Shown piece by piece: positions 1 through 64,000 of a stretch of DNA of 64,000 nucleotides (the first letter of the stretch is position 1; every line of letters begins with the position of its first letter). A program made the position numbers and the translations under genes. Origin of the DNA: Methanomassiliicoccales archaeon. GTDB lineage: Archaea; Thermoplasmatota; Thermoplasmata; RBG-16-68-12; SOIM01. Below the pieces are notes generated by a model, which ran no database searches, was not told the origin of the DNA, and saw only the letters and a program-made list of their open reading frames with translations. Where the stretch lies: assembly GCA_004377185.1 (NCBI GenBank), contig SOIM01000021.1, positions 1 through 64,000 of the forward strand. Direction: 5' to 3'.

Positions 1-541
1 CCCTTCTCGCCCACCCCTCTCCTCCAAACTCGCTCTCATCACAGTACCGCGTCAATATAACCGCATACCCCCCTTCCAGAAGCTCCTCGTTCAGATTCTT
101 CCCACCGCAATACACCACCGCCAACATCCGTCCGTACGCATCGTACAGCTGCCGGTCATCCTGGTCCACCCAGGCTTCCGACCCCACCGGACACAGGCTC
201 CCCGCGAACTGGGTGGCCTCCTCATAGCCGACCTCTCCCACCTCAGGAGTGTCCACCAGCGCCAGACGGACCTTCACGTCTCCCACGTACAGCGTGTCCC
301 CGTCCACTATCTTCGTGACCGTGTCGTTGAAGCATTCGGCCTGGCCGAGGCAGGGGGTTCCGTTCTCGGGTGGAGGGTTGGTTTCGTACGGGTCCGAGAG
401 GTTGATCATTCCCGTTGCGATGGCGAGTGAGAGTATCAGGGTGATGGCGATGGCTATGACCAGGATGGGTTTCAGGAGGGGGTTGGTGAGTGGGCTCTTT
501 TGGTCTTCTTGGGGTGGTTGGTTTGGGTGCGTTGGTTGCAT
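1..541 (-). CDS. Membrane-anchored thermonuclease (SNase family), 3' end cut by window edge
   Basis: Reading the minus strand from an ATG at 541 gives 180 residues that run off the window. A Pro/Gln-rich N-terminus and one hydrophobic segment (about residues 23-45) are followed by a staphylococcal-nuclease OB-fold. All five catalytic positions of the family are visible: Asp in VDGDT, Arg in VKVRL, Asp and Glu in VDTPE, and Arg in AYGRML. It is therefore probably an active, Ca-dependent secreted or surface-tethered nuclease that degrades extracellular DNA/RNA. Extra cysteines (CLGQAEC, LCPVG, VYCGG) suggest disulfides outside the cell. The C-terminus, usually near an EFxxxxW motif, is just being reached (SEFGGEGWA), so only a short piece is missing. 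No strong Shine-Dalgarno precedes the ATG. Confidence 0.88.
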   Translation of the reverse strand, partial: MQPTHPNQPPQEDQKSPLTNPLLKPILVIAIAITLILSLAIATGMINLSDPYETNPPPENGTPCLGQAECFNDTVTKIVDGDTLYVGDVKVRLALVDTPEVGEVGYEEATQFAGSLCPVGSEAWVDQDDRQLYDAYGRMLAVVYCGGKNLNEELLEGGYAVILTRYCDESEFGGEGWARR

Positions 542-637
542 TCAGGTAGGAGATGAGGGTGTGGGTATGAAAGGGTTTTGGGGATTGATGACGATTTATC
601 ATTCCTGGGAATATTATGACAAGAGTTAGGCAACATC

Positions 638-817
638 TCACATAACTGGATTGTCTTCCTTTCCTATTGATTCTGCACCATCCTCAAAATTCGTAACACA
701 GAACGGACAAGCTGTAGCCAGAACCTCCACACCCATGCCCAAGGCCAGCTCGTCTCCGATCCTAATAGCAGAATCTCGGCAGCCCCTCTCCTCATTTTCA
801 AGAATTGAAAAACCACA
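638..817 (-). pseudogene. Remnant of HdrB/HdrD-type CCG domain (C-terminal end)
   Basis: An in-frame minus-strand segment of about 59 codons begins right after a stop (TGA at 818-820) and has no start codon. It reads ...GVEVLATACPFCVTNFEDG... and matches the end of the HdrCB protein encoded at 8835-9968 (GAEVLVTACPFCVSNFEDS), including the ACPFC cluster ligands. The rest of the gene is absent, and the fragment abuts the AMP-pathway operon. This is a decayed partial copy and not a functional gene. Its divergence from the intact copy in this window suggests an old duplication or an independent paralogue. Confidence 0.75.
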
Positions 818-855
818 TCAGAACCCTTATCTATCCCCACCAACTTCTCAACCCT

Positions 856-1800
856 ATGGCTGACATCACTTTCCCCGACCACTTCACCAAGACAGCCAAC
901 GACATCCGCACCATGCGCACCCGCGGAGCCGGAAAGATCGCCAGAACGGCAGCCAAAGCAATCGCAGATCTCGCCAACAGTTACAAGAGCGACGACCTCA
1001 AGAAGTTCAAATCCTACCTCGACCACGGTGCCAAACACCTCCTCAACACCCGCCCCTCCGCCATCTCCCTCAAGAACGCCCTCCGCCTCACTCTCGGCAA
1101 AGCCAGCGGCCAGACCGTCCAGGACCTCAAAAAGAACCTGACTAAAATATCAGAGGACTTCATCGCCCACTCCCTCAAGGCGGTCGACCTCGTCGGCCAG
1201 CACGGCTCCAAGATCATACACGACCAGGACCCCCTCCTCACCCACTGCCACAGCTCCGCATCCACGTCCGTCCTCATACACGCCCACGAGCAGGGCAAGC
1301 GCATCAAGGTCTTCGCCACCGAGACCCGCCCCTGGAACCAAGGCCACATCACCGTCCGCGAACTCGCCCAAAAAGGCCTGTACGTAACGCTCATCGTGGA
1401 TTCAGCCGTAAGATTCATTATCAAAGATGAGAACATCAAGGCCGTCTTCGTAGGAGCGGACACCATCCACTCGGACGGAAGTGTCATCAACAAGATAGGC
1501 ACCTCCCAGATCGCCCTCGTCGCTCACGAGGCGGGCATCCCCTTCTACGTATGCGCTGAAACCTACAAGTTCTCCCCAGACAGCCTCAGAGGTGAGCTGG
1601 TGGAGATAGAGGAGCGCGACATCTCAGAGATAGCGGACCCAAAGGACTTCCCCAAGGTACGGTTCCGCAACCCCGTCTTCGACATCACTCCGGCAGAATA
1701 CGTACAAGCCATCATCACCGAGAGAGGTATCATATCCCCCGCTGACGTTCAGGAGATCATCAAGGAGAAGTTCAAGGAGGTGGAGGAATGGAGCTTGTAG
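856..1800 (+). CDS. Ribose-1,5-bisphosphate isomerase (AMP pathway)
   Basis: This 314-residue enzyme of the eIF2B-like/R15P isomerase family converts ribose 1,5-bisphosphate to ribulose 1,5-bisphosphate, the step between AMP phosphorylase and type III RuBisCO. Two family motifs are clear: THCHSSA with Cys131 and GADTIHSDGS with Asp202, the positions expected for the catalytic Cys/Asp pair of the archaeal enzyme. The ATG at 856 gives the usual family length. A start at 805 would add 17 residues unlike the family. No Shine-Dalgarno is obvious before 856. The 3' end overlaps the RuBisCO start by 13 nt, so translation is probably coupled. Confidence 0.93.
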   Translation: MADITFPDHFTKTANDIRTMRTRGAGKIARTAAKAIADLANSYKSDDLKKFKSYLDHGAKHLLNTRPSAISLKNALRLTLGKASGQTVQDLKKNLTKISEDFIAHSLKAVDLVGQHGSKIIHDQDPLLTHCHSSASTSVLIHAHEQGKRIKVFATETRPWNQGHITVRELAQKGLYVTLIVDSAVRFIIKDENIKAVFVGADTIHSDGSVINKIGTSQIALVAHEAGIPFYVCAETYKFSPDSLRGELVEIEERDISEIADPKDFPKVRFRNPVFDITPAEYVQAIITERGIISPADVQEIIKEKFKEVEEWSL

Positions 1801-3005
1801 AGTGTGACTACCACATAGAGAGCATTCTTCCCATCGAGAGGGCTGCTACGGCTCTTGCCGCGGAACAGTCCACGGGCACCTGGACGGACATATCCACCAA
1901 GCCGAGCGGTGTCGACAAGAGACTGGCCGCGAGGGTCCTGAACATCGAAGGTTCGGTAGCGACCATAGGCTTCCCGGTGGAGATATTCGAGATAGAGAAC
2001 ATACCCCAGTTCCTGGCAACGGTGGCGGGCAACCTCTTCGGACTGGGAGCGATCAAGAACGTACGTTTGCTGGACATCAGGCCTCCCAAGAGCTTCGTGA
2101 AGGAGTTCAGGGGGCCCAGGTTCGGTATAGAGGGCGTCAGGAAGATCGTCGGAACGAAGAAGGACGGAAGACCTCATGTGGGCACCATCATAAAGCCCAA
2201 GGTGGGTCTGGACCCCAAGGAGACGGCCGAAGTCGCATACCAGGCCGGCATGGGAGGCGTGGACCTCATCAAGGATGACGAAACACTGACGGACCAGAGC
2301 TTCTGCCCCATGGACGAGAGGCTGGAGAGGGTCATGGAGAAGATGGACCTGGTCAAGCAGGAGACGGGAAGGACGGTGCTCTACGCCCTGAACGTAACGG
2401 CCGGGACGGAGAAGCTCCTAGAGAGAGCGGACAGCGCGGTGGAGAACGGTGCCAACATGCTCATGATAGATGTGCTCACTACAGGCTTCTCGGCATTGCA
2501 GAGCCTAACGAAGGACGATTCCGTCAAGCTCCCCATACACGTACACAGGACAATGCACGGAGCGATGACCAGGAACAGGAGGCATGGGATATCCATGATG
2601 CCCATTGCCGTCCTCGCAAGGTTGTGCGGGGGGGACCAGCTGCACACTGGAACCGCGAGGGGGAAGATGGACAGCGACCTGGAGGAGGTGAAGGGGTTGA
2701 ACGACTTCCTCAAGAAGGACTGGTTCGGGCTCAAGAGCGTCTTTCCTGTGGCGTCCGGAGGTCTTCATCCAGGTGTGGTACCCTCGGAGGTGGAGGCGTT
2801 CGGAAAGAACCTGGTTCTGCAGGCAGGGGGCGGCATACACGGACATCCCGATGGGACGGAAGCAGGTGCGAGGGCGATGCGCCAGGCCGTGGACGCGACC
2901 ATGGATGGGATATCACTGGAAGATTATGTTCAGGATCATAAGGAATTGGCAAGAGCCCTGGAGAAATGGGGCAAACAGGTCGAGTGGGGTGATCTGTATG
3001 GATAG
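1788..3005 (+). CDS. rbcL: Type III ribulose-1,5-bisphosphate carboxylase large chain
   Basis: This 405-residue protein fixes CO2 onto ribulose 1,5-bisphosphate, made here from nucleotides, to give two 3-phosphoglycerates. Active-site elements are intact: TGTWT near the N-terminus, GNLFG, KPK (Lys136/Lys138), the carbamylated lysine in KDDE (Lys162), HVHRTMHGA, the loop-6 lysine in GKM (Lys293), SGGLHPG and GGGIHGHP. These argue for a true RuBisCO and not a form IV RuBisCO-like protein. It is slightly shorter than most form III enzymes. The ATG at 1788 has a good GGAGGTGGAGG upstream and overlaps the isomerase gene. Linkage to AMP phosphorylase and R15P isomerase supports the form III-b AMP-salvage role. 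Confidence 0.95.
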   Translation: MELVECDYHIESILPIERAATALAAEQSTGTWTDISTKPSGVDKRLAARVLNIEGSVATIGFPVEIFEIENIPQFLATVAGNLFGLGAIKNVRLLDIRPPKSFVKEFRGPRFGIEGVRKIVGTKKDGRPHVGTIIKPKVGLDPKETAEVAYQAGMGGVDLIKDDETLTDQSFCPMDERLERVMEKMDLVKQETGRTVLYALNVTAGTEKLLERADSAVENGANMLMIDVLTTGFSALQSLTKDDSVKLPIHVHRTMHGAMTRNRRHGISMMPIAVLARLCGGDQLHTGTARGKMDSDLEEVKGLNDFLKKDWFGLKSVFPVASGGLHPGVVPSEVEAFGKNLVLQAGGGIHGHPDGTEAGARAMRQAVDATMDGISLEDYVQDHKELARALEKWGKQVEWGDLYG

Positions 3006-4524
3006 CAGGACGGCACACAAGGCGAAGAGGATAGACATAGCCCAGGGAATCAGGGAGGTCCTTCTGAACAAGGAACATGCTGAGGAGCTGGGCCTCAGGG
3101 CGAACGACAGGGTGAAGGTGGTGAGCGAGAAGGGCGAGAGTCTGGTGGCGCTCGTGAACGTGACCGAGACCTTGGTCAAGATGGGTGAGGTCGGCGTCTA
3201 TGTTGACCTCTGGAACAGCTTGAACTTGAAAGACGGGGACGCGGTCCATGTGGTGCCCACGTCCAGGCCCGCCTCAATAGACCTGATCAGGAAGAAGATA
3301 CACGGACACATCTGGCATCAAGAGGAGATCAAAGCGATCGTGGACGACATCTGCCTGGGGAACCTCTCGGACATAGAGCTGGCCGCCTACGTGACAGCGG
3401 TGCAGATAAACGACCTCACCATGGACGAGATAACCTGGCTGACCACGGCGATGGTTTCGACGGGGGACACGATAGACTGGGAGACCTCCCCCATATTGGA
3501 CGTGCACAGCATCGGCGGTGTTCCGGGGAACAAGTACGCTCCCATAACCGTCCCCATAGTGGCCGCGAACGGCCTGACCATACCCAAGACCTCTTCCAGG
3601 GCGATAAGCTCTGCCGCCGGGACGGCTGATATCATGGAGGTGGTGTGCAACGTCACGCATGACGCTCAATCGATCAAGAGGATAGCCCGGGAGGTCGGAG
3701 GCACCCTGGTGTGGGGAGGCGGAGTGACCCTGGCACCCGTGGACGACTCGATAATCAGGGTGGAGTATCCTCTGTCATTGGACCCAAGAGGTCAGGTGCT
3801 GGCTTCCGTGATGTCGAAGAAGAAGGCGATAGGTGCCGAGTACTGCGTGATAGACATCCCCATCGGCGAGGGGACCAAGGTGGTTACGCCCGAGGAGGCC
3901 AGGAACCTGGCGAGGGACTTCATAATGCTGGGAGAGAAGATAGGCGTGAGGACCAGGTGCGCCATCACGTACGGGGGTCAGCCCGTGGGGAAGGCGATAG
4001 GCCCGATCCTCGAGATAAGGGAGGCCTTGCGTGTCCTGGAGGGAGCGGAGTCGCCCAGCAGCCTGATAGAGAAGTCCACCAGCCTGGCCGGGATACTGCT
4101 GGAGCTCGGCGGAAGGGCGCTTCCTGGTAGAGGTGCGGACCTCGCGAAGGAAACGCTGAGGTCGGGGAAGGCGCTGGAGAAGTTCAGGGAGATCGTTGGA
4201 GCGCAGGGGGGTGACGCGAACGTAAGCTCGGGTGATCTGGTGCCTGGGGAACATTCCTGCGAGTTCCCGTCTCTGAGGGATGGGTATATAGAGGCGCCTA
4301 GGAACAGGGCGCTGATCAAGATAGCTAGGGCGGCCGGATCACCCAAGGACAAGGGAGCGGGTCTGATACTGATGTACAAGAAGGGGGAGAGGGTGGAGGA
4401 AGGAGAGCCCCTGCTGACGATATATGCGGAGAACAAGAGAAAGCTGGAGGACGCCAGGACGCTGGCGGGGAAGCTTCAGCCCGTGCAGGTAGAGGGCATG
4501 ATACTGGGGGAGGTTGTGGAGTAA
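2998..4524 (+). CDS. AMP phosphorylase
   Basis: This 508-residue nucleoside-phosphorylase II family enzyme phosphorolyses AMP (and CMP/UMP) to ribose 1,5-bisphosphate plus base, feeding the two upstream genes. The archaeal N-terminal extension (about 80 residues) is present before the phosphorylase core, which carries the signature KTSSRAISSAAGTADxME. The C-terminal alpha/beta lobe is complete (GDLVPGEHS...APRNRALIKIARAAG). The ATG at 2998 overlaps the RuBisCO stop by 8 nt and gives the family's length of about 500 residues. The frame is open further upstream, but that stretch only shadows RuBisCO. With its neighbours it forms a complete AMP-to-3-PGA module. Confidence 0.94.
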   Translation: MDSRTAHKAKRIDIAQGIREVLLNKEHAEELGLRANDRVKVVSEKGESLVALVNVTETLVKMGEVGVYVDLWNSLNLKDGDAVHVVPTSRPASIDLIRKKIHGHIWHQEEIKAIVDDICLGNLSDIELAAYVTAVQINDLTMDEITWLTTAMVSTGDTIDWETSPILDVHSIGGVPGNKYAPITVPIVAANGLTIPKTSSRAISSAAGTADIMEVVCNVTHDAQSIKRIAREVGGTLVWGGGVTLAPVDDSIIRVEYPLSLDPRGQVLASVMSKKKAIGAEYCVIDIPIGEGTKVVTPEEARNLARDFIMLGEKIGVRTRCAITYGGQPVGKAIGPILEIREALRVLEGAESPSSLIEKSTSLAGILLELGGRALPGRGADLAKETLRSGKALEKFREIVGAQGGDANVSSGDLVPGEHSCEFPSLRDGYIEAPRNRALIKIARAAGSPKDKGAGLILMYKKGERVEEGEPLLTIYAENKRKLEDARTLAGKLQPVQVEGMILGEVVE

Positions 4525-4529
4525 ACGCG

Positions 4530-5471
4530 CTACAAAGAACCCACGGCTTTCGAGTACTCCTTCCAGATATCCTTGTTTCCGACTATGTAATCATCCTCAC
4601 GCTCAAAGATCTTGGCCTCAACAACCTCATTCACCTGGCCTCTAATCTTGATGATGGGCTTGGACTTCTGGTAGTAGAACCTGTAGTGTTTCCTTATCTC
4701 ATCCTCAGAGAGGTGGAGCAGTTCACCGGATGCGTGGGACGGTAGAAAATAGGAATTGGAAACCCTGAGATATGGCACTATTTGGGTGAGATGTAAGTAA
4801 TCCTGGATGTACCCGTAGCCCTTAGCCAGTATTTCGGACAAGAACTTCTGATAGAGTTCCTTATCTTCAAGCGACTTCAACTTTCCAGATCGTTTCATTT
4901 GCTGTCCGGGCAACAACTTGCCGTCCTCTTTTGTGATATAGTCAAGTCCTGCGAGGAACTCGACATACCTGAGGGCCTGGGTCTTGTTCCGCTTCTGAGC
5001 GAACTCCTTGAAGTCCAGCTCACCGTTCCTGTGTATTGATACCACAATCTCCTTGATCGGCGTCATGGCCAGCTGGACGGATGCGATGTCCACGATCCTG
5101 TCGTAGATGGTCTCCAGAAGGGCGCTCTCGGACCTTATGGCAATTGACTCCAGTCTTTTTTCCATCTCATCTGCAATGGAATCTCTCTCCGGAAGAGAGA
5201 CGACGACCTTTCCTCCCTTCGTCTTTCTGACATCCGCTATGAAAAGGGTCCTGAAGTTGTGGAATCTGACGGTTCTCTTGTTGGTCTTCAGGTCATCGAT
5301 TATGTCAGGGAAACTGTTGCCTATCTTGTATTTGTACCGATCCCTGCCAGCTTTTGTCTTGCTGGTGATGTAGAGCCCTCTGCCTACCCTGGACTTGAGG
5401 TGTCGAGGGAAGAATTCCTCGAATTCTGACATATTCCCGTATCGCAGCTCAATCTTCTCCATTAAGATCAT
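4530..5471 (-). CDS. Unknown protein paired with a C39-like peptidase
   Basis: This 313-residue protein resembles no family I can name. It has a beta-rich N-terminal third, a charged helical middle, and a stretch near residues 155-200 (FKEFAQKRNKTQALRYVEF then DYITKEDGKLLPG) that reads like a winged-helix fold. The C-terminus is rich in aromatic and charged residues. No signal peptide or TM segment is seen. Its start overlaps the end of the upstream peptidase gene by 23 nt (ATG 5471; alternatives at 5462 and 5432), so the two are almost certainly co-translated and functionally linked. It may be a substrate-recognition or regulatory partner (inference). It converges on AMP phosphorylase with a 5-nt gap. 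Confidence 0.7.
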   Translation of the reverse strand: MILMEKIELRYGNMSEFEEFFPRHLKSRVGRGLYITSKTKAGRDRYKYKIGNSFPDIIDDLKTNKRTVRFHNFRTLFIADVRKTKGGKVVVSLPERDSIADEMEKRLESIAIRSESALLETIYDRIVDIASVQLAMTPIKEIVVSIHRNGELDFKEFAQKRNKTQALRYVEFLAGLDYITKEDGKLLPGQQMKRSGKLKSLEDKELYQKFLSEILAKGYGYIQDYLHLTQIVPYLRVSNSYFLPSHASGELLHLSEDEIRKHYRFYYQKSKPIIKIRGQVNEVVEAKIFEREDDYIVGNKDIWKEYSKAVGSL

Positions 5472-6069
5472 CTCCGAAATCCTCCAATCTCGGGCTCAGT
5501 TTCTCGATCCAGACCACCCACCGAAGCTGTGAAGTTCTTTCCCAATACCGCAACATCTTAGGCTTACTCAAGCTGTTGCGCACTTCACTTATATTGGATG
5601 ACTTTAACAAAAACTTTTCGTATGGGTCAAAGAACTCCACTTCATCATTCACGCCCAAGACAATGAGAACGTGTTCCCAGGTGCATTCTCCGGTAGCCCT
5701 GTACCTCCGATTCTGCTCCTCGAAATAGTCGGGGCTCACGGAAATGATGGGGAAGGAGCGCTCTTCGCTCTCGATTATTGCCTTGAGAAGTTCCAGCGTG
5801 GAGCCCTTCCCGGATCTTGTCTGTACCCTATAGCCTCTCTTTACCAAGTAATCGTTCAAATTGGATATTCCGAGTTCGCTGTCTCCTCCCATGCCGCGCC
5901 TGTAGCTGTAGTGCACATTGATCTTGCTCAGGCTCAGTTTGATATTGGTTGTGCCGTGCCTGCCAGCGAGCACATCGAGGATGCATTTCATCGCGGCCGT
6001 CTCGCACATGTCCGGCTCCGGCTGCCGTTGGAACTTCTTGACGACCTCCTCCATGTCCTTATCTGGCAT
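5449..6069 (-). CDS. C39-like (papain-fold) cysteine peptidase domain protein
   Basis: The 206-residue protein has the layout of peptidase C39-like domains: a Gln-Pro then Cys near residue 22 (RQPEPDMCETAAMKCIL), a central region with GISNLNDYLVKRGY, and the His/Asp pair in WEHVLIVLGV...EFFDPYE. This fits a cytoplasmic cysteine peptidase or inactive C39-like binding domain; there is no signal peptide or transporter fusion. A TATA box (CCATAAATAGG, minus strand, 6103-6113) sits about 35-40 nt before the ATG. It is the first gene of a two-gene unit with the unknown protein at 4530-5471. Assignment to C39-like rests on motif spacing only. Confidence 0.65.
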   Translation of the reverse strand: MPDKDMEEVVKKFQRQPEPDMCETAAMKCILDVLAGRHGTTNIKLSLSKINVHYSYRRGMGGDSELGISNLNDYLVKRGYRVQTRSGKGSTLELLKAIIESEERSFPIISVSPDYFEEQNRRYRATGECTWEHVLIVLGVNDEVEFFDPYEKFLLKSSNISEVRNSLSKPKMLRYWERTSQLRWVVWIEKLSPRLEDFGDDLNGED

Positions 6070-6102
6070 CTCTCAAATCACGATACGGTGATGGTGGATA
6101 GC

Positions 6103-6113
6103 CTATTTATGGA
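6103..6113 (-). promoter_or_regulatory. TATA box for the C39-like operon
   Basis: Minus-strand CCATAAATAGG lies 34-44 nt before the ATG at 6069, an appropriate place for an archaeal TATA box with a short 5' leader. Confidence 0.5.
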
Positions 6114-6119
6114 TGCGCT

Positions 6120-6314
6120 TTGAGGACGCCGAGTGATCTGGAGCTGGTCGAGATTGCGCGAACTGCTTGTTCATCCAAGGATTGGGAAGCGAATCTGAAA
6201 CTGAGGTCCGCTCACTGGAGTGTTCTATTTGAAGGTGAAAGCACTCTGCGTGAAATCCTGTGGGACCGGAATACTTTGGTAAGCCAAAAACGGCTGACTC
6301 TTGAAAGTAAATGA
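6120..6314 (+). CDS. Doubtful small ORF
   Basis: A 64-codon frame opens with a weak TTG (RTPSDLELVEIARTACSSKDW...). It lies between the C39-like operon and the PIN remnant, has no recognisable domain, and may be spurious. It is listed because this stretch (6070-6359) otherwise holds only the divergent TATA region. Confidence 0.2.
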   Translation: MRTPSDLELVEIARTACSSKDWEANLKLRSAHWSVLFEGESTLREILWDRNTLVSQKRLTLESK

Positions 6315-6359
6315 GAAACGACTTACGGGAAGTGCTGAGTGTGGATTTGGTTTCCCACT

Positions 6360-6542
6360 CTAAGAGGATTCCTCGAGGGACCCCAGTTCCTCAAGGATCT
6401 CATCCGTTGTCCAGACCCTGACGAGGTTCTGCTCGCGCGTATGGACATCATTGCTCCAGATACCATCGCCGTCCATGGAAAGGGCGAGGGCCACCAATGG
6501 CGCATCATCCTCATCGATTCCCTTCATGCATTCATAAGCCAC
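6360..6542 (-). pseudogene. PIN-domain C-terminal fragment
   Basis: Sixty codons encode the last part of a PIN domain: GIDEDDAPLVALAL, then GIWSNDVHT and a terminal VRVWTTDEILEELG, which matches the usual PIN ending around the acidic residues. The N-terminal half, including the first catalytic Asp, is missing. The frame upstream stays open but no longer resembles a PIN. The only start is a GTG inside the domain. It is most likely a decayed vapC-like toxin, lying next to the intact PIN gene at 6656-7033. Confidence 0.6.
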
Positions 6543-6655
6543 CTTCTGTTTTTGCGGCGTCCCAGCAAGCGTCCTACCATTTCTTGGACTTGCCCCGGTG
6601 GGGAGTCGCCTCTTGGGTAGATCCCGCCTCTGTCTGCATTCGTGCCAGATGAACT

Positions 6656-7033
6656 TTAGGGGCGCCGTTTCCGAAGCTCCTCGACAATCCTTCTGTCGTA
6701 CGCCAAGGCCTCCGCCCCCAGCGTCACACAGGTCTGGACCACAAAGGCGTCCGCGAGGCTCAACGTCCCCTTTGCTCTATCGTAGATCTCTTTGACCGCA
6801 CCGAACTCAACCTTCTCGGTGATGCTCACGTGGGGGAGCCCGAGAAGGAAATCCAAAGCATCCTTCCCAGCGCTGGTTCCAAAACGGTAGGCGAGTAGAT
6901 CGATGGTCTCTACCAAGATCTCGGTAGGAACAGCGATGGAATCGGACCTGCTGACGTCCTTCACCGCCCTCTCGTGAAATCGATCCTCTTCGGAGAAAAG
7001 GGCATACAGGGCGCTTGTGTCCGCGACATGCAT
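6656..7033 (-). CDS. PIN-domain ribonuclease toxin (VapC-like)
   Basis: A 125-residue PIN-fold protein: first acidic residue in VADTSAL (Asp5), a conserved Glu in TEILVETIDLL, LSLADAFVVQ and ALAYDRRIVE. These are the acidic metal ligands of VapC-type endoribonucleases. The ATG at 7033 overlaps the antitoxin stop (TGATG) and follows GGGGAGAAAGG. The overlap with an AbrB-like gene upstream makes a two-gene toxin-antitoxin operon. The target (tRNA or rRNA in characterised VapCs) cannot be told from sequence. Confidence 0.85.
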   Translation of the reverse strand: MHVADTSALYALFSEEDRFHERAVKDVSRSDSIAVPTEILVETIDLLAYRFGTSAGKDALDFLLGLPHVSITEKVEFGAVKEIYDRAKGTLSLADAFVVQTCVTLGAEALAYDRRIVEELRKRRP

Positions 7034-7293
7034 CACGCCTTTCTCCCCTTGAGAGCCCTAAGGCGGTCCCGTCCCAAGAGCTCGTCGTGTCGAAGGGAAT
7101 CGTCTGGCATCCCGCCCTTGAATGTAGGAAGTCCTGAGAGGTCCACGGGACCTCGTCGCCTTTCCAACCGCACGACGGCCTCTGACCCGGGGAGGAGCCC
7201 TAGCCTCTTCAGTTCGGCCTTTCGGATGCGAAACCCGTAGGAATTGCCCCACTTGAGGATTCGTACCCTGAGAATGACCTCGTCCTTCACCAT
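7033..7293 (-). CDS. AbrB/MazE-type antitoxin partner of the PIN toxin
   Basis: An 86-residue protein whose first 45 residues form a SpoVT/AbrB swapped-hairpin domain (VRILKWGNSYGFRIRKAELKRLGLLPGSEAVVRL). The C-terminal tail (about residues 45-86) is polar and probably the flexible toxin-binding region. The start chosen is the ATG at 7293, which sits about 25 nt after a TATA element, implying a leaderless message. An upstream in-frame ATA/ATG region would run through the promoter. Such antitoxins normally autorepress their operon. Confidence 0.8.
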   Translation of the reverse strand: MVKDEVILRVRILKWGNSYGFRIRKAELKRLGLLPGSEAVVRLERRRGPVDLSGLPTFKGGMPDDSLRHDELLGRDRLRALKGRKA

Positions 7294-7313
7294 GTATAAC
7301 TCTATTGTTATAC

Positions 7314-7325
7314 GAGTATAAATCA
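7314..7325 (-). promoter_or_regulatory. TATA box of the AbrB/PIN toxin-antitoxin operon
   Basis: Minus-strand TGATTTATACTC is centred about 26 nt before the antitoxin ATG at 7293, the spacing expected for a leaderless archaeal transcript. Confidence 0.55.
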
Positions 7326-7494
7326 CTTGCCGCCTTGTTCAAACCCCAGCTGGAGATGGGCAAAGTAGAGCATACGTCTGTCTGTAGGAAGGTGCCAGGT
7401 CACGGCCGTAAGCCTCCTTGTAGTGCCCAGAGAAATCCCGGGGAGGAATGAGCACAACTCTCTCGAAAAGGGTATCCAGCACCTCACTCACATA

Positions 7495-7758
7495 TCAGTC
7501 CTCATCCAAATGTTCTTCGATAATCCTTATGATATCCCCTAGCCGATCACGGTTCAGACTGTATTGCTTGCCGTAGGAGGTGGGTTTTTCGATAACTAAT
7601 CCTGACTTGACAAGATCATCAAGAGCATCCTTCGCCTCACCCCTCAGATCCTTTCTGAACCATCCACATATTCCTTCCCTTGATTTGTGAACGCCTCCTA
7701 TTATTCTCCTTCTGAACATTCTGAAGATGATGTCTCTTTGCATGGTCGGGACAGACAT
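7495..7758 (-). CDS. Small winged-helix protein
   Basis: An 87-residue basic protein whose sequence reads as one winged helix: helices in MQRDIIFRMFRRRIIGGVHKSREGICGWFRKDLRGEAKDA... (split by turns), recognition-helix region ALDDLVKSGLVIEKP, and a wing SYGKQYSLNRDRLGDI. It is probably a small DNA-binding regulator or toxin-linked adaptor. The ATG at 7758 follows GGAGAAAA, and a TATATCC element lies about 40 nt upstream. An internal ATG at 7743 is possible. The stretch 7294-7494 between it and the toxin-antitoxin pair holds nothing I recognise. Confidence 0.6.
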   Translation of the reverse strand: MSVPTMQRDIIFRMFRRRIIGGVHKSREGICGWFRKDLRGEAKDALDDLVKSGLVIEKPTSYGKQYSLNRDRLGDIIRIIEEHLDED

Positions 7759-7834
7759 TGCTTTTCTCCGGAACCGGGTAACTGAGAACGAGGATATAAC
7801 TGACTGTCACATCTCTTTACATATGAGTAGCACA

Positions 7835-7865
7835 TTATACTATAAGCGTAATATCTTTATACTAT
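7835..7865. promoter_or_regulatory. 9-bp direct repeat pair, candidate operator
   Basis: TTATACTAT occurs at 7835-7843 and again at 7857-7865, a 22-bp period (two helical turns), in the 337-bp gap (7759-8095) between two divergent winged-helix genes. The rest of that gap is AT-rich near 7800-7870 and otherwise featureless; open frames in it look non-coding. Confidence 0.4.
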
Positions 7866-8095
7866 CATCATCAATACGGTGTCACTACCAGGACAACAGA
7901 AATGTATCACAGAAACAGAGATCTGGAATGAGACGTGATGAGAAAGCGAGATGTGAGAATCACAGAGATACGATATCGAGAAACACACATGTGAAACGAA
8001 AAGACGCGGAACATGGGCATGGACCGTGTAGAAATCGAAGTGCGGAATGATGAGCGACAGGTGAATGTTGGAAAAGAGAGAATTGGGGTGAGAAA

Positions 8096-8506
8096 GTGCT
8101 GGTTGACATTTTTGGCAAATACCCTCAGATAAGAGTGTTGGACTTTTTGATTGAAAACAGGGAATACGACTATTCCATATCGGACATTGCCAGGGGATCG
8201 GACGTTGGCAGGCCCACATTGTACGAAATGATAGATGGCCTGATCGAACTGGGCGTCATGCAGGAGACCCGCAGAAATGGAAACGCAAGGATGTTCGCGA
8301 CGAACAAGAACAGCCCTCTGGTTCAGTATCTCAGCAGATTCGACTTCGAACTGTCAAAGGAATTGATTACAAAGGAACTGGAGCGACAAGACTCAGAAGG
8401 GACAGCTTCACTCTCTCCACAGGAAGAAGCAATTCTGAATCTCATTGGAGAAGGTGAGATCGACCGCGCCATAGAGCGCGTGAAGGCGCTGGCTGCGGAA
8501 GTGTGA
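8096..8506 (+). CDS. Winged-helix transcriptional regulator
   Basis: This 136-residue cytoplasmic protein has a MarR/TrmB-like winged helix at residues 5-75 (RVLDFLIENREYDYSISDIARGSDVGRPTLYEMIDGLIELGVMQ, broken by turns, then a wing NGNARMFATNKNSP). A helical dimerisation or sensor tail follows, ending in ALAAEV. The start is GTG at 8096 preceded by GGGGTGAG. A small ORF follows 6 nt after the stop and its C-terminus resembles this protein's own (xxDxAIExxK), suggesting a related helical hairpin. The effector is unknown. Confidence 0.7.
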   Translation: MLVDIFGKYPQIRVLDFLIENREYDYSISDIARGSDVGRPTLYEMIDGLIELGVMQETRRNGNARMFATNKNSPLVQYLSRFDFELSKELITKELERQDSEGTASLSPQEEAILNLIGEGEIDRAIERVKALAAEV

Positions 8507-8512
8507 TGACGA

Positions 8513-8674
8513 ATGGCAGGCGTATGTTCAAAAGGATTTAGGAAGAGAGTCTACGAGGCAGGGTCAGAAAGGGTTTCCACCTTGGTCAGGAACGGAAAGG
8601 TTGACCAGGCAATAGAAGAGCTCAAGAAGATGAGAAAACTTGAGAAAGCCCTTGACGGACTTTGTGAAGAGTAG
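8513..8674 (+). CDS. Small helical protein downstream of the regulator
   Basis: This 53-residue ORF starts with ATG, 6 nt after the regulator's stop. It reads MAGVCSKGFRKRVYEAGSER... then GKVDQAIEELKKMRKLEKALDGLCEE. The second half is an amphipathic helix resembling the C-terminal EGEIDRAIERVKALA of the upstream regulator, so it may be a partner or a duplicated tail. Function unknown; retained because of spacing and composition. Confidence 0.5.
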   Translation: MAGVCSKGFRKRVYEAGSERVSTLVRNGKVDQAIEELKKMRKLEKALDGLCEE

Positions 8675-8834
8675 ATTCGTGGAATCGAGAAGGGGGCTTT
8701 GCCTTCCCGCTACTTTGGGAGTGCTGCGGACTTTTCACGGTGTTGGCTTCATTCCAAGAGAGAGTGTTATCAGTAATAATGGAAGATGATGATGGCGGAG
8801 CGGCGTCGCAATCATTTGTCCTGACGAATTGAGA

Positions 8835-9968
8835 CTAGAGGATCAGGAATTCCACAACATCCCTGACGACTATCCTCCCTTCCTCCCCCATTGATTTCGT
8901 ACTATCCTCAAAATTCGACACACAGAACGGACAGGCCGTCACCAGCACTTCTGCCCCAGTACCAATAGCCTCCTCCAACCTCAAATTCGAGAACCTTTCC
9001 TCCGCAACCGTCTCGGTCCAGAAACGTCCTCCGCCACCACCGCAACACAAGCTGAAATCCTTCGTCCTCTCCATCTCCACCAGTTCCAGACCAGGAATCG
9101 ACTCCAGCACCTTCCTCGGCTCCTCATAAATCCCATTATGTCTCCCAAGATAGCAAGGATCATGATACGTAACCCTCTTCTCCAACCTTCCCGGCACAAC
9201 CTTCCCCTCATCCACCAGCTCCGCCAACAGCTGGGTATGATGCACCACCTCGAACTCTCCTCCGAACTCCTTGTAATCGTTCTTCATGGTATGATATGAA
9301 TGCGGAGAAATCGCAACTATCCTCTCCACTCCCATCTCCTGGAACTTGGCAATATTCCTCTCCGCAACCGTCCCGAACGCCTGCTCGTCACCAATTCTTC
9401 TGGCACTATCCCCACAACACCGCTCCTCGTTCCCCAGAACCCCAAAACTAACCTCCGCCTTACTCAATATCTCCACCAGCGCCCTCGCGACCTTCTGGTT
9501 CCTCGGATCATAACTCGGAGCACAACCCACGAACAGCAGGTAATCCATGCCCTTCTCGTACCGCCTGACATCCAACCCCTTCGCCCAGTCCATCCTCTCC
9601 TCGGCCGGGTTCCCCCAGGGGTTCCCTTCCTGCACGATGTTGGAGACAGCACTCCTCTGCATCTGCGGGATCATCCCACCGCCCACCAGCATCCTCCTCA
9701 TCGATCTAATAACGTCAATCAGCTCCACTCCCCTGGGACACCTGTCCACGCACGCCTTGCAGGTGGTACAAAGCCAAATGCCGTCCGATTCCTCCACCAG
9801 CCCCAGCTGCACCATCCTCAGCATCTTTCGTAAATTGAAATCCCTTACCACCCCCCAAGGGCAGGTGCCGCTGCACAGACCGCACTGGTAGCAGAGGTTC
9901 AGGCTCTCGCCTCCCTCCTTCACCACCTCGTCCAGGACCTCTTCGAACGGCCTTACAGCTTCGCTCAT
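8835..9968 (-). CDS. HdrCB-type (HdrD-like) iron-sulfur/CCG protein, last gene of the Kor-Hdr operon
   Basis: The 377-residue protein fuses an HdrC-like ferredoxin domain to an HdrB-like catalytic part. Two [4Fe-4S] motifs sit at the N-terminus (CYQCGLCSGTCP and CTTCKACVDRCP). Two CCG domains follow: C...APSYDP with RCCGD, and CYLGRHNG with SLCCGGGGGRFW and TACPFC. In characterised HdrB, CCG domains bind noncubane [4Fe-4S] clusters that reduce disulfides. The natural substrate here is unknown. The ATG overlaps the preceding gene's TGA (ATGA). No TM segment, so soluble. A partial copy of its C-terminus lies at 638-817. Confidence 0.88.
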   Translation of the reverse strand: MSEAVRPFEEVLDEVVKEGGESLNLCYQCGLCSGTCPWGVVRDFNLRKMLRMVQLGLVEESDGIWLCTTCKACVDRCPRGVELIDVIRSMRRMLVGGGMIPQMQRSAVSNIVQEGNPWGNPAEERMDWAKGLDVRRYEKGMDYLLFVGCAPSYDPRNQKVARALVEILSKAEVSFGVLGNEERCCGDSARRIGDEQAFGTVAERNIAKFQEMGVERIVAISPHSYHTMKNDYKEFGGEFEVVHHTQLLAELVDEGKVVPGRLEKRVTYHDPCYLGRHNGIYEEPRKVLESIPGLELVEMERTKDFSLCCGGGGGRFWTETVAEERFSNLRLEEAIGTGAEVLVTACPFCVSNFEDSTKSMGEEGRIVVRDVVEFLIL

Positions 9969-12421
9969 TTCCTTACCTTCTTCTTGGGTTTGAACACTTC
10001 GGACGCTTTGTCTATCTCCTTCTTGTCCACCTTCTCAACTATCTCCTTCATCTCGGTGATCTTGTCCGCGAACTTCTGACCTTCGGCCGCGGTGAACCAC
10101 TCCAGGTGCAGTCTGCTCTTATCAAGTCCCAGCTTGTCCATCTCCTTCCAGAGCTTCTCCACCCTCTTCTTGGTCTGGTAGTTTGCGTTGATGTAATGGC
10201 AGTCCTGCAGGTGGCATCCCGAGACAAGGACCGCTCCGGCTCTCTTCTCGAAGGCCCTTCTTACAAAATTCTCCGAGACCCTTCCAGAGCACATCGTTTT
10301 GACTATCCGTACGTTCGAGGGGTACTGCATCCTGGAGACTCCCGCGAAGTCCGCTCCCGCGTAGGAGCACCAGTTGCATGCGAATGCCAGTATCTTCTTC
10401 TCCGGGTCCTCTTCCAGCGCTCCGTCTATTTGCGAAATTATCTGTTCGTCCGTGAAGTGCCTCATGATTATCGCTTCGAACTTGCACTCCGCTCCGCACG
10501 TTCCGCAGCCAGTGCACGCCGCTTCTATGACCTTCGCTTTTTGATTTGGTTTCTCGCCGATCAGTTCGATTGCGTTATAGGGACAGACCTTTACGCATAG
10601 GCCACAGCCGTTGCAGTTATCCTCAACGATTATAGGTGTGATCGCCTCAACAGTTACCTCCCCTTTAGCCATCAGAATGTTGGCTCTGGATGCTGCAGCA
10701 CATGCCTGGGTGACGCTGTCCTTGATGTCTTTTGGACTCTCAGCACAACCTGCCAGGAAGACACCTTTCGTAGGTGTATCAACAGGCAGGAGCTTGGGAT
10801 GGGATTCCATGAAGAACCCGTCCGCCGTCTTTGAGAGGTTGAACAACCTCTGCACGATCTCGCTGTCCTCCTGGGGTTCTATCCCGATGGAAAGGATGAC
10901 CATGTCGTACACTTCATCGTACAGTTCCGAGAGAAGGGTGTTCTCGCCAATGAGCCGAATGTTATCCACTTCCGCGTTCAGCGCCTCTGCCGGTATCCCC
11001 CTTATGAACCGTACGCCCTGGGTCCTGGCCCTCTTGTACAGATCCTCGAAACCTTTCCCAAAAGCACGTATGTCCATGTAGTAAACAACAATATCAATCT
11101 CCGGCCAGTGTTCCTTGATCAGCAGCGCGTCCTTTATCGTTTCCATACAGCAGATGTTGCTGCAGTATGGGTTTCCGTCCTTCTCTGTTCTTGAACCTAT
11201 GCACTGGATGAACGCCACGTTCTTTGGTGGTTCCAGATCGCTCGGGCGGATCAGGTGCCCGCCTGACGGTCCTCCAGCGTTTATCAGCCTCTCAAACTCC
11301 AGAGTTGTGAGAACGTTCGGATATTTCCCATAGCCGTACTCCTCCAGCCTCTTGGCATCAAATGTGGTCGACCCGGTCGCAATAACGATGGTACCCACCT
11401 CGAGGTCGATCACCTCATCCTTCATGTTGAAATCAATACACCCTTCAATATCACAGGCCTCAATACACTTCTCGCATGCCAGTACCGGACCATCGTTCAA
11501 GCAGTTCTCTATGTCCACCACATAAGCTGAGGGCACCGCTTGGGCGAACGGAGTGTAGATCGCCTTCCTGGATGCTAGACCTAGATCGAATTCATTGGGC
11601 ATGACAACTGGGCAAGCAGTGGCACAATCCCCACAAGCAGTACAATCATCCCGCACGTACCTGGCCTTCTTCCTTATCGTCACCACGAAGTTCCCTACGT
11701 AGCCCGAAACCTTCTCCACTTCCGCGTTCGTAAGCAGCTCCACGTTCGGATGCCTGCCCACCTCCGACATCTTGGGAGCCAGAATGCAAATGCTACAGTC
11801 CATCGTCGGAAATGTCTTGTCTATCTGCGCCATCCGTCCGCCTATGCTCACGTCCTTTTCAATCAGGTAAACCTTGTAACCAGAATCAGCTAGGTCCAGC
11901 GCAGCCTGAATGCCAGCAACTCCGGCACCAATAACCGCAGTCTTCCTCAGCACAGGAACCTTCTTCTCCACCTGAGGCTGGAGCAACCTGGCCTTGTTCA
12001 CGGCCATCTTCACCAGTTCCTTCGCCTTCTCGGTCGCTCCTTCTTTATCGTACAAATGAACCCAGCTGCAGTGCTCCCTGATGTTCGCCATCTCCACCAG
12101 GTACCTGTTCATCCCGGCCTCCTCCGCCATCGCTCTGAAGGTAGGTTCGTGCAACCTGGGACTGCAAGATGCAACCACCAGTCGGTTCAGGTTCTGCTCC
12201 TTGATATCCTCCTTCATCATCTCCTGACCAGGGTCGGAGCATGAGTACCTGTAGTCCTTCGCCAGGACCACGTTCGGCAGTCCAGCAGCATAGTCCGCCA
12301 CCGCCTCGACATCCACCGAACCGGCTATGTTCAGCCCGCAGTGGCACACATATACGCCTATTCTCGGCTCTTCCTCTTCTCTATCGACACCCGTTTCGGA
12401 CTTCTTTTCCGCAACGTCCAT
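9965..12421 (-). CDS. HdrA-MvhD fusion (FAD/iron-sulfur electron-transfer flavoprotein)
   Basis: An 818-residue fusion. Domain order: N-terminal HdrA domain with CHCG (residues 26-29); thioredoxin-reductase-like FAD domain (GAGVAGIQAALDLA near 160); DCSICIL cysteines; inserted ferredoxin domain (CTACGDCATACP near 260); C-terminal dicluster ferredoxin (CNGCGLCVKVCP near 600, CTGCGTCGAEC); then an MvhD/FlpD domain from about 676 (CNWCSYAGAD, MCSGRV, GCHLQDCHY). In HdrABC-MvhAGD systems HdrA holds the bifurcating flavin and MvhD is the electron entry point, so this subunit could accept and split electrons. It lies between two HdrCB genes with a 4-nt or zero gap on each side. Confidence 0.93.
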   Translation of the reverse strand: MDVAEKKSETGVDREEEEPRIGVYVCHCGLNIAGSVDVEAVADYAAGLPNVVLAKDYRYSCSDPGQEMMKEDIKEQNLNRLVVASCSPRLHEPTFRAMAEEAGMNRYLVEMANIREHCSWVHLYDKEGATEKAKELVKMAVNKARLLQPQVEKKVPVLRKTAVIGAGVAGIQAALDLADSGYKVYLIEKDVSIGGRMAQIDKTFPTMDCSICILAPKMSEVGRHPNVELLTNAEVEKVSGYVGNFVVTIRKKARYVRDDCTACGDCATACPVVMPNEFDLGLASRKAIYTPFAQAVPSAYVVDIENCLNDGPVLACEKCIEACDIEGCIDFNMKDEVIDLEVGTIVIATGSTTFDAKRLEEYGYGKYPNVLTTLEFERLINAGGPSGGHLIRPSDLEPPKNVAFIQCIGSRTEKDGNPYCSNICCMETIKDALLIKEHWPEIDIVVYYMDIRAFGKGFEDLYKRARTQGVRFIRGIPAEALNAEVDNIRLIGENTLLSELYDEVYDMVILSIGIEPQEDSEIVQRLFNLSKTADGFFMESHPKLLPVDTPTKGVFLAGCAESPKDIKDSVTQACAAASRANILMAKGEVTVEAITPIIVEDNCNGCGLCVKVCPYNAIELIGEKPNQKAKVIEAACTGCGTCGAECKFEAIIMRHFTDEQIISQIDGALEEDPEKKILAFACNWCSYAGADFAGVSRMQYPSNVRIVKTMCSGRVSENFVRRAFEKRAGAVLVSGCHLQDCHYINANYQTKKRVEKLWKEMDKLGLDKSRLHLEWFTAAEGQKFADKITEMKEIVEKVDKKEIDKASEVFKPKKKVRK

Positions 12422-13540
12422 TCAAACACCCCTTAGGGTCTGTGAGACCAGAACGGTCCAGTCCATGAGCTCAATCTCCTTCTCGAATCCGTTCTCGTTC
12501 TTTACGCAGTTGAAATGAGTGATGCATTTGGGGCAGTTCGTTACGAGCGTGGGTGCGGCATTCACCGCCTCGTCCAGCCTCTGCAGCTGCATCTTCTTTG
12601 AGTTCTGGTTGCAGTTTATCCACGCGCTCACCCCGCAGCACCTTGATCTTGATTTGTTCCTTTCCATCTCCACTAGTTCTATTCCCTGAATTTGTTCAAG
12701 AACTTTTCTTGGTTGGTCGTAGATTCCCAGGAATCGGCCCAGCCTGCACGGGTCCTGGTAGGTGATCTTGGCTTCGTAAGGTTTGAAGGCGGCCTTCCCC
12801 TCGTCTACGTGATCGGATACAACTTCTGAGATGTGTGCCAGCTCTACACCCAGGTCTGGATAGTGGTTCTTCATGACCTCGTACCCTTCCGGACAGGTGA
12901 AGATTAACTTGGATATTCCGGATTTTGATAATACCTCTAGGTTCTTGTCTCTCAGTTCCTCGAAGGTATCATTCTCCCCGATCCAGAGCATGTCGTGACC
13001 GCAGCAGACTTCGTTGTCCAGTATTCTAGGTTTGATCCCCAACTTATTGAGGACATCGATGGCAGATTGGGCTATCTGGACTTGATCGCTTCCCACGTCT
13101 TTCAGAGCGGTATCCACGTACGGGGCGCAGCCTATCCAAAGGGCCACTTCACCATCTTTTGAAACTTTGCTCCTATCCAACCAGCCCAGCTTGTTCTGCC
13201 TGAACTTCCCGCTAGCGATTATCCTTGCCATGGTCTGCATCATCTCTCCGTGAGTGTACTCGGGTTTTCCTCCGTTGTCTCTGGCAATTCCTCTAACATC
13301 TCTGATGAAACCAATGAAATCCACATCTTCCGGACAGAAGTTCTGACAAAGCTTGCAGGTTAGGCAGTTCCAAACCAGTTCGTCATTGGTCAAGTCCTTC
13401 TTCCCCATCGCCCTTTCGATCAATTCTCTGGGTGATTCGGAAGCTCCAACTCTGACAACTGGACAGTGAGCCGTGCATCGTCCGCATGAGTAGCACAGAT
13501 GAGCCTTCGTTCTCCGGAGAGACTCTTGGAGCTTGGTCAG
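12422..13540 (-). CDS. HdrCB-type (HdrD-like) protein with an apparent CTG start
   Basis: The second 2x[4Fe-4S]/CCG protein of the operon. The first cluster motif, CYSCGRCTAHCP, lies upstream of every ATG/GTG/TTG in the frame, and an in-frame TGA sits just before it. The best start is therefore CTG at 13540, overlapping the MvhD stop as CTGA and preceded by GGAGGTGAAGG; this gives 372 residues. A TTG start at 13423 would delete the first cluster. The second cluster is CLTCKLCQNFCP; the CCG domains show GCAPY...VCCGHD and CRLGRFLG...RCCGVSAW...NCPKC. The final CCG lacks the glycine-rich GGGGG of its paralogue. Its stop is followed directly by the HdrA-MvhD ATG. Confidence 0.85.
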   Translation of the reverse strand: MTKLQESLRRTKAHLCYSCGRCTAHCPVVRVGASESPRELIERAMGKKDLTNDELVWNCLTCKLCQNFCPEDVDFIGFIRDVRGIARDNGGKPEYTHGEMMQTMARIIASGKFRQNKLGWLDRSKVSKDGEVALWIGCAPYVDTALKDVGSDQVQIAQSAIDVLNKLGIKPRILDNEVCCGHDMLWIGENDTFEELRDKNLEVLSKSGISKLIFTCPEGYEVMKNHYPDLGVELAHISEVVSDHVDEGKAAFKPYEAKITYQDPCRLGRFLGIYDQPRKVLEQIQGIELVEMERNKSRSRCCGVSAWINCNQNSKKMQLQRLDEAVNAAPTLVTNCPKCITHFNCVKNENGFEKEIELMDWTVLVSQTLRGV

Positions 13541-13950
13541 AGTCCTTCACCTCCGTTAAGTGGACCCAATCCTCGTACCTTTGACACGAAATCTGTGATG
13601 ACAGAAGCGAACCTCTGCCCCTCCGCAGCCGATATCCATTCCAGCCCAAGCCTGTCCGATTGAATACCCAGCTGGTCTAGCAGTACCTTCAGCATCTCCA
13701 CTCTCTTCTCCGCCTGAAGATTACCAGTTTGATAGTGACAATCGCCTAGATGGCAACCTGTGACCAACACTCCGTCCGCACCCTTGTGGAAAGCCCTAAG
13801 AACAAAACCAGGATCAACACGACCCGAGCACATGACACGAACAATCTGCACATTCGGAGGGTACTGGTACCTGCTTATGCCCGCCGCGTCCGCACCGGTG
13901 TACGAACACCAGTTGCAGCAGAACACCAGGATGCTCGGTTCCCAGCTCAA
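13537..13950 (-). CDS. mvhD: MvhD/FlpD-type iron-sulfur electron adaptor
   Basis: A 137-residue stand-alone MvhD domain. The conserved cysteines are CCNWCSYTGADAAG, VMCSGRVDPG and TGCHLGDCHYQTGN, binding a [2Fe-2S] cluster in the family, and the ending EWISAAEGQRFA is typical. It starts with TTG at 13950 overlapping the HdrA stop as TTGA. No ATG gives a sensible N-terminus. It is probably the electron entry adaptor for the tandem HdrA just upstream. The same domain is fused to HdrA in the gene at 9965-12421, so the operon encodes both split and fused forms. Confidence 0.88.
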   Translation of the reverse strand: MSWEPSILVFCCNWCSYTGADAAGISRYQYPPNVQIVRVMCSGRVDPGFVLRAFHKGADGVLVTGCHLGDCHYQTGNLQAEKRVEMLKVLLDQLGIQSDRLGLEWISAAEGQRFASVITDFVSKVRGLGPLNGGEGL

Positions 13951-16931
13951 GCGGCTTCCTCCATCATGGCATCGATCTCCGCCTCTATCTGCTCGTCCTT
14001 GAACCCTCTGATCGTCATCGCGCTGGTGGGACATTCAACTACACAAGCACCGCAGCCAGTACACATCGCGGCGTTCACCCTTGCGACCTTCCCTCCTTCG
14101 ACCTCAACGATATCAATGGCAGAATAGGGACAGACCTCCAAGCACCGACCGCACCACCTGCAGTTATCCTCTTTCACGAATGCAACTATCGGGCTGACCA
14201 GTATCTCGTCCCTGCTCAACAATGCCGCTGCCTTTGCTGCCGCTCCGCTTGCACTTGCAACAGTCTCATCAATCCTCTTTGGTCCTGCTGCGCAACCTGC
14301 CAGGTACACGCCTGCAATAGTTGACTCAACTGGCCCCAGCTTCACGTGCTTCTCCATCAGGAAGCCATCTTCGCTCAGCGGGACCTTCATCATCTCCACA
14401 AGTTTCTCCACGGTCTCGACATTGGGCCGCATAGCAACTGACAGAACCAGTAGATCCGTTGCAAGGGCCAGCTCCATCCCAGAGAACACGTCCTTGACCT
14501 TCACATCCTTTCCATCGAACTCTGGATCATCCACGAACCTGAAGAACCTGGCACCCTTCTCGGAAGCAATCTTGTAGTTCTCCTCCGCGCCCTTTCCGAA
14601 GGTACGCATGTCCTTGTAGAGGAAGTTTACCTTGCACTTCTCCGCCACCTGAGCGGCTTGATGGGTGGCCGTCTCGCAGCAATACCTCGAACAGCCTGGG
14701 TACTCATCGTTCCTTGCTCCTACGCATTGAATGAACGTGACCGTCTTGTTCTCCAAACCACCCTTGTTCAGCTGCTCTTCCAATTCCAAGTTCGTGATGA
14801 CGTTCTCGTACTCCCCGTAGCCGAACTCCTTGGGTTGATAGAGGTCCGAACCAATGGCCAGTATAATGGCTCCAAACTCCAGCTCTTCCTCCCCTTTTTC
14901 CGATTTGATCGTGACTTGAAAATTCCCAACATATCCCTTGACATCCTCGACTTCTGATGATGTCATCACATTCACATTGCTCTTCTTCAGCTCACCGAGC
15001 TTCTGCTTGAGGACCTTGGATGCTTCCACTCCTTCGGGGGACAGCTTGTGCAATTCTCTCAGCCTTCCACCCACTTCCTTCTCCTTTTCCACCAGAATTA
15101 CATCAATGCCCTGAGCATCCAGATCCAGTGCAGCGGTAATACCCGCAATCCCTCCTCCTATGACAAGCGCAGATTTAGTGACCGAGCTCTTCTCTCCGAT
15201 CAACGGCTCAGACAGATTCGCTCTCGCAACGCTCATCCGAACCAAGGTCTTCGACTTCTCGGTGGCTTTCTCCGGTTCGTTCGAATGTACCCAGGAGCAC
15301 TGGTTCCTGATGTTGGCCATCTCGAAGAGATACGGATTCAATCCCGCCTTGATGAGAGCGCCCATGAAAAGATCGCCATGAGTTTGGGGAGAGCAAGCTG
15401 CAACGATGACCCTGTTCAGGCCCTTCTCCTTTATCGTATCAATGATCTGCTCGATCGTGCTGTCAGCGCAGGCAAACAGCATGTCTTCGGCATGAGCCAC
15501 ATTCTTCAAATCTTCCGCATACCCAGCAACACCTACAACATCCACCACACCCGCAATGTTATTCCCGCAGTGGCATACGAAAACCCCGATCCTCGGTTCT
15601 CCTTCTCCCCCCTTCTCGGGTATCTCCACGCTTGGATGGCTCTTCTCCTTCACGTACGAAAGTGCACCACTGGCTGCACCGGATGCTTCCGCCACACTGT
15701 CCGCAATGTCCTTGGGTCCTGTTGCAACACCGCAGAGAAAGATCCCTTCCTTTGTACCATGAAGCGGGAGCACGTTGACCTGATCAGGCTTTAGGAAACC
15801 GTTCTCATCCAGCTTAAGACCCAGTATCTTGGCGAGGTCGGCTATGTTCTCAGCCGGCAGCAACGGAGGAGTTAGAACAACCATGTCCGTTTCCATGTCC
15901 TCGATCTTTCCAGTCTCGGTATTCTCAACTCTGATAACAAGATTGCCGTTCTCTTTCCTGACCTCGGCAGCCTTGCCCCGTACGAAATGTATGCCTTCCT
16001 CCTTCGCCCTGTTATAGTACTCCTCGAAACCCTTTCCGAAAGAGCGGATGTCCATGTACAGCAGTGTGATGTCCACATCCTTCAGATGCTCCTTGGCCAG
16101 CAACGCCTCCTTGATGGAGTTCATGCAGCAGACCCGCGAGCAGTAGCCTTGGAAATTCACGTCCCTTGAACCTGCACAGAGAACGAAGACTATCCTCTTG
16201 GGATGCGTCATGGCCTCCGGTTCCACGAGATCTCCGTCCGTGGGTCCGCTGGCGCTGACCAGCCTCTCGAACTCCATGTTGGAAATCACGTTCTCATAGT
16301 CTCCGTAACCGTAGATCTCCAACGCTGTGGGATCAAGTACAGAACCGCCGCAAGCGACAATGATGGAAGCAACTCCCAAATCCAGTTCCTCGGGTTTCAT
16401 CTCGAAATCAATGCAGTTCTCAACCTGACAGACTTCCAAGCACTTCTCGCAGGCTATCACATGACCCTTATTGAGACAAAGCTCCCTGTCAACCACGTAC
16501 GTGGACGGAACGGCCTGGGGGAACGGCAGATAGATGGCCTTCCTGACCTTCAACCCGACATCGAACTCGTTCGGAACCATCTCCGGGCAGGCGTCAAAGC
16601 AATCACCGCATGAAGTACAATTATCGTGAACATACCTGGGCCTCTTCAGCACCTTCACCTTGAAATTCCCGGCCTTGCCAGATACCTTCAGGACCTCGCT
16701 GTCCACAAGAACATCGATATTCGGATGCCTGTGAGCTTCAACTATCAGAGGAGCCTCTATGCATGTGGAACAATCATTAGTTGGAAATGTCTTGAAAAGC
16801 TGAGCCATCCGTCCGCCCAAGAACGGTGATTTCTCAACAAGATATACGTGCGCACCAGCGTTCGCAAGGTCGAGAGATGCCTGTATGCCAGCAATACCCC
16901 CTCCTATGACCAGAACTGAGCTGTCACTCAT
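13947..16931 (-). CDS. Tandem-fused HdrA (two flavin domains in one chain)
   Basis: A 994-residue protein with two HdrA-like halves. Half 1 lacks the N-terminal CHCG domain and begins directly with the FAD motif GGGIAGIQASLDLA, then NDCSTCIEAP and an inserted ferredoxin domain (CTSCGDCFDACP near residue 102). Half 2 has the CHCG domain (near 450), a second FAD motif GGGIAGITAALDLD (near 590) without the Cys motif or insert, and C-terminal ferredoxin motifs CRWCGRCLEVCP and CTGCGACVVECP (from about 922). The arrangement recalls separate QmoA- and QmoB-like HdrA relatives joined together (inference). Start ATG 16931 overlaps the korG stop by 8 nt. It should bind two FADs and several Fe-S clusters. 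Confidence 0.92.
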   Translation of the reverse strand: MSDSSVLVIGGGIAGIQASLDLANAGAHVYLVEKSPFLGGRMAQLFKTFPTNDCSTCIEAPLIVEAHRHPNIDVLVDSEVLKVSGKAGNFKVKVLKRPRYVHDNCTSCGDCFDACPEMVPNEFDVGLKVRKAIYLPFPQAVPSTYVVDRELCLNKGHVIACEKCLEVCQVENCIDFEMKPEELDLGVASIIVACGGSVLDPTALEIYGYGDYENVISNMEFERLVSASGPTDGDLVEPEAMTHPKRIVFVLCAGSRDVNFQGYCSRVCCMNSIKEALLAKEHLKDVDITLLYMDIRSFGKGFEEYYNRAKEEGIHFVRGKAAEVRKENGNLVIRVENTETGKIEDMETDMVVLTPPLLPAENIADLAKILGLKLDENGFLKPDQVNVLPLHGTKEGIFLCGVATGPKDIADSVAEASGAASGALSYVKEKSHPSVEIPEKGGEGEPRIGVFVCHCGNNIAGVVDVVGVAGYAEDLKNVAHAEDMLFACADSTIEQIIDTIKEKGLNRVIVAACSPQTHGDLFMGALIKAGLNPYLFEMANIRNQCSWVHSNEPEKATEKSKTLVRMSVARANLSEPLIGEKSSVTKSALVIGGGIAGITAALDLDAQGIDVILVEKEKEVGGRLRELHKLSPEGVEASKVLKQKLGELKKSNVNVMTSSEVEDVKGYVGNFQVTIKSEKGEEELEFGAIILAIGSDLYQPKEFGYGEYENVITNLELEEQLNKGGLENKTVTFIQCVGARNDEYPGCSRYCCETATHQAAQVAEKCKVNFLYKDMRTFGKGAEENYKIASEKGARFFRFVDDPEFDGKDVKVKDVFSGMELALATDLLVLSVAMRPNVETVEKLVEMMKVPLSEDGFLMEKHVKLGPVESTIAGVYLAGCAAGPKRIDETVASASGAAAKAAALLSRDEILVSPIVAFVKEDNCRWCGRCLEVCPYSAIDIVEVEGGKVARVNAAMCTGCGACVVECPTSAMTIRGFKDEQIEAEIDAMMEEAA

Positions 16932-17478
16932 CGGATTTTCCCTTTGGAAGTCCGAGACCGTGTTCGTATCCCTTCTCAAAGGCCTTCTCGTTCAGCTCCT
17001 TCGTGTGCCCTGGCACCGTGGTGAGGACGGCTTCCATCATCGCTTCCTTGGTGAATATCTTGGTGACCGCGGTGAAGAAACCCAGCATGACGATGTTGGC
17101 GACTATCTTCCTGCCCAGCTCCTCCGCGAACTTGAGGGATGGTATGGCGGATATCTTCCCTATCTGCCCTTCGTCCAGTTCCACCAGATCCTCGTCTATC
17201 AGTACGTACGTGTCCTCCTTGATCATCGGTTTGAACTTCTCGTAAGCCTCCTGTGACATGAGAATAAGAACGTCGGGTTGTACGACGGCTGGATATGAGA
17301 CCTCTTGGTCCTCCACCACCACCTCGGACGAGCAGGCACCGCCCCTCGCCTCAGGTCCGTAGCTCTGGATCATGGAGGCGTGTTTGTCGCTGAACAGAGA
17401 GGCCGCCTTTCCCACGATGAATCCGCCCAGGATGATGCCTTGGCCACCGAACCCTCCAAGCTTTATCTCGGTCCTCAT
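16924..17478 (-). CDS. korG: 2-oxoacid:ferredoxin oxidoreductase, gamma subunit
   Basis: A 184-residue gamma-type subunit starting RTEIKLGGFGGQGIILGGFIVGKAA, the usual opening of Kor/Por gamma chains, with SYGPEARGGACSSEVVV and a PGHTKELNEKAFEKGYE end. It is the non-catalytic partner that completes CoA-dependent oxidative decarboxylation of 2-oxoacids by the alpha and beta chains. ATG at 17478 overlaps the korB stop (ATGA), and its stop overlaps the tandem hdrA start. This tight join of Kor to Hdr genes is the main contextual clue for the operon. Confidence 0.92.
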   Translation of the reverse strand: MRTEIKLGGFGGQGIILGGFIVGKAASLFSDKHASMIQSYGPEARGGACSSEVVVEDQEVSYPAVVQPDVLILMSQEAYEKFKPMIKEDTYVLIDEDLVELDEGQIGKISAIPSLKFAEELGRKIVANIVMLGFFTAVTKIFTKEAMMEAVLTTVPGHTKELNEKAFEKGYEHGLGLPKGKSDE

Positions 17479-18377
17479 TCCCTCACCTTCCTCTCATCTC
17501 GGAGCATGTGCTTCAACCTCTTCTCCTTTACGGGTTCCATCTGCCAGTACAGGTCCTGAAAGGTAGGTCTCTCTACCTCCGCGAACACCCCGACCAGGAT
17601 GTTCTTCCTGAGCTCTATCTCGGCGTCCCTGGGGTTGGCTCCCTCCTGGATTATCCAGTTGTCCTCCCTAAGGTCCCAGCTCTCCTGGTACATCCTCATC
17701 TCTTCGATGCCTTCGCCTATCCGGTTGGGCCTTCCGTACCCAGTGGGACATGGGGATATGACCTCAATGAAGGTGAATCCTCTCTTCTTCAGGGCAGCGG
17801 CTATCGAGTCCCTCAGTCTCCTCGCGTCCAGGGTGGTCCACCTTGCTACATATACCGCCCCACTGGATGCAGCCAGATGAGGCAGGTTGAACGGATGTTC
17901 GAAGTTTCCGTAGGGGGTTGTAGATGTCTTGGAATCCACCGGAGTGGTCGGTCCGGCCTGCCCGCCTGTCATCCCGTAGTTGAAGTTGTTCACGCATATC
18001 ACGTTCAGGTCGATGTTCCTTCTTGCTGCGTGGATGAAGTGGTTTCCACCAATAGCGAAAAGGTCTCCATCACCGCTGATGACCGTCACGTTCAGGTCTG
18101 GGTTCCCAAGTTTCAATCCTGTCGCGAACGCTATCGGCCTTCCATGGGTTGTGTGATATGAATCCTGATTGAGATAGCCAGCAGCCCTGCCGGAGCAACC
18201 TATGCCGGATACCACGACCCTCTTGTCCATCGGCACCTCGGCCTTCTCCAACGCATTTACGTACGCCTTTAGAACGATCCCAAGACCGCAGCCAGGGCAC
18301 CAAATGTGCGGGAGCATGTCGCTACGCAGGTAGTCTTCGATAGGATGGCGCTTTTCTTTCTGTGCTTCCTGGTTCAT
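17475..18377 (-). CDS. korB: 2-oxoacid:ferredoxin oxidoreductase, beta subunit (TPP-binding)
   Basis: A 300-residue TPP subunit. It has the WCPGCGLG cysteines, the GDGDLFAIGG...NVICVNNFNYGMTGGQ TPP/Mg motif (GDG to NN) and VISPCPTGYGRPN near the end. It transfers electrons from the hydroxyalkyl-TPP intermediate to a bound Fe-S cluster and then ferredoxin. The 2-oxoglutarate-type assignment is by gene order and subunit form; the exact 2-oxoacid is not fixed by sequence. Start overlaps the korA stop by 4 nt. Confidence 0.93.
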   Translation of the reverse strand: MNQEAQKEKRHPIEDYLRSDMLPHIWCPGCGLGIVLKAYVNALEKAEVPMDKRVVVSGIGCSGRAAGYLNQDSYHTTHGRPIAFATGLKLGNPDLNVTVISGDGDLFAIGGNHFIHAARRNIDLNVICVNNFNYGMTGGQAGPTTPVDSKTSTTPYGNFEHPFNLPHLAASSGAVYVARWTTLDARRLRDSIAAALKKRGFTFIEVISPCPTGYGRPNRIGEGIEEMRMYQESWDLREDNWIIQEGANPRDAEIELRKNILVGVFAEVERPTFQDLYWQMEPVKEKRLKHMLRDERKVRE

Positions 18378-19525
18378 TTTGCCACCTCCCTTATGGCTTT
18401 GAGAGTTGCATCTGGATCCGGAAGCGTGCCAGGAACGTACGTGACCCCTTTTACCGGTGCCCGTCCGCAGACCACTCTCTCCACCTCTAGGACCATCTGG
18501 CCGTAGTTGATCTCGGGGACGATCATCCCCTTGGCACCCTCTGATAGTTCGCGAACTCTATCGACCGGGAATGGCCATGCAGTTATGAGCCTGAAGAGCC
18601 CAGCCTCGATCCCTTCCTTCCTTGCCAGTTCCACGGCCCTGTTGGCGCACCTGCTTGTGATACCATAAGAGATCACAATGACGTCCGCGTCGTCCGTATC
18701 CCTCTCTTCGTACCTCACTATATCCGAAGCATACGCACTGACCTTGTCCAGAAGCCTTTTCAGCAAAGGACCTTCTGCTTCAGCGCTTATGGCAGGCCTT
18801 CCCTTCTCGTCATGGGTGAGCCCGGTCATGCGTACTTTGTATCCTTCCCCGGCTATTGCCATGGGAGGTATCAAATCCTCTTCCGCCTGATAGGGCAGGT
18901 ATTCGATCGGCTTGCCCTTGGGGCGTTTCCTCTCAACGACCTTGATCTCCTTCTCCTCAGGTATGACCACCCTCTCCGTCATATGACCGACGATCTCGTC
19001 CGCCATCACGAGCACTGGTGTCCTGTACCTCTCTGCCGCATTGAACGCCTCTATCACCAGATCGAAGCACTCCTGAGGTGATGCTGGACAGTAAGCGATT
19101 ATCGGATAATCACCGTGCGATCCCCATCTAGCTTGCATCATGTCCTGCTGACCTACGAGGGTCGGCATACCCGTGCTGGGACCACCTCTCTGAATGTTCA
19201 CCACGACAGCGGGAATCTCCATCATTGCCCCCAGCCCTATGTTCTCCTGCATCAGGGAGAACCCTGGACCGGAGGTAGAGGTCATGGACTTCACCCCGGC
19301 ACACGAAGCACCCAGAATGGCAGCCATGGACCCCATCTCATCCTCCATCTGGATGTACATACCATCCACCTCGGGAAGCCGGGCGGCCATCCTCTCAGCC
19401 ACCTCTGTGGCCGGAGTTATCGGATAACCTGCAAAGAAACCGCATCCCGCTGCCAGCCCGCCCTCCGCTACAGCAAAATCACCATGCATGAAATGAGTAC
19501 CTGTCAAAACCCTGGGCCTCAACAA
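18374..19525 (-). CDS. korA: 2-oxoacid:ferredoxin oxidoreductase, alpha subunit
   Basis: A 383-residue alpha chain with the family features HGDFAVAEGGLAAGCGFFAGYPITPATE, EDEMGSMAAILGASCAGVKSMTSTSGPGF (read as separate motifs) and the PSTGMPTLVGQQDMMQARWGSHGD substrate loop. It binds the 2-oxoacid, and the C-terminal transketolase-like domain contributes to CoA handling. Begins at the ATG/TTG-type start at 19525, 2 nt after the korD stop. Its gene order D-A-B-G is the classic four-subunit archaeal Kor arrangement. Confidence 0.92.
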   Translation of the reverse strand: MLRPRVLTGTHFMHGDFAVAEGGLAAGCGFFAGYPITPATEVAERMAARLPEVDGMYIQMEDEMGSMAAILGASCAGVKSMTSTSGPGFSLMQENIGLGAMMEIPAVVVNIQRGGPSTGMPTLVGQQDMMQARWGSHGDYPIIAYCPASPQECFDLVIEAFNAAERYRTPVLVMADEIVGHMTERVVIPEEKEIKVVERKRPKGKPIEYLPYQAEEDLIPPMAIAGEGYKVRMTGLTHDEKGRPAISAEAEGPLLKRLLDKVSAYASDIVRYEERDTDDADVIVISYGITSRCANRAVELARKEGIEAGLFRLITAWPFPVDRVRELSEGAKGMIVPEINYGQMVLEVERVVCGRAPVKGVTYVPGTLPDPDATLKAIREVAK

Positions 19526-19527
19526 AC

Positions 19528-19836
19528 CTACTCCTCCTTCTCCTTTTTCTCCTTCTTCTTCTCCTCTTCTTCCTCTTCAATATCTTCAATGTAAATGCCG
19601 AACTCAGGACATATATCCTCGCAGTGACGGCAGGCGACGCACTCGTCCTCCATCCCCTCCTTTACTTTTGGAAGCTTATAGCCTTTCTTGTTCCGTTCCT
19701 CGGATTCCTCGAGGATCTGCTTGGGACAGAACTCTATGCAGAACCCGCATGCCTTGCACCTCTCAGCGATGATGATGACCTTCCCCTTGGGTATCTTATA
19801 TTTATCAAAATCAAGCGGCTTACGCCAAAACTTCAT
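19528..19836 (-). CDS. korD: 2-oxoacid:ferredoxin oxidoreductase, delta (ferredoxin-like) subunit
   Basis: A 102-residue dicluster ferredoxin: CKACGFCIEFCP and CVACRHCEDICP, with a very acidic/lysine tail (runs of E then K). It carries electrons from KorB toward ferredoxin or, here, possibly directly toward the Hdr subunits. The ATG at 19836 has GGTGAAGAG just upstream. The longer reading frame to 20046 has no ferredoxin similarity and would run over the promoter region. It is the first gene of the nine-gene operon ending at 8835. Confidence 0.9.
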   Translation of the reverse strand: MKFWRKPLDFDKYKIPKGKVIIIAERCKACGFCIEFCPKQILEESEERNKKGYKLPKVKEGMEDECVACRHCEDICPEFGIYIEDIEEEEEEKKKEKKEKEE

Positions 19837-19874
19837 CTCTTCACCGACCTGGACCGATGCCCTGATGATGGTTC

Positions 19875-19977
19875 TATACCCTTCAATCCTCAACGGTTCA
19901 CCTGCGAATCCCAACCCGCTGGCACCTTCGTTTTCGCCGGGCAGTTCGAAGTAATACTGAACTGTTCTTAAAGGTTG
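19875..19977 (-). promoter_or_regulatory. Candidate TATA elements for the kor-hdr operon
   Basis: Two minus-strand TATA-like elements precede korD: GGTATAGAACC at about 19875-19885 (leader near 15-20 nt) and CCTTTAAGAAC at about 19967-19977 (leader near 110 nt). Which one is used cannot be told from sequence. Confidence 0.3.
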
Positions 19978-20079
19978 CCTTATTCTGACTTGGGTTTGAA
20001 AGATTTGCCAATGAAGTTTGCGAAAAGAGTTGGAAAGGTTTACCAAGTCGTCAGGCTTGTATAGGAATACGATATTGGT

Positions 20080-20760
20080 GTGAAGGATATGACCGCAGAG
20101 CGGGGAACGTCAGTGGACGAGGAGAGCTACAGGGAGCTGCTGGATGAGTACGGCCAGAGGAAGGGGGAGATCGAGAGAAGGCTCGAAGAGTTCGAGAGGG
20201 TCGGCCAACGTCCCTTCAAGGTGCTCTTCTCGGAGATGTGTTTCTGCCTGCTCACTCCTCAATCCAGAGCCAGGGCCTGCGACGCTGCGGTAAGGGAGCT
20301 CCAGAAGAAGGGGATGCTGTACAAGGGAAGCTGGGAGGAGATAGCGGACCGCATGTCCGGCGTGAGATTCCATGAGAACAAGGCGAGGTACATCGTGGAG
20401 GCGCGGGAGCTCTTCACAAGCGATTGGGGATTCGACCTGGATGGCATCGTCCGGAAGGGTACGAAAGCGAAGACCTTGAGAGAATGGTTCGTGAAGAACG
20501 TGAAGGGGCTGGGTTACAAAGAGGCCAGCCATTTCCTCAGGAACGTGGGCGTGGGCTTTGACCTGGCTATTCTGGACAGGCACATACTGGGGAACCTGTT
20601 GAGATATGGTGTGATCGACTCGGTCCCACAAAACATGACAAGGAAGCAGTACCTGGACATCGAGAAGAAGATGAGGAAGTTCGCGAAGAAGGTCGACATT
20701 GAGATGGGTGCACTGGACCTGCTGTTCTGGTCGATGGAGACGGGAGAGGTTTTCAAATAA
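20080..20760 (+). CDS. ogg2: 8-oxoguanine DNA glycosylase/AP lyase, archaeal OGG2 type
   Basis: A 226-residue HhH-GPD glycosylase of the archaeal Ogg2 family, excising 8-oxoguanine and nicking the abasic site. The catalytic Lys147 (GLGYKEASHFLRNVG) and Asp166 (LAILDRHIL) are 19 residues apart, the spacing seen in characterised Ogg2 enzymes. The family ending LDLLFWSMETGEVFK is present. Start taken as GTG 20080; ATG at 20089 is an alternative. It is divergent from korD. A second, partial copy of its 3' end lies at 21588-21683. Confidence 0.92.
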   Translation: MKDMTAERGTSVDEESYRELLDEYGQRKGEIERRLEEFERVGQRPFKVLFSEMCFCLLTPQSRARACDAAVRELQKKGMLYKGSWEEIADRMSGVRFHENKARYIVEARELFTSDWGFDLDGIVRKGTKAKTLREWFVKNVKGLGYKEASHFLRNVGVGFDLAILDRHILGNLLRYGVIDSVPQNMTRKQYLDIEKKMRKFAKKVDIEMGALDLLFWSMETGEVFK

Positions 20761-20887
20761 GGGCCATCCTTCGAGCCGCCCCTAGCAGAATATCTGGTAC
20801 AAGGTTTTTGGAGGTATGATTCGGGATTTAGTAGGGGAAAGTTTAATCTAAAGAGAGTCAATCTATACACATAGGTCTGTGGAAAGA

Positions 20888-21181
20888 ATGAGAACGATAG
20901 TAGAGATAAGAGAGGCAATATGTTCTCACAAACAGATTCTCGAAGATGAGTTTCATGTCAAGAACATAGGAATATTTGGTTCCTATTTACGTGAAGAACC
21001 AAGTCACGACAGCGATCTTGATATTTTGGTGGAATTCACCAAACCAGTAGGATTATTTGATTTTGTCAGACTCGAAGGTTATCTGCAGGATTTGCTGGGT
21101 ATCAAAGTCGATCTTGTTCCCAAAGACGGAATAAAACCGTCCCTACGGAAGCACGTCGCACAAGAAGTGGTCTACGTATGA
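20888..21181 (+). CDS. Minimal nucleotidyltransferase (MNT) antitoxin
   Basis: A roughly 97-residue MNT-fold protein with the active-site signature GSYLREEPSHDSDLDILVE (GSY followed by D-x-D) and a C-terminal DLVPKDGIKPSLRK typical of MntA-like proteins. In MNT/HEPN systems this enzyme AMPylates the HEPN toxin. A TTTAATC element near 20841 could be its TATA box. GTG at 20879 is an alternative start. It overlaps the HEPN gene by 4 nt (ATGA). Confidence 0.85.
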   Translation: MRTIVEIREAICSHKQILEDEFHVKNIGIFGSYLREEPSHDSDLDILVEFTKPVGLFDFVRLEGYLQDLLGIKVDLVPKDGIKPSLRKHVAQEVVYV

Positions 21182-21529
21182 CCAGAGACTACAGAGTCTT
21201 TCTTCAAGATATTCTTGAGTCCATATCGCGCATTGAGAAATATGTGGCTGACATGACTTACAAAGACTTTGCAAAGGACCAGAAAACCGTTGATGCAGTG
21301 ATAAGGAGAATTGAAATAATCGGCGAAGCGACAAAGAATATCCCGGAACACGTTAGAGAGAAGCATCCGAATCTTCCATGGCGTGAGATGGCTGGAATGA
21401 GAGACAAGATGAATACATGGGTATTTTGAGATAATGTACAGTATTCTCTGGGAAACGATAAGGCAAGACCTGTCTCCTGTGAAACCCAGAATAAGGGAGA
21501 TTCTGGAGGATCAGAGCATCCCTTCCTGA
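21178..21529 (+). pseudogene. HEPN (DUF86) toxin with a +1 frameshift at the RX4H motif
   Basis: The frame from ATG 21178 encodes a HEPN/DUF86 protein up to GMRDKM and then reads NTWVF-stop. Removing one A from the AA at 21412-21413 restores MRDKMIHGYFEIMYSILWET...REILEDQSIPS-stop at 21529. This recreates the conserved Arg-X4-His ribonuclease motif (R of RDK, H of IHGYF), tyrosine included. As given, the gene lacks the catalytic His and the last third of the fold, so the toxin should be inactive. Either this is a real inactivating mutation or an assembly error. Confidence 0.8.
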
Positions 21530-21587
21530 ATCTATGGACTGGAGAGCTCAACCCCAAAAACACCTGGACCCTGCTACTGCAGCTTCT

Positions 21588-21683
21588 GCAAAGATGAGGA
21601 GATTCGCAAAGGAGAGAGGCATCAAAATGGCCACTCTGGACATGCTTTCTTGGTCGATGGAGACGGGAGAGGTCTTCAAGTAG
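21588..21683 (+). pseudogene. OGG2 C-terminal remnant
   Basis: In-frame codons KMRRFAKERG...MATLDMLSWSMETGEVFK-stop match the last 30 residues of the OGG2 gene ending at 20760 (KMRKFAKKVD...MGALDLLFWSMETGEVFK). Nothing upstream of 21588 matches. The MNT/HEPN pair lies between the intact gene and this tail. Confidence 0.75.
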
Positions 21684-21738
21684 ATTAGAGCCAGACATAG
21701 AGATATAAGTCGACACTGCGTTACAGGTAGTGAGCGAT

Positions 21739-22032
21739 ATGGAACAGAAGACAAAGGGGGAAGTTGGAATAGAAGGGCTGGATCTGGAGGAAGAAGCCAG
21801 ATCGTTGAGAGCGTTCATCAAGGACTGGGAGTGGGTGTTTTCCCAGGAAGAATCTTTGAGAATGAAGTACCCCAAGAAGGTGATTGCAGTAAGACGTAGG
21901 AAGGTGATTGCAAGCTCAAGCGAGCGTTCTGAATTACATGCCAACCTGAATGAGATTGGCATTGACCCAAAATCCGTCTTGATAACTTACATACCAGAGA
22001 AACCAGTGAAATATCTGCTTCAAAACCAGTGA
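21739..22032 (+). CDS. DUF5678-like small protein
   Basis: A roughly 97-residue soluble protein with the pattern EWVFSQEESLRMKYPKKVIAVRRRKVIAS followed by LNEIGIDPKSVLITYIPEKPVKYLL, which resembles DUF5678 proteins often found beside predicted aspartic proteases in archaea. GTG at 21730 is an alternative start. Its stop overlaps the GTG that could start the retropepsin-like gene. Function unknown; co-occurrence suggests a two-component unit. Confidence 0.6.
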   Translation: MEQKTKGEVGIEGLDLEEEARSLRAFIKDWEWVFSQEESLRMKYPKKVIAVRRRKVIASSSERSELHANLNEIGIDPKSVLITYIPEKPVKYLLQNQ

Positions 22033-22049
22033 GTCCACAAGGGTCGTTG

Positions 22050-22481
22050 ATGAGAATACCAGCAAAGTTCGGTTCAGGGAAGACATCGGTCTATCTTTTC
22101 GCCACGATTCATACTAATGGCCTGGCTCACAAGATTTGCTTTCTCATCGACACCGGCTCGTCCGTCACGACAGTATCACATAGGGATGCGGAGTACTTGG
22201 GAGTTGATACATCGAACTTGAAGAGGAGGACTGAGCCTTCATTGACGTACGCGGGTTATGTCAGGCCCCTCAAACTTGGCAATGTAGATTTCATAATGAC
22301 GGAGGAAAGGAGGAGGTTCGTGTTGGAACATCTAGAATCAGTAGACATCCTGCCCTCGATGGGTGACAAGGAGCTGGATGAATCCCTTCCGAGCGTCATT
22401 GGAATGGATATCTTGAACGAGTGCTCGTACTCGTTATATGTCTGCCCGAAGAAGAACGAAGCGTTCTTAGAGAAGTGTTAA
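22050..22481 (+). CDS. Retropepsin-like aspartic protease domain protein
   Basis: A roughly 143-residue single-domain protein with the aspartic-protease motif FLIDTGSSVTTVS (D-T-G-S), the usual EYLG following it, and a C-terminal SVIGMDILNECSYSL that matches the hydrophobic-Gly-hydrophobic segment of retropepsin folds. It would act as a homodimer. The start is uncertain: ATG 22050 or GTG 22029 overlapping the previous stop (GTGA). No signal peptide. It pairs with the DUF5678-like gene upstream. Confidence 0.75.
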   Translation: MRIPAKFGSGKTSVYLFATIHTNGLAHKICFLIDTGSSVTTVSHRDAEYLGVDTSNLKRRTEPSLTYAGYVRPLKLGNVDFIMTEERRRFVLEHLESVDILPSMGDKELDESLPSVIGMDILNECSYSLYVCPKKNEAFLEKC

Positions 22482-22645
22482 TCCACCACCCAATCTCCAA
22501 GCGGCACATGTCGACATAAATCAATCCTACGTTACCTGAGGGGAGTGAGGATACATTCCACACTGGGTGGCTCCTATGCCATGGAAAAGACTATTTGGAG
22601 AAGGAACGCTACTGTATTGATAGAAAAACACTCCGGGGTGAGATC

Positions 22646-22870
22646 CTGAAAAGCTATCGACTCTCGGTGGTAATTCAAAAAGACGCTGACGGTTATTTTG
22701 CCTTCTGTCCCGAGCTTCAGGGTTGTTATACTCAGGGCGATACCTATGAGGAGGCTTTGGAGAACATCAGAGACGCCATTCGCCTCCATCTGGAAGACAG
22801 GATAGAGAATGGGGAAGATATCCCCACCGTTGAATCTATCACACTGACTTCCTTGGAAGTATCAGTATGA
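22646..22870 (+). CDS. hicB: HicB-type antitoxin
   Basis: The core reads YRLSVVIQKDADGYFAFCPELQGC then TQGDTYEEALENIRDAIRLHLE, the degenerate RNase-H-like fold of HicB antitoxins. The fold starts at about 22649. The only start with a Shine-Dalgarno (GGGGTGAG) is a CTG at 22646, giving 74 residues; a TTG at 22595 would give 91. Its TGA overlaps an ATG (ATGA), as usual for a translationally coupled partner. No extended DNA-binding C-terminus is seen. Confidence 0.75.
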   Translation: MKSYRLSVVIQKDADGYFAFCPELQGCYTQGDTYEEALENIRDAIRLHLEDRIENGEDIPTVESITLTSLEVSV

Positions 22871-22913
22871 AGGAGGACTCCCTCGAGTTCCTGCTCGGAA
22901 AGTAATCAAGGTT

Positions 22914-23099
22914 TTGGAGCGAGTGGGATTTGTTCTAGTCCGCCAGAGTGGAAGTCACAAGATTTACAAGAACAAAGAAGGCAGCAGGGTGACTGTTCCC
23001 TACCATTCAGGAAAGATTCTCCATCCCAAGGTCCTTAGAAGTATTCTAAGAGATGTTGATCTAGCTGTTGAGAGGTTCAAAGAACTAATGGGGAAGTAG
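22914..23099 (+). CDS. hicA: HicA-type mRNA interferase toxin, N-terminus probably frameshifted
   Basis: The dsRBD-like HicA core is clear: VLERVGFVLVRQSGSHKIYKN (catalytic His in GSH) and VPYHSGKILHPKVLRSILRD. Coding similarity continues upstream to 22878 (LPRVPARKVIKVLERVG), the normal HicA N-terminus, but that frame contains no start codon. The natural ATG at 22867, overlapping the HicB stop, is in another frame and hits a stop at 22903. One inserted base after ATG-AAG would restore a full HicA. As it stands only a TTG start at 22914 is possible, giving 61 residues. The toxin may be damaged, or this may be a sequencing error. Confidence 0.7.
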   Translation: MERVGFVLVRQSGSHKIYKNKEGSRVTVPYHSGKILHPKVLRSILRDVDLAVERFKELMGK

Positions 23100-23285
23100 A
23101 TGGATATCACCAAGCGAAACACTTCGCCATCATCGTCGCTTACCCCTGATGGGGTCGCCTAATAATGGACATTCATCTTGGCTATCGTTTCGCCTAACTC
23201 CTTCGCTCAGTTCGGCTTTCTCCATCTTCCCTTGAAAAAACGTCAACTTCAAATATTTCGGTTGACCTAAAAATAGCCGAAGGGA

Positions 23286-24239
23286 ATGATCGGCCAATAC
23301 CTCATAACGTTCAGGGAAGTTCTCGAAGCGGCCTTGATAACGGCGATAATACTGGCCTACCTGACCAGAACCGGAAGAGAGCATCTTTCGCGCTACGTGT
23401 GGTATGGAGTGTACCTGTCCGTAGGTGCCAGCATTGTCTTGGGGATAGTGATATGGACCGTCTACGGAACACTCTCCAAGCCCAGCAAGGTGCTGTTCGA
23501 AGGTGTTGCGGCCCTCATAGCGGTCGGAGTTCTCACCACGATGATATACTGGATGGCGGTCAAGGGGAAGCACATAAAGAAGGAAATTGAGAATCGGGTT
23601 GGGGTTGCTCTGAACCGTGGCGTGATGATTGCCATGATCTCACTCGCGTTTCTGGTGGTCTTCAGGGAAGGGCTGGAGACGGTTCTCTTCCTAACGCCGT
23701 TTCTGGTAACCGACGCAGCCGCCACACTGGCTGGAGCAGTACTCGGAGTGATTTCTGGCTTCGTACTCGCCTTTGCCATATTCAAGATAGGCATGAAGAT
23801 CGATCTTCAGCGGTTCTTCTACTTCACGAGCATACTTTTGATCCTTCTGGCAGCGGGCCTGCTCGGATATGCGGTGCACGAGCTTACGGAGTACACGGTG
23901 GTTACCGGCGGGGACCCGGGCTGGTTGGGCCAGAGCGCGTACGTCTTGGACATCTCAAAGGACAGCGTATTCCATCACAAGGGTGCGGTCGGGTCGGTAT
24001 TCGCGGTGATGTTCGGATACACGGTGAGCGCGGAGTGGATCAGGGTCATCGCCCATGTGCTGTACCTGGTGATTGTGATGCCGTTGGTGATAATGGTGTA
24101 CCGCAGGCCAGATCTGATTGAGAAGCTCTCGCAGACTCTGAGGAGATTGTTCAGAATCTTTTCACGCCAAAAAAATGTAGATGACTCTGACACCAAAAGG
24201 TCCGTCCAGCAGAAGCGGAGATCGAAGCAATCGGTCTAG
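23286..24239 (+). CDS. FTR1-family iron permease
   Basis: A 317-residue integral membrane protein with about seven TM helices and both hallmark REXLE motifs: REVLE (residues 10-14) in TM1 and REGLE (127-131) in TM4. In FTR1/EfeU these acidic motifs bind and pass ferric iron. The basic C-terminal tail (KRSVQQKRRSKQ) is cytoplasmic. There is no multicopper oxidase or EfeO partner nearby. The 186-bp region upstream (23100-23285) contains a TCAAATATTTCGG stretch that may hold the TATA box. Its TAG stop shares the CTAG tetranucleotide with the stop of the convergent gene. Confidence 0.88.
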   Translation: MIGQYLITFREVLEAALITAIILAYLTRTGREHLSRYVWYGVYLSVGASIVLGIVIWTVYGTLSKPSKVLFEGVAALIAVGVLTTMIYWMAVKGKHIKKEIENRVGVALNRGVMIAMISLAFLVVFREGLETVLFLTPFLVTDAAATLAGAVLGVISGFVLAFAIFKIGMKIDLQRFFYFTSILLILLAAGLLGYAVHELTEYTVVTGGDPGWLGQSAYVLDISKDSVFHHKGAVGSVFAVMFGYTVSAEWIRVIAHVLYLVIVMPLVIMVYRRPDLIEKLSQTLRRLFRIFSRQKNVDDSDTKRSVQQKRRSKQSV

Positions 24240-25966
24240 TTAGTCTGCCACGAAACTGGCCAGGAGATGAGAGGCTGATTGTATTCTTCGTGGCGGTCGT
24301 TGACGTACCCCAATATAATCTCATAATCTGCAGGACCGGACGAGGTGCACAGGAAGAAATCCCCTGTGTTGGCATACCCATTGCCATCTGCGTCCTCGAA
24401 CGTTATGTTCAGATTGGGCAGGGTATAGTTGAAACCCTGGGTCAAGTTCGCGGACATTAGAATCAACGAGCCGTTCCTTTTGACATCCACGACCATTCTT
24501 CCATACGATTCACCAAGATAAACTCCGGGCAAGCCATACATCCTTTCAATCCGAAGCATGAAAGTGCGATTTATGGGAGAATCCAATACCAGGGGTGGGC
24601 TCCAATTGATAACAGGCAGAGTGCCTGAGTAGACGCCGACGCCGGAAATCCAGGAGACAACGATCCAAGAACCGTTATGTACTGCTACTGCGAAGGAGAA
24701 GTTGGTGTGATTGGTCAAACCAGCAAGTACGAACATATCGTCTTCATTCAAGTATCCGTCCTGGTTTGTGTCAAGGAAGGTTATGGAAATACCGTTGGAG
24801 GAAGCAACTTCTCCATCCGCCAACTCTGAGCACTCCAGACTGAAGGAGTGATACCACATGGCACATCCACCTTCTTGAATGCTAACCTGCCATCCCCAGA
24901 TATCCGAAACCACGATTTCTGTGGAAACACCTGGTAAGGTATATGTTTCAGAGAGGATTCTGATTCTTCCCTCCCAGAATGGAAATGATTCGGATTCTGG
25001 AGCAGAGAATATCCGAAATACGCCTTTGCTCGTCATAACGATGTAACTTGCCCCTCTCAATATCCCCATCCCTTTCCTTGGGCTACCGTTTATCTGAAGA
25101 AGGTAAGTGAGAACTGAGACATCACCGCTGGGACGACTCAGATTCACTCTGAAGATATCTCTGTCATCCAATAGTCCGTTTGAGTTCGAGTCGACAAAGA
25201 CCAATCTCCCCTGGGGACCCACCGAGTCTTCTAGTGAATCCAGATAATCGAGCTCAGGGTTCTCCGGAAAACCGTCAACTGCATCCATGTAGTCATCCCA
25301 CCCACTTATGACTCCTTTCCTAAGTGACGCGTTGAACAATCTCAAAGGAAAGCCCTCGTGGTCACGGAGAAACACTTCGATTATTGTGTCGTCGGAAAAC
25401 AAATCGTCCCTTTCAGCCAGGCAAATGCCACGGATGCAGCTTGACGACATCCCAACGTAAGCAACGAGAGCATTTCCTACAACTGGGAAGAACAGCTGGG
25501 GTGAGGATATCACACTTTCTTCGTTGTACGTACCCCGCAAAAAACGAACTTGTCTGCTGATGAGGTCGCCTATCGCAACCGTTGGTTCTTTCCACTCGAC
25601 AAGAGGGATTTGCCCGTAATCGTCAAGGTCGAAGACGGTCAGAGGACCCAATGATGTTGAGAAGAAAATCACGTGTGTCACTTCTCCGGAAACTACCACG
25701 GTCCGCCCTGCTAAAGATGGGTCGAAGTAAGGCGCTTCTGTCCAATCCACGACTTTCTCGCCAATCTCTCTTATTGTCCACGGCCTAAGGAATGCAAACC
25801 AGACTCCGATGCTTGCCGAGATTATGATCAATGAAATGGCAACAGCTAGAACCTTTTTTCGAGAAACATGTCGCTTCTTGGTTGGACCCTCTGTCTCTTC
25901 CGCTTCCTCCAACTCCTCATTGAGTGACTCATCCCTCATACACTGGGAGATTAGATTCCTCCTCAT
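24236..25966 (-). CDS. Single-TM exoprotein with three EF-hand-like loops
   Basis: A 576-residue protein anchored by one N-terminal TM (VLAVAISLIIISASIGVWFA) after an acidic, then basic, cytoplasmic stretch. The large extracellular part begins with an OB-like region (RTVVVSGEVTHV). It then contains three regularly spaced calcium-loop motifs: DSNSNGLLDDRD, DTNQDGYLNEDD and DADGNGYANTGD, each preceded by FxD and each followed by a similar beta segment. They therefore look like three copies of a roughly 125-residue module. Many N-x-S/T sites suggest glycosylation. ATG 25966 lies about 30 nt after a TTACAAAAG element. No family was recognised; Ca-dependent adhesion or structure is an inference. 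Confidence 0.7.
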   Translation of the reverse strand: MRRNLISQCMRDESLNEELEEAEETEGPTKKRHVSRKKVLAVAISLIIISASIGVWFAFLRPWTIREIGEKVVDWTEAPYFDPSLAGRTVVVSGEVTHVIFFSTSLGPLTVFDLDDYGQIPLVEWKEPTVAIGDLISRQVRFLRGTYNEESVISSPQLFFPVVGNALVAYVGMSSSCIRGICLAERDDLFSDDTIIEVFLRDHEGFPLRLFNASLRKGVISGWDDYMDAVDGFPENPELDYLDSLEDSVGPQGRLVFVDSNSNGLLDDRDIFRVNLSRPSGDVSVLTYLLQINGSPRKGMGILRGASYIVMTSKGVFRIFSAPESESFPFWEGRIRILSETYTLPGVSTEIVVSDIWGWQVSIQEGGCAMWYHSFSLECSELADGEVASSNGISITFLDTNQDGYLNEDDMFVLAGLTNHTNFSFAVAVHNGSWIVVSWISGVGVYSGTLPVINWSPPLVLDSPINRTFMLRIERMYGLPGVYLGESYGRMVVDVKRNGSLILMSANLTQGFNYTLPNLNITFEDADGNGYANTGDFFLCTSSGPADYEIILGYVNDRHEEYNQPLISWPVSWQTN

Positions 25967-26062
25967 AGAAAACTGTTGTGGGTGACAGGAGTCTTTTGTA
26001 AGCCTGGCCTGGCCTATCCCCAATCCACCACAATCCCCTCCTTGCATCTTCGCAAACCCAAC

Positions 26063-26212
26063 TCATAGCCCTTTCTCAGAGATCTCGGACCCTTCCGAAT
26101 ATACCTTCTTCGGACAGACCTCGATACAAATCTGGCAACCCTTACAGTATTCCTTGGTGATAATCTTCAAAGGTACAATCCTCCAGAGCCAGCATTCCGT
26201 GTGAGTTCTCAT
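26063..26212 (-). pseudogene. Half-ferredoxin remnant (one [4Fe-4S] motif)
   Basis: A 49-codon ORF with an ATG start: a short N-terminus, VPLKIITKEYCKGCQICIEVCP, then KKVYSEGSEISEKGL and stop. It aligns with the first half of KorD-type ferredoxins (CKACGFCIEFCPKQIL...KKGY) and stops where the second cluster should begin. It could be a functional monocluster protein, but the truncation at the inter-cluster linker points to a broken korD/vorD-like gene. Confidence 0.6.
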
Positions 26213-26283
26213 GTTTCATTCTTTATTCAAACCAATCGAGACGCCCTCGCGAAAGGGCTTATAAGCACTTCGAAGGTCGTACA

Positions 26284-26303
26284 AGAAAGATTATAACCGT
26301 GTG
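26284..26303 (+). promoter_or_regulatory. Promoter of the first NosD-type gene
   Basis: AGAAAGATTATAACCGTGTG contains ATTATAA at 26290-26296, exactly 50 nt before the ATG at 26340. The same block, AGAAAGATTATTAGTGTG, precedes the fifth NosD-type gene at the same distance. Confidence 0.6.
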
Positions 26304-26339
26304 AGTCGGTCTGATACCTGGTACAGACGTGTGAGGGAA

Positions 26340-29300
26340 ATGAAGCTCGACAAATCACTTGAAGTGGCAATTCTCGTCAGCATCATCGCAACAGTGTCAT
26401 TCTCATCACTCGTGACAATCCCAGAACAAGTGTCCGCATACATCCCCCACGATCCCATCTCCATAAATGGAAATGCAGATTTCACCCCCGCCAACGGTGT
26501 CACAGGAGGTAGTGGAACTCCTTCCGATCCCTATATTATCGAAGGTTGGGACATAGAAGGCCGCATTGGTCCATTTTATTGTATAAGGATATACAACACG
26601 GACGCACCTTTCATCTTGCGCAACGTGTACGCCCATTTTGTCGATATTGACTTCGGATGCGTGTCTATCTCAAATGTCTCCAATGCTGTCATTGAGAACA
26701 CCGAGATCGTTTCACCTGGTTGGGGACTTGGCATCGGAGATTCACATAACATCACGATCAAGAACAGTACCGTCTCAGGTGCCTGGATTCACGACGTAGA
26801 TATCGCATATTCCACCAACATAACCATAGTCAACAGCAGAATAGGACCAAACAGACTGGGAAGCCTCATTTCCTGGGGATGCAGCAACGTGACTATCAAG
26901 GACAATATCTTTCCCGGCGGTCGTGTTGGCATCGAACTCTATGACGAAACGAACGTCGAGATCACGGGCAATACAATCGCATCCAACGATGGTATCCATC
27001 TCATCAATGTATCTCACTCTAACGTTACTGGTAACAGTGTAACTGCATGGGTCAAGAATGTTCACCTGGAGGACAGTTCCAACATCACCCTCTCCGAAAA
27101 CACAATCATTGGCCGTCACAACTTCACCTATGGTGCTCACTTAGAAAACTCTTCCAGTATCTTTCTGAACCACAACAATTTCATGAACAATACGTACCAG
27201 GCCCTTGATGATCTTGGATCCGAGAACTCTTGGGATGATGGTTACCCCAGCGGAGGCAACTATTGGAGCAACTACACTGGCGTTGACCAGAAGAGCGGTC
27301 CAAATCAAGACCAACCCGGAAGTGACGGCATAGGTGATACACCGTTCATCATCGATACGAACAGTCAGGACAACTATCCCCTCATGACACCGATAGGTTC
27401 TCTCGCCCCCCTCATATGGATAAAGACCCCTACAGAAGGCGAAATCCTCACGACCACCCCTACACAAGTATATGGATATGCTCAAGACAGAAGTGGTAAG
27501 AACCTTGAACGTGCGGAAGTTCGCGTGAACGCGGGTCCTTGGACAGACGCCAACTTCTTCGTAGTATGGGATTGGACCATATCTATTGATCTCATCCCAG
27601 GTCCCAACCTAGTAGAGGCGAGGGTATGGGACAACACCGGAAACTCGTCCGCTATCGCATCCGTCAACGTGACCTACCTGGTCTCAGGAATCGTGCGGGG
27701 AAGGGTCATGAGTTCGGGTGGGAATCCCATCCAAGATGCCATCGTCCGTCTCGTAGAGATGAACGACACTTTCCAGTACGAAGATGTCACCAACTCCACG
27801 GGAGAGTTTCAATTCCCTGACGTCATACCAGGAACCTATAATGTCACTGCGTCCGCTCCTTGCCATTTGCCAACGGTTGTGGAGAATGTTGTGGTCTCCT
27901 CCGGCATTGTTGTGGATTTGGGAGATTTGGTGTTGACGGCTGACAACTGCGCTCCAATCGCCTCCTTCACACTGACCCCTGGTGCAGGAAACATAACCAC
28001 TGTTTTCGACGTTGATGCATCCGATTCGTCGGATTTTGAGGATCCAGTAACAGCACTGGAAGTTCGCTGGGATTGGGAAGACGACGGCATATGGGATACG
28101 GCATATTCCACGACAAAGAGCGCCCAGCACCAGTACCCGACTCCAGCAGATTATACAATTCGTCTAGAGGTTAGGGACACTGGGGGCCTCACAAACCAGA
28201 CCACAAAATTGGTCTATGTGAGGAACGTCCCCCCAGTTGCACGATTCGATATCACTCCACCGACTGGTGACACATCAACAACATTCGAAGTGAATGCCTC
28301 GGCATCCTCGGACCTTGAGGATCCTACTACAGCACTGGAAGTTCGCTGGGATTGGGAAGATGATGGGATTTGGGACACAGCCTGGTCTATGACAAAGACA
28401 GCGCAACACCAGTACGCGAATCCCGCAACATATACGATTCGTCTCCAAATCAGGGACACAGCAGGGCTCATGAATTTCACAACCAGGCAAGTTGTCGTGG
28501 GCCACGCCGGGAACGAGATTCCAACGTGCACCATAGTGACCCCGATATCGGGGGAGACCGTATCTGGATCATACAGGGTATCAGGCATCGCTACCGACTC
28601 AGATGGAGCAATTGAGAAAGTAGAAATCAGAATCGATTGGGGCAGTTGGATCCAGGCCACGGGAACCACGTCGTGGGTATATGACTGGGACACCACCTCC
28701 ACTTGGGATGGTCCGCATACAATCGAAGCCCGCTCCTATGATGGATTGGATCTTTCACCGATTGTTAGTGTGACTGCGACAGTTGACAACGCACCGGTTC
28801 CAAACCAGCCTCCAGTATGCGCGATAACGGCCCCGACATTGGGAGAGACTGTGTCGGGCACCTACATAATAGCGGGAACTGCCTCTGATCCAGATGGGAA
28901 TGTCGACAAGGTCGAGGTGAGGATAGACAGCGGTGGATGGTTGGTGGCAACAGGTACCACTTCATGGAGCTATGACTGGGACACTACAGCCCTTTCTGAT
29001 GGCCAGCATGTGATCTATGCACGGTCTTTTGACGGGACGGACTATTCTTCTGAGGAGCTGGTAATCGCTATTGTCGATAACACACCGCCCCCGCCAAATG
29101 AACCTCCGACTTGCACGATGGACACTCCGATTGATGGAGAGACAGTATCGGGCATCTATACGATAGCAGGAAGTGCTTCTGACCCAGATGGCACAATCGA
29201 ACTGGTGGAAATTAGAATTGACGATGTTGGTTGGGTTCAAGCCTCAGGAACTACTTCGTGGAGCTATGATTGGAACACCACGGTGTTCTCTGATGGTTCG

Positions 29301-29825
29301 CACACGGTCTATGCTCGTTCCTACGATGGGACAGATTATTCGACTGCGGTGAATGCGACCGTAACGGTTGATAATGCTCCGCCCCCACAGCCAGAGCCTC
29401 CAGTGTGCTCAATATCATCTCCGACTCCAGGGCAGATGGTATCAGGCACCGTAGAAATATCAGGCACGTCATCTGACCCCGACGGGACCGTCCAGAAGGT
29501 GGAAATAAGAATAGACAGCGGTACATGGATCGAAGCTTCGGGCACAACAACCTGGAGTTATGATTGGAACACCACGAACGTTTCTGACGGACAACACACG
29601 ATCTATGCACGGTCTTATGATGGAGCTTTGTATTCAACGGAAGTCAATGTGACAGTGTCTGTAGATAATGTTGCACCTCCAGAACCTGGGGGACCTGAAG
29701 GAGATCTGCACTGGGCATGGGGGGTCTCAGCGATTGTGATACTGGCAATTGTCTTCGCATCAATCTACATACTAGCCAAGAGACAGAAAGAGGAGGAAGG
29801 GGAACCTCCAGAGGAACCATTATAA
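26340..29825 (+). CDS. NosD-type beta-helix/PKD/Ig-repeat surface protein 1
   Basis: A 1161-residue membrane-anchored exoprotein. Order: signal peptide (cleaved near VSAYIPH); NosD/right-handed beta-helix region (about 60-330) closing with the module WDDGYPSGGNYWSNYTG...GIGDTPFIID; an Ig-like segment; a carboxypeptidase-regulatory-like domain (VRGRVMSSGGNPIQDAIV); two PKD domains sharing LEVRWDWEDDGIWDTA; four near-identical Ig-like repeats (GETVSG...DPDG...VEIRID...TTSWSYDWDTT...DG.HTIYARSYDG); one C-terminal TM, a short basic stop and an acidic tail. ATG 26340 has GTGAGGGAA upstream; a GTG at 26301 is in frame. The role is probably adhesion or cell-surface coat. Confidence 0.85.
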   Translation: MKLDKSLEVAILVSIIATVSFSSLVTIPEQVSAYIPHDPISINGNADFTPANGVTGGSGTPSDPYIIEGWDIEGRIGPFYCIRIYNTDAPFILRNVYAHFVDIDFGCVSISNVSNAVIENTEIVSPGWGLGIGDSHNITIKNSTVSGAWIHDVDIAYSTNITIVNSRIGPNRLGSLISWGCSNVTIKDNIFPGGRVGIELYDETNVEITGNTIASNDGIHLINVSHSNVTGNSVTAWVKNVHLEDSSNITLSENTIIGRHNFTYGAHLENSSSIFLNHNNFMNNTYQALDDLGSENSWDDGYPSGGNYWSNYTGVDQKSGPNQDQPGSDGIGDTPFIIDTNSQDNYPLMTPIGSLAPLIWIKTPTEGEILTTTPTQVYGYAQDRSGKNLERAEVRVNAGPWTDANFFVVWDWTISIDLIPGPNLVEARVWDNTGNSSAIASVNVTYLVSGIVRGRVMSSGGNPIQDAIVRLVEMNDTFQYEDVTNSTGEFQFPDVIPGTYNVTASAPCHLPTVVENVVVSSGIVVDLGDLVLTADNCAPIASFTLTPGAGNITTVFDVDASDSSDFEDPVTALEVRWDWEDDGIWDTAYSTTKSAQHQYPTPADYTIRLEVRDTGGLTNQTTKLVYVRNVPPVARFDITPPTGDTSTTFEVNASASSDLEDPTTALEVRWDWEDDGIWDTAWSMTKTAQHQYANPATYTIRLQIRDTAGLMNFTTRQVVVGHAGNEIPTCTIVTPISGETVSGSYRVSGIATDSDGAIEKVEIRIDWGSWIQATGTTSWVYDWDTTSTWDGPHTIEARSYDGLDLSPIVSVTATVDNAPVPNQPPVCAITAPTLGETVSGTYIIAGTASDPDGNVDKVEVRIDSGGWLVATGTTSWSYDWDTTALSDGQHVIYARSFDGTDYSSEELVIAIVDNTPPPPNEPPTCTMDTPIDGETVSGIYTIAGSASDPDGTIELVEIRIDDVGWVQASGTTSWSYDWNTTVFSDGSHTVYARSYDGTDYSTAVNATVTVDNAPPPQPEPPVCSISSPTPGQMVSGTVEISGTSSDPDGTVQKVEIRIDSGTWIEASGTTTWSYDWNTTNVSDGQHTIYARSYDGALYSTEVNVTVSVDNVAPPEPGGPEGDLHWAWGVSAIVILAIVFASIYILAKRQKEEEGEPPEEPL

Positions 29826-29868
29826 ACATGGAAATAGGTTCAGTTCTGAGGATGCTGGAGAGGCGGAG
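29819..29868 (+). promoter_or_regulatory. Promoter/leader of NosD-type gene 2, overlapping the previous stop
   Basis: ATTATAA (29819-29825) supplies the Leu codon tail and TAA stop of gene 1 and lies 50 nt before ATG 29869. The leader contains GGATGCTGGAGAGGCGGAG, giving the Shine-Dalgarno and a 6-codon mini-ORF MLERRR whose TGA overlaps the start (ATGA). Confidence 0.6.
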
Positions 29869-32800
29869 ATGAGGAAAGCTAGTGTATTCATTGTCTCTAT
29901 TTTGATCATGACAGTCTTCAACCTTGTTTTGACAGTATTGCCAGAGAATGTTGGTGCCAGCACTCACTACGTGGGCGGAACTGGTCCGGGGAATTACACA
30001 TCAATACAGGATGCAATCAGTGCTTCAAATCCTGGCGATACTGTCTATGTCTTCGGCGGAACATACTATGAACACCTGGTCGTGGACAAACCCCTTAACC
30101 TCATTGGGGAGGCCAGAGATGTGACGATAATTGACGGTGAAGGAACAGGAAATGTGATCTATGTAACTTCGAGTTGGGTGAATATTTCGCAGTTCACCGT
30201 AACAGGCAGTGAGTGGTTCGAATCTTTTATGGGAAATGGGATCAAGCTGTATTACGCACACAATTGCCGTGTCGTGGACAACAATGTGTCGTCCAATTCT
30301 CACGGAATCTGGATTGAAATGTCAGATAATAACACCATAGTAGGCAACATTGTTTCCTGGAACAGTGAGGGCGGAATCAGCATATACAATTCTGATAACA
30401 TCACCGTAGCCAACAACGTCGCTTCCTGGAACAACTACCGGGGCATTGGGGTTATTGCCTCAAGAAACAGCAAGATCATCAATAACGTTATGACGGGAGA
30501 TGGAATGAGTTTGGGAGGTGTTAACCTTGACGAATGGAACACCCACACAATTGACACCTCTAATACTGTGAATGGCAAGCCTGTCTATTATTGGAAGAAT
30601 GCTACAGGTGGGATGGTTCCTGGAGATGCCGGACAGATCTTATTGGCTAACTGTACGGGCGTACTTGTGGAAAACCAGAATATCAGCAATGGCTCCTTCA
30701 GTATCACAGTTGGCTTTTCTCAAAACAACACGATACTTGACAATACAGTGACTTCGTCCGGAGGCAGCGGTATCGATCTCTACCGATCCGATAACAATGT
30801 CCTCGCCAACAACACAGTTCTTGGTGGCAGTTCGAGAGGCATCGACCTCGATAGCTCAAACAACAATAAAATCCTTAACAATACCATCTCGGAAAACACA
30901 AGGTATGGCATCATCATCGGTAATGGTACAGATAACACCATCTCAAATAACAGCGCGCTGGACAATCACTATGGTATCACACTCCATTCCTCCTCCGACC
31001 GCAACACTGTCATTAACAACAACGCCTCTTCGAACGAAGGCGATGGTATTAGACTTACCTCGTCCAGCAAGAACATTGTCAGCAACAACACTATCGCGAA
31101 CAACCAATACAACGGGATACTTCTCGAGTTCAATGAAGATGACAATCGGATTGAAAACAATACCATTTCCGGGAACCTATATGGCATCGGAATTGTTTAC
31201 TCCATCGGCAATACAATCCTCAACAACGTCATGGAGGAGGATGGAATCTTCATCTGGGGCGCTCTCCTTGAGCACTGGAACACTCACATCATTGACACCT
31301 CCAATGCTGTCAATGGCAAGCCTGTCTATTATTGGAAGAATGTTACAGGGGGGACAATTCCTGCAGGTGCTGGTCAAGTTTTGCTTGCGAACTGCACAGG
31401 TGTGCTTGTGGAGAGCCAGAACGTTAGCAATGGTTCAGCAGGCATAGGACTTGGTTTCTCATCGACAAACATCGTTGTCAACAACACTGCCAGAAACAAC
31501 ACTTTAGGTATCTACCTCCAGACTTCTACCAGTAACACCGCCTCCAACAATGACGCCTCTGGGAGTCAGAAAGGCATATATGTCTGGAGCTCTGATGACA
31601 ACATAATCAACAACAACACCATTACAGACTGTGGAGATGGATTCGAGATCTACTCTTCATCAGACGGGACTGTTATCACGAATAACACTATCCATTCGAA
31701 CGATAGGAATGGCATTTTGGTCATGGGTCAATCGTATGGCACCCTAATCGCTAACAACAATGTCTCGCACAATGAGCGCGGAATTTACCTGAGGAGTTTC
31801 GATACCACTGTCGCTAATAACACCGCCTCTTGGAACAATCTGGACGGTATCTATCTGTACGGTGCCCGCAGGAACAAGTTAGTCAACAACACTGCTTCCC
31901 AGAATGGAAGGCATGGCATCAATCTCTTTTCATCCAGCAACATCACCGTTCTCGATAATGCTCTGACAGAGAATGGGATCTTCTTGGAAGGTGAATCACT
32001 TGAACATTGGAACACTCACACAATAAACACTGCGAATACTATGAACGGCAAACCCATCTATTATTGGAAGAATGTTACAGGGGGGACAATTCCTGCAGGT
32101 GCTGGTCAAGTAATACTCGCGAATTGTACAAGTGTCTCGATTGAAAATCAAAATGTGAGCGACGGTTCCGCCGGAATACTCCTGGGTTTCTCGTCGAGAG
32201 CCCGAATTGTCAATAACGTGATCTTCTCAAACAACTGGGACGGCATTGGCCTCTATTCCTCCACCAACAGCACGATTCTCAATAACATCATGAATAATGA
32301 TGGTCTCTTTGTAGACGGTGGACTTCGAGAACATTGGAACACCCACACAATTGACACTTCCAACACGGTCAATGGCAGACCTGTATATTATTGGAAGAAT
32401 GTTACTGGGGGAGCGGTTCCCGGAGGTGCCGGACAAGTCATACTCGGGAACTGTACAAGCGTGGAGATGAGCAATCAAAACATTGACAATGGCTCAACTG
32501 GAATCCAACTTGGCTTCTCATCCGGCAATATCATACTCAACAACTTCATCTCATCACACAATAGGGACGGTATCTTCCTTAGGGAATCAGACAACAACAC
32601 CATCAAGGAAAACAACATGTCCTTGAACGGAAATCACGGCATCCACCTCTCTTGGTCTACCAACAACAGAATCTATCACAACAACTTCATAGAAAACGTG
32701 GAACAAGCCCGAGATTACTGGGGTTCAAATCAGTGGTATGATGACTATCCCTCTGGGGGTAACTTCTGGAATGACTACACCGGCGTGGATGAGAAGAGTG

Positions 32801-33645
32801 GCCCAAGACAGAATCTACCAAGTGCCGATGGAATGGGTGATACACGCCGCCATGTTCCATCAGTTCTAGGAGACCTATACCCCCTCATGAGCCATTTTCT
32901 TTTCACAATCCCATCGGTTCCATCGGAACCTCGAAACTTGCAGGCTAGTGCTGGGAATGGTTATGTGAATGTCACATGGGATGTCCCTGTTTCCGACGGC
33001 GGCTCAATAATCACCAATTACAGGGTATATCGAGGAGAATCATCAGGCAGCGAGGACTTCCTCATTCAAATTGGCAATGTACTCGAGCATAACGACACTG
33101 GACTGACCAACGGACAGACCTACTACTACAAGGTGTCTGCTGTCAACGGAGTAGGAGAAGGATCTAAGTCAAATGAAGCGAACGCGACACCATCGGCCCC
33201 GGCAAATCAACCTCCAACATGCACGATAGCATCACCAATCTCAGGTGCAAAGATAGCTGGAACCTATATCATCAGCGGTTCTGCATCAGATCCCGACGGG
33301 ACAGTACAGAGGGTAGAAATACGAATCGACGAAGGGGCTTGGCTCCTAGCTACGGGAACCTCGAACTGGAACTACAACTGGAACACCACAACACAGCCTA
33401 ATGGACCACACACGATCTACGCCCGCTCATATGATGGAATTGATAACTCAGAAGAAGTGAATGTGACGATAACTGTTGATAATCCTCCTCCACAAGAACC
33501 TCAACAAGACTGGTTCTATGTAGCTATCGCACTTGTGACCGTCATAATAGTCCTCTTTCTGTTGATTGTCCTCATTCTATTGAGAAGAAGAAAACGAACA
33601 GAAGAGGAAGAACCTCCAGAGACAGAAGCAAAGGAACCATTATAA
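29869..33645 (+). CDS. NosD-type beta-helix surface protein 2
   Basis: A 1258-residue exoprotein with signal peptide (VLPENVGAS), the opening YVGGTGPGNYTSIQDAI...GDTVYVFGGTYYEHLVVDK (read as separate motifs), and about 25 beta-helix coils built on N-x-I-x-NNT and GI-x-L-x-x-SxxN. Four copies of a roughly 60-residue insert (EHWNTHTIDTSN then VNGKPVYYWKN) interrupt the helix. After the closing GYPSGGNFWNDYTG module comes one fibronectin-III domain (PSEPRNLQASAGNGYVNVTW), one Ig-like repeat, a TM helix, RRRKR and the acidic tail ending KEPL. Heavy N-x-S/T content predicts glycosylation. It is probably a surface adhesin or carbohydrate-active scaffold. Confidence 0.85.
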   Translation: MRKASVFIVSILIMTVFNLVLTVLPENVGASTHYVGGTGPGNYTSIQDAISASNPGDTVYVFGGTYYEHLVVDKPLNLIGEARDVTIIDGEGTGNVIYVTSSWVNISQFTVTGSEWFESFMGNGIKLYYAHNCRVVDNNVSSNSHGIWIEMSDNNTIVGNIVSWNSEGGISIYNSDNITVANNVASWNNYRGIGVIASRNSKIINNVMTGDGMSLGGVNLDEWNTHTIDTSNTVNGKPVYYWKNATGGMVPGDAGQILLANCTGVLVENQNISNGSFSITVGFSQNNTILDNTVTSSGGSGIDLYRSDNNVLANNTVLGGSSRGIDLDSSNNNKILNNTISENTRYGIIIGNGTDNTISNNSALDNHYGITLHSSSDRNTVINNNASSNEGDGIRLTSSSKNIVSNNTIANNQYNGILLEFNEDDNRIENNTISGNLYGIGIVYSIGNTILNNVMEEDGIFIWGALLEHWNTHIIDTSNAVNGKPVYYWKNVTGGTIPAGAGQVLLANCTGVLVESQNVSNGSAGIGLGFSSTNIVVNNTARNNTLGIYLQTSTSNTASNNDASGSQKGIYVWSSDDNIINNNTITDCGDGFEIYSSSDGTVITNNTIHSNDRNGILVMGQSYGTLIANNNVSHNERGIYLRSFDTTVANNTASWNNLDGIYLYGARRNKLVNNTASQNGRHGINLFSSSNITVLDNALTENGIFLEGESLEHWNTHTINTANTMNGKPIYYWKNVTGGTIPAGAGQVILANCTSVSIENQNVSDGSAGILLGFSSRARIVNNVIFSNNWDGIGLYSSTNSTILNNIMNNDGLFVDGGLREHWNTHTIDTSNTVNGRPVYYWKNVTGGAVPGGAGQVILGNCTSVEMSNQNIDNGSTGIQLGFSSGNIILNNFISSHNRDGIFLRESDNNTIKENNMSLNGNHGIHLSWSTNNRIYHNNFIENVEQARDYWGSNQWYDDYPSGGNFWNDYTGVDEKSGPRQNLPSADGMGDTRRHVPSVLGDLYPLMSHFLFTIPSVPSEPRNLQASAGNGYVNVTWDVPVSDGGSIITNYRVYRGESSGSEDFLIQIGNVLEHNDTGLTNGQTYYYKVSAVNGVGEGSKSNEANATPSAPANQPPTCTIASPISGAKIAGTYIISGSASDPDGTVQRVEIRIDEGAWLLATGTSNWNYNWNTTTQPNGPHTIYARSYDGIDNSEEVNVTITVDNPPPQEPQQDWFYVAIALVTVIIVLFLLIVLILLRRRKRTEEEEPPETEAKEPL

Positions 33646-33688
33646 ACACAGACATGGGTTCAGCCATCAGGATGCTGGAGAGGCGGAG
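33639..33688 (+). promoter_or_regulatory. Promoter/leader of NosD-type gene 3, overlapping the previous stop
   Basis: ATTATAA (33639-33645) again forms the end of the preceding gene and lies 50 nt before ATG 33689. The leader repeats GGATGCTGGAGAGGCGGAG and the MLERRR mini-ORF. Confidence 0.6.
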
Positions 33689-35365
33689 ATGAGGAGAGCT
33701 GGTCTGATAATTACCTGCTTTACATTGACGAGCGTTTTTCATGCTGCGCTCATACTTCCCGAGGAAGTCTCAGGTTACACCTCGCATGCACCCATACACA
33801 TAAACGGCAACGGAGAATTCACAGCTGCTAATGGCGTCACGGGAGGTATTGGTACACCTTCTAGTCCGTACATCATCGAGGGTTGGGAAATCAATGCCTC
33901 CACAGAAAGAGGTATTTACATCAGGAACACCAATGCCCATTTCATCATCCGCGATGTCTACGTACACTCTGGTATCCTTGCTCATCCTCCCCACAGTGGC
34001 ATATTATTGTCGACTGTGATGAATGGGCAGGTAGAGAACAGCCTTCTCACCGACAACATAGTGGGAATCGGTCTTAGGGCAATCAACATCACCATCAGGG
34101 CCAATACCTTCACATCCAACGGTATTACGATTGAAGGGTTTTCCCTAGAGGAACATAATACGCACACTATCACATCGGACAACCTAGTCAACGGCAAACC
34201 CCTCTACTACTACAAGGACTGCACGAACCTTCACATAGACGGAGAAATTGTTGGACAGCTCATCATTGTGAATTGTACGGACATCAAGGTGACAAACCTG
34301 GAACTCAGCGACCCTGGCGCAAGTATTGGGATTTCCTTCTCGGAGGATGTCTCTGTCACGGGCAATACTGTCTCAAACGGCTTTGGAGGAATTGGTCTGG
34401 GGTTTTCAACCAACGCTACAGTCTTTTCCAACAACATTGAAAACAGCTGGGTGGGCATCGGACTGGGATACGTCAACAACTCCACCGTCACAAACAACAG
34501 GGTGACTTCGAACAGCAGATATGGCATACATTTCGAGAAATGTTATGGCGTCCTGATTAGCAACAATACTCTCTCAGATAACAATATAAGCCTCGGCAAC
34601 GAAAGGTCGGACAATATCACCATCGAAGGGAACACCGTCCAGGATAGTGATTATGGCATTGGATACCTCAGTTGGATCAGCATGTTAGTTCATCACAACA
34701 ATTTTGTCAACAACACAATCCAGGTCCTTACGAGTTCTGGTTCAGGAGGAACGTGGGACAACGGTTACCCAAGTGGCGGCAACTATTGGAGCGACTATAC
34801 CGGAATTGATCTGTTCAGCGGTCCTAATCAAGATCAGCCTGGAAGTGATGGAATAGGGGACACGGCATACCCAATCGACACAGACGGCCAGGATAGATAT
34901 CCTCTCATGAGCCCCATTGTTCCTCCTCCTCCAGAGAATCAACCCCCTATCTGTAGCATACAAAGCCCAATGCAAGATGATACTATCTCGGGCGTGCCCA
35001 CAATAAGCGGCACAGCTTCCGACCAAGATGGGACAGTTGAGAGTGTGGAAGTCAGAATAGACAATGGTTCGTGGATTGAAGTCACAGGGACAACTTCATG
35101 GAGCTTTGAGTGGGATACCAAGACGGTTCCAGACGGAGAGCATACAATCTACGCAAGATCCTTTGATGGAACTGACTATTCAACAGAAGCGAATATTACA
35201 GTAATTGTCGATAACGCTCCTCCACAAGGACCTCAACAAGACTGGTTCTGGATATCAGTAGCGATGATTGCAGTCACAGTTGTCATCTTACTGTTGATTA
35301 TCATAATTCTTCTGAGAAGAAGAGAACGAATAGAAGAGGAAGAAGCTCCAGAGAAACCATTATAA
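33689..35365 (+). CDS. NosD-type beta-helix surface protein 3 (short form)
   Basis: A 558-residue member of the array: signal peptide, INGNGEFTAANGVTGG...PYIIEGWEI start shared with protein 1, a compact beta-helix with one diverged NGKPLYYYKD insert, the GYPSGGNYWSDYTGID module, a single Ig-like repeat (VEVRIDNGSWIEVTGTTSW), one TM, RRRER and an acidic tail ending EKPL. Its N-terminal part resembles protein 1 and its C-terminal TM resembles protein 2, so the array seems to have recombined internally. Confidence 0.83.
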   Translation: MRRAGLIITCFTLTSVFHAALILPEEVSGYTSHAPIHINGNGEFTAANGVTGGIGTPSSPYIIEGWEINASTERGIYIRNTNAHFIIRDVYVHSGILAHPPHSGILLSTVMNGQVENSLLTDNIVGIGLRAINITIRANTFTSNGITIEGFSLEEHNTHTITSDNLVNGKPLYYYKDCTNLHIDGEIVGQLIIVNCTDIKVTNLELSDPGASIGISFSEDVSVTGNTVSNGFGGIGLGFSTNATVFSNNIENSWVGIGLGYVNNSTVTNNRVTSNSRYGIHFEKCYGVLISNNTLSDNNISLGNERSDNITIEGNTVQDSDYGIGYLSWISMLVHHNNFVNNTIQVLTSSGSGGTWDNGYPSGGNYWSDYTGIDLFSGPNQDQPGSDGIGDTAYPIDTDGQDRYPLMSPIVPPPPENQPPICSIQSPMQDDTISGVPTISGTASDQDGTVESVEVRIDNGSWIEVTGTTSWSFEWDTKTVPDGEHTIYARSFDGTDYSTEANITVIVDNAPPQGPQQDWFWISVAMIAVTVVILLLIIIILLRRRERIEEEEAPEKPL

Positions 35366-35401
35366 GAACGGACTTGACTTCAATTCCAAGGATGCTTGGG
35401 C
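35359..35401 (+). promoter_or_regulatory. Promoter/leader of NosD-type gene 4, overlapping the previous stop
   Basis: ATTATAA (35359-35365) at the end of gene 3 lies 43 nt before ATG 35402. This leader is 7 nt shorter than the others and keeps AGGATGCT. Confidence 0.5.
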
Positions 35402-37432
35402 ATGAATAATAGGAAAGCTGGCATGATTGTGATGACCCTAGTCCTCTTAAGCACCTTCCATCTGGCTCTGACGATTCTTCCATCAAATGTGAATGCTGTT
35501 ACCCTCTACGTGGGCGGAACTGGCCCTGGGAACTTCACGACAATACAAAGCGCGATAGTCAACGCGGACCCTGGAGATACCGTATACGTCTATGGCGGAA
35601 CCTACTTCGAGAACCTCGAAATCGACATACCATTGTCCTTGGTCGGGGAGGATAAAGTCACAACTGAAATCAACGGCTCCCACAGCGGAAGCGTAATCAA
35701 TATCACGGCAGATTGGGTCAACATAACGGGCTTCAAGATAACATATGGCGGAGAATGGTGGGATGAGGGCAGCGGTGTGAACCTCCTTTTTGTGGAGAAC
35801 TGCTCGATCACCAACAACAACATCTCTTGGAACAAGGGTCCAGCCGTACACCTCTACTACTCCAACTACAACACGGTATCCAACAACTTCGCCACCATGA
35901 ACGACCACCATCCCTTTCATCTGGAGTACTCCAACCACAACATGATCGCGGGCAACAACGCAACCTCCAATCACTGGGGATTCAAACTGTCCAGATCCAA
36001 CAACAACACCATCACCGGGAACGATGCCGTGAACAACGGACACGGACACTACGGGAGCGGTATCGACCTGACGTACTCCCACAATAACACAGTCGAGGAC
36101 AATTCACTCTATTACCATAATGAATACGGCATCTACGTCCATGTATCAAAAGGCAACATCATCAACGGCAATCGCATGTACTTCAACTTGAGGGGGATGC
36201 ACATTGGCACCTCGGATGAGAACGTCATAAGCAACAATATCGTGATCCAAAGCGGATTGTCAGGCATCTATGTCGATTACTCTTTCAACAACACCTTCCG
36301 CTTCAACTATCTTATGTACAACTCGGTGGGTATCGTCCTTATTCGGTCGGGCTACAATGCCATTGCCAACAACACAGCCGTGATGAACTGGAATCGCGGG
36401 ATGTATGTCTACGTCGAGTCCAACAACAACACAATAGTCGATAACATGCTCGTGGAGAATGATGAAGGTCTTTGGGTGGAGGGGAACGACAATAACATCT
36501 ACCACAACAGGTTCGTTGACAACTCGCCCCAAGCCCTTGACAGTGGTGTGAACTCCTGGGATGATGGGTACCCCTCCGGAGGCAACTATTGGAGCGACTA
36601 CACAGGCCTGGACGAGAAGAGCGGACCGGACCAGGACCAACTTGGCAGTGACGGGATTGGCGATACGCGGTACGACATAACTGGTGGTACGAACCAGGAT
36701 CGATATCCCCTCATGAGCCCGGGTCCTCCAACTGTTCCGTACGCACCCTTGAGCCTTCGGGCAACGGCTGGGAACCGGCAGGTAACACTGGAGTGGGAAG
36801 AGCCATATTGGGACGGGGGTTCTGCAATCACAAATTACAGAATCTATCGAGGAACCGTCTCAGGGGAAGAGACATTCCTCGTGGAGATCGGGAACATACT
36901 GACCTACACAGACACTGGACTGACAGGTGGACATACCTATCACTACAAGGTCTCTGCAGTCAACTCTGCCGGCGAAGGGCCTCAATCGAATGGAGCAAGC
37001 GCAACTCCACCGAACCAGAACCCAACGTGCACCATAACCTCCCCATCGCAAGGAGAGACGGTTTCAGGCACGATCAATATCACAGGAAGTGCAACAGACA
37101 CTGACGGATCAGTGCAGATGGTAGAAATAAGAGTGGATGATGGTCACTGGACTGAAGTCACTGGTACAACGTCCTGGAGCTATCATTGGGATACCGAAAC
37201 AGTTTCAAACGGCAACCACACGATATACGCACGCTCATTTGATGGATGGGATTACTCAACGGTAACCAACGTGACCGTTTTCGTCGAGAACGCGCACGCA
37301 GAGGAACCTGAGCAGGACATGTCCTTGGTAACAGTAGCAGTGATAATCGCTGCAGTCATACTCTTGGCACTGGTCGTCCTGATGAGCAGAATGAGGAAGA
37401 GACCGGTAGAAGTGGAACATCCTTCAGAATGA
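35402..37432 (+). CDS. NosD-type beta-helix surface protein 4
   Basis: A 676-residue exoprotein. ATG 35402 (MNNRKAGMIVMTLVLLSTF) matches the signal peptides of the neighbours; a TTG two codons earlier is in frame. Beta-helix coils (about residues 35-375) lack the NGKPVYYWKN insert; then the GYPSGGNYWSDYTGLD module, one fibronectin-III domain (PLSLRATAGNRQVTLEW), one Ig-like repeat, a TM helix, RMRKR and a short tail ending HPSE. It is the last gene of the array and the only TM-anchored member without the (E/K)PL ending, consistent with no promoter being needed there. Confidence 0.84.
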   Translation: MNNRKAGMIVMTLVLLSTFHLALTILPSNVNAVTLYVGGTGPGNFTTIQSAIVNADPGDTVYVYGGTYFENLEIDIPLSLVGEDKVTTEINGSHSGSVINITADWVNITGFKITYGGEWWDEGSGVNLLFVENCSITNNNISWNKGPAVHLYYSNYNTVSNNFATMNDHHPFHLEYSNHNMIAGNNATSNHWGFKLSRSNNNTITGNDAVNNGHGHYGSGIDLTYSHNNTVEDNSLYYHNEYGIYVHVSKGNIINGNRMYFNLRGMHIGTSDENVISNNIVIQSGLSGIYVDYSFNNTFRFNYLMYNSVGIVLIRSGYNAIANNTAVMNWNRGMYVYVESNNNTIVDNMLVENDEGLWVEGNDNNIYHNRFVDNSPQALDSGVNSWDDGYPSGGNYWSDYTGLDEKSGPDQDQLGSDGIGDTRYDITGGTNQDRYPLMSPGPPTVPYAPLSLRATAGNRQVTLEWEEPYWDGGSAITNYRIYRGTVSGEETFLVEIGNILTYTDTGLTGGHTYHYKVSAVNSAGEGPQSNGASATPPNQNPTCTITSPSQGETVSGTINITGSATDTDGSVQMVEIRVDDGHWTEVTGTTSWSYHWDTETVSNGNHTIYARSFDGWDYSTVTNVTVFVENAHAEEPEQDMSLVTVAVIIAAVILLALVVLMSRMRKRPVEVEHPSE

Positions 37433-37466
37433 GAGGAGACCGATCGCAAAATCGCTCAACAAAGTA

Positions 37467-37793
37467 CTACTCTGGCAGGGTACGATCCCTCAACTCAAAA
37501 TAGAACTTCCTTATCCACTTCCCCAGATTCTTGCTCTTTGGATTGACGGATTCCAGCTTTCCCTTCACTCCGACAAGTACGGAGTTGTTGCCCTTGAAGA
37601 AGTGTGCGCTGAGGTAGACATTCTCGTAAGGCGGGTTTATCGGGGCGGTGGCGGAAATTATCCCTTTATCCCGATCGCATTCTGTCACGTCCAGCTGATA
37701 GTCGTTGAAAAGCTCCAGGGTATCCTCAAAAGCCTCCTGGTACGTTTTGTTCTTGAAAAGCACCATGCACTGCTGGGTCTTGTTGGTGTCCAT
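37467..37793 (-). CDS. Conserved-looking small protein of unknown function
   Basis: A 108-residue soluble protein. An alternating alpha/beta pattern (YQEAFEDTLELFNDYQLDVTECD, then GIISATAPINPPYENVYLSAHF and NSVLVGVKG) suggests a small ferredoxin-like alpha+beta sandwich. I recognise no family. ATG 37793 is preferred over 37847 because a TATTATCC element (near 37819) and an 18-bp palindrome lie between them. Confidence 0.55.
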   Translation of the reverse strand: MDTNKTQQCMVLFKNKTYQEAFEDTLELFNDYQLDVTECDRDKGIISATAPINPPYENVYLSAHFFKGNNSVLVGVKGKLESVNPKSKNLGKWIRKFYFELRDRTLPE

Positions 37794-37839
37794 GTCCTTC
37801 TTCGAACGGTAATGTGGTGGATAATAGCGTATGGTCAGA

Positions 37840-37857
37840 ATTATCACTTGTGATAAT
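37840..37857. promoter_or_regulatory. 18-bp palindrome, candidate operator
   Basis: ATTATCAC-TT-GTGATAAT has perfect 8-bp arms. It lies just upstream (minus-strand sense) of a TATA-like TATTATCC and the ATG at 37793, a typical site for an archaeal repressor or activator. Confidence 0.5.
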
Positions 37858-37879
37858 CAGATCTGAGAACACTCCTGTG

Positions 37880-38962
37880 TTAGGAGGAGGTCTCATTCAG
37901 AGCAAGAGAGAGATTCTCCAATCCCTTTTCCAGAGATTCGGTCCTCATGCCGTATCCCAATCTGAAATGGGAAGGTAGACCGAAGAACCTCCCGGGCGCT
38001 ATCAGCGTCTTGTATTTCTCGGCCGCGACCCGTCCGAACTGCACCTCGTCCACGCCGATCAACTTGGGAAAGCAGAAGTTCACTACGCCGAGGGTGCTAC
38101 ATTCCACACACTCGTTGCTTTCGATCCACCCTTTCACGATCGGTCTGTTGTTCTGAACGAATCCCCAAGCTCTCTCCAAGAGCTCTTTCCTGTTCATGAA
38201 GGTGAGTTTTGCGATCTGTTCACTGGGTGTGGCCGATGCAACCGATATGTACTCCTTCACCCCTTCGAACTTCTCAATCAGATCCTCCTGCGCGATGACC
38301 CATCCGAGCCTGAGACCGCCCATGCCGAAGACCTTGGAGATGCTTGCTGTCACAATGAACCTATCACTGAGCGAGTAAGACAACGGAGGACGCCCTTCGG
38401 ACATGATATCCCTGAAGATCTCATCAGCCAGTATGTACGAGTCCTGCTCCTCTGCCATCTCTGCTATCTCTTTCAGATCATTCTCTGAGGTTGCCACTCC
38501 CGTAGGGTTATGGGGATTGCACAGAATTGCGAAACGTGCACCGCCTCTCATCATTTCCAGACAACGGGCCAGGTCAAACTCGAATGCGTCCTCATACCTT
38601 CTTTCGAGAACCTCAATCTCGAACCCCAGACCTCTTGGAATCTCTGCGAGCGTCTGATAGGCTGGATTCTCTACTATGACCTTGTCTCCTTTCTCCAGAA
38701 GGGCCAAGCATACGATGAAGTTAGCTTCGCTTGCACCGACGGTGACCATTACGTTCTTGGTTTCGACACCATATTCCTTGGCAATCAGTTCCCTGAGAGA
38801 TTTATCACCAAAAGGATAGGCCCATGCAAGCTCGAAGTCCTCAATCTGATGGTTGAACTCAGAGAAATTGTGCCCTTCCATGTTGCTTGAGCCAATATCA
38901 GTCTCCACATTCTTCCAGTACTTCATAAGGAACCTCAACAGACCGAAAGGTTGGAAGCTCAT
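37880..38962 (-). CDS. PLP-dependent aminotransferase, class I/II
   Basis: A 360-residue fold-type I aminotransferase: NPAYQTL, CNPHNPTGVATSE, ILADEIFRDI (Asp-x-x near cofactor), SISKVFGMGGLRLGW with the PLP-binding Lys210, and a C-terminal RLGYGM containing the carboxylate-binding Arg. Compact length and sequence style suggest the AspB/MalY-like group; the substrate is undetermined. ATG 38962 gives a normal N-terminus (SFQPFGLLRFLMKYW). It stands alone between the surface array and the copper island. Confidence 0.88.
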   Translation of the reverse strand: MSFQPFGLLRFLMKYWKNVETDIGSSNMEGHNFSEFNHQIEDFELAWAYPFGDKSLRELIAKEYGVETKNVMVTVGASEANFIVCLALLEKGDKVIVENPAYQTLAEIPRGLGFEIEVLERRYEDAFEFDLARCLEMMRGGARFAILCNPHNPTGVATSENDLKEIAEMAEEQDSYILADEIFRDIMSEGRPPLSYSLSDRFIVTASISKVFGMGGLRLGWVIAQEDLIEKFEGVKEYISVASATPSEQIAKLTFMNRKELLERAWGFVQNNRPIVKGWIESNECVECSTLGVVNFCFPKLIGVDEVQFGRVAAEKYKTLIAPGRFFGLPSHFRLGYGMRTESLEKGLENLSLALNETSS

Positions 38963-38992
38963 GAGACTGGTGAGTGATTGGGCGGGCATTAA

Positions 38993-39133
38993 GGTTTTGC
39001 CAGGGAGAAGGAGATCCGCATGCAGAAGATCAATCTGATTGTATCCATCATAATCACAATACCAGTCACACTGATAAGCTTCCGAACAGGGTTCAGCGGT
39101 GCGTTCGAATCAGCAAAGGAATCAATTCATTAG
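38993..39133 (+). pseudogene. CopA-type ATPase fragment (first TM region)
   Basis: The frame after a TAA at 38990 reads GFAREKEIRMQKINLIVS... then [19 protein letters not shown] and stops at 39131. It matches the junction and first TM helix of the intact CopA 1.3 kb downstream ([36 protein letters not shown]). Metal-binding and catalytic domains are absent. The nucleotide sequences are clearly related but diverged, so this is an old partial copy. Confidence 0.8.
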
Positions 39134-39150
39134 GAAGTGTTTCGAGGTTC

Positions 39151-39160
39151 ACGTTTGTAA
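39151..39160 (+). promoter_or_regulatory. Copper-box-like element upstream of the first TRASH-like gene
   Basis: ACGTTTGTAA matches 8 of 10 bases of ACATTCGTAA, which is found before copA and before the Lrp-TRASH gene at similar distances (52-66 nt from the start). Within it GTTTGTAAAC is an imperfect palindrome. Confidence 0.3.
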
Positions 39161-39211
39161 ACAGAAGGGCTAATCAAAGGCGAATGAATTACCAAGACCC
39201 AGGTGATACAT

Positions 39212-39367
39212 ATGGCGTTGTTCAAAAAGAAGTGCGCCTATTGCGGCATGGAACTGTCTGACCAGAAGATCACAGAACAGATGGGGAGGAAGTTTTGCAG
39301 TTTGAATCACGCTAATAAATTCCTGGCTCACCAAAGTCGACCTCGGCGCAGGGGTGGGTGCCATTAG
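39212..39367 (+). CDS. Small TRASH-like metal-binding protein
   Basis: A 51-residue Cys/His protein: CAYCGMEL, then KFCSLNHANKF, and a C-terminal RPRRRGGCH. The C-x2-C and C-x3-H spacing follows the YHS/TRASH treble-clef used by copper proteins, with one Cys replaced by His. It lies before a second YHS-type ORF and CopA, so a copper-binding or metallochaperone role is likely (inference). The ATG is close to a GGTGATACAT leader. Confidence 0.6.
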   Translation: MALFKKKCAYCGMELSDQKITEQMGRKFCSLNHANKFLAHQSRPRRRGGCH

Positions 39368-39402
39368 GAACGGCAGAGAAATATTCGAATGAACGGCAGA
39401 GT

Positions 39403-39546
39403 ATGTGGTGCGCCTGCTGGGCCATAGATAGTTCAAAGGCTCAAGTCTTGCCCGAATATGGAAGGAGAGAACACTATTTCTGCTCGCTCAAGTGCAAAGG
39501 TGAGTTTGAGAGAAACCTATCCAGATATGAGAAGCCCACAGTCTAA
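39403..39546 (+). CDS. Small YHS/TRASH-domain protein
   Basis: The domain reads MWCACWAIDSSKA then REHYFCSLKCKGEFERNLSRYEK, the YHS signature (FCSxxCKxxFxxxxxxY) with an upstream C-x-C. The ATG at 39403 begins the domain (47 residues); a GTG at 39358, close to the previous stop, would add 15 residues. With the preceding mini-protein it forms a pair of metal-binding proteins ahead of CopA. The following 350 bp (39547-39896) holds no gene but includes the copA promoter. Confidence 0.6.
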   Translation: MWCACWAIDSSKAQVLPEYGRREHYFCSLKCKGEFERNLSRYEKPTV

Positions 39547-39821
39547 TTCGCGGTGCTGGGCGTTTCTCATGATTCCTTTTGCGATTCCAGAATCAGAATG
39601 GGGCGCTTGCAAAGCTCTGAGCCGTTTTTTCTCGACATAACGGGTCCGTCCCTTCCACCCTTCTGATGAGGATCGAACGGATGAGTCCTTTGCAGGTGAT
39701 TCTGGTCAAGACAATCTCCTCAAGACCAGAGAGAATTCGAGAGATAGCGGTGGTGAATTTCCGTTTTCTGTTTCGGTTCCTTTCAAAGTAACGGTTGCCA
39801 ATCTATATCCTCTTTTCGTTA

Positions 39822-39831
39822 ACATTCGTAA
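39822..39831 (+). promoter_or_regulatory. Candidate copper-responsive site upstream of copA
   Basis: ACATTCGTAA, 66 nt before the copA ATG, is repeated exactly at 46095-46104 upstream of the Lrp-TRASH regulator. It lies about 10 nt upstream of an AAATTAGATA TATA-like stretch. Confidence 0.45.
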
Positions 39832-39896
39832 TGAAGAACAGAAATTAGATAGGAATGCATACATAACACCAGAAGGTAGTGAAAGGAAATCAACCT

Positions 39897-42452
39897 ATGC
39901 CTACTGAAAAGCATGAAGTCAAGGTCACAGGAATGACATGCGCGTCCTGCGTCCAAACAATTGAGACCAAACTGAATGAGACGCCAGGCGTAACCAGAGC
40001 TGTAGTAAACATCGCAACCGAAAAGGCAACGGTGGAATATGATCCATCAAAGACTTCGTCAGCAGCGATTGAAAAGGCCATAGAAGATGTTGGCTACGGC
40101 GTCTTGAGAGACGAGGTCACCCTCAACCTGGAAGGCATGACATGTGCTTCGTGCGCTCAGACCATAGAAAATGCGCTGAAAAAGGCTGAAGGAGTTTCCT
40201 ATGCTTCGGTAAACCTAGCAACCGAGAAGGCGTTGGTGAGGTTCGACCCTCTCAAAACAAGTCCCGCTCGGCTCATCAAAGTGGTGGAGGGCGTGGGGTA
40301 CAATGCTCACCTGCCTGCCGAAGAGGAAATGGAGGACAGGGAAAGACTGGCCAGAGAGAAGGAGATTAGGACACAAAGGAACAACCTGATCATATCCGTA
40401 ATCATCGCCCTACCAGTGACCCTGATAAGCTTTCGTACAGCGTTTGGCGGCTTCTTCGAGTCAATAGGTCTAGGGTTCATTCCCAACTACGATGACAACG
40501 ACCTGATTCTCTATGCGATATTTGTTCTTGCCACAATCACAATGATCGGACCTGGACGGCAGTTCTTCGTAGGAACCTTCAAAGGCCTGAAGCACGGGAG
40601 CACGGACATGAACCTTCTCATAGCCACAGGAACAGGGGCAGCGTACGTGGTGAGTGTGGCTGGAACCTTTCTTGATCTCGGAGCTGGGTATGAGCATGTC
40701 TACTATGACACTGCTGCCTTGCTAATAATGTTCATCATCCTCGGGAGATACCTTGAGGCGATAGCGAAGGGAAAGACTTCAGAGGCGATAAGGAATCTGA
40801 TAAGTCTCCAGGCGAAGACGGCCAGGGTAATCCGCGATGGACAGGAAATCGAAGTTCCGGTGGAGGACGTGACGGTCGGAGACATTGTTATAGTCAGGCC
40901 AGGAGAGAAGATCCCCGTCGATGGGATTGTGACAGAAGGCCATTCCTCTGTGGATGAATCCATGATATCCGGTGAGAGCATCCCGGTGGAGAAGGGAGAA
41001 GGGGACGAATGCATAGGAGCTACGCTCAACAAGAATGGATTGTTAAAGATACGGGCAACGAAGGTCGGAAAGGATACCGCCCTCGCCCAGATCGTCAAAC
41101 TGGTTGAAGAAGCGCAGACCTCAAAGCCACCAGTTCAGAGGTTGGCTGACGTAGTGGCTGGACATTTCATACTGGCGGTTCATGTTCTTGCGTTGTCCGC
41201 CTTCTTCTTCTGGTACTTCTATGGCTATACGGCTTTCAATGGGTATGGCACGCCCTTCCTTTTCGCACTTCTGATCTCCATAACAACGCTTGTGATAGCA
41301 TGTCCTTGTGCGGTAGGACTGGCAACCCCGACGGCGGTCATGGTGGGCACGGGAAAGGGCGCAGAGAATGGAATCCTGATTAAAGGCGGAGAGGCCCTTG
41401 AGAACACTCACAAGTTGAACACGGTGGTCTTCGACAAGACAGGGACCTTGACCGAAGGTAAGCCGTCGTTGACGGACATTGTTCTATTGGACCGAGAGAC
41501 AGTCGCAACACCGATGCAGGAGCTTGAGGTTTTGAAACTGGCAGCCATCGCAGAGAAGGGATCAGAGCATCCTCTTGGTGAGGCGATAGTCGAGGGTGCA
41601 AGGAAGAGGGGTATTGAAATCCCTCAGGCCGAGGATTTCAAGGCCATCCCCGGTAAGGGCGTGGAGGCGCATTTCGAGGGAAAAAGGATACTTCTCGGAA
41701 CCAGACGCTTGATGAAATCGACCAACATTCAAACCAGTGGACTGGAAAGACGATTGACCGAGCTGGAAAATGACGGCAAGACGGCGATGATAGTCGCAAT
41801 CGACGATCACGCAGTCGGAATCGTTGCCGTTGCAGATACGATAACAGAATATGCTTCCGAGGCGGTCGAACAACTGCAGGACTTGGGCATAGAAGTGGTT
41901 ATGATCACGGGGGACAACCGCAGAACGGGAGAGGCGATCGCAAGTCAACTCGGCATAGGACGCGTGCTCGCAGAGGTCCTTCCCCAAGACAAGGCCAGAG
42001 AGATCAATCGGCTGCAGGAAGAAGGTAAGAAGGTCGCCATGGTCGGTGACGGAATCAATGACGCTCCCGCCCTCACCCAGGCGGACATTGGCATCGCGAT
42101 AGGCAGTGGCACCGATGTGGCAATCGAGTCGAGCAACATAGTCCTCATCAAGAACGATGTTCGGGACGTGGTGTCGGCCATCAGGCTCAGCAAGAAGACA
42201 ATGGGCAAGATCAAGCAGAACCTCTTCTGGGCGTTCGTCTACAATTCAGTGGGCATTCCCATTGGAATGGGGATTTTCTTCCCAGCTTTCGGTTTCCTCG
42301 TGAACCCTGCGCTGGCCGCGGCATTCATGGCCATGAGTTCAGTTTCGGTGACAACGAACTCGCTCCTTCTGAAGAGATACAAAGTGCGGGCGATGAAGAA
42401 GAGAAGAAGACCGAGAAGAGTTGGTGCTCCACAACCATCTCCAGGAGGATGA
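39897..42452 (+). CDS. copA: Copper-exporting P1B-type ATPase
   Basis: An 851-residue Cu(I) pump. Two N-terminal heavy-metal domains each carry GMTCASC (first pair Cys15/Cys18). The CPC motif at 469-471 defines a Cu(I)/Ag(I) specificity. Also present are DKTGTLTEG with the phosphorylated Asp513, the HP motif in [19 protein letters not shown] and an N(x)6YN(x)4P-type MB region ([16 protein letters not shown]). Eight TM helices. ATG 39897 has AAAGGAAAT nearby; an in-frame GTG at 39879 is an alternative. It is followed after 5 nt by a small membrane protein. It removes cytoplasmic copper. Confidence 0.96.
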
Positions 42453-42457
42453 TATAA

Positions 42458-42724
42458 GTGAGCAAAGGAAGTCGAGAAGGACTGAGGAATGCGGGCATCA
42501 GTATGATCCTCTCGTTAGTGGTTGTACTGATCTTCTATTTCGCGGCAAGTCAGATAGGCGGCTATGATACGGTCGATATTCTCGGAGGGGCCGTGTATTC
42601 GTTCATACTCTCGATGATAATATCATTCTCCATCATACCCAAGCTTGTCTCCTCGCTCTCAGAAAAGAGGAAAGCGACCAGTACCCCAATGGGCGACAAC
42701 GCTACACAGAGAAAAGAAGAATGA
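42458..42724 (+). CDS. Small two-TM membrane protein linked to CopA
   Basis: An 88-residue protein with two TM helices (SMILSLVVVLIFYFAASQIGG and AVYSFILSMIISFSIIPKLV) and a basic, polar C-terminus. GTG at 42458 is 5 nt after the copA stop. No Cys or Met/His metal motif is visible, so an accessory or stability role for CopA is only inferred from position. Its 3' end overlaps the convergent ccdA-like gene by 23 nt. Confidence 0.65.
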   Translation: MSKGSREGLRNAGISMILSLVVVLIFYFAASQIGGYDTVDILGGAVYSFILSMIISFSIIPKLVSSLSEKRKATSTPMGDNATQRKEE

Positions 42725-44033
42725 CCAGGCCTATCGCGATCATCGTAAGCCCAGAGAAAAGCCTGATGCTTGTGGACTTTGACCTTTCCCACTTGGTTAT
42801 TCTTCGTGCAACGAACCTGTTAGAGGTAGTGAAGAGCACAATCAAGAGCGGAAGAATGAACATGAAATTGTAGATGAAAAGATAACCGATGCCGGCGAAG
42901 TAAGTGGTCTGCGTTGCCATGAGACCCAGGACAGCTACATATATGCCACCCGAGCACGGGAAGGTGCACAGCCCGACCAGGAGACCGGCAACAAGCGCTG
43001 AAGGGAGAGTGGCCTTGAATATCCGGGACTTCGCCCTTTCCCACAACCCCTTGGGCATCTTGAAGGACAGCGGAAGGTTCGGGAAGAAGTACTGCAGAAG
43101 ACTAAGCGATCCCAGGATGATGAGCAGATAAGAGCCGATCATCGCCAGCAAATGCGGTTGCCCGCTTATCACCACTGCCCTGAGCAATCCAACACCTATG
43201 AAGAAGTAGACCAGGAAGATGGCGAGAACGTACACCACGCCCATTCTCATCACGTTCAACCTCGTACGCCTAATCACGAACAGGAAGCTTATGAAGAAGA
43301 GTAGAACGGCGAAGGCGCAGGGATTGAGGCCGTCCAGAAAGCCTGTTGCGACCACCAAAGGCAGTAAGGATTCGTCCCCCTCTGCCGGTCCGGTCCCAAC
43401 ATTCAATGAGAACCAGAGAAGATAGCTGTCTATGGGCGTCCCGATGGGGTACTCCTGAGACTCCCCCTCAAAGGCCCAAGCAGAGTAGGATACTGGATCC
43501 TTCATTTCTTCTTGATACACCAGAATCCTATTCATTGTGAGATTGCTCGAGTTCACTAGCAAATCGTCTATCACATGGAGAGGTACGTGACCCTCAAGGA
43601 CTATCGTGGCGTTCTTGCGGACAAATGTGGCTATGTGACTTTGCAGGTGTGTGGGTATGCCCATTTCTTCGTTCAGGCCGTTGAGCTCGCCCCGATACTT
43701 CCTCTCGTTGATGTAGTCCTTCTTCACGACGTCCGGTATCCCTCCAGCCCGTAGTGCTGGTATCAGCTCGTCTTCAATGTATATGGCACACTCACCGCAG
43801 GCCTCGTTGTAGTAGATCAGTGCCTGGCCCTCATCGATCCTAACACTCTCTGGTGCCTTGGCAAGATAGTAGGGTAGAACGGACCCCGCAATCAGGACTC
43901 CCACAATTCCGATGACGATGATTATGAAAACAAGGTTCTGGAACCTCTGGTCCTCCGGTTTCTTCTCAACCTGATCTTCCGACTCATCGACCGTTACTTC
44001 TTCCGGAACGTCATGGCAGGGCTCAGAATTCAT
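42702..44033 (-). CDS. CcdA/DsbD-like thiol-disulfide transporter with fused thioredoxin-like domain
   Basis: A 443-residue membrane protein. A first TM (VFIIIVIGIVGVLIAGSVLPYYL) is followed by an extracytoplasmic thioredoxin-like domain with a CGEC pair (Cys79/Cys82). Then come six TM helices of the CcdA fold with its two redox cysteines in GLNPCAFAVLLF and GLCTFPCSGGIYV. This layout passes reducing equivalents across the membrane to external thiols. It is translationally coupled to the DUF1573 gene upstream (ATGA) and sits in the copper island, where it may keep Cys-rich metal proteins reduced (inference). Confidence 0.88.
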   Translation of the reverse strand: MNSEPCHDVPEEVTVDESEDQVEKKPEDQRFQNLVFIIIVIGIVGVLIAGSVLPYYLAKAPESVRIDEGQALIYYNEACGECAIYIEDELIPALRAGGIPDVVKKDYINERKYRGELNGLNEEMGIPTHLQSHIATFVRKNATIVLEGHVPLHVIDDLLVNSSNLTMNRILVYQEEMKDPVSYSAWAFEGESQEYPIGTPIDSYLLWFSLNVGTGPAEGDESLLPLVVATGFLDGLNPCAFAVLLFFISFLFVIRRTRLNVMRMGVVYVLAIFLVYFFIGVGLLRAVVISGQPHLLAMIGSYLLIILGSLSLLQYFFPNLPLSFKMPKGLWERAKSRIFKATLPSALVAGLLVGLCTFPCSGGIYVAVLGLMATQTTYFAGIGYLFIYNFMFILPLLIVLFTTSNRFVARRITKWERSKSTSIRLFSGLTMIAIGLVILLFSV

Positions 44034-44656
44034 GCTATCACGTTGGCTGTGATATCAACCTGGACTTCTGGATTGAAGGGGTCATTGCTCTTGATGTAGA
44101 CGACCCTCATCACGGAACCTGTATCCGGATGAAGACCGGCATCGTAGCTGACCTCCAAGGTCGCCGTCTCTCCAGGAGAGAGGACCGCGCTCCAGTCCTT
44201 CGGGTTATCGTGCAGGCCGAAAGTGGGGCTGGCAATTCCCCTGACTCTCACGACAGCAGAGGTGCATCCGCAAGATGTGGAGACTCCCGTCAGTCTCAAA
44301 TCGACTTTTCCGGCGTTCCGTATTTCGAAGGTTGTGATCACCGTTTCCCTTTGGATGTCTCCGAAGTCATGGGCGCTGGGGTAAACCTCTATTTTGGGAT
44401 GACTGAGGCCCAGATACCAGACAAAGACGAGGCCGAACAAAACAATTATTATGGAGATTATCGCCAAAGCCCGTACAACTTTCTTGGTTCCTGGGGACAT
44501 GGGTGCCTTGTGCGTCCTTCTCCTGCGAAGCCCTTTCTCCACTTCCTTGGCATAATCCTTGCCCGATTTGTCATGGGGATGGACGTTTCTCAGGTGGCGT
44601 GGCAGATTCGCAACTTTCACTTTGATTCCGCATACCGGACACTCTTCTCGCTCCAT
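44030..44656 (-). CDS. Zinc-finger/TM/DUF1573 protein
   Basis: A 208-residue protein with three parts: a cytoplasmic C2H2-like finger (Cys6, Cys9, His21, His26 in CPVCGIKVKV and RHLRNVHPHD), a TM helix (VVRALAIISIIIVLFGLVFVWYLG), and an extracytoplasmic DUF1573 Ig-like domain with the signature STSCGCTSA. DUF1573 proteins often occur with redox and metal proteins. Joining it to a cytoplasmic zinc finger in one chain is unusual. ATGA overlap with the CcdA-like gene makes them one operon. Confidence 0.78.
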   Translation of the reverse strand: MEREECPVCGIKVKVANLPRHLRNVHPHDKSGKDYAKEVEKGLRRRRTHKAPMSPGTKKVVRALAIISIIIVLFGLVFVWYLGLSHPKIEVYPSAHDFGDIQRETVITTFEIRNAGKVDLRLTGVSTSCGCTSAVVRVRGIASPTFGLHDNPKDWSAVLSPGETATLEVSYDAGLHPDTGSVMRVVYIKSNDPFNPEVQVDITANVIA

Positions 44657-44732
44657 TCAGCTCCATCCTATCATACTGGTGAGCTCTGAACTTCATCAGT
44701 CCTCGAAAGGTAATTCTCCTCTGAAATATCAT

Positions 44733-44748
44733 CATAAGAGTTCTTATG
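44733..44748. promoter_or_regulatory. Palindrome upstream of the DUF1573/CcdA operon
   Basis: CATAAGA-GT-TCTTATG has perfect 7-bp arms. It lies just upstream of a minus-strand GATGATATTTCAG TATA-like element and about 80-90 nt before the ATG at 44656. The stretch 44657-44861 contains no other feature I can support. Confidence 0.45.
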
Positions 44749-44861
44749 CGTTCTTCCTTACAATAGGAAAGTCAGTTCGAATTGTCATTAAAAAATGTAA
44801 AGAGACACCGTTCGCGGGGGATCCCACGAAATCGGTGATTGGAGGAGATGGGGTTGCTTGT

Positions 44862-45227
44862 TTATCCCATCATCCCGCAGCCATGGTGGTCCTCTTCTTC
44901 GTGCTCATCCCCATGCTCATACTCTTCCTCGTGCTCCTCCATCTCTTCCTCGCAGTGTTCATGGCTCCACTGATACTCTTCGCATTCCTGGTATTCGTGT
45001 TGTTCGCATTCCTCGTTGTGCTCGTGGTCGGGGTCGCAATGCATTCCTTGGTCCATGTGGTTCATACCGTTCATGCCGCAATCCCTGTTACCCATTCCGG
45101 TCATCATGTTACCATCCATCATCTGACCTTGCATCATGCCTCCGTTCATCGTGGCCACTCCAGCGACCGCGCCGGTTCCCACGAGCGAGCTCACGAGGAG
45201 AACTAACATCAATCCGTTTGCCATCAT
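44862..45227 (-). CDS. Secreted Met/His/Glu-rich metal-binding protein
   Basis: A 121-residue protein with a signal peptide (LMLVLLVSSLVGTGAVAG). Next is a Met-rich block (MNGGMMQGQMMDGNMMTGM), then Cys/His/Glu clusters (HCDPDHEHNEECEQHEY, HEHCEEEMEEHEEEYEHG, EDHHGCGMMG). Met-rich motifs typically bind Cu(I), and His/Glu clusters bind Cu(II) or other divalent ions. ATG 45227 follows GAGGTGACA. It is likely a surface copper sponge or chaperone (inference). Promoter and operator are listed separately. Start at 45254 (GTG) would lengthen the signal peptide unnaturally. Confidence 0.8.
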   Translation of the reverse strand: MMANGLMLVLLVSSLVGTGAVAGVATMNGGMMQGQMMDGNMMTGMGNRDCGMNGMNHMDQGMHCDPDHEHNEECEQHEYQECEEYQWSHEHCEEEMEEHEEEYEHGDEHEEEDHHGCGMMG

Positions 45228-45284
45228 TGTCACCTCTTTTCCCGCGCTTTCCACGCAGGTTCGTTCATACTATCGGTTGAAACG

Positions 45285-45315
45285 GTATAAATCCTTGACG
45301 TGAAACGCGTTTCAC
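45285..45315 (-). promoter_or_regulatory. Promoter plus perfect 16-bp palindromic operator of the Met/His-rich gene
   Basis: GTGAAACGCGTTTCAC (45300-45315) is a perfect palindrome. On the minus strand it is followed 6 nt later by the TATA box GATTTATACC (45285-45294), so a bound protein would touch the BRE/TFB site. It lies between the metal-binding gene and the membrane winged-helix gene. Confidence 0.7.
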
Positions 45316-45339
45316 TTTTCTGAAATCCGACAGAAATAA

Positions 45340-45915
45340 CTACAAACCGAGGTCCTCGGAGATGCGTACGCGGTTCGTTGCCCCGTATCTTTCCCGGACT
45401 ATGAGGCGCTTGCTCTCCAACTTGTCCAACAACCTAGTGACCTTGGCCTTGGAGAACGTTCCTTCAGCCACGAGGTCCTTCTGGAGAACCTCGCCCCCAG
45501 CATCCACAATCCTCCTGAACATCTTCCGTTCGTCCCCGGTGAGGAGCCTGATTGCAAGTTTGTACATGTCCTCCTTGCTGGCTTCCTGGGATCTCTCTTC
45601 GACTTGTGCACCAACAGGTGGCGTCCAAGGGGGAGGAGGAGGCGCAGCAGAGGTCTCCTGTGGTCTCCGTATGACCAGCAGAACGATTACAAGAATTAGA
45701 AGACCGATACCAACGAACATTAGGATTGACCCAAATGGAAAACCGGTGCCCCCGTTATGATGCCCCATCATCCCTCCAAACATCATTTCCTGGCCCATCA
45801 CTGCCCAAGCCAGGCCTATGATCACCAACAGAATGGTGACGAAAAGGGCGACCAGCAGTCCGGTGTCTGTTGTTCTGGATGGTCTACCAACCAAAGCTGT
45901 CACTGTCTTATCCAT
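45340..45915 (-). CDS. Membrane-bound winged-helix regulator with Met/His external loop
   Basis: A 191-residue protein: short basic N-terminus, TM1 (residues 18-40), an external loop GQEMMFGGMMGHHNGGTGF, TM2 (63-82), then RRPQ, a Pro-rich linker and a cytoplasmic winged helix (LAIRLLTGDERKMFRRIVDAGGEVLQ, broken by turns, then FSKAKVTRLLDKLESKRLIVRERYG). Arg/Lys distribution puts both ends inside. The loop's Met and His residues resemble copper ligands. I infer a one-component transmembrane copper sensor controlling the adjacent Met/His-rich gene. ATG 45915 (MDKTVTALVG) is preferred over 45942. Confidence 0.8.
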   Translation of the reverse strand: MDKTVTALVGRPSRTTDTGLLVALFVTILLVIIGLAWAVMGQEMMFGGMMGHHNGGTGFPFGSILMFVGIGLLILVIVLLVIRRPQETSAAPPPPPWTPPVGAQVEERSQEASKEDMYKLAIRLLTGDERKMFRRIVDAGGEVLQKDLVAEGTFSKAKVTRLLDKLESKRLIVRERYGATNRVRISEDLGL

Positions 45916-46094
45916 ATCGTAGATGATACTTAAGCATTGCAACTTCTATACGAAATTTTGTCTCCAAGAAAGTGGGGGAGGGGGTATGCTACGCGAGAGG
46001 AAAAGGATTGGAGGGAATGCATATCCGAACTTCGCTTTGGCCAAAACCACCTTTGATTCAAACAATCCATTCCAGGATGGAAGTGCAATGCGTG

Positions 46095-46139
46095 ACATTC
46101 GTAAGAATCTTTCACGATGAATCTTACAAAAGTATATTA
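46095..46139 (+). promoter_or_regulatory. Operator and TATA box of the Lrp-TRASH gene
   Basis: ACATTCGTAA (46095-46104) repeats the copA upstream element. GTAAGA (46101-46106) and TCTTAC form an inverted repeat with a 15-nt spacer, probably an Lrp-type site. The TATA element AAAGTATATTA (46128-46138) is about 27 nt before the ATG at 46164, implying a leaderless mRNA. Confidence 0.55.
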
Positions 46140-46163
46140 GGCTACACCGTCTACTCCTCTCAA

Positions 46164-46790
46164 ATGAGAATGGACAACACCGACGCCAAGATCCTTCAGA
46201 TGCTGCAATCGGATGGTAGACTCTCATTCCGAGAAATCGCCAAGAAGACGGGGGTCAGTACGCCAACTGTTAGCGCAAGGGTGAAGACGCTCGAAGAGCA
46301 GGGCGTCATTAGGGGTTACTCAGCGGATATCGACCCACTGGCAATCAACGAGACCATTTCCGTTCTAACAGTGGAATGCAAACCCAAGGACCTTGAATCC
46401 GTTTCAGAACTCCTTTCGAAACAAGAGAACGTGAGGGAAGTAATAGTCCTCAGCGGCTCTAGGGTCGTCGCAAGGCTCACATTCGAGCATGAGGGTAGGT
46501 TGGATGTCTTTCTCAATTGGCTGGAGAAGGTCGAGCAAATAGATAGCTACAACATAGACAGGGCGGTCAGGATTGTGAAAAAGGAACCGGACGCCATCGT
46601 GAGCGAAGGAATCCAAGTCGTAATTCCCTGCTATGAATGTCGGAAACTCATCCGGGAGCAACCGGTGAGAATCAAGCTTGATGGACGGATGCACTACCTG
46701 TGTTGCGAGTCCTGTCTGAAGCTCTACAAAGAGCGCTACGAACGCATAAAGAAAGGTATATCTCCATCGAAATCAAAGGCTGGCCACTGA
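46164..46790 (+). CDS. Lrp/AsnC-family regulator with C-terminal TRASH domain (copper-responsive)
   Basis: A 208-residue regulator: an Lrp-type helix-turn-helix (TDAKILQMLQSDGRLSFREIA, then GVSTPTVSARVKTLEEQGVI), a RAM-like dimer domain (VLTVECKP...ENVREVIVLSGSRVVARL) and a C-terminal TRASH domain (PCYECRKLI...DGRMHYLCCESCLKLYKERY). In archaea this pairing is known for copper regulators of CopA operons. ATG 46164 is chosen because the TATA box is 27 nt upstream and family similarity begins there. It probably controls copA and itself through shared upstream boxes (inference). Confidence 0.88.
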   Translation: MRMDNTDAKILQMLQSDGRLSFREIAKKTGVSTPTVSARVKTLEEQGVIRGYSADIDPLAINETISVLTVECKPKDLESVSELLSKQENVREVIVLSGSRVVARLTFEHEGRLDVFLNWLEKVEQIDSYNIDRAVRIVKKEPDAIVSEGIQVVIPCYECRKLIREQPVRIKLDGRMHYLCCESCLKLYKERYERIKKGISPSKSKAGH

Positions 46791-46804
46791 GATGGGATTT
46801 GACG

Positions 46805-47491
46805 GTGACGCGATTGGATGAGAGGGAGATTAGAGAAACGGTAAGACAGACCTTCGAAGCGATAGCAGATCATTTCGACAGAACCAGGTACAAGCCCTGG
46901 CCGGAGACAATTGCTTTCGTAGATTCACTACCTCCACAGAGCAGGGTCCTGGACATAGGATGTGGCAACGGCAGGAACTCATTGTTACTGGGAAGAGCAG
47001 GACATGAAGTGATAGGTGTGGATTTCAGCTTGAACCTGCTCAGGATAGCACAGGACAAGATGGCAAGCAGATCTTTGGGAGAGGTCTCCCAATTCCTGGG
47101 CGGGGACGCATCTGCTCTTCCGTTGAGAGAGAACGCGTTCGATGCCGCACTCTACATAGCCACCCTTCACCACATACCATCAGTGGATGAAAGACTGAAA
47201 AGCTTGGAGGAGCTGGGACGCTGCCTGAAGCCTAGAGGAACCGCCCTCATAAGCGTGTGGGCAATAGACCAACCCAAGTTCGAGGAACTGCTGGAGAAGA
47301 AGAAAGAAGACCCAGATTATGCGGACACGTTCCTCCCCTGGACCCGAACGGACGGAAAGGTCTTCCAGAGGTACTACCACCTGTTCGAGGAGGATGAGCT
47401 GAAGGGATTGGTCGAGAAGAGCGGGTTACAAATAGAAAACTACTTCAAGTCCAGCGACAACTACTTTGCGAGGGTGAGAAAGAGTGGCTAA
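46805..47491 (+). CDS. Trm9-like class I SAM methyltransferase
   Basis: A 228-residue methyltransferase. After an N-terminal FDRTRYKPWPETIAF, typical of Trm9/ABH8-type tRNA wobble-uridine methyltransferases, it shows motif I VLDIGCGNGRNSLLLGRAG, GVDFS, FLGGDASALPLR and the family-specific ATLHHIPSVDERLKSLEEL followed by ISVWA. The likely substrate is a carboxymethyl-type wobble uridine in tRNA. The start is unclear: GTG 46805 (used here), TTG 46799; no ATG is in frame. It begins 14 nt after the Lrp-TRASH stop and overlaps a small TM ORF. Confidence 0.85.
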   Translation: MTRLDEREIRETVRQTFEAIADHFDRTRYKPWPETIAFVDSLPPQSRVLDIGCGNGRNSLLLGRAGHEVIGVDFSLNLLRIAQDKMASRSLGEVSQFLGGDASALPLRENAFDAALYIATLHHIPSVDERLKSLEELGRCLKPRGTALISVWAIDQPKFEELLEKKKEDPDYADTFLPWTRTDGKVFQRYYHLFEEDELKGLVEKSGLQIENYFKSSDNYFARVRKSG

Positions 47492-47663
47492 CGGCCCTTT
47501 CGATTGGATCGGAGATTTGTTCAACCTCATCACAACCAATCTTCTCTGCATGGTCGGCGTGATGATCTTCGGGGTCATACTGGCTATCCTCGTAGTTGTT
47601 TGGTACATCAGGAAGGTTCTTGGTCAGGAGATCTTCGTACATGGGCGAAGAGATAAAGACTAG
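47484..47663 (+). CDS. Small single-TM protein
   Basis: A 59-residue ORF with GTG start overlapping the methyltransferase stop by 8 nt. It has a polar N-terminus (VANGPFDWIGDLFNLI), one long TM helix (LLCMVGVMIFGVILAILVVV) and a basic tail (YIRKVLGQEIFVHGRRDKD). No family recognised. Overlap, a single hydrophobic helix and positive-inside charge make it a plausible real microprotein. Confidence 0.55.
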   Translation: MANGPFDWIGDLFNLITTNLLCMVGVMIFGVILAILVVVWYIRKVLGQEIFVHGRRDKD

Positions 47664-47699
47664 TTTTGCGATACTCAATGGACATCAAAGGTGGGGCAC

Positions 47700-48083
47700 A
47701 TGACAGAAATTCCTCCAGACCTCAAATACATCGATTCACATGAATGGATAAGGACGGAAGGGGAGAAGGCGACCATTGGCATCACTGATTATGCACAGAC
47801 CAAGCTCACGGACATAGTGTACGTGGAGTTCGGTGAGGCGGGCCGAGAGGTGAAGAAAGGAGATGAGCTGGGTACGATCGAATCTGTCAAGACGGTCTCT
47901 GAGATATATGCACCCGTGAGCGGAATCATTGAGGAATGCAACACGGAACTGGAAGAGTCCCCCCAGCTGATGAACGAGGACCCGTACGGGAAGGGTTGGT
48001 TCGCGGTCATCAAGATGAGCGACCCGTCCGAAGTGGAGCAACTCCTGGATTCTGGCGCCTACTCAAAACTGGCTGAAGAGTGA
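47700..48083 (+). CDS. gcvH: Glycine cleavage H protein (lipoyl carrier)
   Basis: A 127-residue lipoyl-domain protein: YIDSHEWIRTEGEKATIGITDYAQ, then VYVEFGEAG, and ESVKTVSEIYAPVSG with the lipoylated Lys64, ending NEDPYGKGWFAVIKM. It is near the family length, so full. No P, T or L protein of the glycine cleavage system is in the window, so it may serve a distant gcv operon or act in lipoate shuttling. ATG 47700 is preferred over 47691. Confidence 0.92.
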   Translation: MTEIPPDLKYIDSHEWIRTEGEKATIGITDYAQTKLTDIVYVEFGEAGREVKKGDELGTIESVKTVSEIYAPVSGIIEECNTELEESPQLMNEDPYGKGWFAVIKMSDPSEVEQLLDSGAYSKLAEE

Positions 48084-48171
48084 TTTTCGCAACCAGATGG
48101 GGCAATTTTGATTTTCATTTCGGAACACTTAAATCGTTTTTCCTGTTAGCACCGATTACTCGGTGAGCCAA

Positions 48172-49350
48172 ATGGACGAAGTCGTCATCATAAGCGCGGT
48201 TAGAACAGCGATTGGAAGATATGGACGTTCTTTGCTACCCTTTTCCGCGACCAAGCTGGGAGCGATGGTGATTGGGGAAGCGGTGAAGAGGGCGAATATC
48301 GAACCTGCTGATGTTCAAGAAGTGATAATGGGGAACGTGGTGAGCGCCGGTCTCGGTCAGAACCCGGCCAGACAGGCCGCGATATACGGAGGCATACCTG
48401 TTGAGGTTCCAGCGACAACGGTCAACAAGGTCTGCGCATCCAGCCTGAAGGCGGTCGTGTTCGGTACTGACGCGATCAAGGCGGGCAACTATGACACCAT
48501 GCTGGCCGGCGGAATGGAGAGCATGAGCAACTGTCCCTATCTGGCCCAGAAGGCAAGGTGGGGATACAGGCTCGGCACCAACAAGCTGGTGGATGCCATG
48601 GTCAATGATGGCCTCTGGGACATCTACAATGATTTTCACATGGGAATGACGGGAGAGATCATCGCGGATAAATACGAGATAACGCGAGAGCAGATGGACC
48701 AGTTCTCCTACGAAAGCCACATGAAGGCTGCGAAAGCGACGGACGAAGGCTTGTTCAAGGAGGAGATCATGCCTGTCGAGATACCTCAAAGAAAGGTGGA
48801 GCCAGTAATATTCGACAAGGATGAGGGGATAAGGAGGAACACGACCCCCGAGGCCCTGGCAAAGCTGAGGACCGAGTTCAAGAAGGACGGAATGCTCACC
48901 GCTGGCAACTGTTCGCAACTGAGTGACGGTGGTTCGGCAGTGGTGATAATGTCAGCGGACAAGGCAAAGGAGAGGGGGTTGGAACCTCTCGCCAAGATAA
49001 CGGGGTATGTGTCCGTCGGTGTTAAGCCAGAGCTCGTGATGGAGGCGCCGATCCCGGCCATCAAGATGCTTTTGGAGAAGCTTGGTAAGACGATTAACGA
49101 CATAGACGTGTACGAACACAATGAAGCGTTCGCATCTGCGAGTTGCGCTGTTATGAAAGGGCTAAGTATACCCCCGGAGAAATTCAACGTGCACGGAGGC
49201 GCTGTCGCACTGGGACACCCAATAGGTGCGAGTGGTGCCAGAGTTCTCACTACGTTGATATATGCCATGAAGAACCGTGATGCGAAAACAGGGATAGCAA
49301 CCCTATGTCTTGGCGGTGGGAATGCGATTGCGATGTCAATAGAGATGTGA
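48172..49350 (+). CDS. Acetyl-CoA C-acetyltransferase (thiolase)
   Basis: A 392-residue thiolase with all catalytic motifs: nucleophile Cys88 in [35 protein letters not shown] and CLGGGNAIA. It interconverts two acetyl-CoA and acetoacetyl-CoA or acts in beta-oxidation. ATG 48172 (GTG 48163 also in frame); CACTTAAATCG near 48127 may be the TATA box. It is 4 nt upstream of a 3-hydroxyacyl-CoA dehydrogenase, so the two make a C4 acyl-CoA module. The direction is not given by sequence. Confidence 0.95.
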
Positions 49351-49354
49351 TCAA

Positions 49355-50203
49355 ATGGAAATCAAGAAGATAGGTGTTCTCGGGGCAGGGACCATGGGAA
49401 ATGGTATAGCTCAGGTCTCGGCCCTCAGCGGTCATGATGTGGTGATGAGGGACATTGAGGACGGATTTCTAGAGAACGGGATGAAGGCCGTTGAAAAGAG
49501 CCTGACCAAAGGGGTTGAGAAAGGCAAGCTTACCGAGGAACAGAAGCAAGATGCGCTGTCCAGGATATCTACAACCCTCAATGTCGAGGACCTGAAAGAC
49601 GTGGACTTGGTCGTAGAAGCAGTGATTGAGGACGCAGACCTGAAGAAGAGGGTTTTCAAGGAACTGGACGAGCTGGTTCGCGATGATGTCATATTCGCAA
49701 CAAACACATCTAGCATCTCAATAACAGACCTCGCTTCTGCAACAAAAAGGCCAGACAAGTTCATCGGGATGCACTTCATGAATCCCGTTCCGATAATGAA
49801 GCTAGTTGAGATCATAAGGGGGATGGAAACGAGTGACGAGACCACGAGAGCGGTCTTTGAACTATCGGAGAAAATGGGGAAGATACCGGTGGAAGTGAAT
49901 GACTACCCTGGGTTCGTCGCCAACAGGGTCCTGATGCCGATGATCAACGAGGCGATATTCTGCGTGCAGGAAGGCGTTGGAACAGTTGAATCCATCGATT
50001 CTGTCATGAAGTTGGGCATGAACCATCCGTTGGGCCCGCTACAGGTTGCGGATCTGATAGGTCTTGATGTCTGCCTGCACATAATGAACGTGTTGCACGA
50101 GGGATTTGGGGATCCCAAGTACCGCCCCTGTCCGCTTTTGAAGAAGATGGTGCGAGCAGGGAACTTGGGGAGAAAAACAGGGAAAGGGTTCTACGAGTAT
50201 TGA
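49355..50203 (+). CDS. 3-hydroxyacyl/3-hydroxybutyryl-CoA dehydrogenase
   Basis: A 282-residue short form: Rossmann motif [34 protein letters not shown], the catalytic His in [19 protein letters not shown], and the C-terminal dimer domain ([37 protein letters not shown]), ending [11 protein letters not shown]. Length matches 3-hydroxybutyryl-CoA dehydrogenase, with no hydratase fusion. Co-transcribed with the thiolase (gap 4 nt). It oxidises 3-hydroxyacyl-CoA with NAD or reduces acetoacetyl-CoA. Confidence 0.95.
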
Positions 50204-50236
50204 TTTCGAGGTTGCTCCAAAAGGATACTATGGCCC

Positions 50237-51349
50237 TCACTGTTGTCGTCTGATCCATTCCACGAAAAAGAAATCTGAGATTGTGCCGTCCTCATCAACT
50301 ATGCCTTTTTTCTGCAAGAGTTTGATGGATTTCTGGATATGGCTGGATGTCTTGAGTTTGTAGTTTCTTATGAAATTCACACTGTAGGAGACCTGCCCTT
50401 CCTGTGCGAGAGCTTCAAGCAATCTCCTCTGATCATGTCCCCTGATCTGTTCCCAGATTTGTTCGAACTCAGGACTGGAGTGCATGACAATCTGGTCAAC
50501 GGCTTCATCCACTACACCGGGGTCATCCGCTTGATTCGAAAGGGACCAGACCTCATAGCAGATTCTCTGAACATTGTAAGGATTCCCCTTACTAATCGCG
50601 GCGATTTTCCTGGTCGTCTCCTTTGAGACCCTCCCCCCTTCGCTGAGGAATCTCTTTTTGATGAATCTCTCAAGAACAGATGGATCCATAGGCCCTAAGA
50701 GCATGGGCTTAGCAAACTTGTACAATGCCCGGGCCTCATCCGAGAACATTTCTGCCAGAATGTGCTTCTTGCTGCCACAGAAGACGTAGGACACATGTTT
50801 ATGAAGTTGGAACCTTGACCTCATCAACTTCTCCAAATCGGAACCATCAAGGTTACGAATCTCCTGGAATTCGTCCAAGATGATGACAAGGGGCTTCTTT
50901 CTCTTCTTTGCCAGCTTCTCTCCGAAGTCAAAGGCATCCTCCATTTCCTGTTCCCAGTTCTTTTCGCTCAGGACGAGCTCAATCCCAACATCACCTTGAG
51001 GAGTGAGAACAGCCCTGGGTCTCAACGATGAAAGAAGTTCGGTCAGGTTCTTGGCAATCTTGGAGACATTGGCTCTGAAAGAGGTCTTTGCAACCGCTCC
51101 AACAATCTCCTCTGCGAGACGCTGCCTTGAAGTGATGGGGTAGAGGTCAACATATGAAACATCCAGTTTGCGCCCAAGTCGCTGTTTGGCTTCCAAAAGG
51201 AGAGATGTCTTCCCTAGTCTCCTGGGCGAATAGAGCAGGAGGCTCTGACCAGAAAGCATCGCCTCCATCACGATCTTCAGCTCCTCTTCTCTGTCAACGA
51301 AGTCGGGTCCGGTTACCGCTCTGCCGAAAGTGAAAGGGTTTCTTCTCAT
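50237..51349 (-). CDS. Archaeal AAA+ ATPase (ATPase_2 family) with C-terminal winged helix
   Basis: A 370-residue STAND-like archaeal ATPase: FVDREEELKIVMEAMLSGQS then Walker A SPRRLGKTSLL, Walker B PLVIILDEFQEI, sensor YVFCGSKKHIL, PFxxx-type KGNPYNVQRICYEVWS, and a winged helix at the end (RRLLEALAQEGQVSYSVNFIRNY, KLLQKKGIVDEDGTI). Such ATPases are common, poorly characterised and sometimes linked to mobile elements. ATG 51349 (MRRNPFTFGRAV) fits the family opening. Repeated TTATACC elements lie immediately upstream. Confidence 0.85.
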   Translation of the reverse strand: MRRNPFTFGRAVTGPDFVDREEELKIVMEAMLSGQSLLLYSPRRLGKTSLLLEAKQRLGRKLDVSYVDLYPITSRQRLAEEIVGAVAKTSFRANVSKIAKNLTELLSSLRPRAVLTPQGDVGIELVLSEKNWEQEMEDAFDFGEKLAKKRKKPLVIILDEFQEIRNLDGSDLEKLMRSRFQLHKHVSYVFCGSKKHILAEMFSDEARALYKFAKPMLLGPMDPSVLERFIKKRFLSEGGRVSKETTRKIAAISKGNPYNVQRICYEVWSLSNQADDPGVVDEAVDQIVMHSSPEFEQIWEQIRGHDQRRLLEALAQEGQVSYSVNFIRNYKLKTSSHIQKSIKLLQKKGIVDEDGTISDFFFVEWIRRQQ

Positions 51350-51362
51350 GATTGTACATGTA

Positions 51363-51407
51363 ACCGAAAGGTAATAAACCCTTTGGTATAATACCATTCG
51401 GTATAAG
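51363..51407 (-). promoter_or_regulatory. Triplicated TTATACC-type repeats at the AAA ATPase promoter
   Basis: On the minus strand three related units follow each other at about 15-nt period: TTATACCGAATGG, TTATACCAAAGGG and TTATTACCTTTCGG. GGTATAATACC (51385-51395) is a palindrome. They cover the TATA position for ATG 51349, suggesting cooperative or autoregulatory binding. Confidence 0.45.
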
Positions 51408-51455
51408 ATATGACCTCACTACCAGCGAGATGAGAAAAGCGTCCAGGACACTTCC

Positions 51456-51511
51456 AGAAAGATTATTAGTGTGGACAAACCTTCAGCAGTGAGGATGCTA
51501 GTGAGGCGAAA
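51456..51511 (+). promoter_or_regulatory. Promoter/leader of NosD-type gene 5
   Basis: AGAAAGATTATTAGTGTG with ATTATTA at 51462-51468, exactly 50 nt before ATG 51512. The leader AGGATGCTAGTGAGGCGAAAATGA carries the same mini-ORF (here MLVRRK) ending in the ATGA overlap. Confidence 0.6.
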
Positions 51512-54500
51512 ATGAGGAAGGCAATACCAATCATAATCACTGTCTTGGTCATCAGCACCTTCCATCTTGCTCTGACAATCCTGCCGGAGAATGTGAGGGC
51601 TAAGACGTTGTATGTTGGTGGACCCGGCCCCAGTAACTACACAACGATTCAGGATGCCATAAACGCCGCAAACCCCGGCGATACCGTCTACGTTTACAAG
51701 GGGACATACTACGAAAATGTTGTCATCGACAAAATTCTATCTCTGAGAGGAGAGGACAGAAATACGACCATGATCAACGGTAGTGCAACTGGAGACATAG
51801 TCAATGTAACTGCTGATTGGGTGAATATCACTGGGTTCACTGTTGAAAACAGTTCAGTGGGCCCGCCCAGTGCTGGAATAAAGCTCTTTTATGCCAATAA
51901 CTGCAACATCGCGAACAATGAGGGCAGCATCCTACTCTGGTACTCCCACAACAACACGATCGCCAATAACACTGGTTCGAATAAATGGGCTGGCATCCTA
52001 CTCTTGTATTCTAGCAACAATACACTCGTCAACAATGCGATGTCTGAGGTTGGGATCTATGTGAATGGGGATTCGCTTGAACACTGGAACACTCACTCCA
52101 TCGACACAACCAACACTGTCAACGGCAAGCCTGTCTATTATTGGAAGAATGTCGGTGGAGGGACGATTCCCTCAGGTGCTGGTCAGGTGATTCTTGCCAA
52201 CTGCACAAACGTGGTAGTAGAGAACAAAAATGTCAGCAATGCTATTGTAGGGATCTCACTTGGCTTTTCGTCAAACAACACCATCGCCAATAACACAGCA
52301 TCGAAGAACTTGGAAGGAATTTATCTCTACAAGTCCAACAACAACTTCATCACCAAAAACAATGCCTCGAACTGCTCGAGCATCGGGGTCCGTCTCCTTG
52401 AGTCTAACAGCAACACCATCGCCAACAACACCCTCATGAACAACTACCATGGCCTCTATCTTGATTCCTCTAGTGACAACACCGTGAGCAACAACACCGC
52501 ATCTTTGAGCAAGGGAACTGGCATCATCCTTTCCTACTCCGATGGCAACACTTTCACCAACAACAGCGCCTCCTCCAATTTTGGGGACGGCATCTCCCTC
52601 GCGTCTTCAGACGGCATCGCTTTAATCAACAACACGGCCTCCAACAATCGCCAAGGCATCGATTTCTTCTGTTCCAACGGCATTATCAACAACAACATTG
52701 TCTCACACAACGAGGTTGGCATCAACTTCACCTGGTCTGGCAGCAGCACTATAATCAATAACAACATCTCAAACAATTGGGATGGTATTTTCCTTGATTT
52801 TTTCAGTAGCAACAACATCATAGCTAACAACAATATATACTCCAACGATAGACATGGCATCTATCTCCTAGAATCTGGCAACAACATCATAGCTAACAAC
52901 AATATCTCTTTAAACAACGGAGAGGGCATCTCTGTTGACACTTCCAGAAGCAATTCCTTCGTCAGCAACAATGTTTCGAACAATAGACATGGTATTCACA
53001 TCGACCTCTCCGACGACAACAACATCATTGGCAACAATTTCTCCTTCAACGAGCAGTACGGCATGTTCTTTTGGTTCTCCAACAACAACAGAATCGTGAC
53101 CAATACCGCCTCGAACAATCGTTACGGTATCCAGATCTCTGCCTCTGACCACAACACCATGGCGAACAATACTGTATTATCAAACAATCAAGATGGTATC
53201 GTCGTCGCCGCATCTGATAACAACAGTATTACTGGCTCAGACGTTTTCTCTAATGGAAGATATGGAATAGAGCTACTTGTTTCCACCAATACCACAATTT
53301 CCCGCAACTTCGTCTCATCAAATAATCAGTGTGGCATACAATTGTATTCTTCCAACGGAAATAACACGATGACCGCCAATGTCATCTCAAACAATGTTGG
53401 CGGCATTTTCCTGCGGTGGTTTTCTGACAATAACACAATAGACTCGAATAGAGTGTCATCCAATACCGCGATGGGAATCGAACTCGATGATTCCAGTAAC
53501 AACACCGTCTCCAACAACACTGTCAATGGTAGCGATTATGGCATCTATCTCGTTAGTTCCCACAACAACGCCATCGTCAGAAACGATGTTCTAATGAACG
53601 CTATCCGCGGCATTTCCCTTCGCATTTCCAGCCAGAATGGCATTTATCACAACAGCATCTTAAGCAACGCCCAACAAGCATTCGATGACAACTCAAGCAA
53701 TCAATGGGATGATGGCTATCCCTCGGGAGGCAACTTCTGGTCGGATTACGCTGGATTCGACATATATTCTGGCCCAAATCAAGATCGGCTTGGTAGTGAT
53801 GGCGTAGGAGACACGCCATATGTCATAGATTTTGACAGCGCGGATAGGTATCCGCTCACATCGCCATTTCCGCCACTTGCCCCTATGCCACCGTTCCCAT
53901 TGAGCGCCACTCTAACTGGAACTGGTTTTGAGAATGTGACTCTCACTTGGGAGCTCTCTCCTGATGATGGCCAGCGACTCAAGTCCGTGGTCCGCTACGA
54001 TATCTACAGAGACACAAGCTACAATCCTGACGGAACCGGCTACGCGTTTCTCACCTCAGTTTCGAATGGCACATCCCAATTTGTTGATGTTCTTGCCGGC
54101 GAAGGTGACCCAAACAGTTATTTCTATCTGGTTTGCGCAGTGAGTGTAAACAATAGCTCAAGATGCAGTGTCCAGCAACTGGGGAAATTTACACGAACCC
54201 TGGGAACCGGACTGAACCTTGTGTCTATTCCCCTCCCACAATCTGATGAGGGTATCGGAACAGTTCTCCAAACCGTCTCCTTCGACAAAGCCTGGTTCTA
54301 CGACTCCTCCGAACAGGAATGGGAGTCCCATATGACGGCTAAGCCATACCCCAAAGGTCTTGGACCTGTGAATCACACGTTGGGTTTCTGGATAAATGTC
54401 ACTAAGGATTCGAATCTTACCGTCGCAGGACTCGTACCTTTCAACACAACCATCTATCTTCGTGCGGGTTGGAACCTTGTCGGTTTCCCGTCCTTCCTGA

Positions 54501-54676
54501 ATTACACGGTTGCAAATCTCAAAGCGGCCATTGCTGTGAAAAGAATCGAAGGGTTTGATGCATTGGCTCCACCATATTATCTGAGAGCCTTTCAGGATTC
54601 TGACCTTCTTCTGGCAGGCCAAGGTTATTGGGTGGAAGTTGTAGGAGACGCGACTTGGGTCCTTTCAAATACCTAG
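51512..54676 (+). CDS. NosD-type beta-helix surface protein 5, secreted form
   Basis: A 1054-residue exoprotein with signal peptide (ILPENVRAKT), the opening YVGGPGPSNYTTIQDAI and a long beta-helix of about 25-30 coils (NNTASxNxxGIYLxxSxxN). It has one VNGKPVYYWKN insert and the closing GYPSGGNFWSDYAGFD module. The C-terminus differs from the array: a fibronectin-like domain with VLAGEGDPNSYFYLV, then two halves of a repeat (TGLNLVSIPL...LGFWINV and AGWNLVGFPSF...GQGYWVEV) and no TM anchor. It is probably released or non-covalently attached to the surface. Confidence 0.85.
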   Translation: MRKAIPIIITVLVISTFHLALTILPENVRAKTLYVGGPGPSNYTTIQDAINAANPGDTVYVYKGTYYENVVIDKILSLRGEDRNTTMINGSATGDIVNVTADWVNITGFTVENSSVGPPSAGIKLFYANNCNIANNEGSILLWYSHNNTIANNTGSNKWAGILLLYSSNNTLVNNAMSEVGIYVNGDSLEHWNTHSIDTTNTVNGKPVYYWKNVGGGTIPSGAGQVILANCTNVVVENKNVSNAIVGISLGFSSNNTIANNTASKNLEGIYLYKSNNNFITKNNASNCSSIGVRLLESNSNTIANNTLMNNYHGLYLDSSSDNTVSNNTASLSKGTGIILSYSDGNTFTNNSASSNFGDGISLASSDGIALINNTASNNRQGIDFFCSNGIINNNIVSHNEVGINFTWSGSSTIINNNISNNWDGIFLDFFSSNNIIANNNIYSNDRHGIYLLESGNNIIANNNISLNNGEGISVDTSRSNSFVSNNVSNNRHGIHIDLSDDNNIIGNNFSFNEQYGMFFWFSNNNRIVTNTASNNRYGIQISASDHNTMANNTVLSNNQDGIVVAASDNNSITGSDVFSNGRYGIELLVSTNTTISRNFVSSNNQCGIQLYSSNGNNTMTANVISNNVGGIFLRWFSDNNTIDSNRVSSNTAMGIELDDSSNNTVSNNTVNGSDYGIYLVSSHNNAIVRNDVLMNAIRGISLRISSQNGIYHNSILSNAQQAFDDNSSNQWDDGYPSGGNFWSDYAGFDIYSGPNQDRLGSDGVGDTPYVIDFDSADRYPLTSPFPPLAPMPPFPLSATLTGTGFENVTLTWELSPDDGQRLKSVVRYDIYRDTSYNPDGTGYAFLTSVSNGTSQFVDVLAGEGDPNSYFYLVCAVSVNNSSRCSVQQLGKFTRTLGTGLNLVSIPLPQSDEGIGTVLQTVSFDKAWFYDSSEQEWESHMTAKPYPKGLGPVNHTLGFWINVTKDSNLTVAGLVPFNTTIYLRAGWNLVGFPSFLNYTVANLKAAIAVKRIEGFDALAPPYYLRAFQDSDLLLAGQGYWVEVVGDATWVLSNT

Positions 54677-54756
54677 AGTTCTCAGTTTTCGGAGCCAAGG
54701 CCACAAAGTTCTTTTAACTGGAGCACAATATTATCTGATTTCACTCCAGTGAGAAA

Positions 54757-57700
54757 ATGATTAAGAAGGTAAGAAAGCAACATTCGAAGCAGCAAATCCT
54801 AGACCTGCTAGAGCCCCTCATCAGTAAATGGTTCGACTCATCATTCGAAGAACTCACCGAACCCCAGTCCTTCGCGGTGCCCCTGATCCACGAAAGGAAG
54901 AACGTACTGGTCTCTTCCCCCACTGGCTCCGGCAAGACGATGACCGCCTTCCTATCCATCATCAACGAGCTCCTGAAGCTTCAGAAGAAAGGGGAGCTGG
55001 AGAACAAGATCTACTGCGTTTATATATCCCCCCTCAAGGCACTGGCTAACGACATCAACCGCAATCTCACCACGCCTCTTGAAGAGATGAGAGAGCTTGC
55101 ACTCAAAGAAGGACTTGAACCGCCTGAAATCAGAGTTGCAGTCCGCTCCGGGGACACCTCGTCCTCAGAGAGACAGAAAATGGCCAGGAAGCCTCCACAC
55201 ATCTTCATCACCACTCCGGAATCCCTGGCACTGGTCTTGACAGCACCCAAGTTCCGAAAGAAACTCGCTGACGCCCAATGGGTCATAGTGGACGAGATCC
55301 ACGAGATCTGCTCATCCAAGAGGGGCACTCATCTTTCTCTATCCCTTGAACGGTTGAGAGAGCAAATCGGAAGGGACTTCGTACGCATCGGATTGTCCGC
55401 CACGATAGCCCCCATCAACGAGATAGCGAAGTTCCTGGCAGGTTATGAGGACGGACGACTCAGGGACGTGAATGTGGTGGAGGTCGAAGGCACGAAGAAG
55501 ATGGACCTCAGGGTCCTCTGCCCGGTCCAGGACATGACCATCTTGCCCTACGAGATTGTCAATGCCAGGATGTACGACCTCCTCAAACAGCTTGTGGAAG
55601 GCCATAGAACCACACTCATTTTCACCAACACCAGGAGCGGGACCGAGCAAGTATCCTTCAAACTGAAAGAGAAGGGAATAGAGGACCTGGCAGCCCACCA
55701 CGGAAGTCTGAGCAAGTTCATAAGGCTGGACGTGGAGGAGAAACTTAAGAACGGTGAGCTAAAATGTGCGGTCTCATCCACCTCTCTCGAGCTGGGCATA
55801 GACATTGGCTACATCGACCTCGTCTGTCAGATAGGTTCGCCAAAATCCATCGCCAAAGGTCTTCAGAGAGTAGGAAGGTCCGGCCACGCTGTTGGAGACA
55901 CCAGTATTGGTAGAATGATAGTCTTCGACAACGATGACCTGGTCGAGTGCGCTGCCCTGACCAAGAACGCGTATGATAACCACATTGACCGTGTTAATAT
56001 CCCAGTCAATTGCCTGGACGTACTGGCGCAGAACATAGTAGGAATGAGCCTGGAGAGGAGATGGGAAGTAGAGGATGCCTATAAACTGGTGAAGGGGTCC
56101 TATTCCTACCACACGCTGGGTAAGAAGGACTTCATGAGCGTTCTACGCTACCTTTCGGAAAGAACCCCGGATGTCAAGGTGTACGCCAAGATCTGGCATG
56201 ACGAGGAAGAGAGGAGATTCGGAAGGAAGAGGGGAAGCAGGCTGATCTATTTCACAAATGTAGGTACCATTCCGGAAGAAGGGTCATACAAGGTGTTCTC
56301 GGAAAGAGGCATGAAGCTGGGCGACCTGTCAGAGAAGTTCGTGGAGTACCTTTCGAAAGGGGATGTTTTCGTCCTGGGCGGACGGACACACCAGTTCGAT
56401 AGAGTCAGGGGGATGAGGGTTTTCGTGAAGGACGCATCGGGGCGGAGACCTACCGTTCCCTCATGGACTGGAGAGATGCTCCCAAGAAGCTTTGACCTCT
56501 CTGTCGAGGTCGGGAAGTTGAGGAGGAAGATCGTTGAGAGGCTTCCCACTGGAGAGGAGAAAACGAAAGAGTGGTTGATGAACGAATACAGACTGGACGA
56601 GGGTTCTGCACAGAGCATAACGGGTTACGTACAGGAACAGCAGGCGGTGATACCAGAGGTACCCACGGACAAGAAACTGCTCATCGAAGGGCATATCGAC
56701 ATGAAAGGCAACCGGAACGCCATCTTCCACTACAGCTTCGGGAGACGTACGAACGATGCCCTATCGAGGGCCTACGCCTTTGCACTGACCGAGAAGCTGA
56801 GTTGCAACGTACGGGTCTCGATAACGGATGATAACTTCATGATAACCGTTCCCAAGAGGTTCTCTTTGGAGGACATCCACAAACTGGTGACCAGTGACAA
56901 GTTGGAGGACACTCTGAGGAGGGCCATCAAGCAAACGGAGCTATTCAAACAGCGTTTCAGGCACTGTGCCACCAGGAGCTTCATGATACTCAGGTCCTAC
57001 AAGGGAAGAGAGGTATCGATGAACAGGCAACAGATGAGATCGGAGAGGGTTCTGGACTGGTTCCACGAGCTGGAGGATTTTCCGGTAATCAAGGAAACGT
57101 ACAACGAGATCCTGAACGAGGTCATGGACCTCAGACATGCATGCAAAGTCCTCAAGATGATAGAGGACGGGGAGATAGAGGTGGGATACTCAGATTTTTC
57201 CAACCTTCCCTCGCCCTTTGGCCATAACGTGGTCCTGCTGGGAATCTCGGATGTCGTGCTGATGGAGGACCGGAGTGCGTTGCTCAGGGATTTCCACCGC
57301 AAGATCCTGAAAAGGGTCATTTCCGAGGACAGAATGGTCGAGTTCCAGTTCCAGGAGGAGGAGGTTGAGGATTTCTTTGACAGGAAGATTCCGCGGATCA
57401 AGAAGAAGGAGGACATACTGAGGGTTCTGAGAACTCTGGGGGTTGCGAACGTGGCCCAGCAGAAGGGCACCAACATCTACGATTATTCGGACGTGGACTT
57501 CAGTGGACTTCGGGAGTGGAGTGTGGATCTTCTGGAAGATGGCCAGATCGCGTCAGTTTGGACGCCCAAAGGTGTTCTCTGTTGTCTTCAAGAGGAAGTT
57601 CCCGTCTACGCGGCCGTGTATGCGAAGAAAGGAAGGCTGAGAAGACTTGAGTCAAGGGTTCTAAAATCACTCATGGGAAAGGAGATGGGGACAAAAAAGC

Positions 57701-60168
57701 TGTCCAAGGAGCTCAACCTAACATATGATGACCTGAACAACCACCTCAAGAAACTGGAGATGCACTATCTCATCCGTAGGAAAGGGCTCAAAGAAGTGAT
57801 CTGGACCGCGAGGAAGATCAAACCAGCAAACTTCGAGCAATCGCTTGACACCGTTGTCAAGAAATTTCTGGGATCGAGGGGTCCCCTAACACTGTCCGAG
57901 GTCTCGTATCTGGTAGATATGCCTGAAGACGTGGTGAAAGAGGTCCTGCAGGACCTGGAAAGGGAAGAGGATGTCCTCTCCGGGAACTTCGTGGTCGGCG
58001 AGGACTACCAGTACATGCTTTCGAGAGACCTGAAGCATCTCGAATCGGGAAGGGAAGAGGGAAAGATATTCGATGAAGTGCAGATCAGGCGTTTCCTGCT
58101 GGAAAAGCAGTTCAATCGGATCGAGAGCATTGAGGATTACTTTGACGCATTCTTGGAGGCCGGGCTGGAATACGACCTGTTCAACCGGATACATTCTTTC
58201 AGCCTGGCGGACTGGAGGCGGAAGAGGAAGAGCGGAAAGATACTGCAGGGAAGGTTCTCGGACGGAAGGGTATGCTACGTGGACAGCCAGGACGCTCCCT
58301 TGTTCGTGAGCGCCTACCGAAAGGAGAACTTGAACGAACTGGACGAAGAGATCCTGGATATTCTGAATGGAAGCAAGGGATTGACCTTTCCACAGATCGT
58401 ACAGATGATGAAGGAGGACAAGGACAGGATAAAGGAGAGCATCGACAACCTGGACAGGAACGTGTATGTGGTCAGGGAATACCACTCCAAGGAGGGCTGG
58501 GCATCCAAGAACATCTACGTTCCCTTTGACGTTGAGCCGGAGGTAGAGGATTCGACCCAGAAGATCATCTTGAGGTTCCTGAAGGGCTACGGTCCTTGTT
58601 CTTTGCACGACATCCGGGGAGGCACATCATTCTACTACGGCGAGATCGAGGCCGTGCTTGCCAGACTCAGAGAGGAGGGCTTTGTTGAGAAGATATGGAT
58701 GGGCGACCTTGGTCTGGAAATGTGGGTGCTGACCGAGGAGGTTGAAGAGCTCACGGGGACAGAGTCTGAAGAAATCAAGGACAGGCTCAGAATCCTTTCG
58801 CTGCACGACCCGTGGATCCAACCCATGTGGTCCCAGCTCGTCAGCAAATACGGAGAAGGTTGGTACTTCCCAGTCATCAAGAACGGAGAGCTCTGCGGAA
58901 TGATCGAGAAATGGGAGATGAGCGGCTGTCTGGAGGTCAGGGAGATAGAGCTTCTGGACGAGGAGTTGCTCCCCGAGCTGATCAATGAACTGGACCGCAT
59001 GATGAGGTTCTACCGAAAGAAAGGGGTGGACATCCTTCGGATAAGGAGAGCACTTGGAGAGGACATTGCGGATTCAAAACATTTGGAGTTGTTCCTGAAG
59101 AGAGGGTACGTGCAGATTGGGGACTTCATTGCCAAGGGCAACTTCGAGCCCCTCGTCTTCACGCGGAGCCAGGTCCTGAGCTACATCTTCTGGAAACAGG
59201 GAATCCACGATGAGCACAAGTTCGAGAACGTGATGGATGCGATTGACAAGCTGGGGGGACTCAGGTCGGACTTCGAAGCCACTCTGAAGACTGAAGTGCC
59301 AGTATCATTGCAGCGGTTGATGGACCAAGGCACGCTCTTCAGCGGACGGACCATCCCCGAGTTCGTAACCTACAGCACACTGGAGAACATCGCGGTCTAC
59401 AAGAAGGCCAAGAACCGGAAGCTGACGGAATACATGAAGATGGTCCTGGATGTCATCAAGGACAAGGAACCGATAAGGAGGAGGCATCTGTTCACGCTGT
59501 CTACCCTGGGCTACGGGAACACCACGGAATCTCTGAGACGGCTCTCAGATGGCCTGCACGTGGTCTGGGAGGTCAGCAATGGAAAGGGTGCCTACAGGAG
59601 CGTTCCAGATATTCCAGATCTCACAACCAGGCAAGCCAGGAAGATCGTTCTGAAGAGGATACTGGACAGTTACGGCATATTCAGCGCGGAGAACCTATCC
59701 TCATACACGAAACATGAGTTCAAGATGGAGGAGACAAGGAAGACCCTGAGGCAGCTTGAAAGGGAAGGACACCTGGTCAAGGGCTTCTTCCTGGAGGGTG
59801 AGGACACGGTGTACTGGGCACTGAAAGAAGACATCGATAAACTGGGTAGAATGACCTTCAACAGGCAGTTCCTTCTGACCCCCAGGGACAACCTCTCAAT
59901 CTATCTGAGAGAGCGTGTAAGAGAGAGATGGAACGTGGGTTCTGCCGCGGTCGCCTTCGATGGGACCGAGATGATAGCGGCCCTCAAGGTCAGATGGAGA
60001 AAGAACGAGATGATAATAACCGATTTCAAGGGGGACCTGGGCGCGCGACAGATCCTCAAGAACTTCTCTTTGGAGAACAATGTCAAGGTGGTGGAGGAGA
60101 GGGATGAACTGGATGACTGGGAAATGGTGATCTGGTACGAGAGGATGCGCGGCCGGGAGAAGAGGTAG
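54757..60168 (+). CDS. lhr: Lhr-type superfamily 2 helicase with long AlkZ-like winged-helix C-terminus
   Basis: An 1803-residue protein. The N-terminal half is an Lhr helicase: Walker A SPTGSGKT (Lys60), DEIHE (Asp179), GLSATIAP, HHGSLSKF, TSLELGIDIG and QRVGRSGH, followed by the Lhr winged helix and core domain (to about 900). The remaining 900 residues are a chain of winged helices (for example SRGPLTLSEVSYLVDMPEDVV and GYGPCSLHDIRG). A segment near 1349 (LHDPWIQPMW...GWYFPVIKNGELCG) resembles the HTH_42/AlkZ glycosylase fold. Bacterial Lhr proteins carry a comparable extension, but archaeal ones are usually about 850-950 residues. It is probably a DNA-repair helicase with an added glycosylase-like part. 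Confidence 0.88.
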   Translation: MIKKVRKQHSKQQILDLLEPLISKWFDSSFEELTEPQSFAVPLIHERKNVLVSSPTGSGKTMTAFLSIINELLKLQKKGELENKIYCVYISPLKALANDINRNLTTPLEEMRELALKEGLEPPEIRVAVRSGDTSSSERQKMARKPPHIFITTPESLALVLTAPKFRKKLADAQWVIVDEIHEICSSKRGTHLSLSLERLREQIGRDFVRIGLSATIAPINEIAKFLAGYEDGRLRDVNVVEVEGTKKMDLRVLCPVQDMTILPYEIVNARMYDLLKQLVEGHRTTLIFTNTRSGTEQVSFKLKEKGIEDLAAHHGSLSKFIRLDVEEKLKNGELKCAVSSTSLELGIDIGYIDLVCQIGSPKSIAKGLQRVGRSGHAVGDTSIGRMIVFDNDDLVECAALTKNAYDNHIDRVNIPVNCLDVLAQNIVGMSLERRWEVEDAYKLVKGSYSYHTLGKKDFMSVLRYLSERTPDVKVYAKIWHDEEERRFGRKRGSRLIYFTNVGTIPEEGSYKVFSERGMKLGDLSEKFVEYLSKGDVFVLGGRTHQFDRVRGMRVFVKDASGRRPTVPSWTGEMLPRSFDLSVEVGKLRRKIVERLPTGEEKTKEWLMNEYRLDEGSAQSITGYVQEQQAVIPEVPTDKKLLIEGHIDMKGNRNAIFHYSFGRRTNDALSRAYAFALTEKLSCNVRVSITDDNFMITVPKRFSLEDIHKLVTSDKLEDTLRRAIKQTELFKQRFRHCATRSFMILRSYKGREVSMNRQQMRSERVLDWFHELEDFPVIKETYNEILNEVMDLRHACKVLKMIEDGEIEVGYSDFSNLPSPFGHNVVLLGISDVVLMEDRSALLRDFHRKILKRVISEDRMVEFQFQEEEVEDFFDRKIPRIKKKEDILRVLRTLGVANVAQQKGTNIYDYSDVDFSGLREWSVDLLEDGQIASVWTPKGVLCCLQEEVPVYAAVYAKKGRLRRLESRVLKSLMGKEMGTKKLSKELNLTYDDLNNHLKKLEMHYLIRRKGLKEVIWTARKIKPANFEQSLDTVVKKFLGSRGPLTLSEVSYLVDMPEDVVKEVLQDLEREEDVLSGNFVVGEDYQYMLSRDLKHLESGREEGKIFDEVQIRRFLLEKQFNRIESIEDYFDAFLEAGLEYDLFNRIHSFSLADWRRKRKSGKILQGRFSDGRVCYVDSQDAPLFVSAYRKENLNELDEEILDILNGSKGLTFPQIVQMMKEDKDRIKESIDNLDRNVYVVREYHSKEGWASKNIYVPFDVEPEVEDSTQKIILRFLKGYGPCSLHDIRGGTSFYYGEIEAVLARLREEGFVEKIWMGDLGLEMWVLTEEVEELTGTESEEIKDRLRILSLHDPWIQPMWSQLVSKYGEGWYFPVIKNGELCGMIEKWEMSGCLEVREIELLDEELLPELINELDRMMRFYRKKGVDILRIRRALGEDIADSKHLELFLKRGYVQIGDFIAKGNFEPLVFTRSQVLSYIFWKQGIHDEHKFENVMDAIDKLGGLRSDFEATLKTEVPVSLQRLMDQGTLFSGRTIPEFVTYSTLENIAVYKKAKNRKLTEYMKMVLDVIKDKEPIRRRHLFTLSTLGYGNTTESLRRLSDGLHVVWEVSNGKGAYRSVPDIPDLTTRQARKIVLKRILDSYGIFSAENLSSYTKHEFKMEETRKTLRQLEREGHLVKGFFLEGEDTVYWALKEDIDKLGRMTFNRQFLLTPRDNLSIYLRERVRERWNVGSAAVAFDGTEMIAALKVRWRKNEMIITDFKGDLGARQILKNFSLENNVKVVEERDELDDWEMVIWYERMRGREKR

Positions 60169-60176
60169 CGCTGCGT

Positions 60177-60190
60177 GAAAAGATTTATTC
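60177..60190 (+). promoter_or_regulatory. TATA box of the M20 peptidase gene
   Basis: AAAAGATTTATTCC is centred about 30 nt before ATG 60214, consistent with a leaderless transcript starting just after the Lhr stop. Confidence 0.5.
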
Positions 60191-60213
60191 CGATACGAAG
60201 CATTCCATCGGTC

Positions 60214-61428
60214 ATGACGCTTCAATCTGTTATTGACAGAATAGACCGTTCAAGGGAAGAGATGGTGAGCTCCCTCATTGAGATGTGCAAGATCCCGTCC
60301 ATCCATCCGGATTCGGGCGGGGACGGAGAATCCGAGAGAGCCAAGTTCCTTGCCGACCTTTGCGGGAAGCTGGGTCTGCCAGTGCGTTCCGTGGATGCAC
60401 CGGACGACAGGGTCTCGAGCGGGGTGAGACCGAACCTGTTGGTCGAGCTGGATGGGGAGCAGGACACGAAGATCTGGATAGTCTCCCACACGGACGTGGT
60501 CCCAGCTGGGAACAGCAAACACTGGGATACGGACCCGTTTGACCCTATGGTGAAGGATGGGAAGATATTCGGAAGAGGGGTGGAGGACAACGGTCAATCG
60601 CTCATTGGGTCCATTTACGCCCTCTGGGCCGTGAAGGAAGAGGGAGGAAAACCGGATCTCGGATGCGGTCTGGCCTTGGTTGCGGACGAGGAAGTGGGAA
60701 GCAAGCTGGGAATACAGTACCTGCTTGAGAAGGGCATCTTCAATCCCGGCGATCTAATACTTGTCCCGGACTTCTCCAGCTCGGATGGTACGGATGTCGA
60801 AATAGCCGAGAAGAATATACTCTGGTTGCGGATGACAACAGAAGGAAAACAATCACACGCCAGCCTTCCTCACAAGGGCATAAACGCATTCAGAGCGGGT
60901 TCTGAACTTCTCCTGATGATAGACAGGGAACTTCACGACCGTTTCACCGGGAAGAACGAGATATTCGACCCTCCGATCTCCACCTTCGAGCCGACCAAGA
61001 AGAACTCGAACGTCCCGAACGTGAACACCGTGCCTGGCAAAGATGTGTTCTATTTCGACTGCAGGATCCTGCCTGAGTTCCACCCCGATGAGATACGGGC
61101 CACCGTTCGTTCCTTGGCGGACCAGGTCGAGCAGAAGAGCAATGTGAAGGTGAAGATCGACATAATCCAAGATGAGATGAGCCCGGCAACAAAGGAGGAT
61201 TCGGAGATTGTGATGAGGCTCAAGAATGCCATCAAAAGCGTACGCGGAGTGGAGCCGAAGATGATCGGCGTCGGCGGAGGGACGTGCGCGGCCTACTTCA
61301 GGCAGAAAGGTCTGGATGCGTGCGTCTGGTTCACTGGGGACCAAACGGCACACGCCGCGAACGAATACTGCAAGATAGACAATCTGGTTCAGGACGCTAA
61401 GGTGTTCGCTTCGGTATTCATCTCCTAG
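60214..61428 (+). CDS. M20-family metallopeptidase (ArgE/DapE-like)
   Basis: A 404-residue zinc amidohydrolase/peptidase. Metal and catalytic motifs: SHTDVVPAG (His ligand and catalytic Asp), GRGVEDNGQSLIG (bridging Asp), ADEEVGSKLG (catalytic Glu and Glu ligand), LVPDFSSSDG and a C-terminal His in QTAHAANEY. The lid domain shows SHASLPHKGINAFRAG. It fits deacylases such as DapE/ArgE or a di-/carboxypeptidase; substrate unknown. The start 60214 follows a TATA box; 60175 would place the start inside it. Its end overlaps the convergent zinc-ribbon gene by 11 nt. Confidence 0.88.
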   Translation: MTLQSVIDRIDRSREEMVSSLIEMCKIPSIHPDSGGDGESERAKFLADLCGKLGLPVRSVDAPDDRVSSGVRPNLLVELDGEQDTKIWIVSHTDVVPAGNSKHWDTDPFDPMVKDGKIFGRGVEDNGQSLIGSIYALWAVKEEGGKPDLGCGLALVADEEVGSKLGIQYLLEKGIFNPGDLILVPDFSSSDGTDVEIAEKNILWLRMTTEGKQSHASLPHKGINAFRAGSELLLMIDRELHDRFTGKNEIFDPPISTFEPTKKNSNVPNVNTVPGKDVFYFDCRILPEFHPDEIRATVRSLADQVEQKSNVKVKIDIIQDEMSPATKEDSEIVMRLKNAIKSVRGVEPKMIGVGGGTCAAYFRQKGLDACVWFTGDQTAHAANEYCKIDNLVQDAKVFASVFIS

Positions 61429-61636
61429 ACACACCGTCCTCCTTCACTACCGTCACGCTCAAGCTGTCCAGCAGGATCAGAGCCTTGCACTTGGGGCACC
61501 TGACGCCCTTCCAGAAGCTCATGTCGTCCGAGTCGCTCATCTGTATTCTGGTTCCCCTGCACTGAGGGCAATCAAAGCTCAGCTTGACCTCCTTGTCGCG
61601 CATCCGCTCCAATGGGAATTTGTCTATTCCGCCCAC
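61418..61636 (-). CDS. Small zinc-ribbon protein
   Basis: A 72-residue protein with one zinc ribbon: FDCPQCRGTRIQM and GVRCPKCKALILL (C-x2-C ... C-x2-C, about 23 residues apart). No other domain. ATG 61636 is used, with 61603 an alternative. It lies 26 nt downstream of the receptor-like regulator on the same strand, so the two may be co-transcribed. Function unknown; such ribbons often bind nucleic acid or protein partners. Confidence 0.65.
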   Translation of the reverse strand: MGGIDKFPLERMRDKEVKLSFDCPQCRGTRIQMSDSDDMSFWKGVRCPKCKALILLDSLSVTVVKEDGVSRR

Positions 61637-61662
61637 ACAATCACCTCCCTAACATATCCCTA

Positions 61663-63888
61663 TTACTCCAAGTAACATTGAGTCCTCCTACCTTTTCTCC
61701 TGAGATGGATGAGCCCGGCGTTCAAGAGAATCCCCACGTGGTAGTTGATGGTCGGGGGCGTCAGGTTGACGAAGACGGCTATCTCCTTCTGAGAGATGCC
61801 TGGATTGTGCTTGATAGTGCCGAGAATGATCTTCTGCATCTCGTTGACCCGGAATCCGTCATCGGGAATCCGCATGTTCATCGGGTAGAACCTCCTGTAT
61901 ATGCCGAACTTCCTGGACTTAATGAACTCCTCCCTTTCAAGTGTTCTCAGGTGAAATGCAACCGATCCGTTCGTGAGACTGAGGGCTTCCCTGATGGCGT
62001 TGTAGTGCTCCCCCGGGTTGGCGAGTATGTAACCATAAATCTTACCGCGCACGAAGTGATCGAGTATCTTGTCCCTCCTTATCTTGCTGTAAAGGGGAAT
62101 GAACAGCAGGAAGAAGGCGAACTTCACGTTCTCGTTCCCGGCTATGACCGCAGCGCAGAAGGCCAGTATGCCGATCAAGGCAAGACCTGAGAATAATGCC
62201 AAGGTCGGAAAGACCTCTTCTTCCCCGATCTGCACGAAGAAGACCTGTTGCGCCACTCCTCCGTACTTGTCCTCAACGATGACCACCACCTTGAACTCGC
62301 CGTTCTGTTTGGGCGTCCAGGTTATCTCGCCGTTGTGCGGATTGATGACCATTCCCTCGGGGGACCAGGCCAGTTCGAACATAGGATGGTCGTCCCTGGG
62401 GAAGGTGTCCTCGATCACGACTTGGTAGAGGTACTCTTCTCTCACCCTGCCGTACGTGACGGGTTCCGATACTATCTCGGGAACGTCATTGACCCCCACG
62501 ATGAATTTGTTGCTGTATACCGTGTGATTACCATCCCAGCCAGCGACCCTGAACTTGGCCGTGCCGACCCAATCCTCTTTCGGATAGAAATCCAGGTAGG
62601 AACCGTCCACGACCGCATGGAGCAGGTCAGGATCCGATTCATAGTCCAGGTAGTACGTCAGTTGGGTGTGGTCGTCCGTCAGGTAGTCGTCCAGTGATAT
62701 CAGATTGTCCCCGATCGTGTTCTCATTGAAGTAGATGCCCGAAGGCACGTGATTGGCATTGAAGGGCGGGAAGTCGTCCTGGTAGAAGATGTAGGTCGTG
62801 TTCTGGACCCTCAGCACAATGTCAGTATAGGGATCGCCGTTGAGCTCCCCCAAAGCAATCCTTCCCCCCGGATCTGAGAAATTCCCCAAGAGGAAATATG
62901 TGAACTCGGAGCGGGCCCTGCTTTGCTGAAGGTACAGCAGAATGCTGGATTCACCGCTGTCCGCAACGACCGCTATGTCCGAGAGACCATCATCGTTCAG
63001 ATCGCCGACCGCGAAATCGTTCCCGAACTCGTCATTTTCCATCGACTGGAAAACGGTGAAGTTTCCGTCCTCTCCACGGCCGATGATGTCCATTACCTCA
63101 TCCGTGCCATTGTTGGTCCGCAGGACAACCACATCATCCTGCAGGTCGCCGTTGAAATCACCGACAGCAACAGAAGAGTGTGTGAAAACTCCGCTCAAGG
63201 GGATCGTCTGGTTAAGAACCAAGCCCTCTCGCCCCTGTATGAACAGGTACAATTCGCTCGGAGAGGCAACCACGAGGTCGCAGCCTCTGGAGCCCCCCAG
63301 GTCTCCCACCGCTACGTCATTCCCCCCCGTCTGATTCCCGAAACTGTCCGTGATGTTGTAGACGTCAGGCGTAGAATCGTTCCCGAAGAGCACCAGAACC
63401 TCAGCATCGCCTACGAGAACCAGGTCGCTCCTAGCATCCCCGTTCAGATCTCCAATCGCCATCGCATTCGGATCGAATCCGATGTCAATCACGTGCTTAC
63501 TGAATACCCCAGGCCCGTCCTGGAAATTGAGGGTTAAGGAATCGCCATCGAAAGAGGCTATGTCCATGCTTCCGTCCGAGTCCAGCAGGCCTGCGACCAT
63601 CCCCTCCGTCGGAGATGAATCCACCAGCACGGTCTCGTTGAAGGGGAAATCCCCGCCGGAAGGATTCTGCAGGTAAACAGTGACATTCCCATCCCCGTCC
63701 ACAACCAGAATGTCGTTCCGTCCATCCCCGTCCATGTCCGATACATAAACAGGTCCCACACCAGGGCTTGCCACCTCCTCGTTGACCTCTACGATGACAG
63801 GAAAAGCGGAAGATTGAGGAGAGAGAGCCAAAAGAAATGAGGCCAGGAGAGCCAATGTGAAGAACCTTGCGATTGAGGGTTTTCGCAT
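61663..63888 (-). CDS. Transmembrane receptor-like regulator: FG-GAP propeller plus cytoplasmic tandem winged helices
   Basis: A 741-residue protein. Order: signal peptide (ARFFTLALLASFLLALS); 6-7 FG-GAP/VCBS blades with Ca-loops (DMDGDGRNDILVVD, DLNGDARSDLVLVG, DFNGDLQDDVVVLR, DLNDDGLSDIAVVA, ELNGDPYTDIVLRV); two Ig/cadherin-like domains (EIVSEPVTYGRVREEYLYQVV, EITWTPKQNGEF); two TM helices (PTLALFSGLALIGILAFCAAV and FAFFLLFIPLY); then two winged helices (GEHYNAIREALSLTNGSVAFH..., GISQKEIAVFVNLTPPTINYHVG). It appears to sense an external ligand and act on DNA directly. ATG 63888 with GGGCGGAAT upstream. Confidence 0.85.
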   Translation of the reverse strand: MRKPSIARFFTLALLASFLLALSPQSSAFPVIVEVNEEVASPGVGPVYVSDMDGDGRNDILVVDGDGNVTVYLQNPSGGDFPFNETVLVDSSPTEGMVAGLLDSDGSMDIASFDGDSLTLNFQDGPGVFSKHVIDIGFDPNAMAIGDLNGDARSDLVLVGDAEVLVLFGNDSTPDVYNITDSFGNQTGGNDVAVGDLGGSRGCDLVVASPSELYLFIQGREGLVLNQTIPLSGVFTHSSVAVGDFNGDLQDDVVVLRTNNGTDEVMDIIGRGEDGNFTVFQSMENDEFGNDFAVGDLNDDGLSDIAVVADSGESSILLYLQQSRARSEFTYFLLGNFSDPGGRIALGELNGDPYTDIVLRVQNTTYIFYQDDFPPFNANHVPSGIYFNENTIGDNLISLDDYLTDDHTQLTYYLDYESDPDLLHAVVDGSYLDFYPKEDWVGTAKFRVAGWDGNHTVYSNKFIVGVNDVPEIVSEPVTYGRVREEYLYQVVIEDTFPRDDHPMFELAWSPEGMVINPHNGEITWTPKQNGEFKVVVIVEDKYGGVAQQVFFVQIGEEEVFPTLALFSGLALIGILAFCAAVIAGNENVKFAFFLLFIPLYSKIRRDKILDHFVRGKIYGYILANPGEHYNAIREALSLTNGSVAFHLRTLEREEFIKSRKFGIYRRFYPMNMRIPDDGFRVNEMQKIILGTIKHNPGISQKEIAVFVNLTPPTINYHVGILLNAGLIHLRRKGRRTQCYLE

Positions 63889-64000
63889 ATTCCGCCCGTG
63901 CCTCACGAAGCTCCCGACCATCCTACTACCTTCACTCCAGGAAGTTTCCATACCTCAAGAGGAGAACAATCCGGATGAGATCTCTCCAAACCTTGGAAAT

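Follow-up and report, generated by a model that had tools for sequence, protein, structure and literature searches.

A membrane-tethered one-component regulator probably controls an adjoining gene for an exported Met/His-rich protein through a TTTCA-based operator, with repression relieved by a soft metal outside the cell, as judged from comparative sequence analysis and a structure model. Both genes lie in the 64,000-nucleotide stretch of DNA from a Thermoplasmata-type archaeon that was analyzed (the window). The regulator (TM-wH) carries two transmembrane (TM) helices, an outside loop and a cytoplasmic winged helix (wH). Its gene and that of the exported protein are co-directional and separated by a gap of 112 nt containing the palindrome GTGAAACGCGTTTCAC, in agreement with a sequence-only reading that had placed the two genes side by side and a perfect palindrome just before the TATA box of the Met/His-rich gene (Table 1). 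Comparison with relatives suggests that this palindrome belongs to a longer predicted operator bracketing the TATA box.

Table 1. Features of the regulator locus and its copper gene cluster in window coordinates.
Feature	Position	Strand	Remarks
CopA-type P1B ATPase	39879-42452	+	two HMA domains, CPC motif
DsbD_TM-like membrane protein	42702-44033	-	conserved neighbor
DUF1573 protein	44030-44656	-	N-terminal zinc-finger-like motif; conserved neighbor
Exported Met/His-rich protein, proposed target gene	44862-45227	-	121 aa, N-terminal hydrophobic export segment
TTTCA-N18-TTTCA operator element	45278-45305	-	TATA box within N18
TATA box (TTTATA) of exported-protein gene	45286-45291	-	position kept in relatives
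Perfect palindrome GTGAAACGCGTTTCAC	45300-45315	.	TGAAA-N4-TTTCA, core of predicted operator
Further upstream TTTCA half-site	45321-45325	-	
TM-wH regulator gene	45340-45915	-	191 aa; two TM helices, outside Met/His loop, C-terminal DUF7343/MarR-like winged helix; PF24034 match and AF2 model
Winged-helix domain of TM-wH, aa 127-185	45361-45537	-	Pfam and model
Outside loop of TM-wH, aa 43-60	45736-45789	-	part of Met/His-rich stretch MGQEMMFGGMMGHHNGG, which starts near the end of TM1
Lrp/AsnC-TRASH regulator (CopR-like)	46164-46790	+	matches both domains; neighbor kept in close relatives

The pair is part of a gene cluster with the order CopA-type ATPase (+), small membrane protein (42458, +), DsbD-like protein (-), DUF1573 protein (-), exported Met/His-rich protein (-), TM-wH (-) and TRASH-Lrp regulator (+). 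The sister genus retains the copA, DsbD-like, DUF1573 and TRASH-Lrp neighbors and possesses a second TM-wH/exported pair. Elsewhere, an FTR1-type permease gene directly precedes the TM-wH/Met-His pair (L048, 4057-5010) and a cupredoxin gene is located behind the pair (L026 and L051). It is this context, namely copA and TRASH-Lrp here and cupredoxin and FTR1 genes in relatives, together with covariation of loop and partner, that suggests copper as the ligand. The exported protein itself belongs to no Pfam family at the cut-off and has no NCBIfam match. A separate element, ACATTCGTAA, is found upstream of copA (39822) and of TRASH-Lrp (46095) and nowhere else in the window, and could represent a TRASH-Lrp site; as a shared copA/TRASH-Lrp promoter element it was discarded, being absent before copA in three relatives.

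The two TM helices, Met/His-rich outside loop and cytoplasmic winged helix expected from the sequence-only reading are all present in TM-wH. In the AF2 model, TM1 spans aa 15-42 and TM2 aa 61-83, with the loop between them, and the winged helix is modeled with pLDDT block means above 90. Lysine and arginine density across the family falls from 0.19 ahead of TM1 to 0.03 in the loop and is 0.11 beyond TM2; by the charge rule, the loop is therefore outside and the winged helix inside. The protein scores 38.9 bits against PF24034 (DUF7343; cut-off 27.6), and this family is matched in 48/48 aligned homologs (E <= 0.001). MarR_2 reaches 25.0 bits for the window protein (cut-off 27) and is matched in 46 of the 48 homologs at E <= 0.001 (MarR assessed with PF12802/PF01047). 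The best PDB fold matches of the model are ArsR/MarR-type and CodY winged helices, with weak E-values of about 2e-3. A PDB sequence search from the TM-wH alignment was discarded, with designed proteins alone matched and no stretch passing independently.

The palindrome sits 5' of the TATA box of the exported-protein gene. Perfect 16-bp palindromes are not rare (an estimated 40 or so in 2.6 Mb), and we consider this one real because it is conserved, not because of its perfection alone. The exact sequence was set aside as a regulon motif: it is unique in the 2.64-Mb genome, with no second copy at fewer than three mismatches, and three-mismatch matches occur at control level. Around the palindrome, a larger array could be defined that consists of TGAAA-N4-TTTCA, in many cases TTTCA-N5-TTTCA, and a TTTCA-N18-TTTCA(N)C element whose N18 holds the TATA box. 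TTTCA-N18-TTTCA by itself was likewise rejected as a motif, having nine matches in the source genome, mostly without promoter context; the composite motif has one exact match there.

Immediately downstream of the regulator gene, 54 non-redundant relatives contain 148 TTTCA sequences compared with 8.0 expected from shuffles. TTTCA pairs spaced exactly 23 bp apart are found in 30 of these 54 regions, while in 200 shuffles no distance recurred in more than one region. The composite operator follows the regulator gene in 41/51 regions and precedes it in 1/51. It lies behind homologous TM-regulator genes throughout Thermoplasmatota and also in one Altiarchaeales contig (L091), and as the palindrome in one Parvarchaeota contig (L093). 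When 300 genomes of the class were searched motif-first with TGAAA-N4-TTTCA-N18-TTTCA, 48 matches were obtained in 41 genomes; the reversed motif, used as control, gave none. Of these matches, 29 immediately follow a co-directional regulator gene, at distances between -3 and 80 nt as measured from the profile match; another six precede genes for SHOCT-like membrane proteins in genomes where the regulator is encoded at a different place (L140, L148, L149, L162, L163 and L175). The other 13 are without such context and look like chance matches. The regulator is present in 32/41 operator-containing genomes compared with 52/259 others (Fisher p = 6e-13), and these 52 genomes with a regulator and no exact operator match are as expected where half-sites are mismatched or spacing differs. 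The palindrome is thus found at orthologous positions in relatives, and the comparative evidence (41/51 regions, 30/54 with the 23-bp spacing, and the motif-first search) strongly supports the operator role proposed for it; comparison among relatives strongly supports the pairing of TM-wH with a secreted protein and its membrane one-component architecture as well. A longer query, TTTCA-N5-TTTCA-N18-TTTCA, was abandoned after several of its matches in family f11 among the 300 genomes proved to be one recurring 23S rRNA-like sequence, taken as coincidence. The same kind of sequence gives false motif matches in L096-L103, in L120 and, within the source genome, in C52 (L043, where the N18 part alone matches).

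The genes behind the operator nearly always encode small exported or membrane proteins of variable type: Met/His-rich, Gln/His-rich, Tyr/Asp-rich, Cys-rich, SHOCT two-TM or C11-peptidase-like. The Met plus His content of the outside loop, with boundaries set by a hydropathy rule, correlates with that of the partner protein (Spearman rho 0.63, n = 44). With four long-branch rows dropped rho is 0.70, and independent contrasts give r = 0.58 (p = 9e-5, uncorrected for the ten residue sets compared) on a tree that contains many weakly supported forks and was derived from the last 95 residues of every protein (winged helix plus part of the linker in some rows), excluding the outside loop. Met alone is also correlated between loop and partner; H alone, G, D/E, S/T, N/Q, Y/W, K/R and P all fall short of p < 0.05. 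Three loci (L045-L047) encode, beside the Met/His pair, a second TM-wH whose loop is of Gly/Gln type and whose partner is Gln/His-rich. This copy belongs to the same clade as the Met-loop copy, and in it loop and predicted partner have changed together. Conservation of the Met/His loop, which had been put forward as a check, therefore holds in part: the loop is kept in the closest orthologs, but paralogs swap it together with the partner. At three further loci (L080, L083 and L089), the TM-wH gene is followed by the palindrome core and then by a gene for a C11-peptidase-like (clostripain) exported protein. In many members, for example those with these C11-peptidase-like targets, neither loop nor partner shows a clear metal signature, and copper is therefore not a ligand general to the family; the wider TM-wH family clearly cannot be called a copper family, its loops and partners having diversified.

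We infer DNA binding by TM-wH, its ligand and the sign of regulation, and propose the following mechanism. The cytoplasmic winged helix, probably dimeric, would bind the TTTCA-based operator before the next gene. In the resting state this would repress transcription by blocking TBP/TFB at the promoter, repression being favored because half-sites are present on both sides of the BRE/TATA at fixed spacing. When Cu(I) or a similar extracytoplasmic soft metal binds the Met/His loop, the dimer would change and release the promoter, and the exported metal-binding protein may buffer the metal outside the cell, with cytoplasmic copper handled by the neighboring TRASH-Lrp regulator and CopA. More tentatively, and with less than even confidence, the locus may represent one instance of a phylum-wide, kinase-free module in which winged helix and operator stay constant and the outside loop, matched to the exported target, is exchangeable; beyond the membrane the loop would sample the ligand or occupancy of that target and, in this clade, read extracytoplasmic copper.

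The same regulator, operator and target could be joined by a different logic, in which TM-wH activates transcription and responds to the exported protein in its apo or holo form, or to some other signal from the envelope, instead of free copper. We regard this as rather unlikely. MarR/ArsR-like regulators more often repress and TM-wH has a fold of this usually repressing type; moreover, an invariant half-site lies between the TATA box and the expected start site, an arrangement typical of repression. However, ArnR and ArnR1, the characterized archaeal membrane regulators, are activators (PMC6396743), and the repressor reading could therefore be mistaken. Half-sites are also located upstream of the BRE, the position bound by P. 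furiosus CopR (PMC7830388). Loop-partner covariation fits direct contact equally well as a common ligand, and in paralogs non-Met loops go with non-Met partners.

Alternatively, the palindrome might be the site of the neighboring TRASH-Lrp (CopR-like) regulator, with TM-wH incidental. This neighbor is kept in the closest relatives and copper promoters are controlled by CopR-type proteins (PMC7830388), yet the idea is very improbable given that the operator is found class-wide behind TM-wH genes, including clusters with C11-peptidase-like and SHOCT targets, and that TM-wH and operator co-distribute over genomes. Within the window, the operator was not found at the copA or TRASH-Lrp promoters, and TTNNCAWWWTGNNAA, the motif published for CopR, is missing from the exported-protein, copA and TRASH-Lrp promoters alike, so that a CopR site at the operator was rejected. 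The notion that the TTTCA array is an RNA hairpin or terminator, or a general core-promoter element, has hardly any likelihood. The palindrome could fold into a stem of 6 bp capped by a CGCG tetraloop, but most conserved spacings are those of direct repeats (TTTCA-N18-TTTCA and TTTCA-N5-TTTCA), which are unable to fold as a hairpin. The motif also precedes SHOCT genes where it is unlinked to the regulator gene, and in its composite form it is rare, with the single exact match in the source genome and the 48 in 300 genomes. We retain repression by TM-wH, relieved by an extracytoplasmic soft metal, as the favored reading.

Bacterial counterparts of the exported protein, SilE and PcoE, are under two-component rather than one-component control. 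They resemble it in being small, exported, Met/His-rich and encoded in copper/silver clusters (SilE: PMC5008109), but it is not a member of their sequence family by Pfam and NCBIfam, and the likeness is compositional only. The transmembrane one-component regulator is a known kind of protein. Transmembrane transcription regulators (TTRs), which combine a DNA-binding domain and a TM region in a single polypeptide, have been catalogued and are widespread in archaea, at about four per genome (Demey et al., 2023; PMC10269533). TM-wH shares both traits, with a predicted DNA-binding domain (PF24034 and the modeled winged helix) and at least one predicted TM region (two hydrophobic helices, supported by the charge rule). 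The portion of the TTR census considered here gives neither operator nor target for the DUF7343 TM-wH family (PMC10269533); both are proposed here, along with a loop-partner rule. DUF7343, to which the winged helices of TM-wH and all 48 homologs belong, is a family without assigned function, and the open-licence papers searched contain no mention of it and nothing relevant on COG2512. None of these papers appears to describe the operator, the targets or the loop-partner pairing, and an earlier description elsewhere is possible. The whole TM-wH family gains a precise predicted operator, candidate targets and a testable sensing rule.

Among the same papers, the only archaeal membrane one-component regulators with identified targets are ArnR and ArnR1 of Sulfolobus acidocaldarius, membrane-bound HTH activators acting on archaellum/pilus targets (PMC6396743). 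Like TM-wH they are archaeal, one-component and membrane-bound, with two TM helices and inverted-repeat boxes. Their domain order is reversed, however, with an N-terminal HTH, a HAMP-like and a sensor domain and a C-terminal TM pair, whereas TM-wH has N-terminal TM helices, a short outside loop and a C-terminal winged helix; the ArnR box is TCGAC-N5-GTCGA and the TM-wH operator TTTCA-based. CopR of Pyrococcus furiosus, a TRASH-Lrp copper regulator, recognizes TTNNCAWWWTGNNAA just upstream of the BRE (PMC7830388). It is soluble and has a TRASH metal domain; in Pfam searches TM-wH matches neither the Lrp/AsnC HTH nor the TRASH domain, both of which are matched by its neighbor. The contrast with cytoplasmic CopR-type sensing drawn by the sequence-only reading accordingly stands for the membrane one-component architecture and is tempered by the CopR-like regulator encoded next to it. 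The findings as a whole also suggest that in Thermoplasmatota metal is monitored outside the membrane beside a cytoplasmic TRASH-Lrp system.
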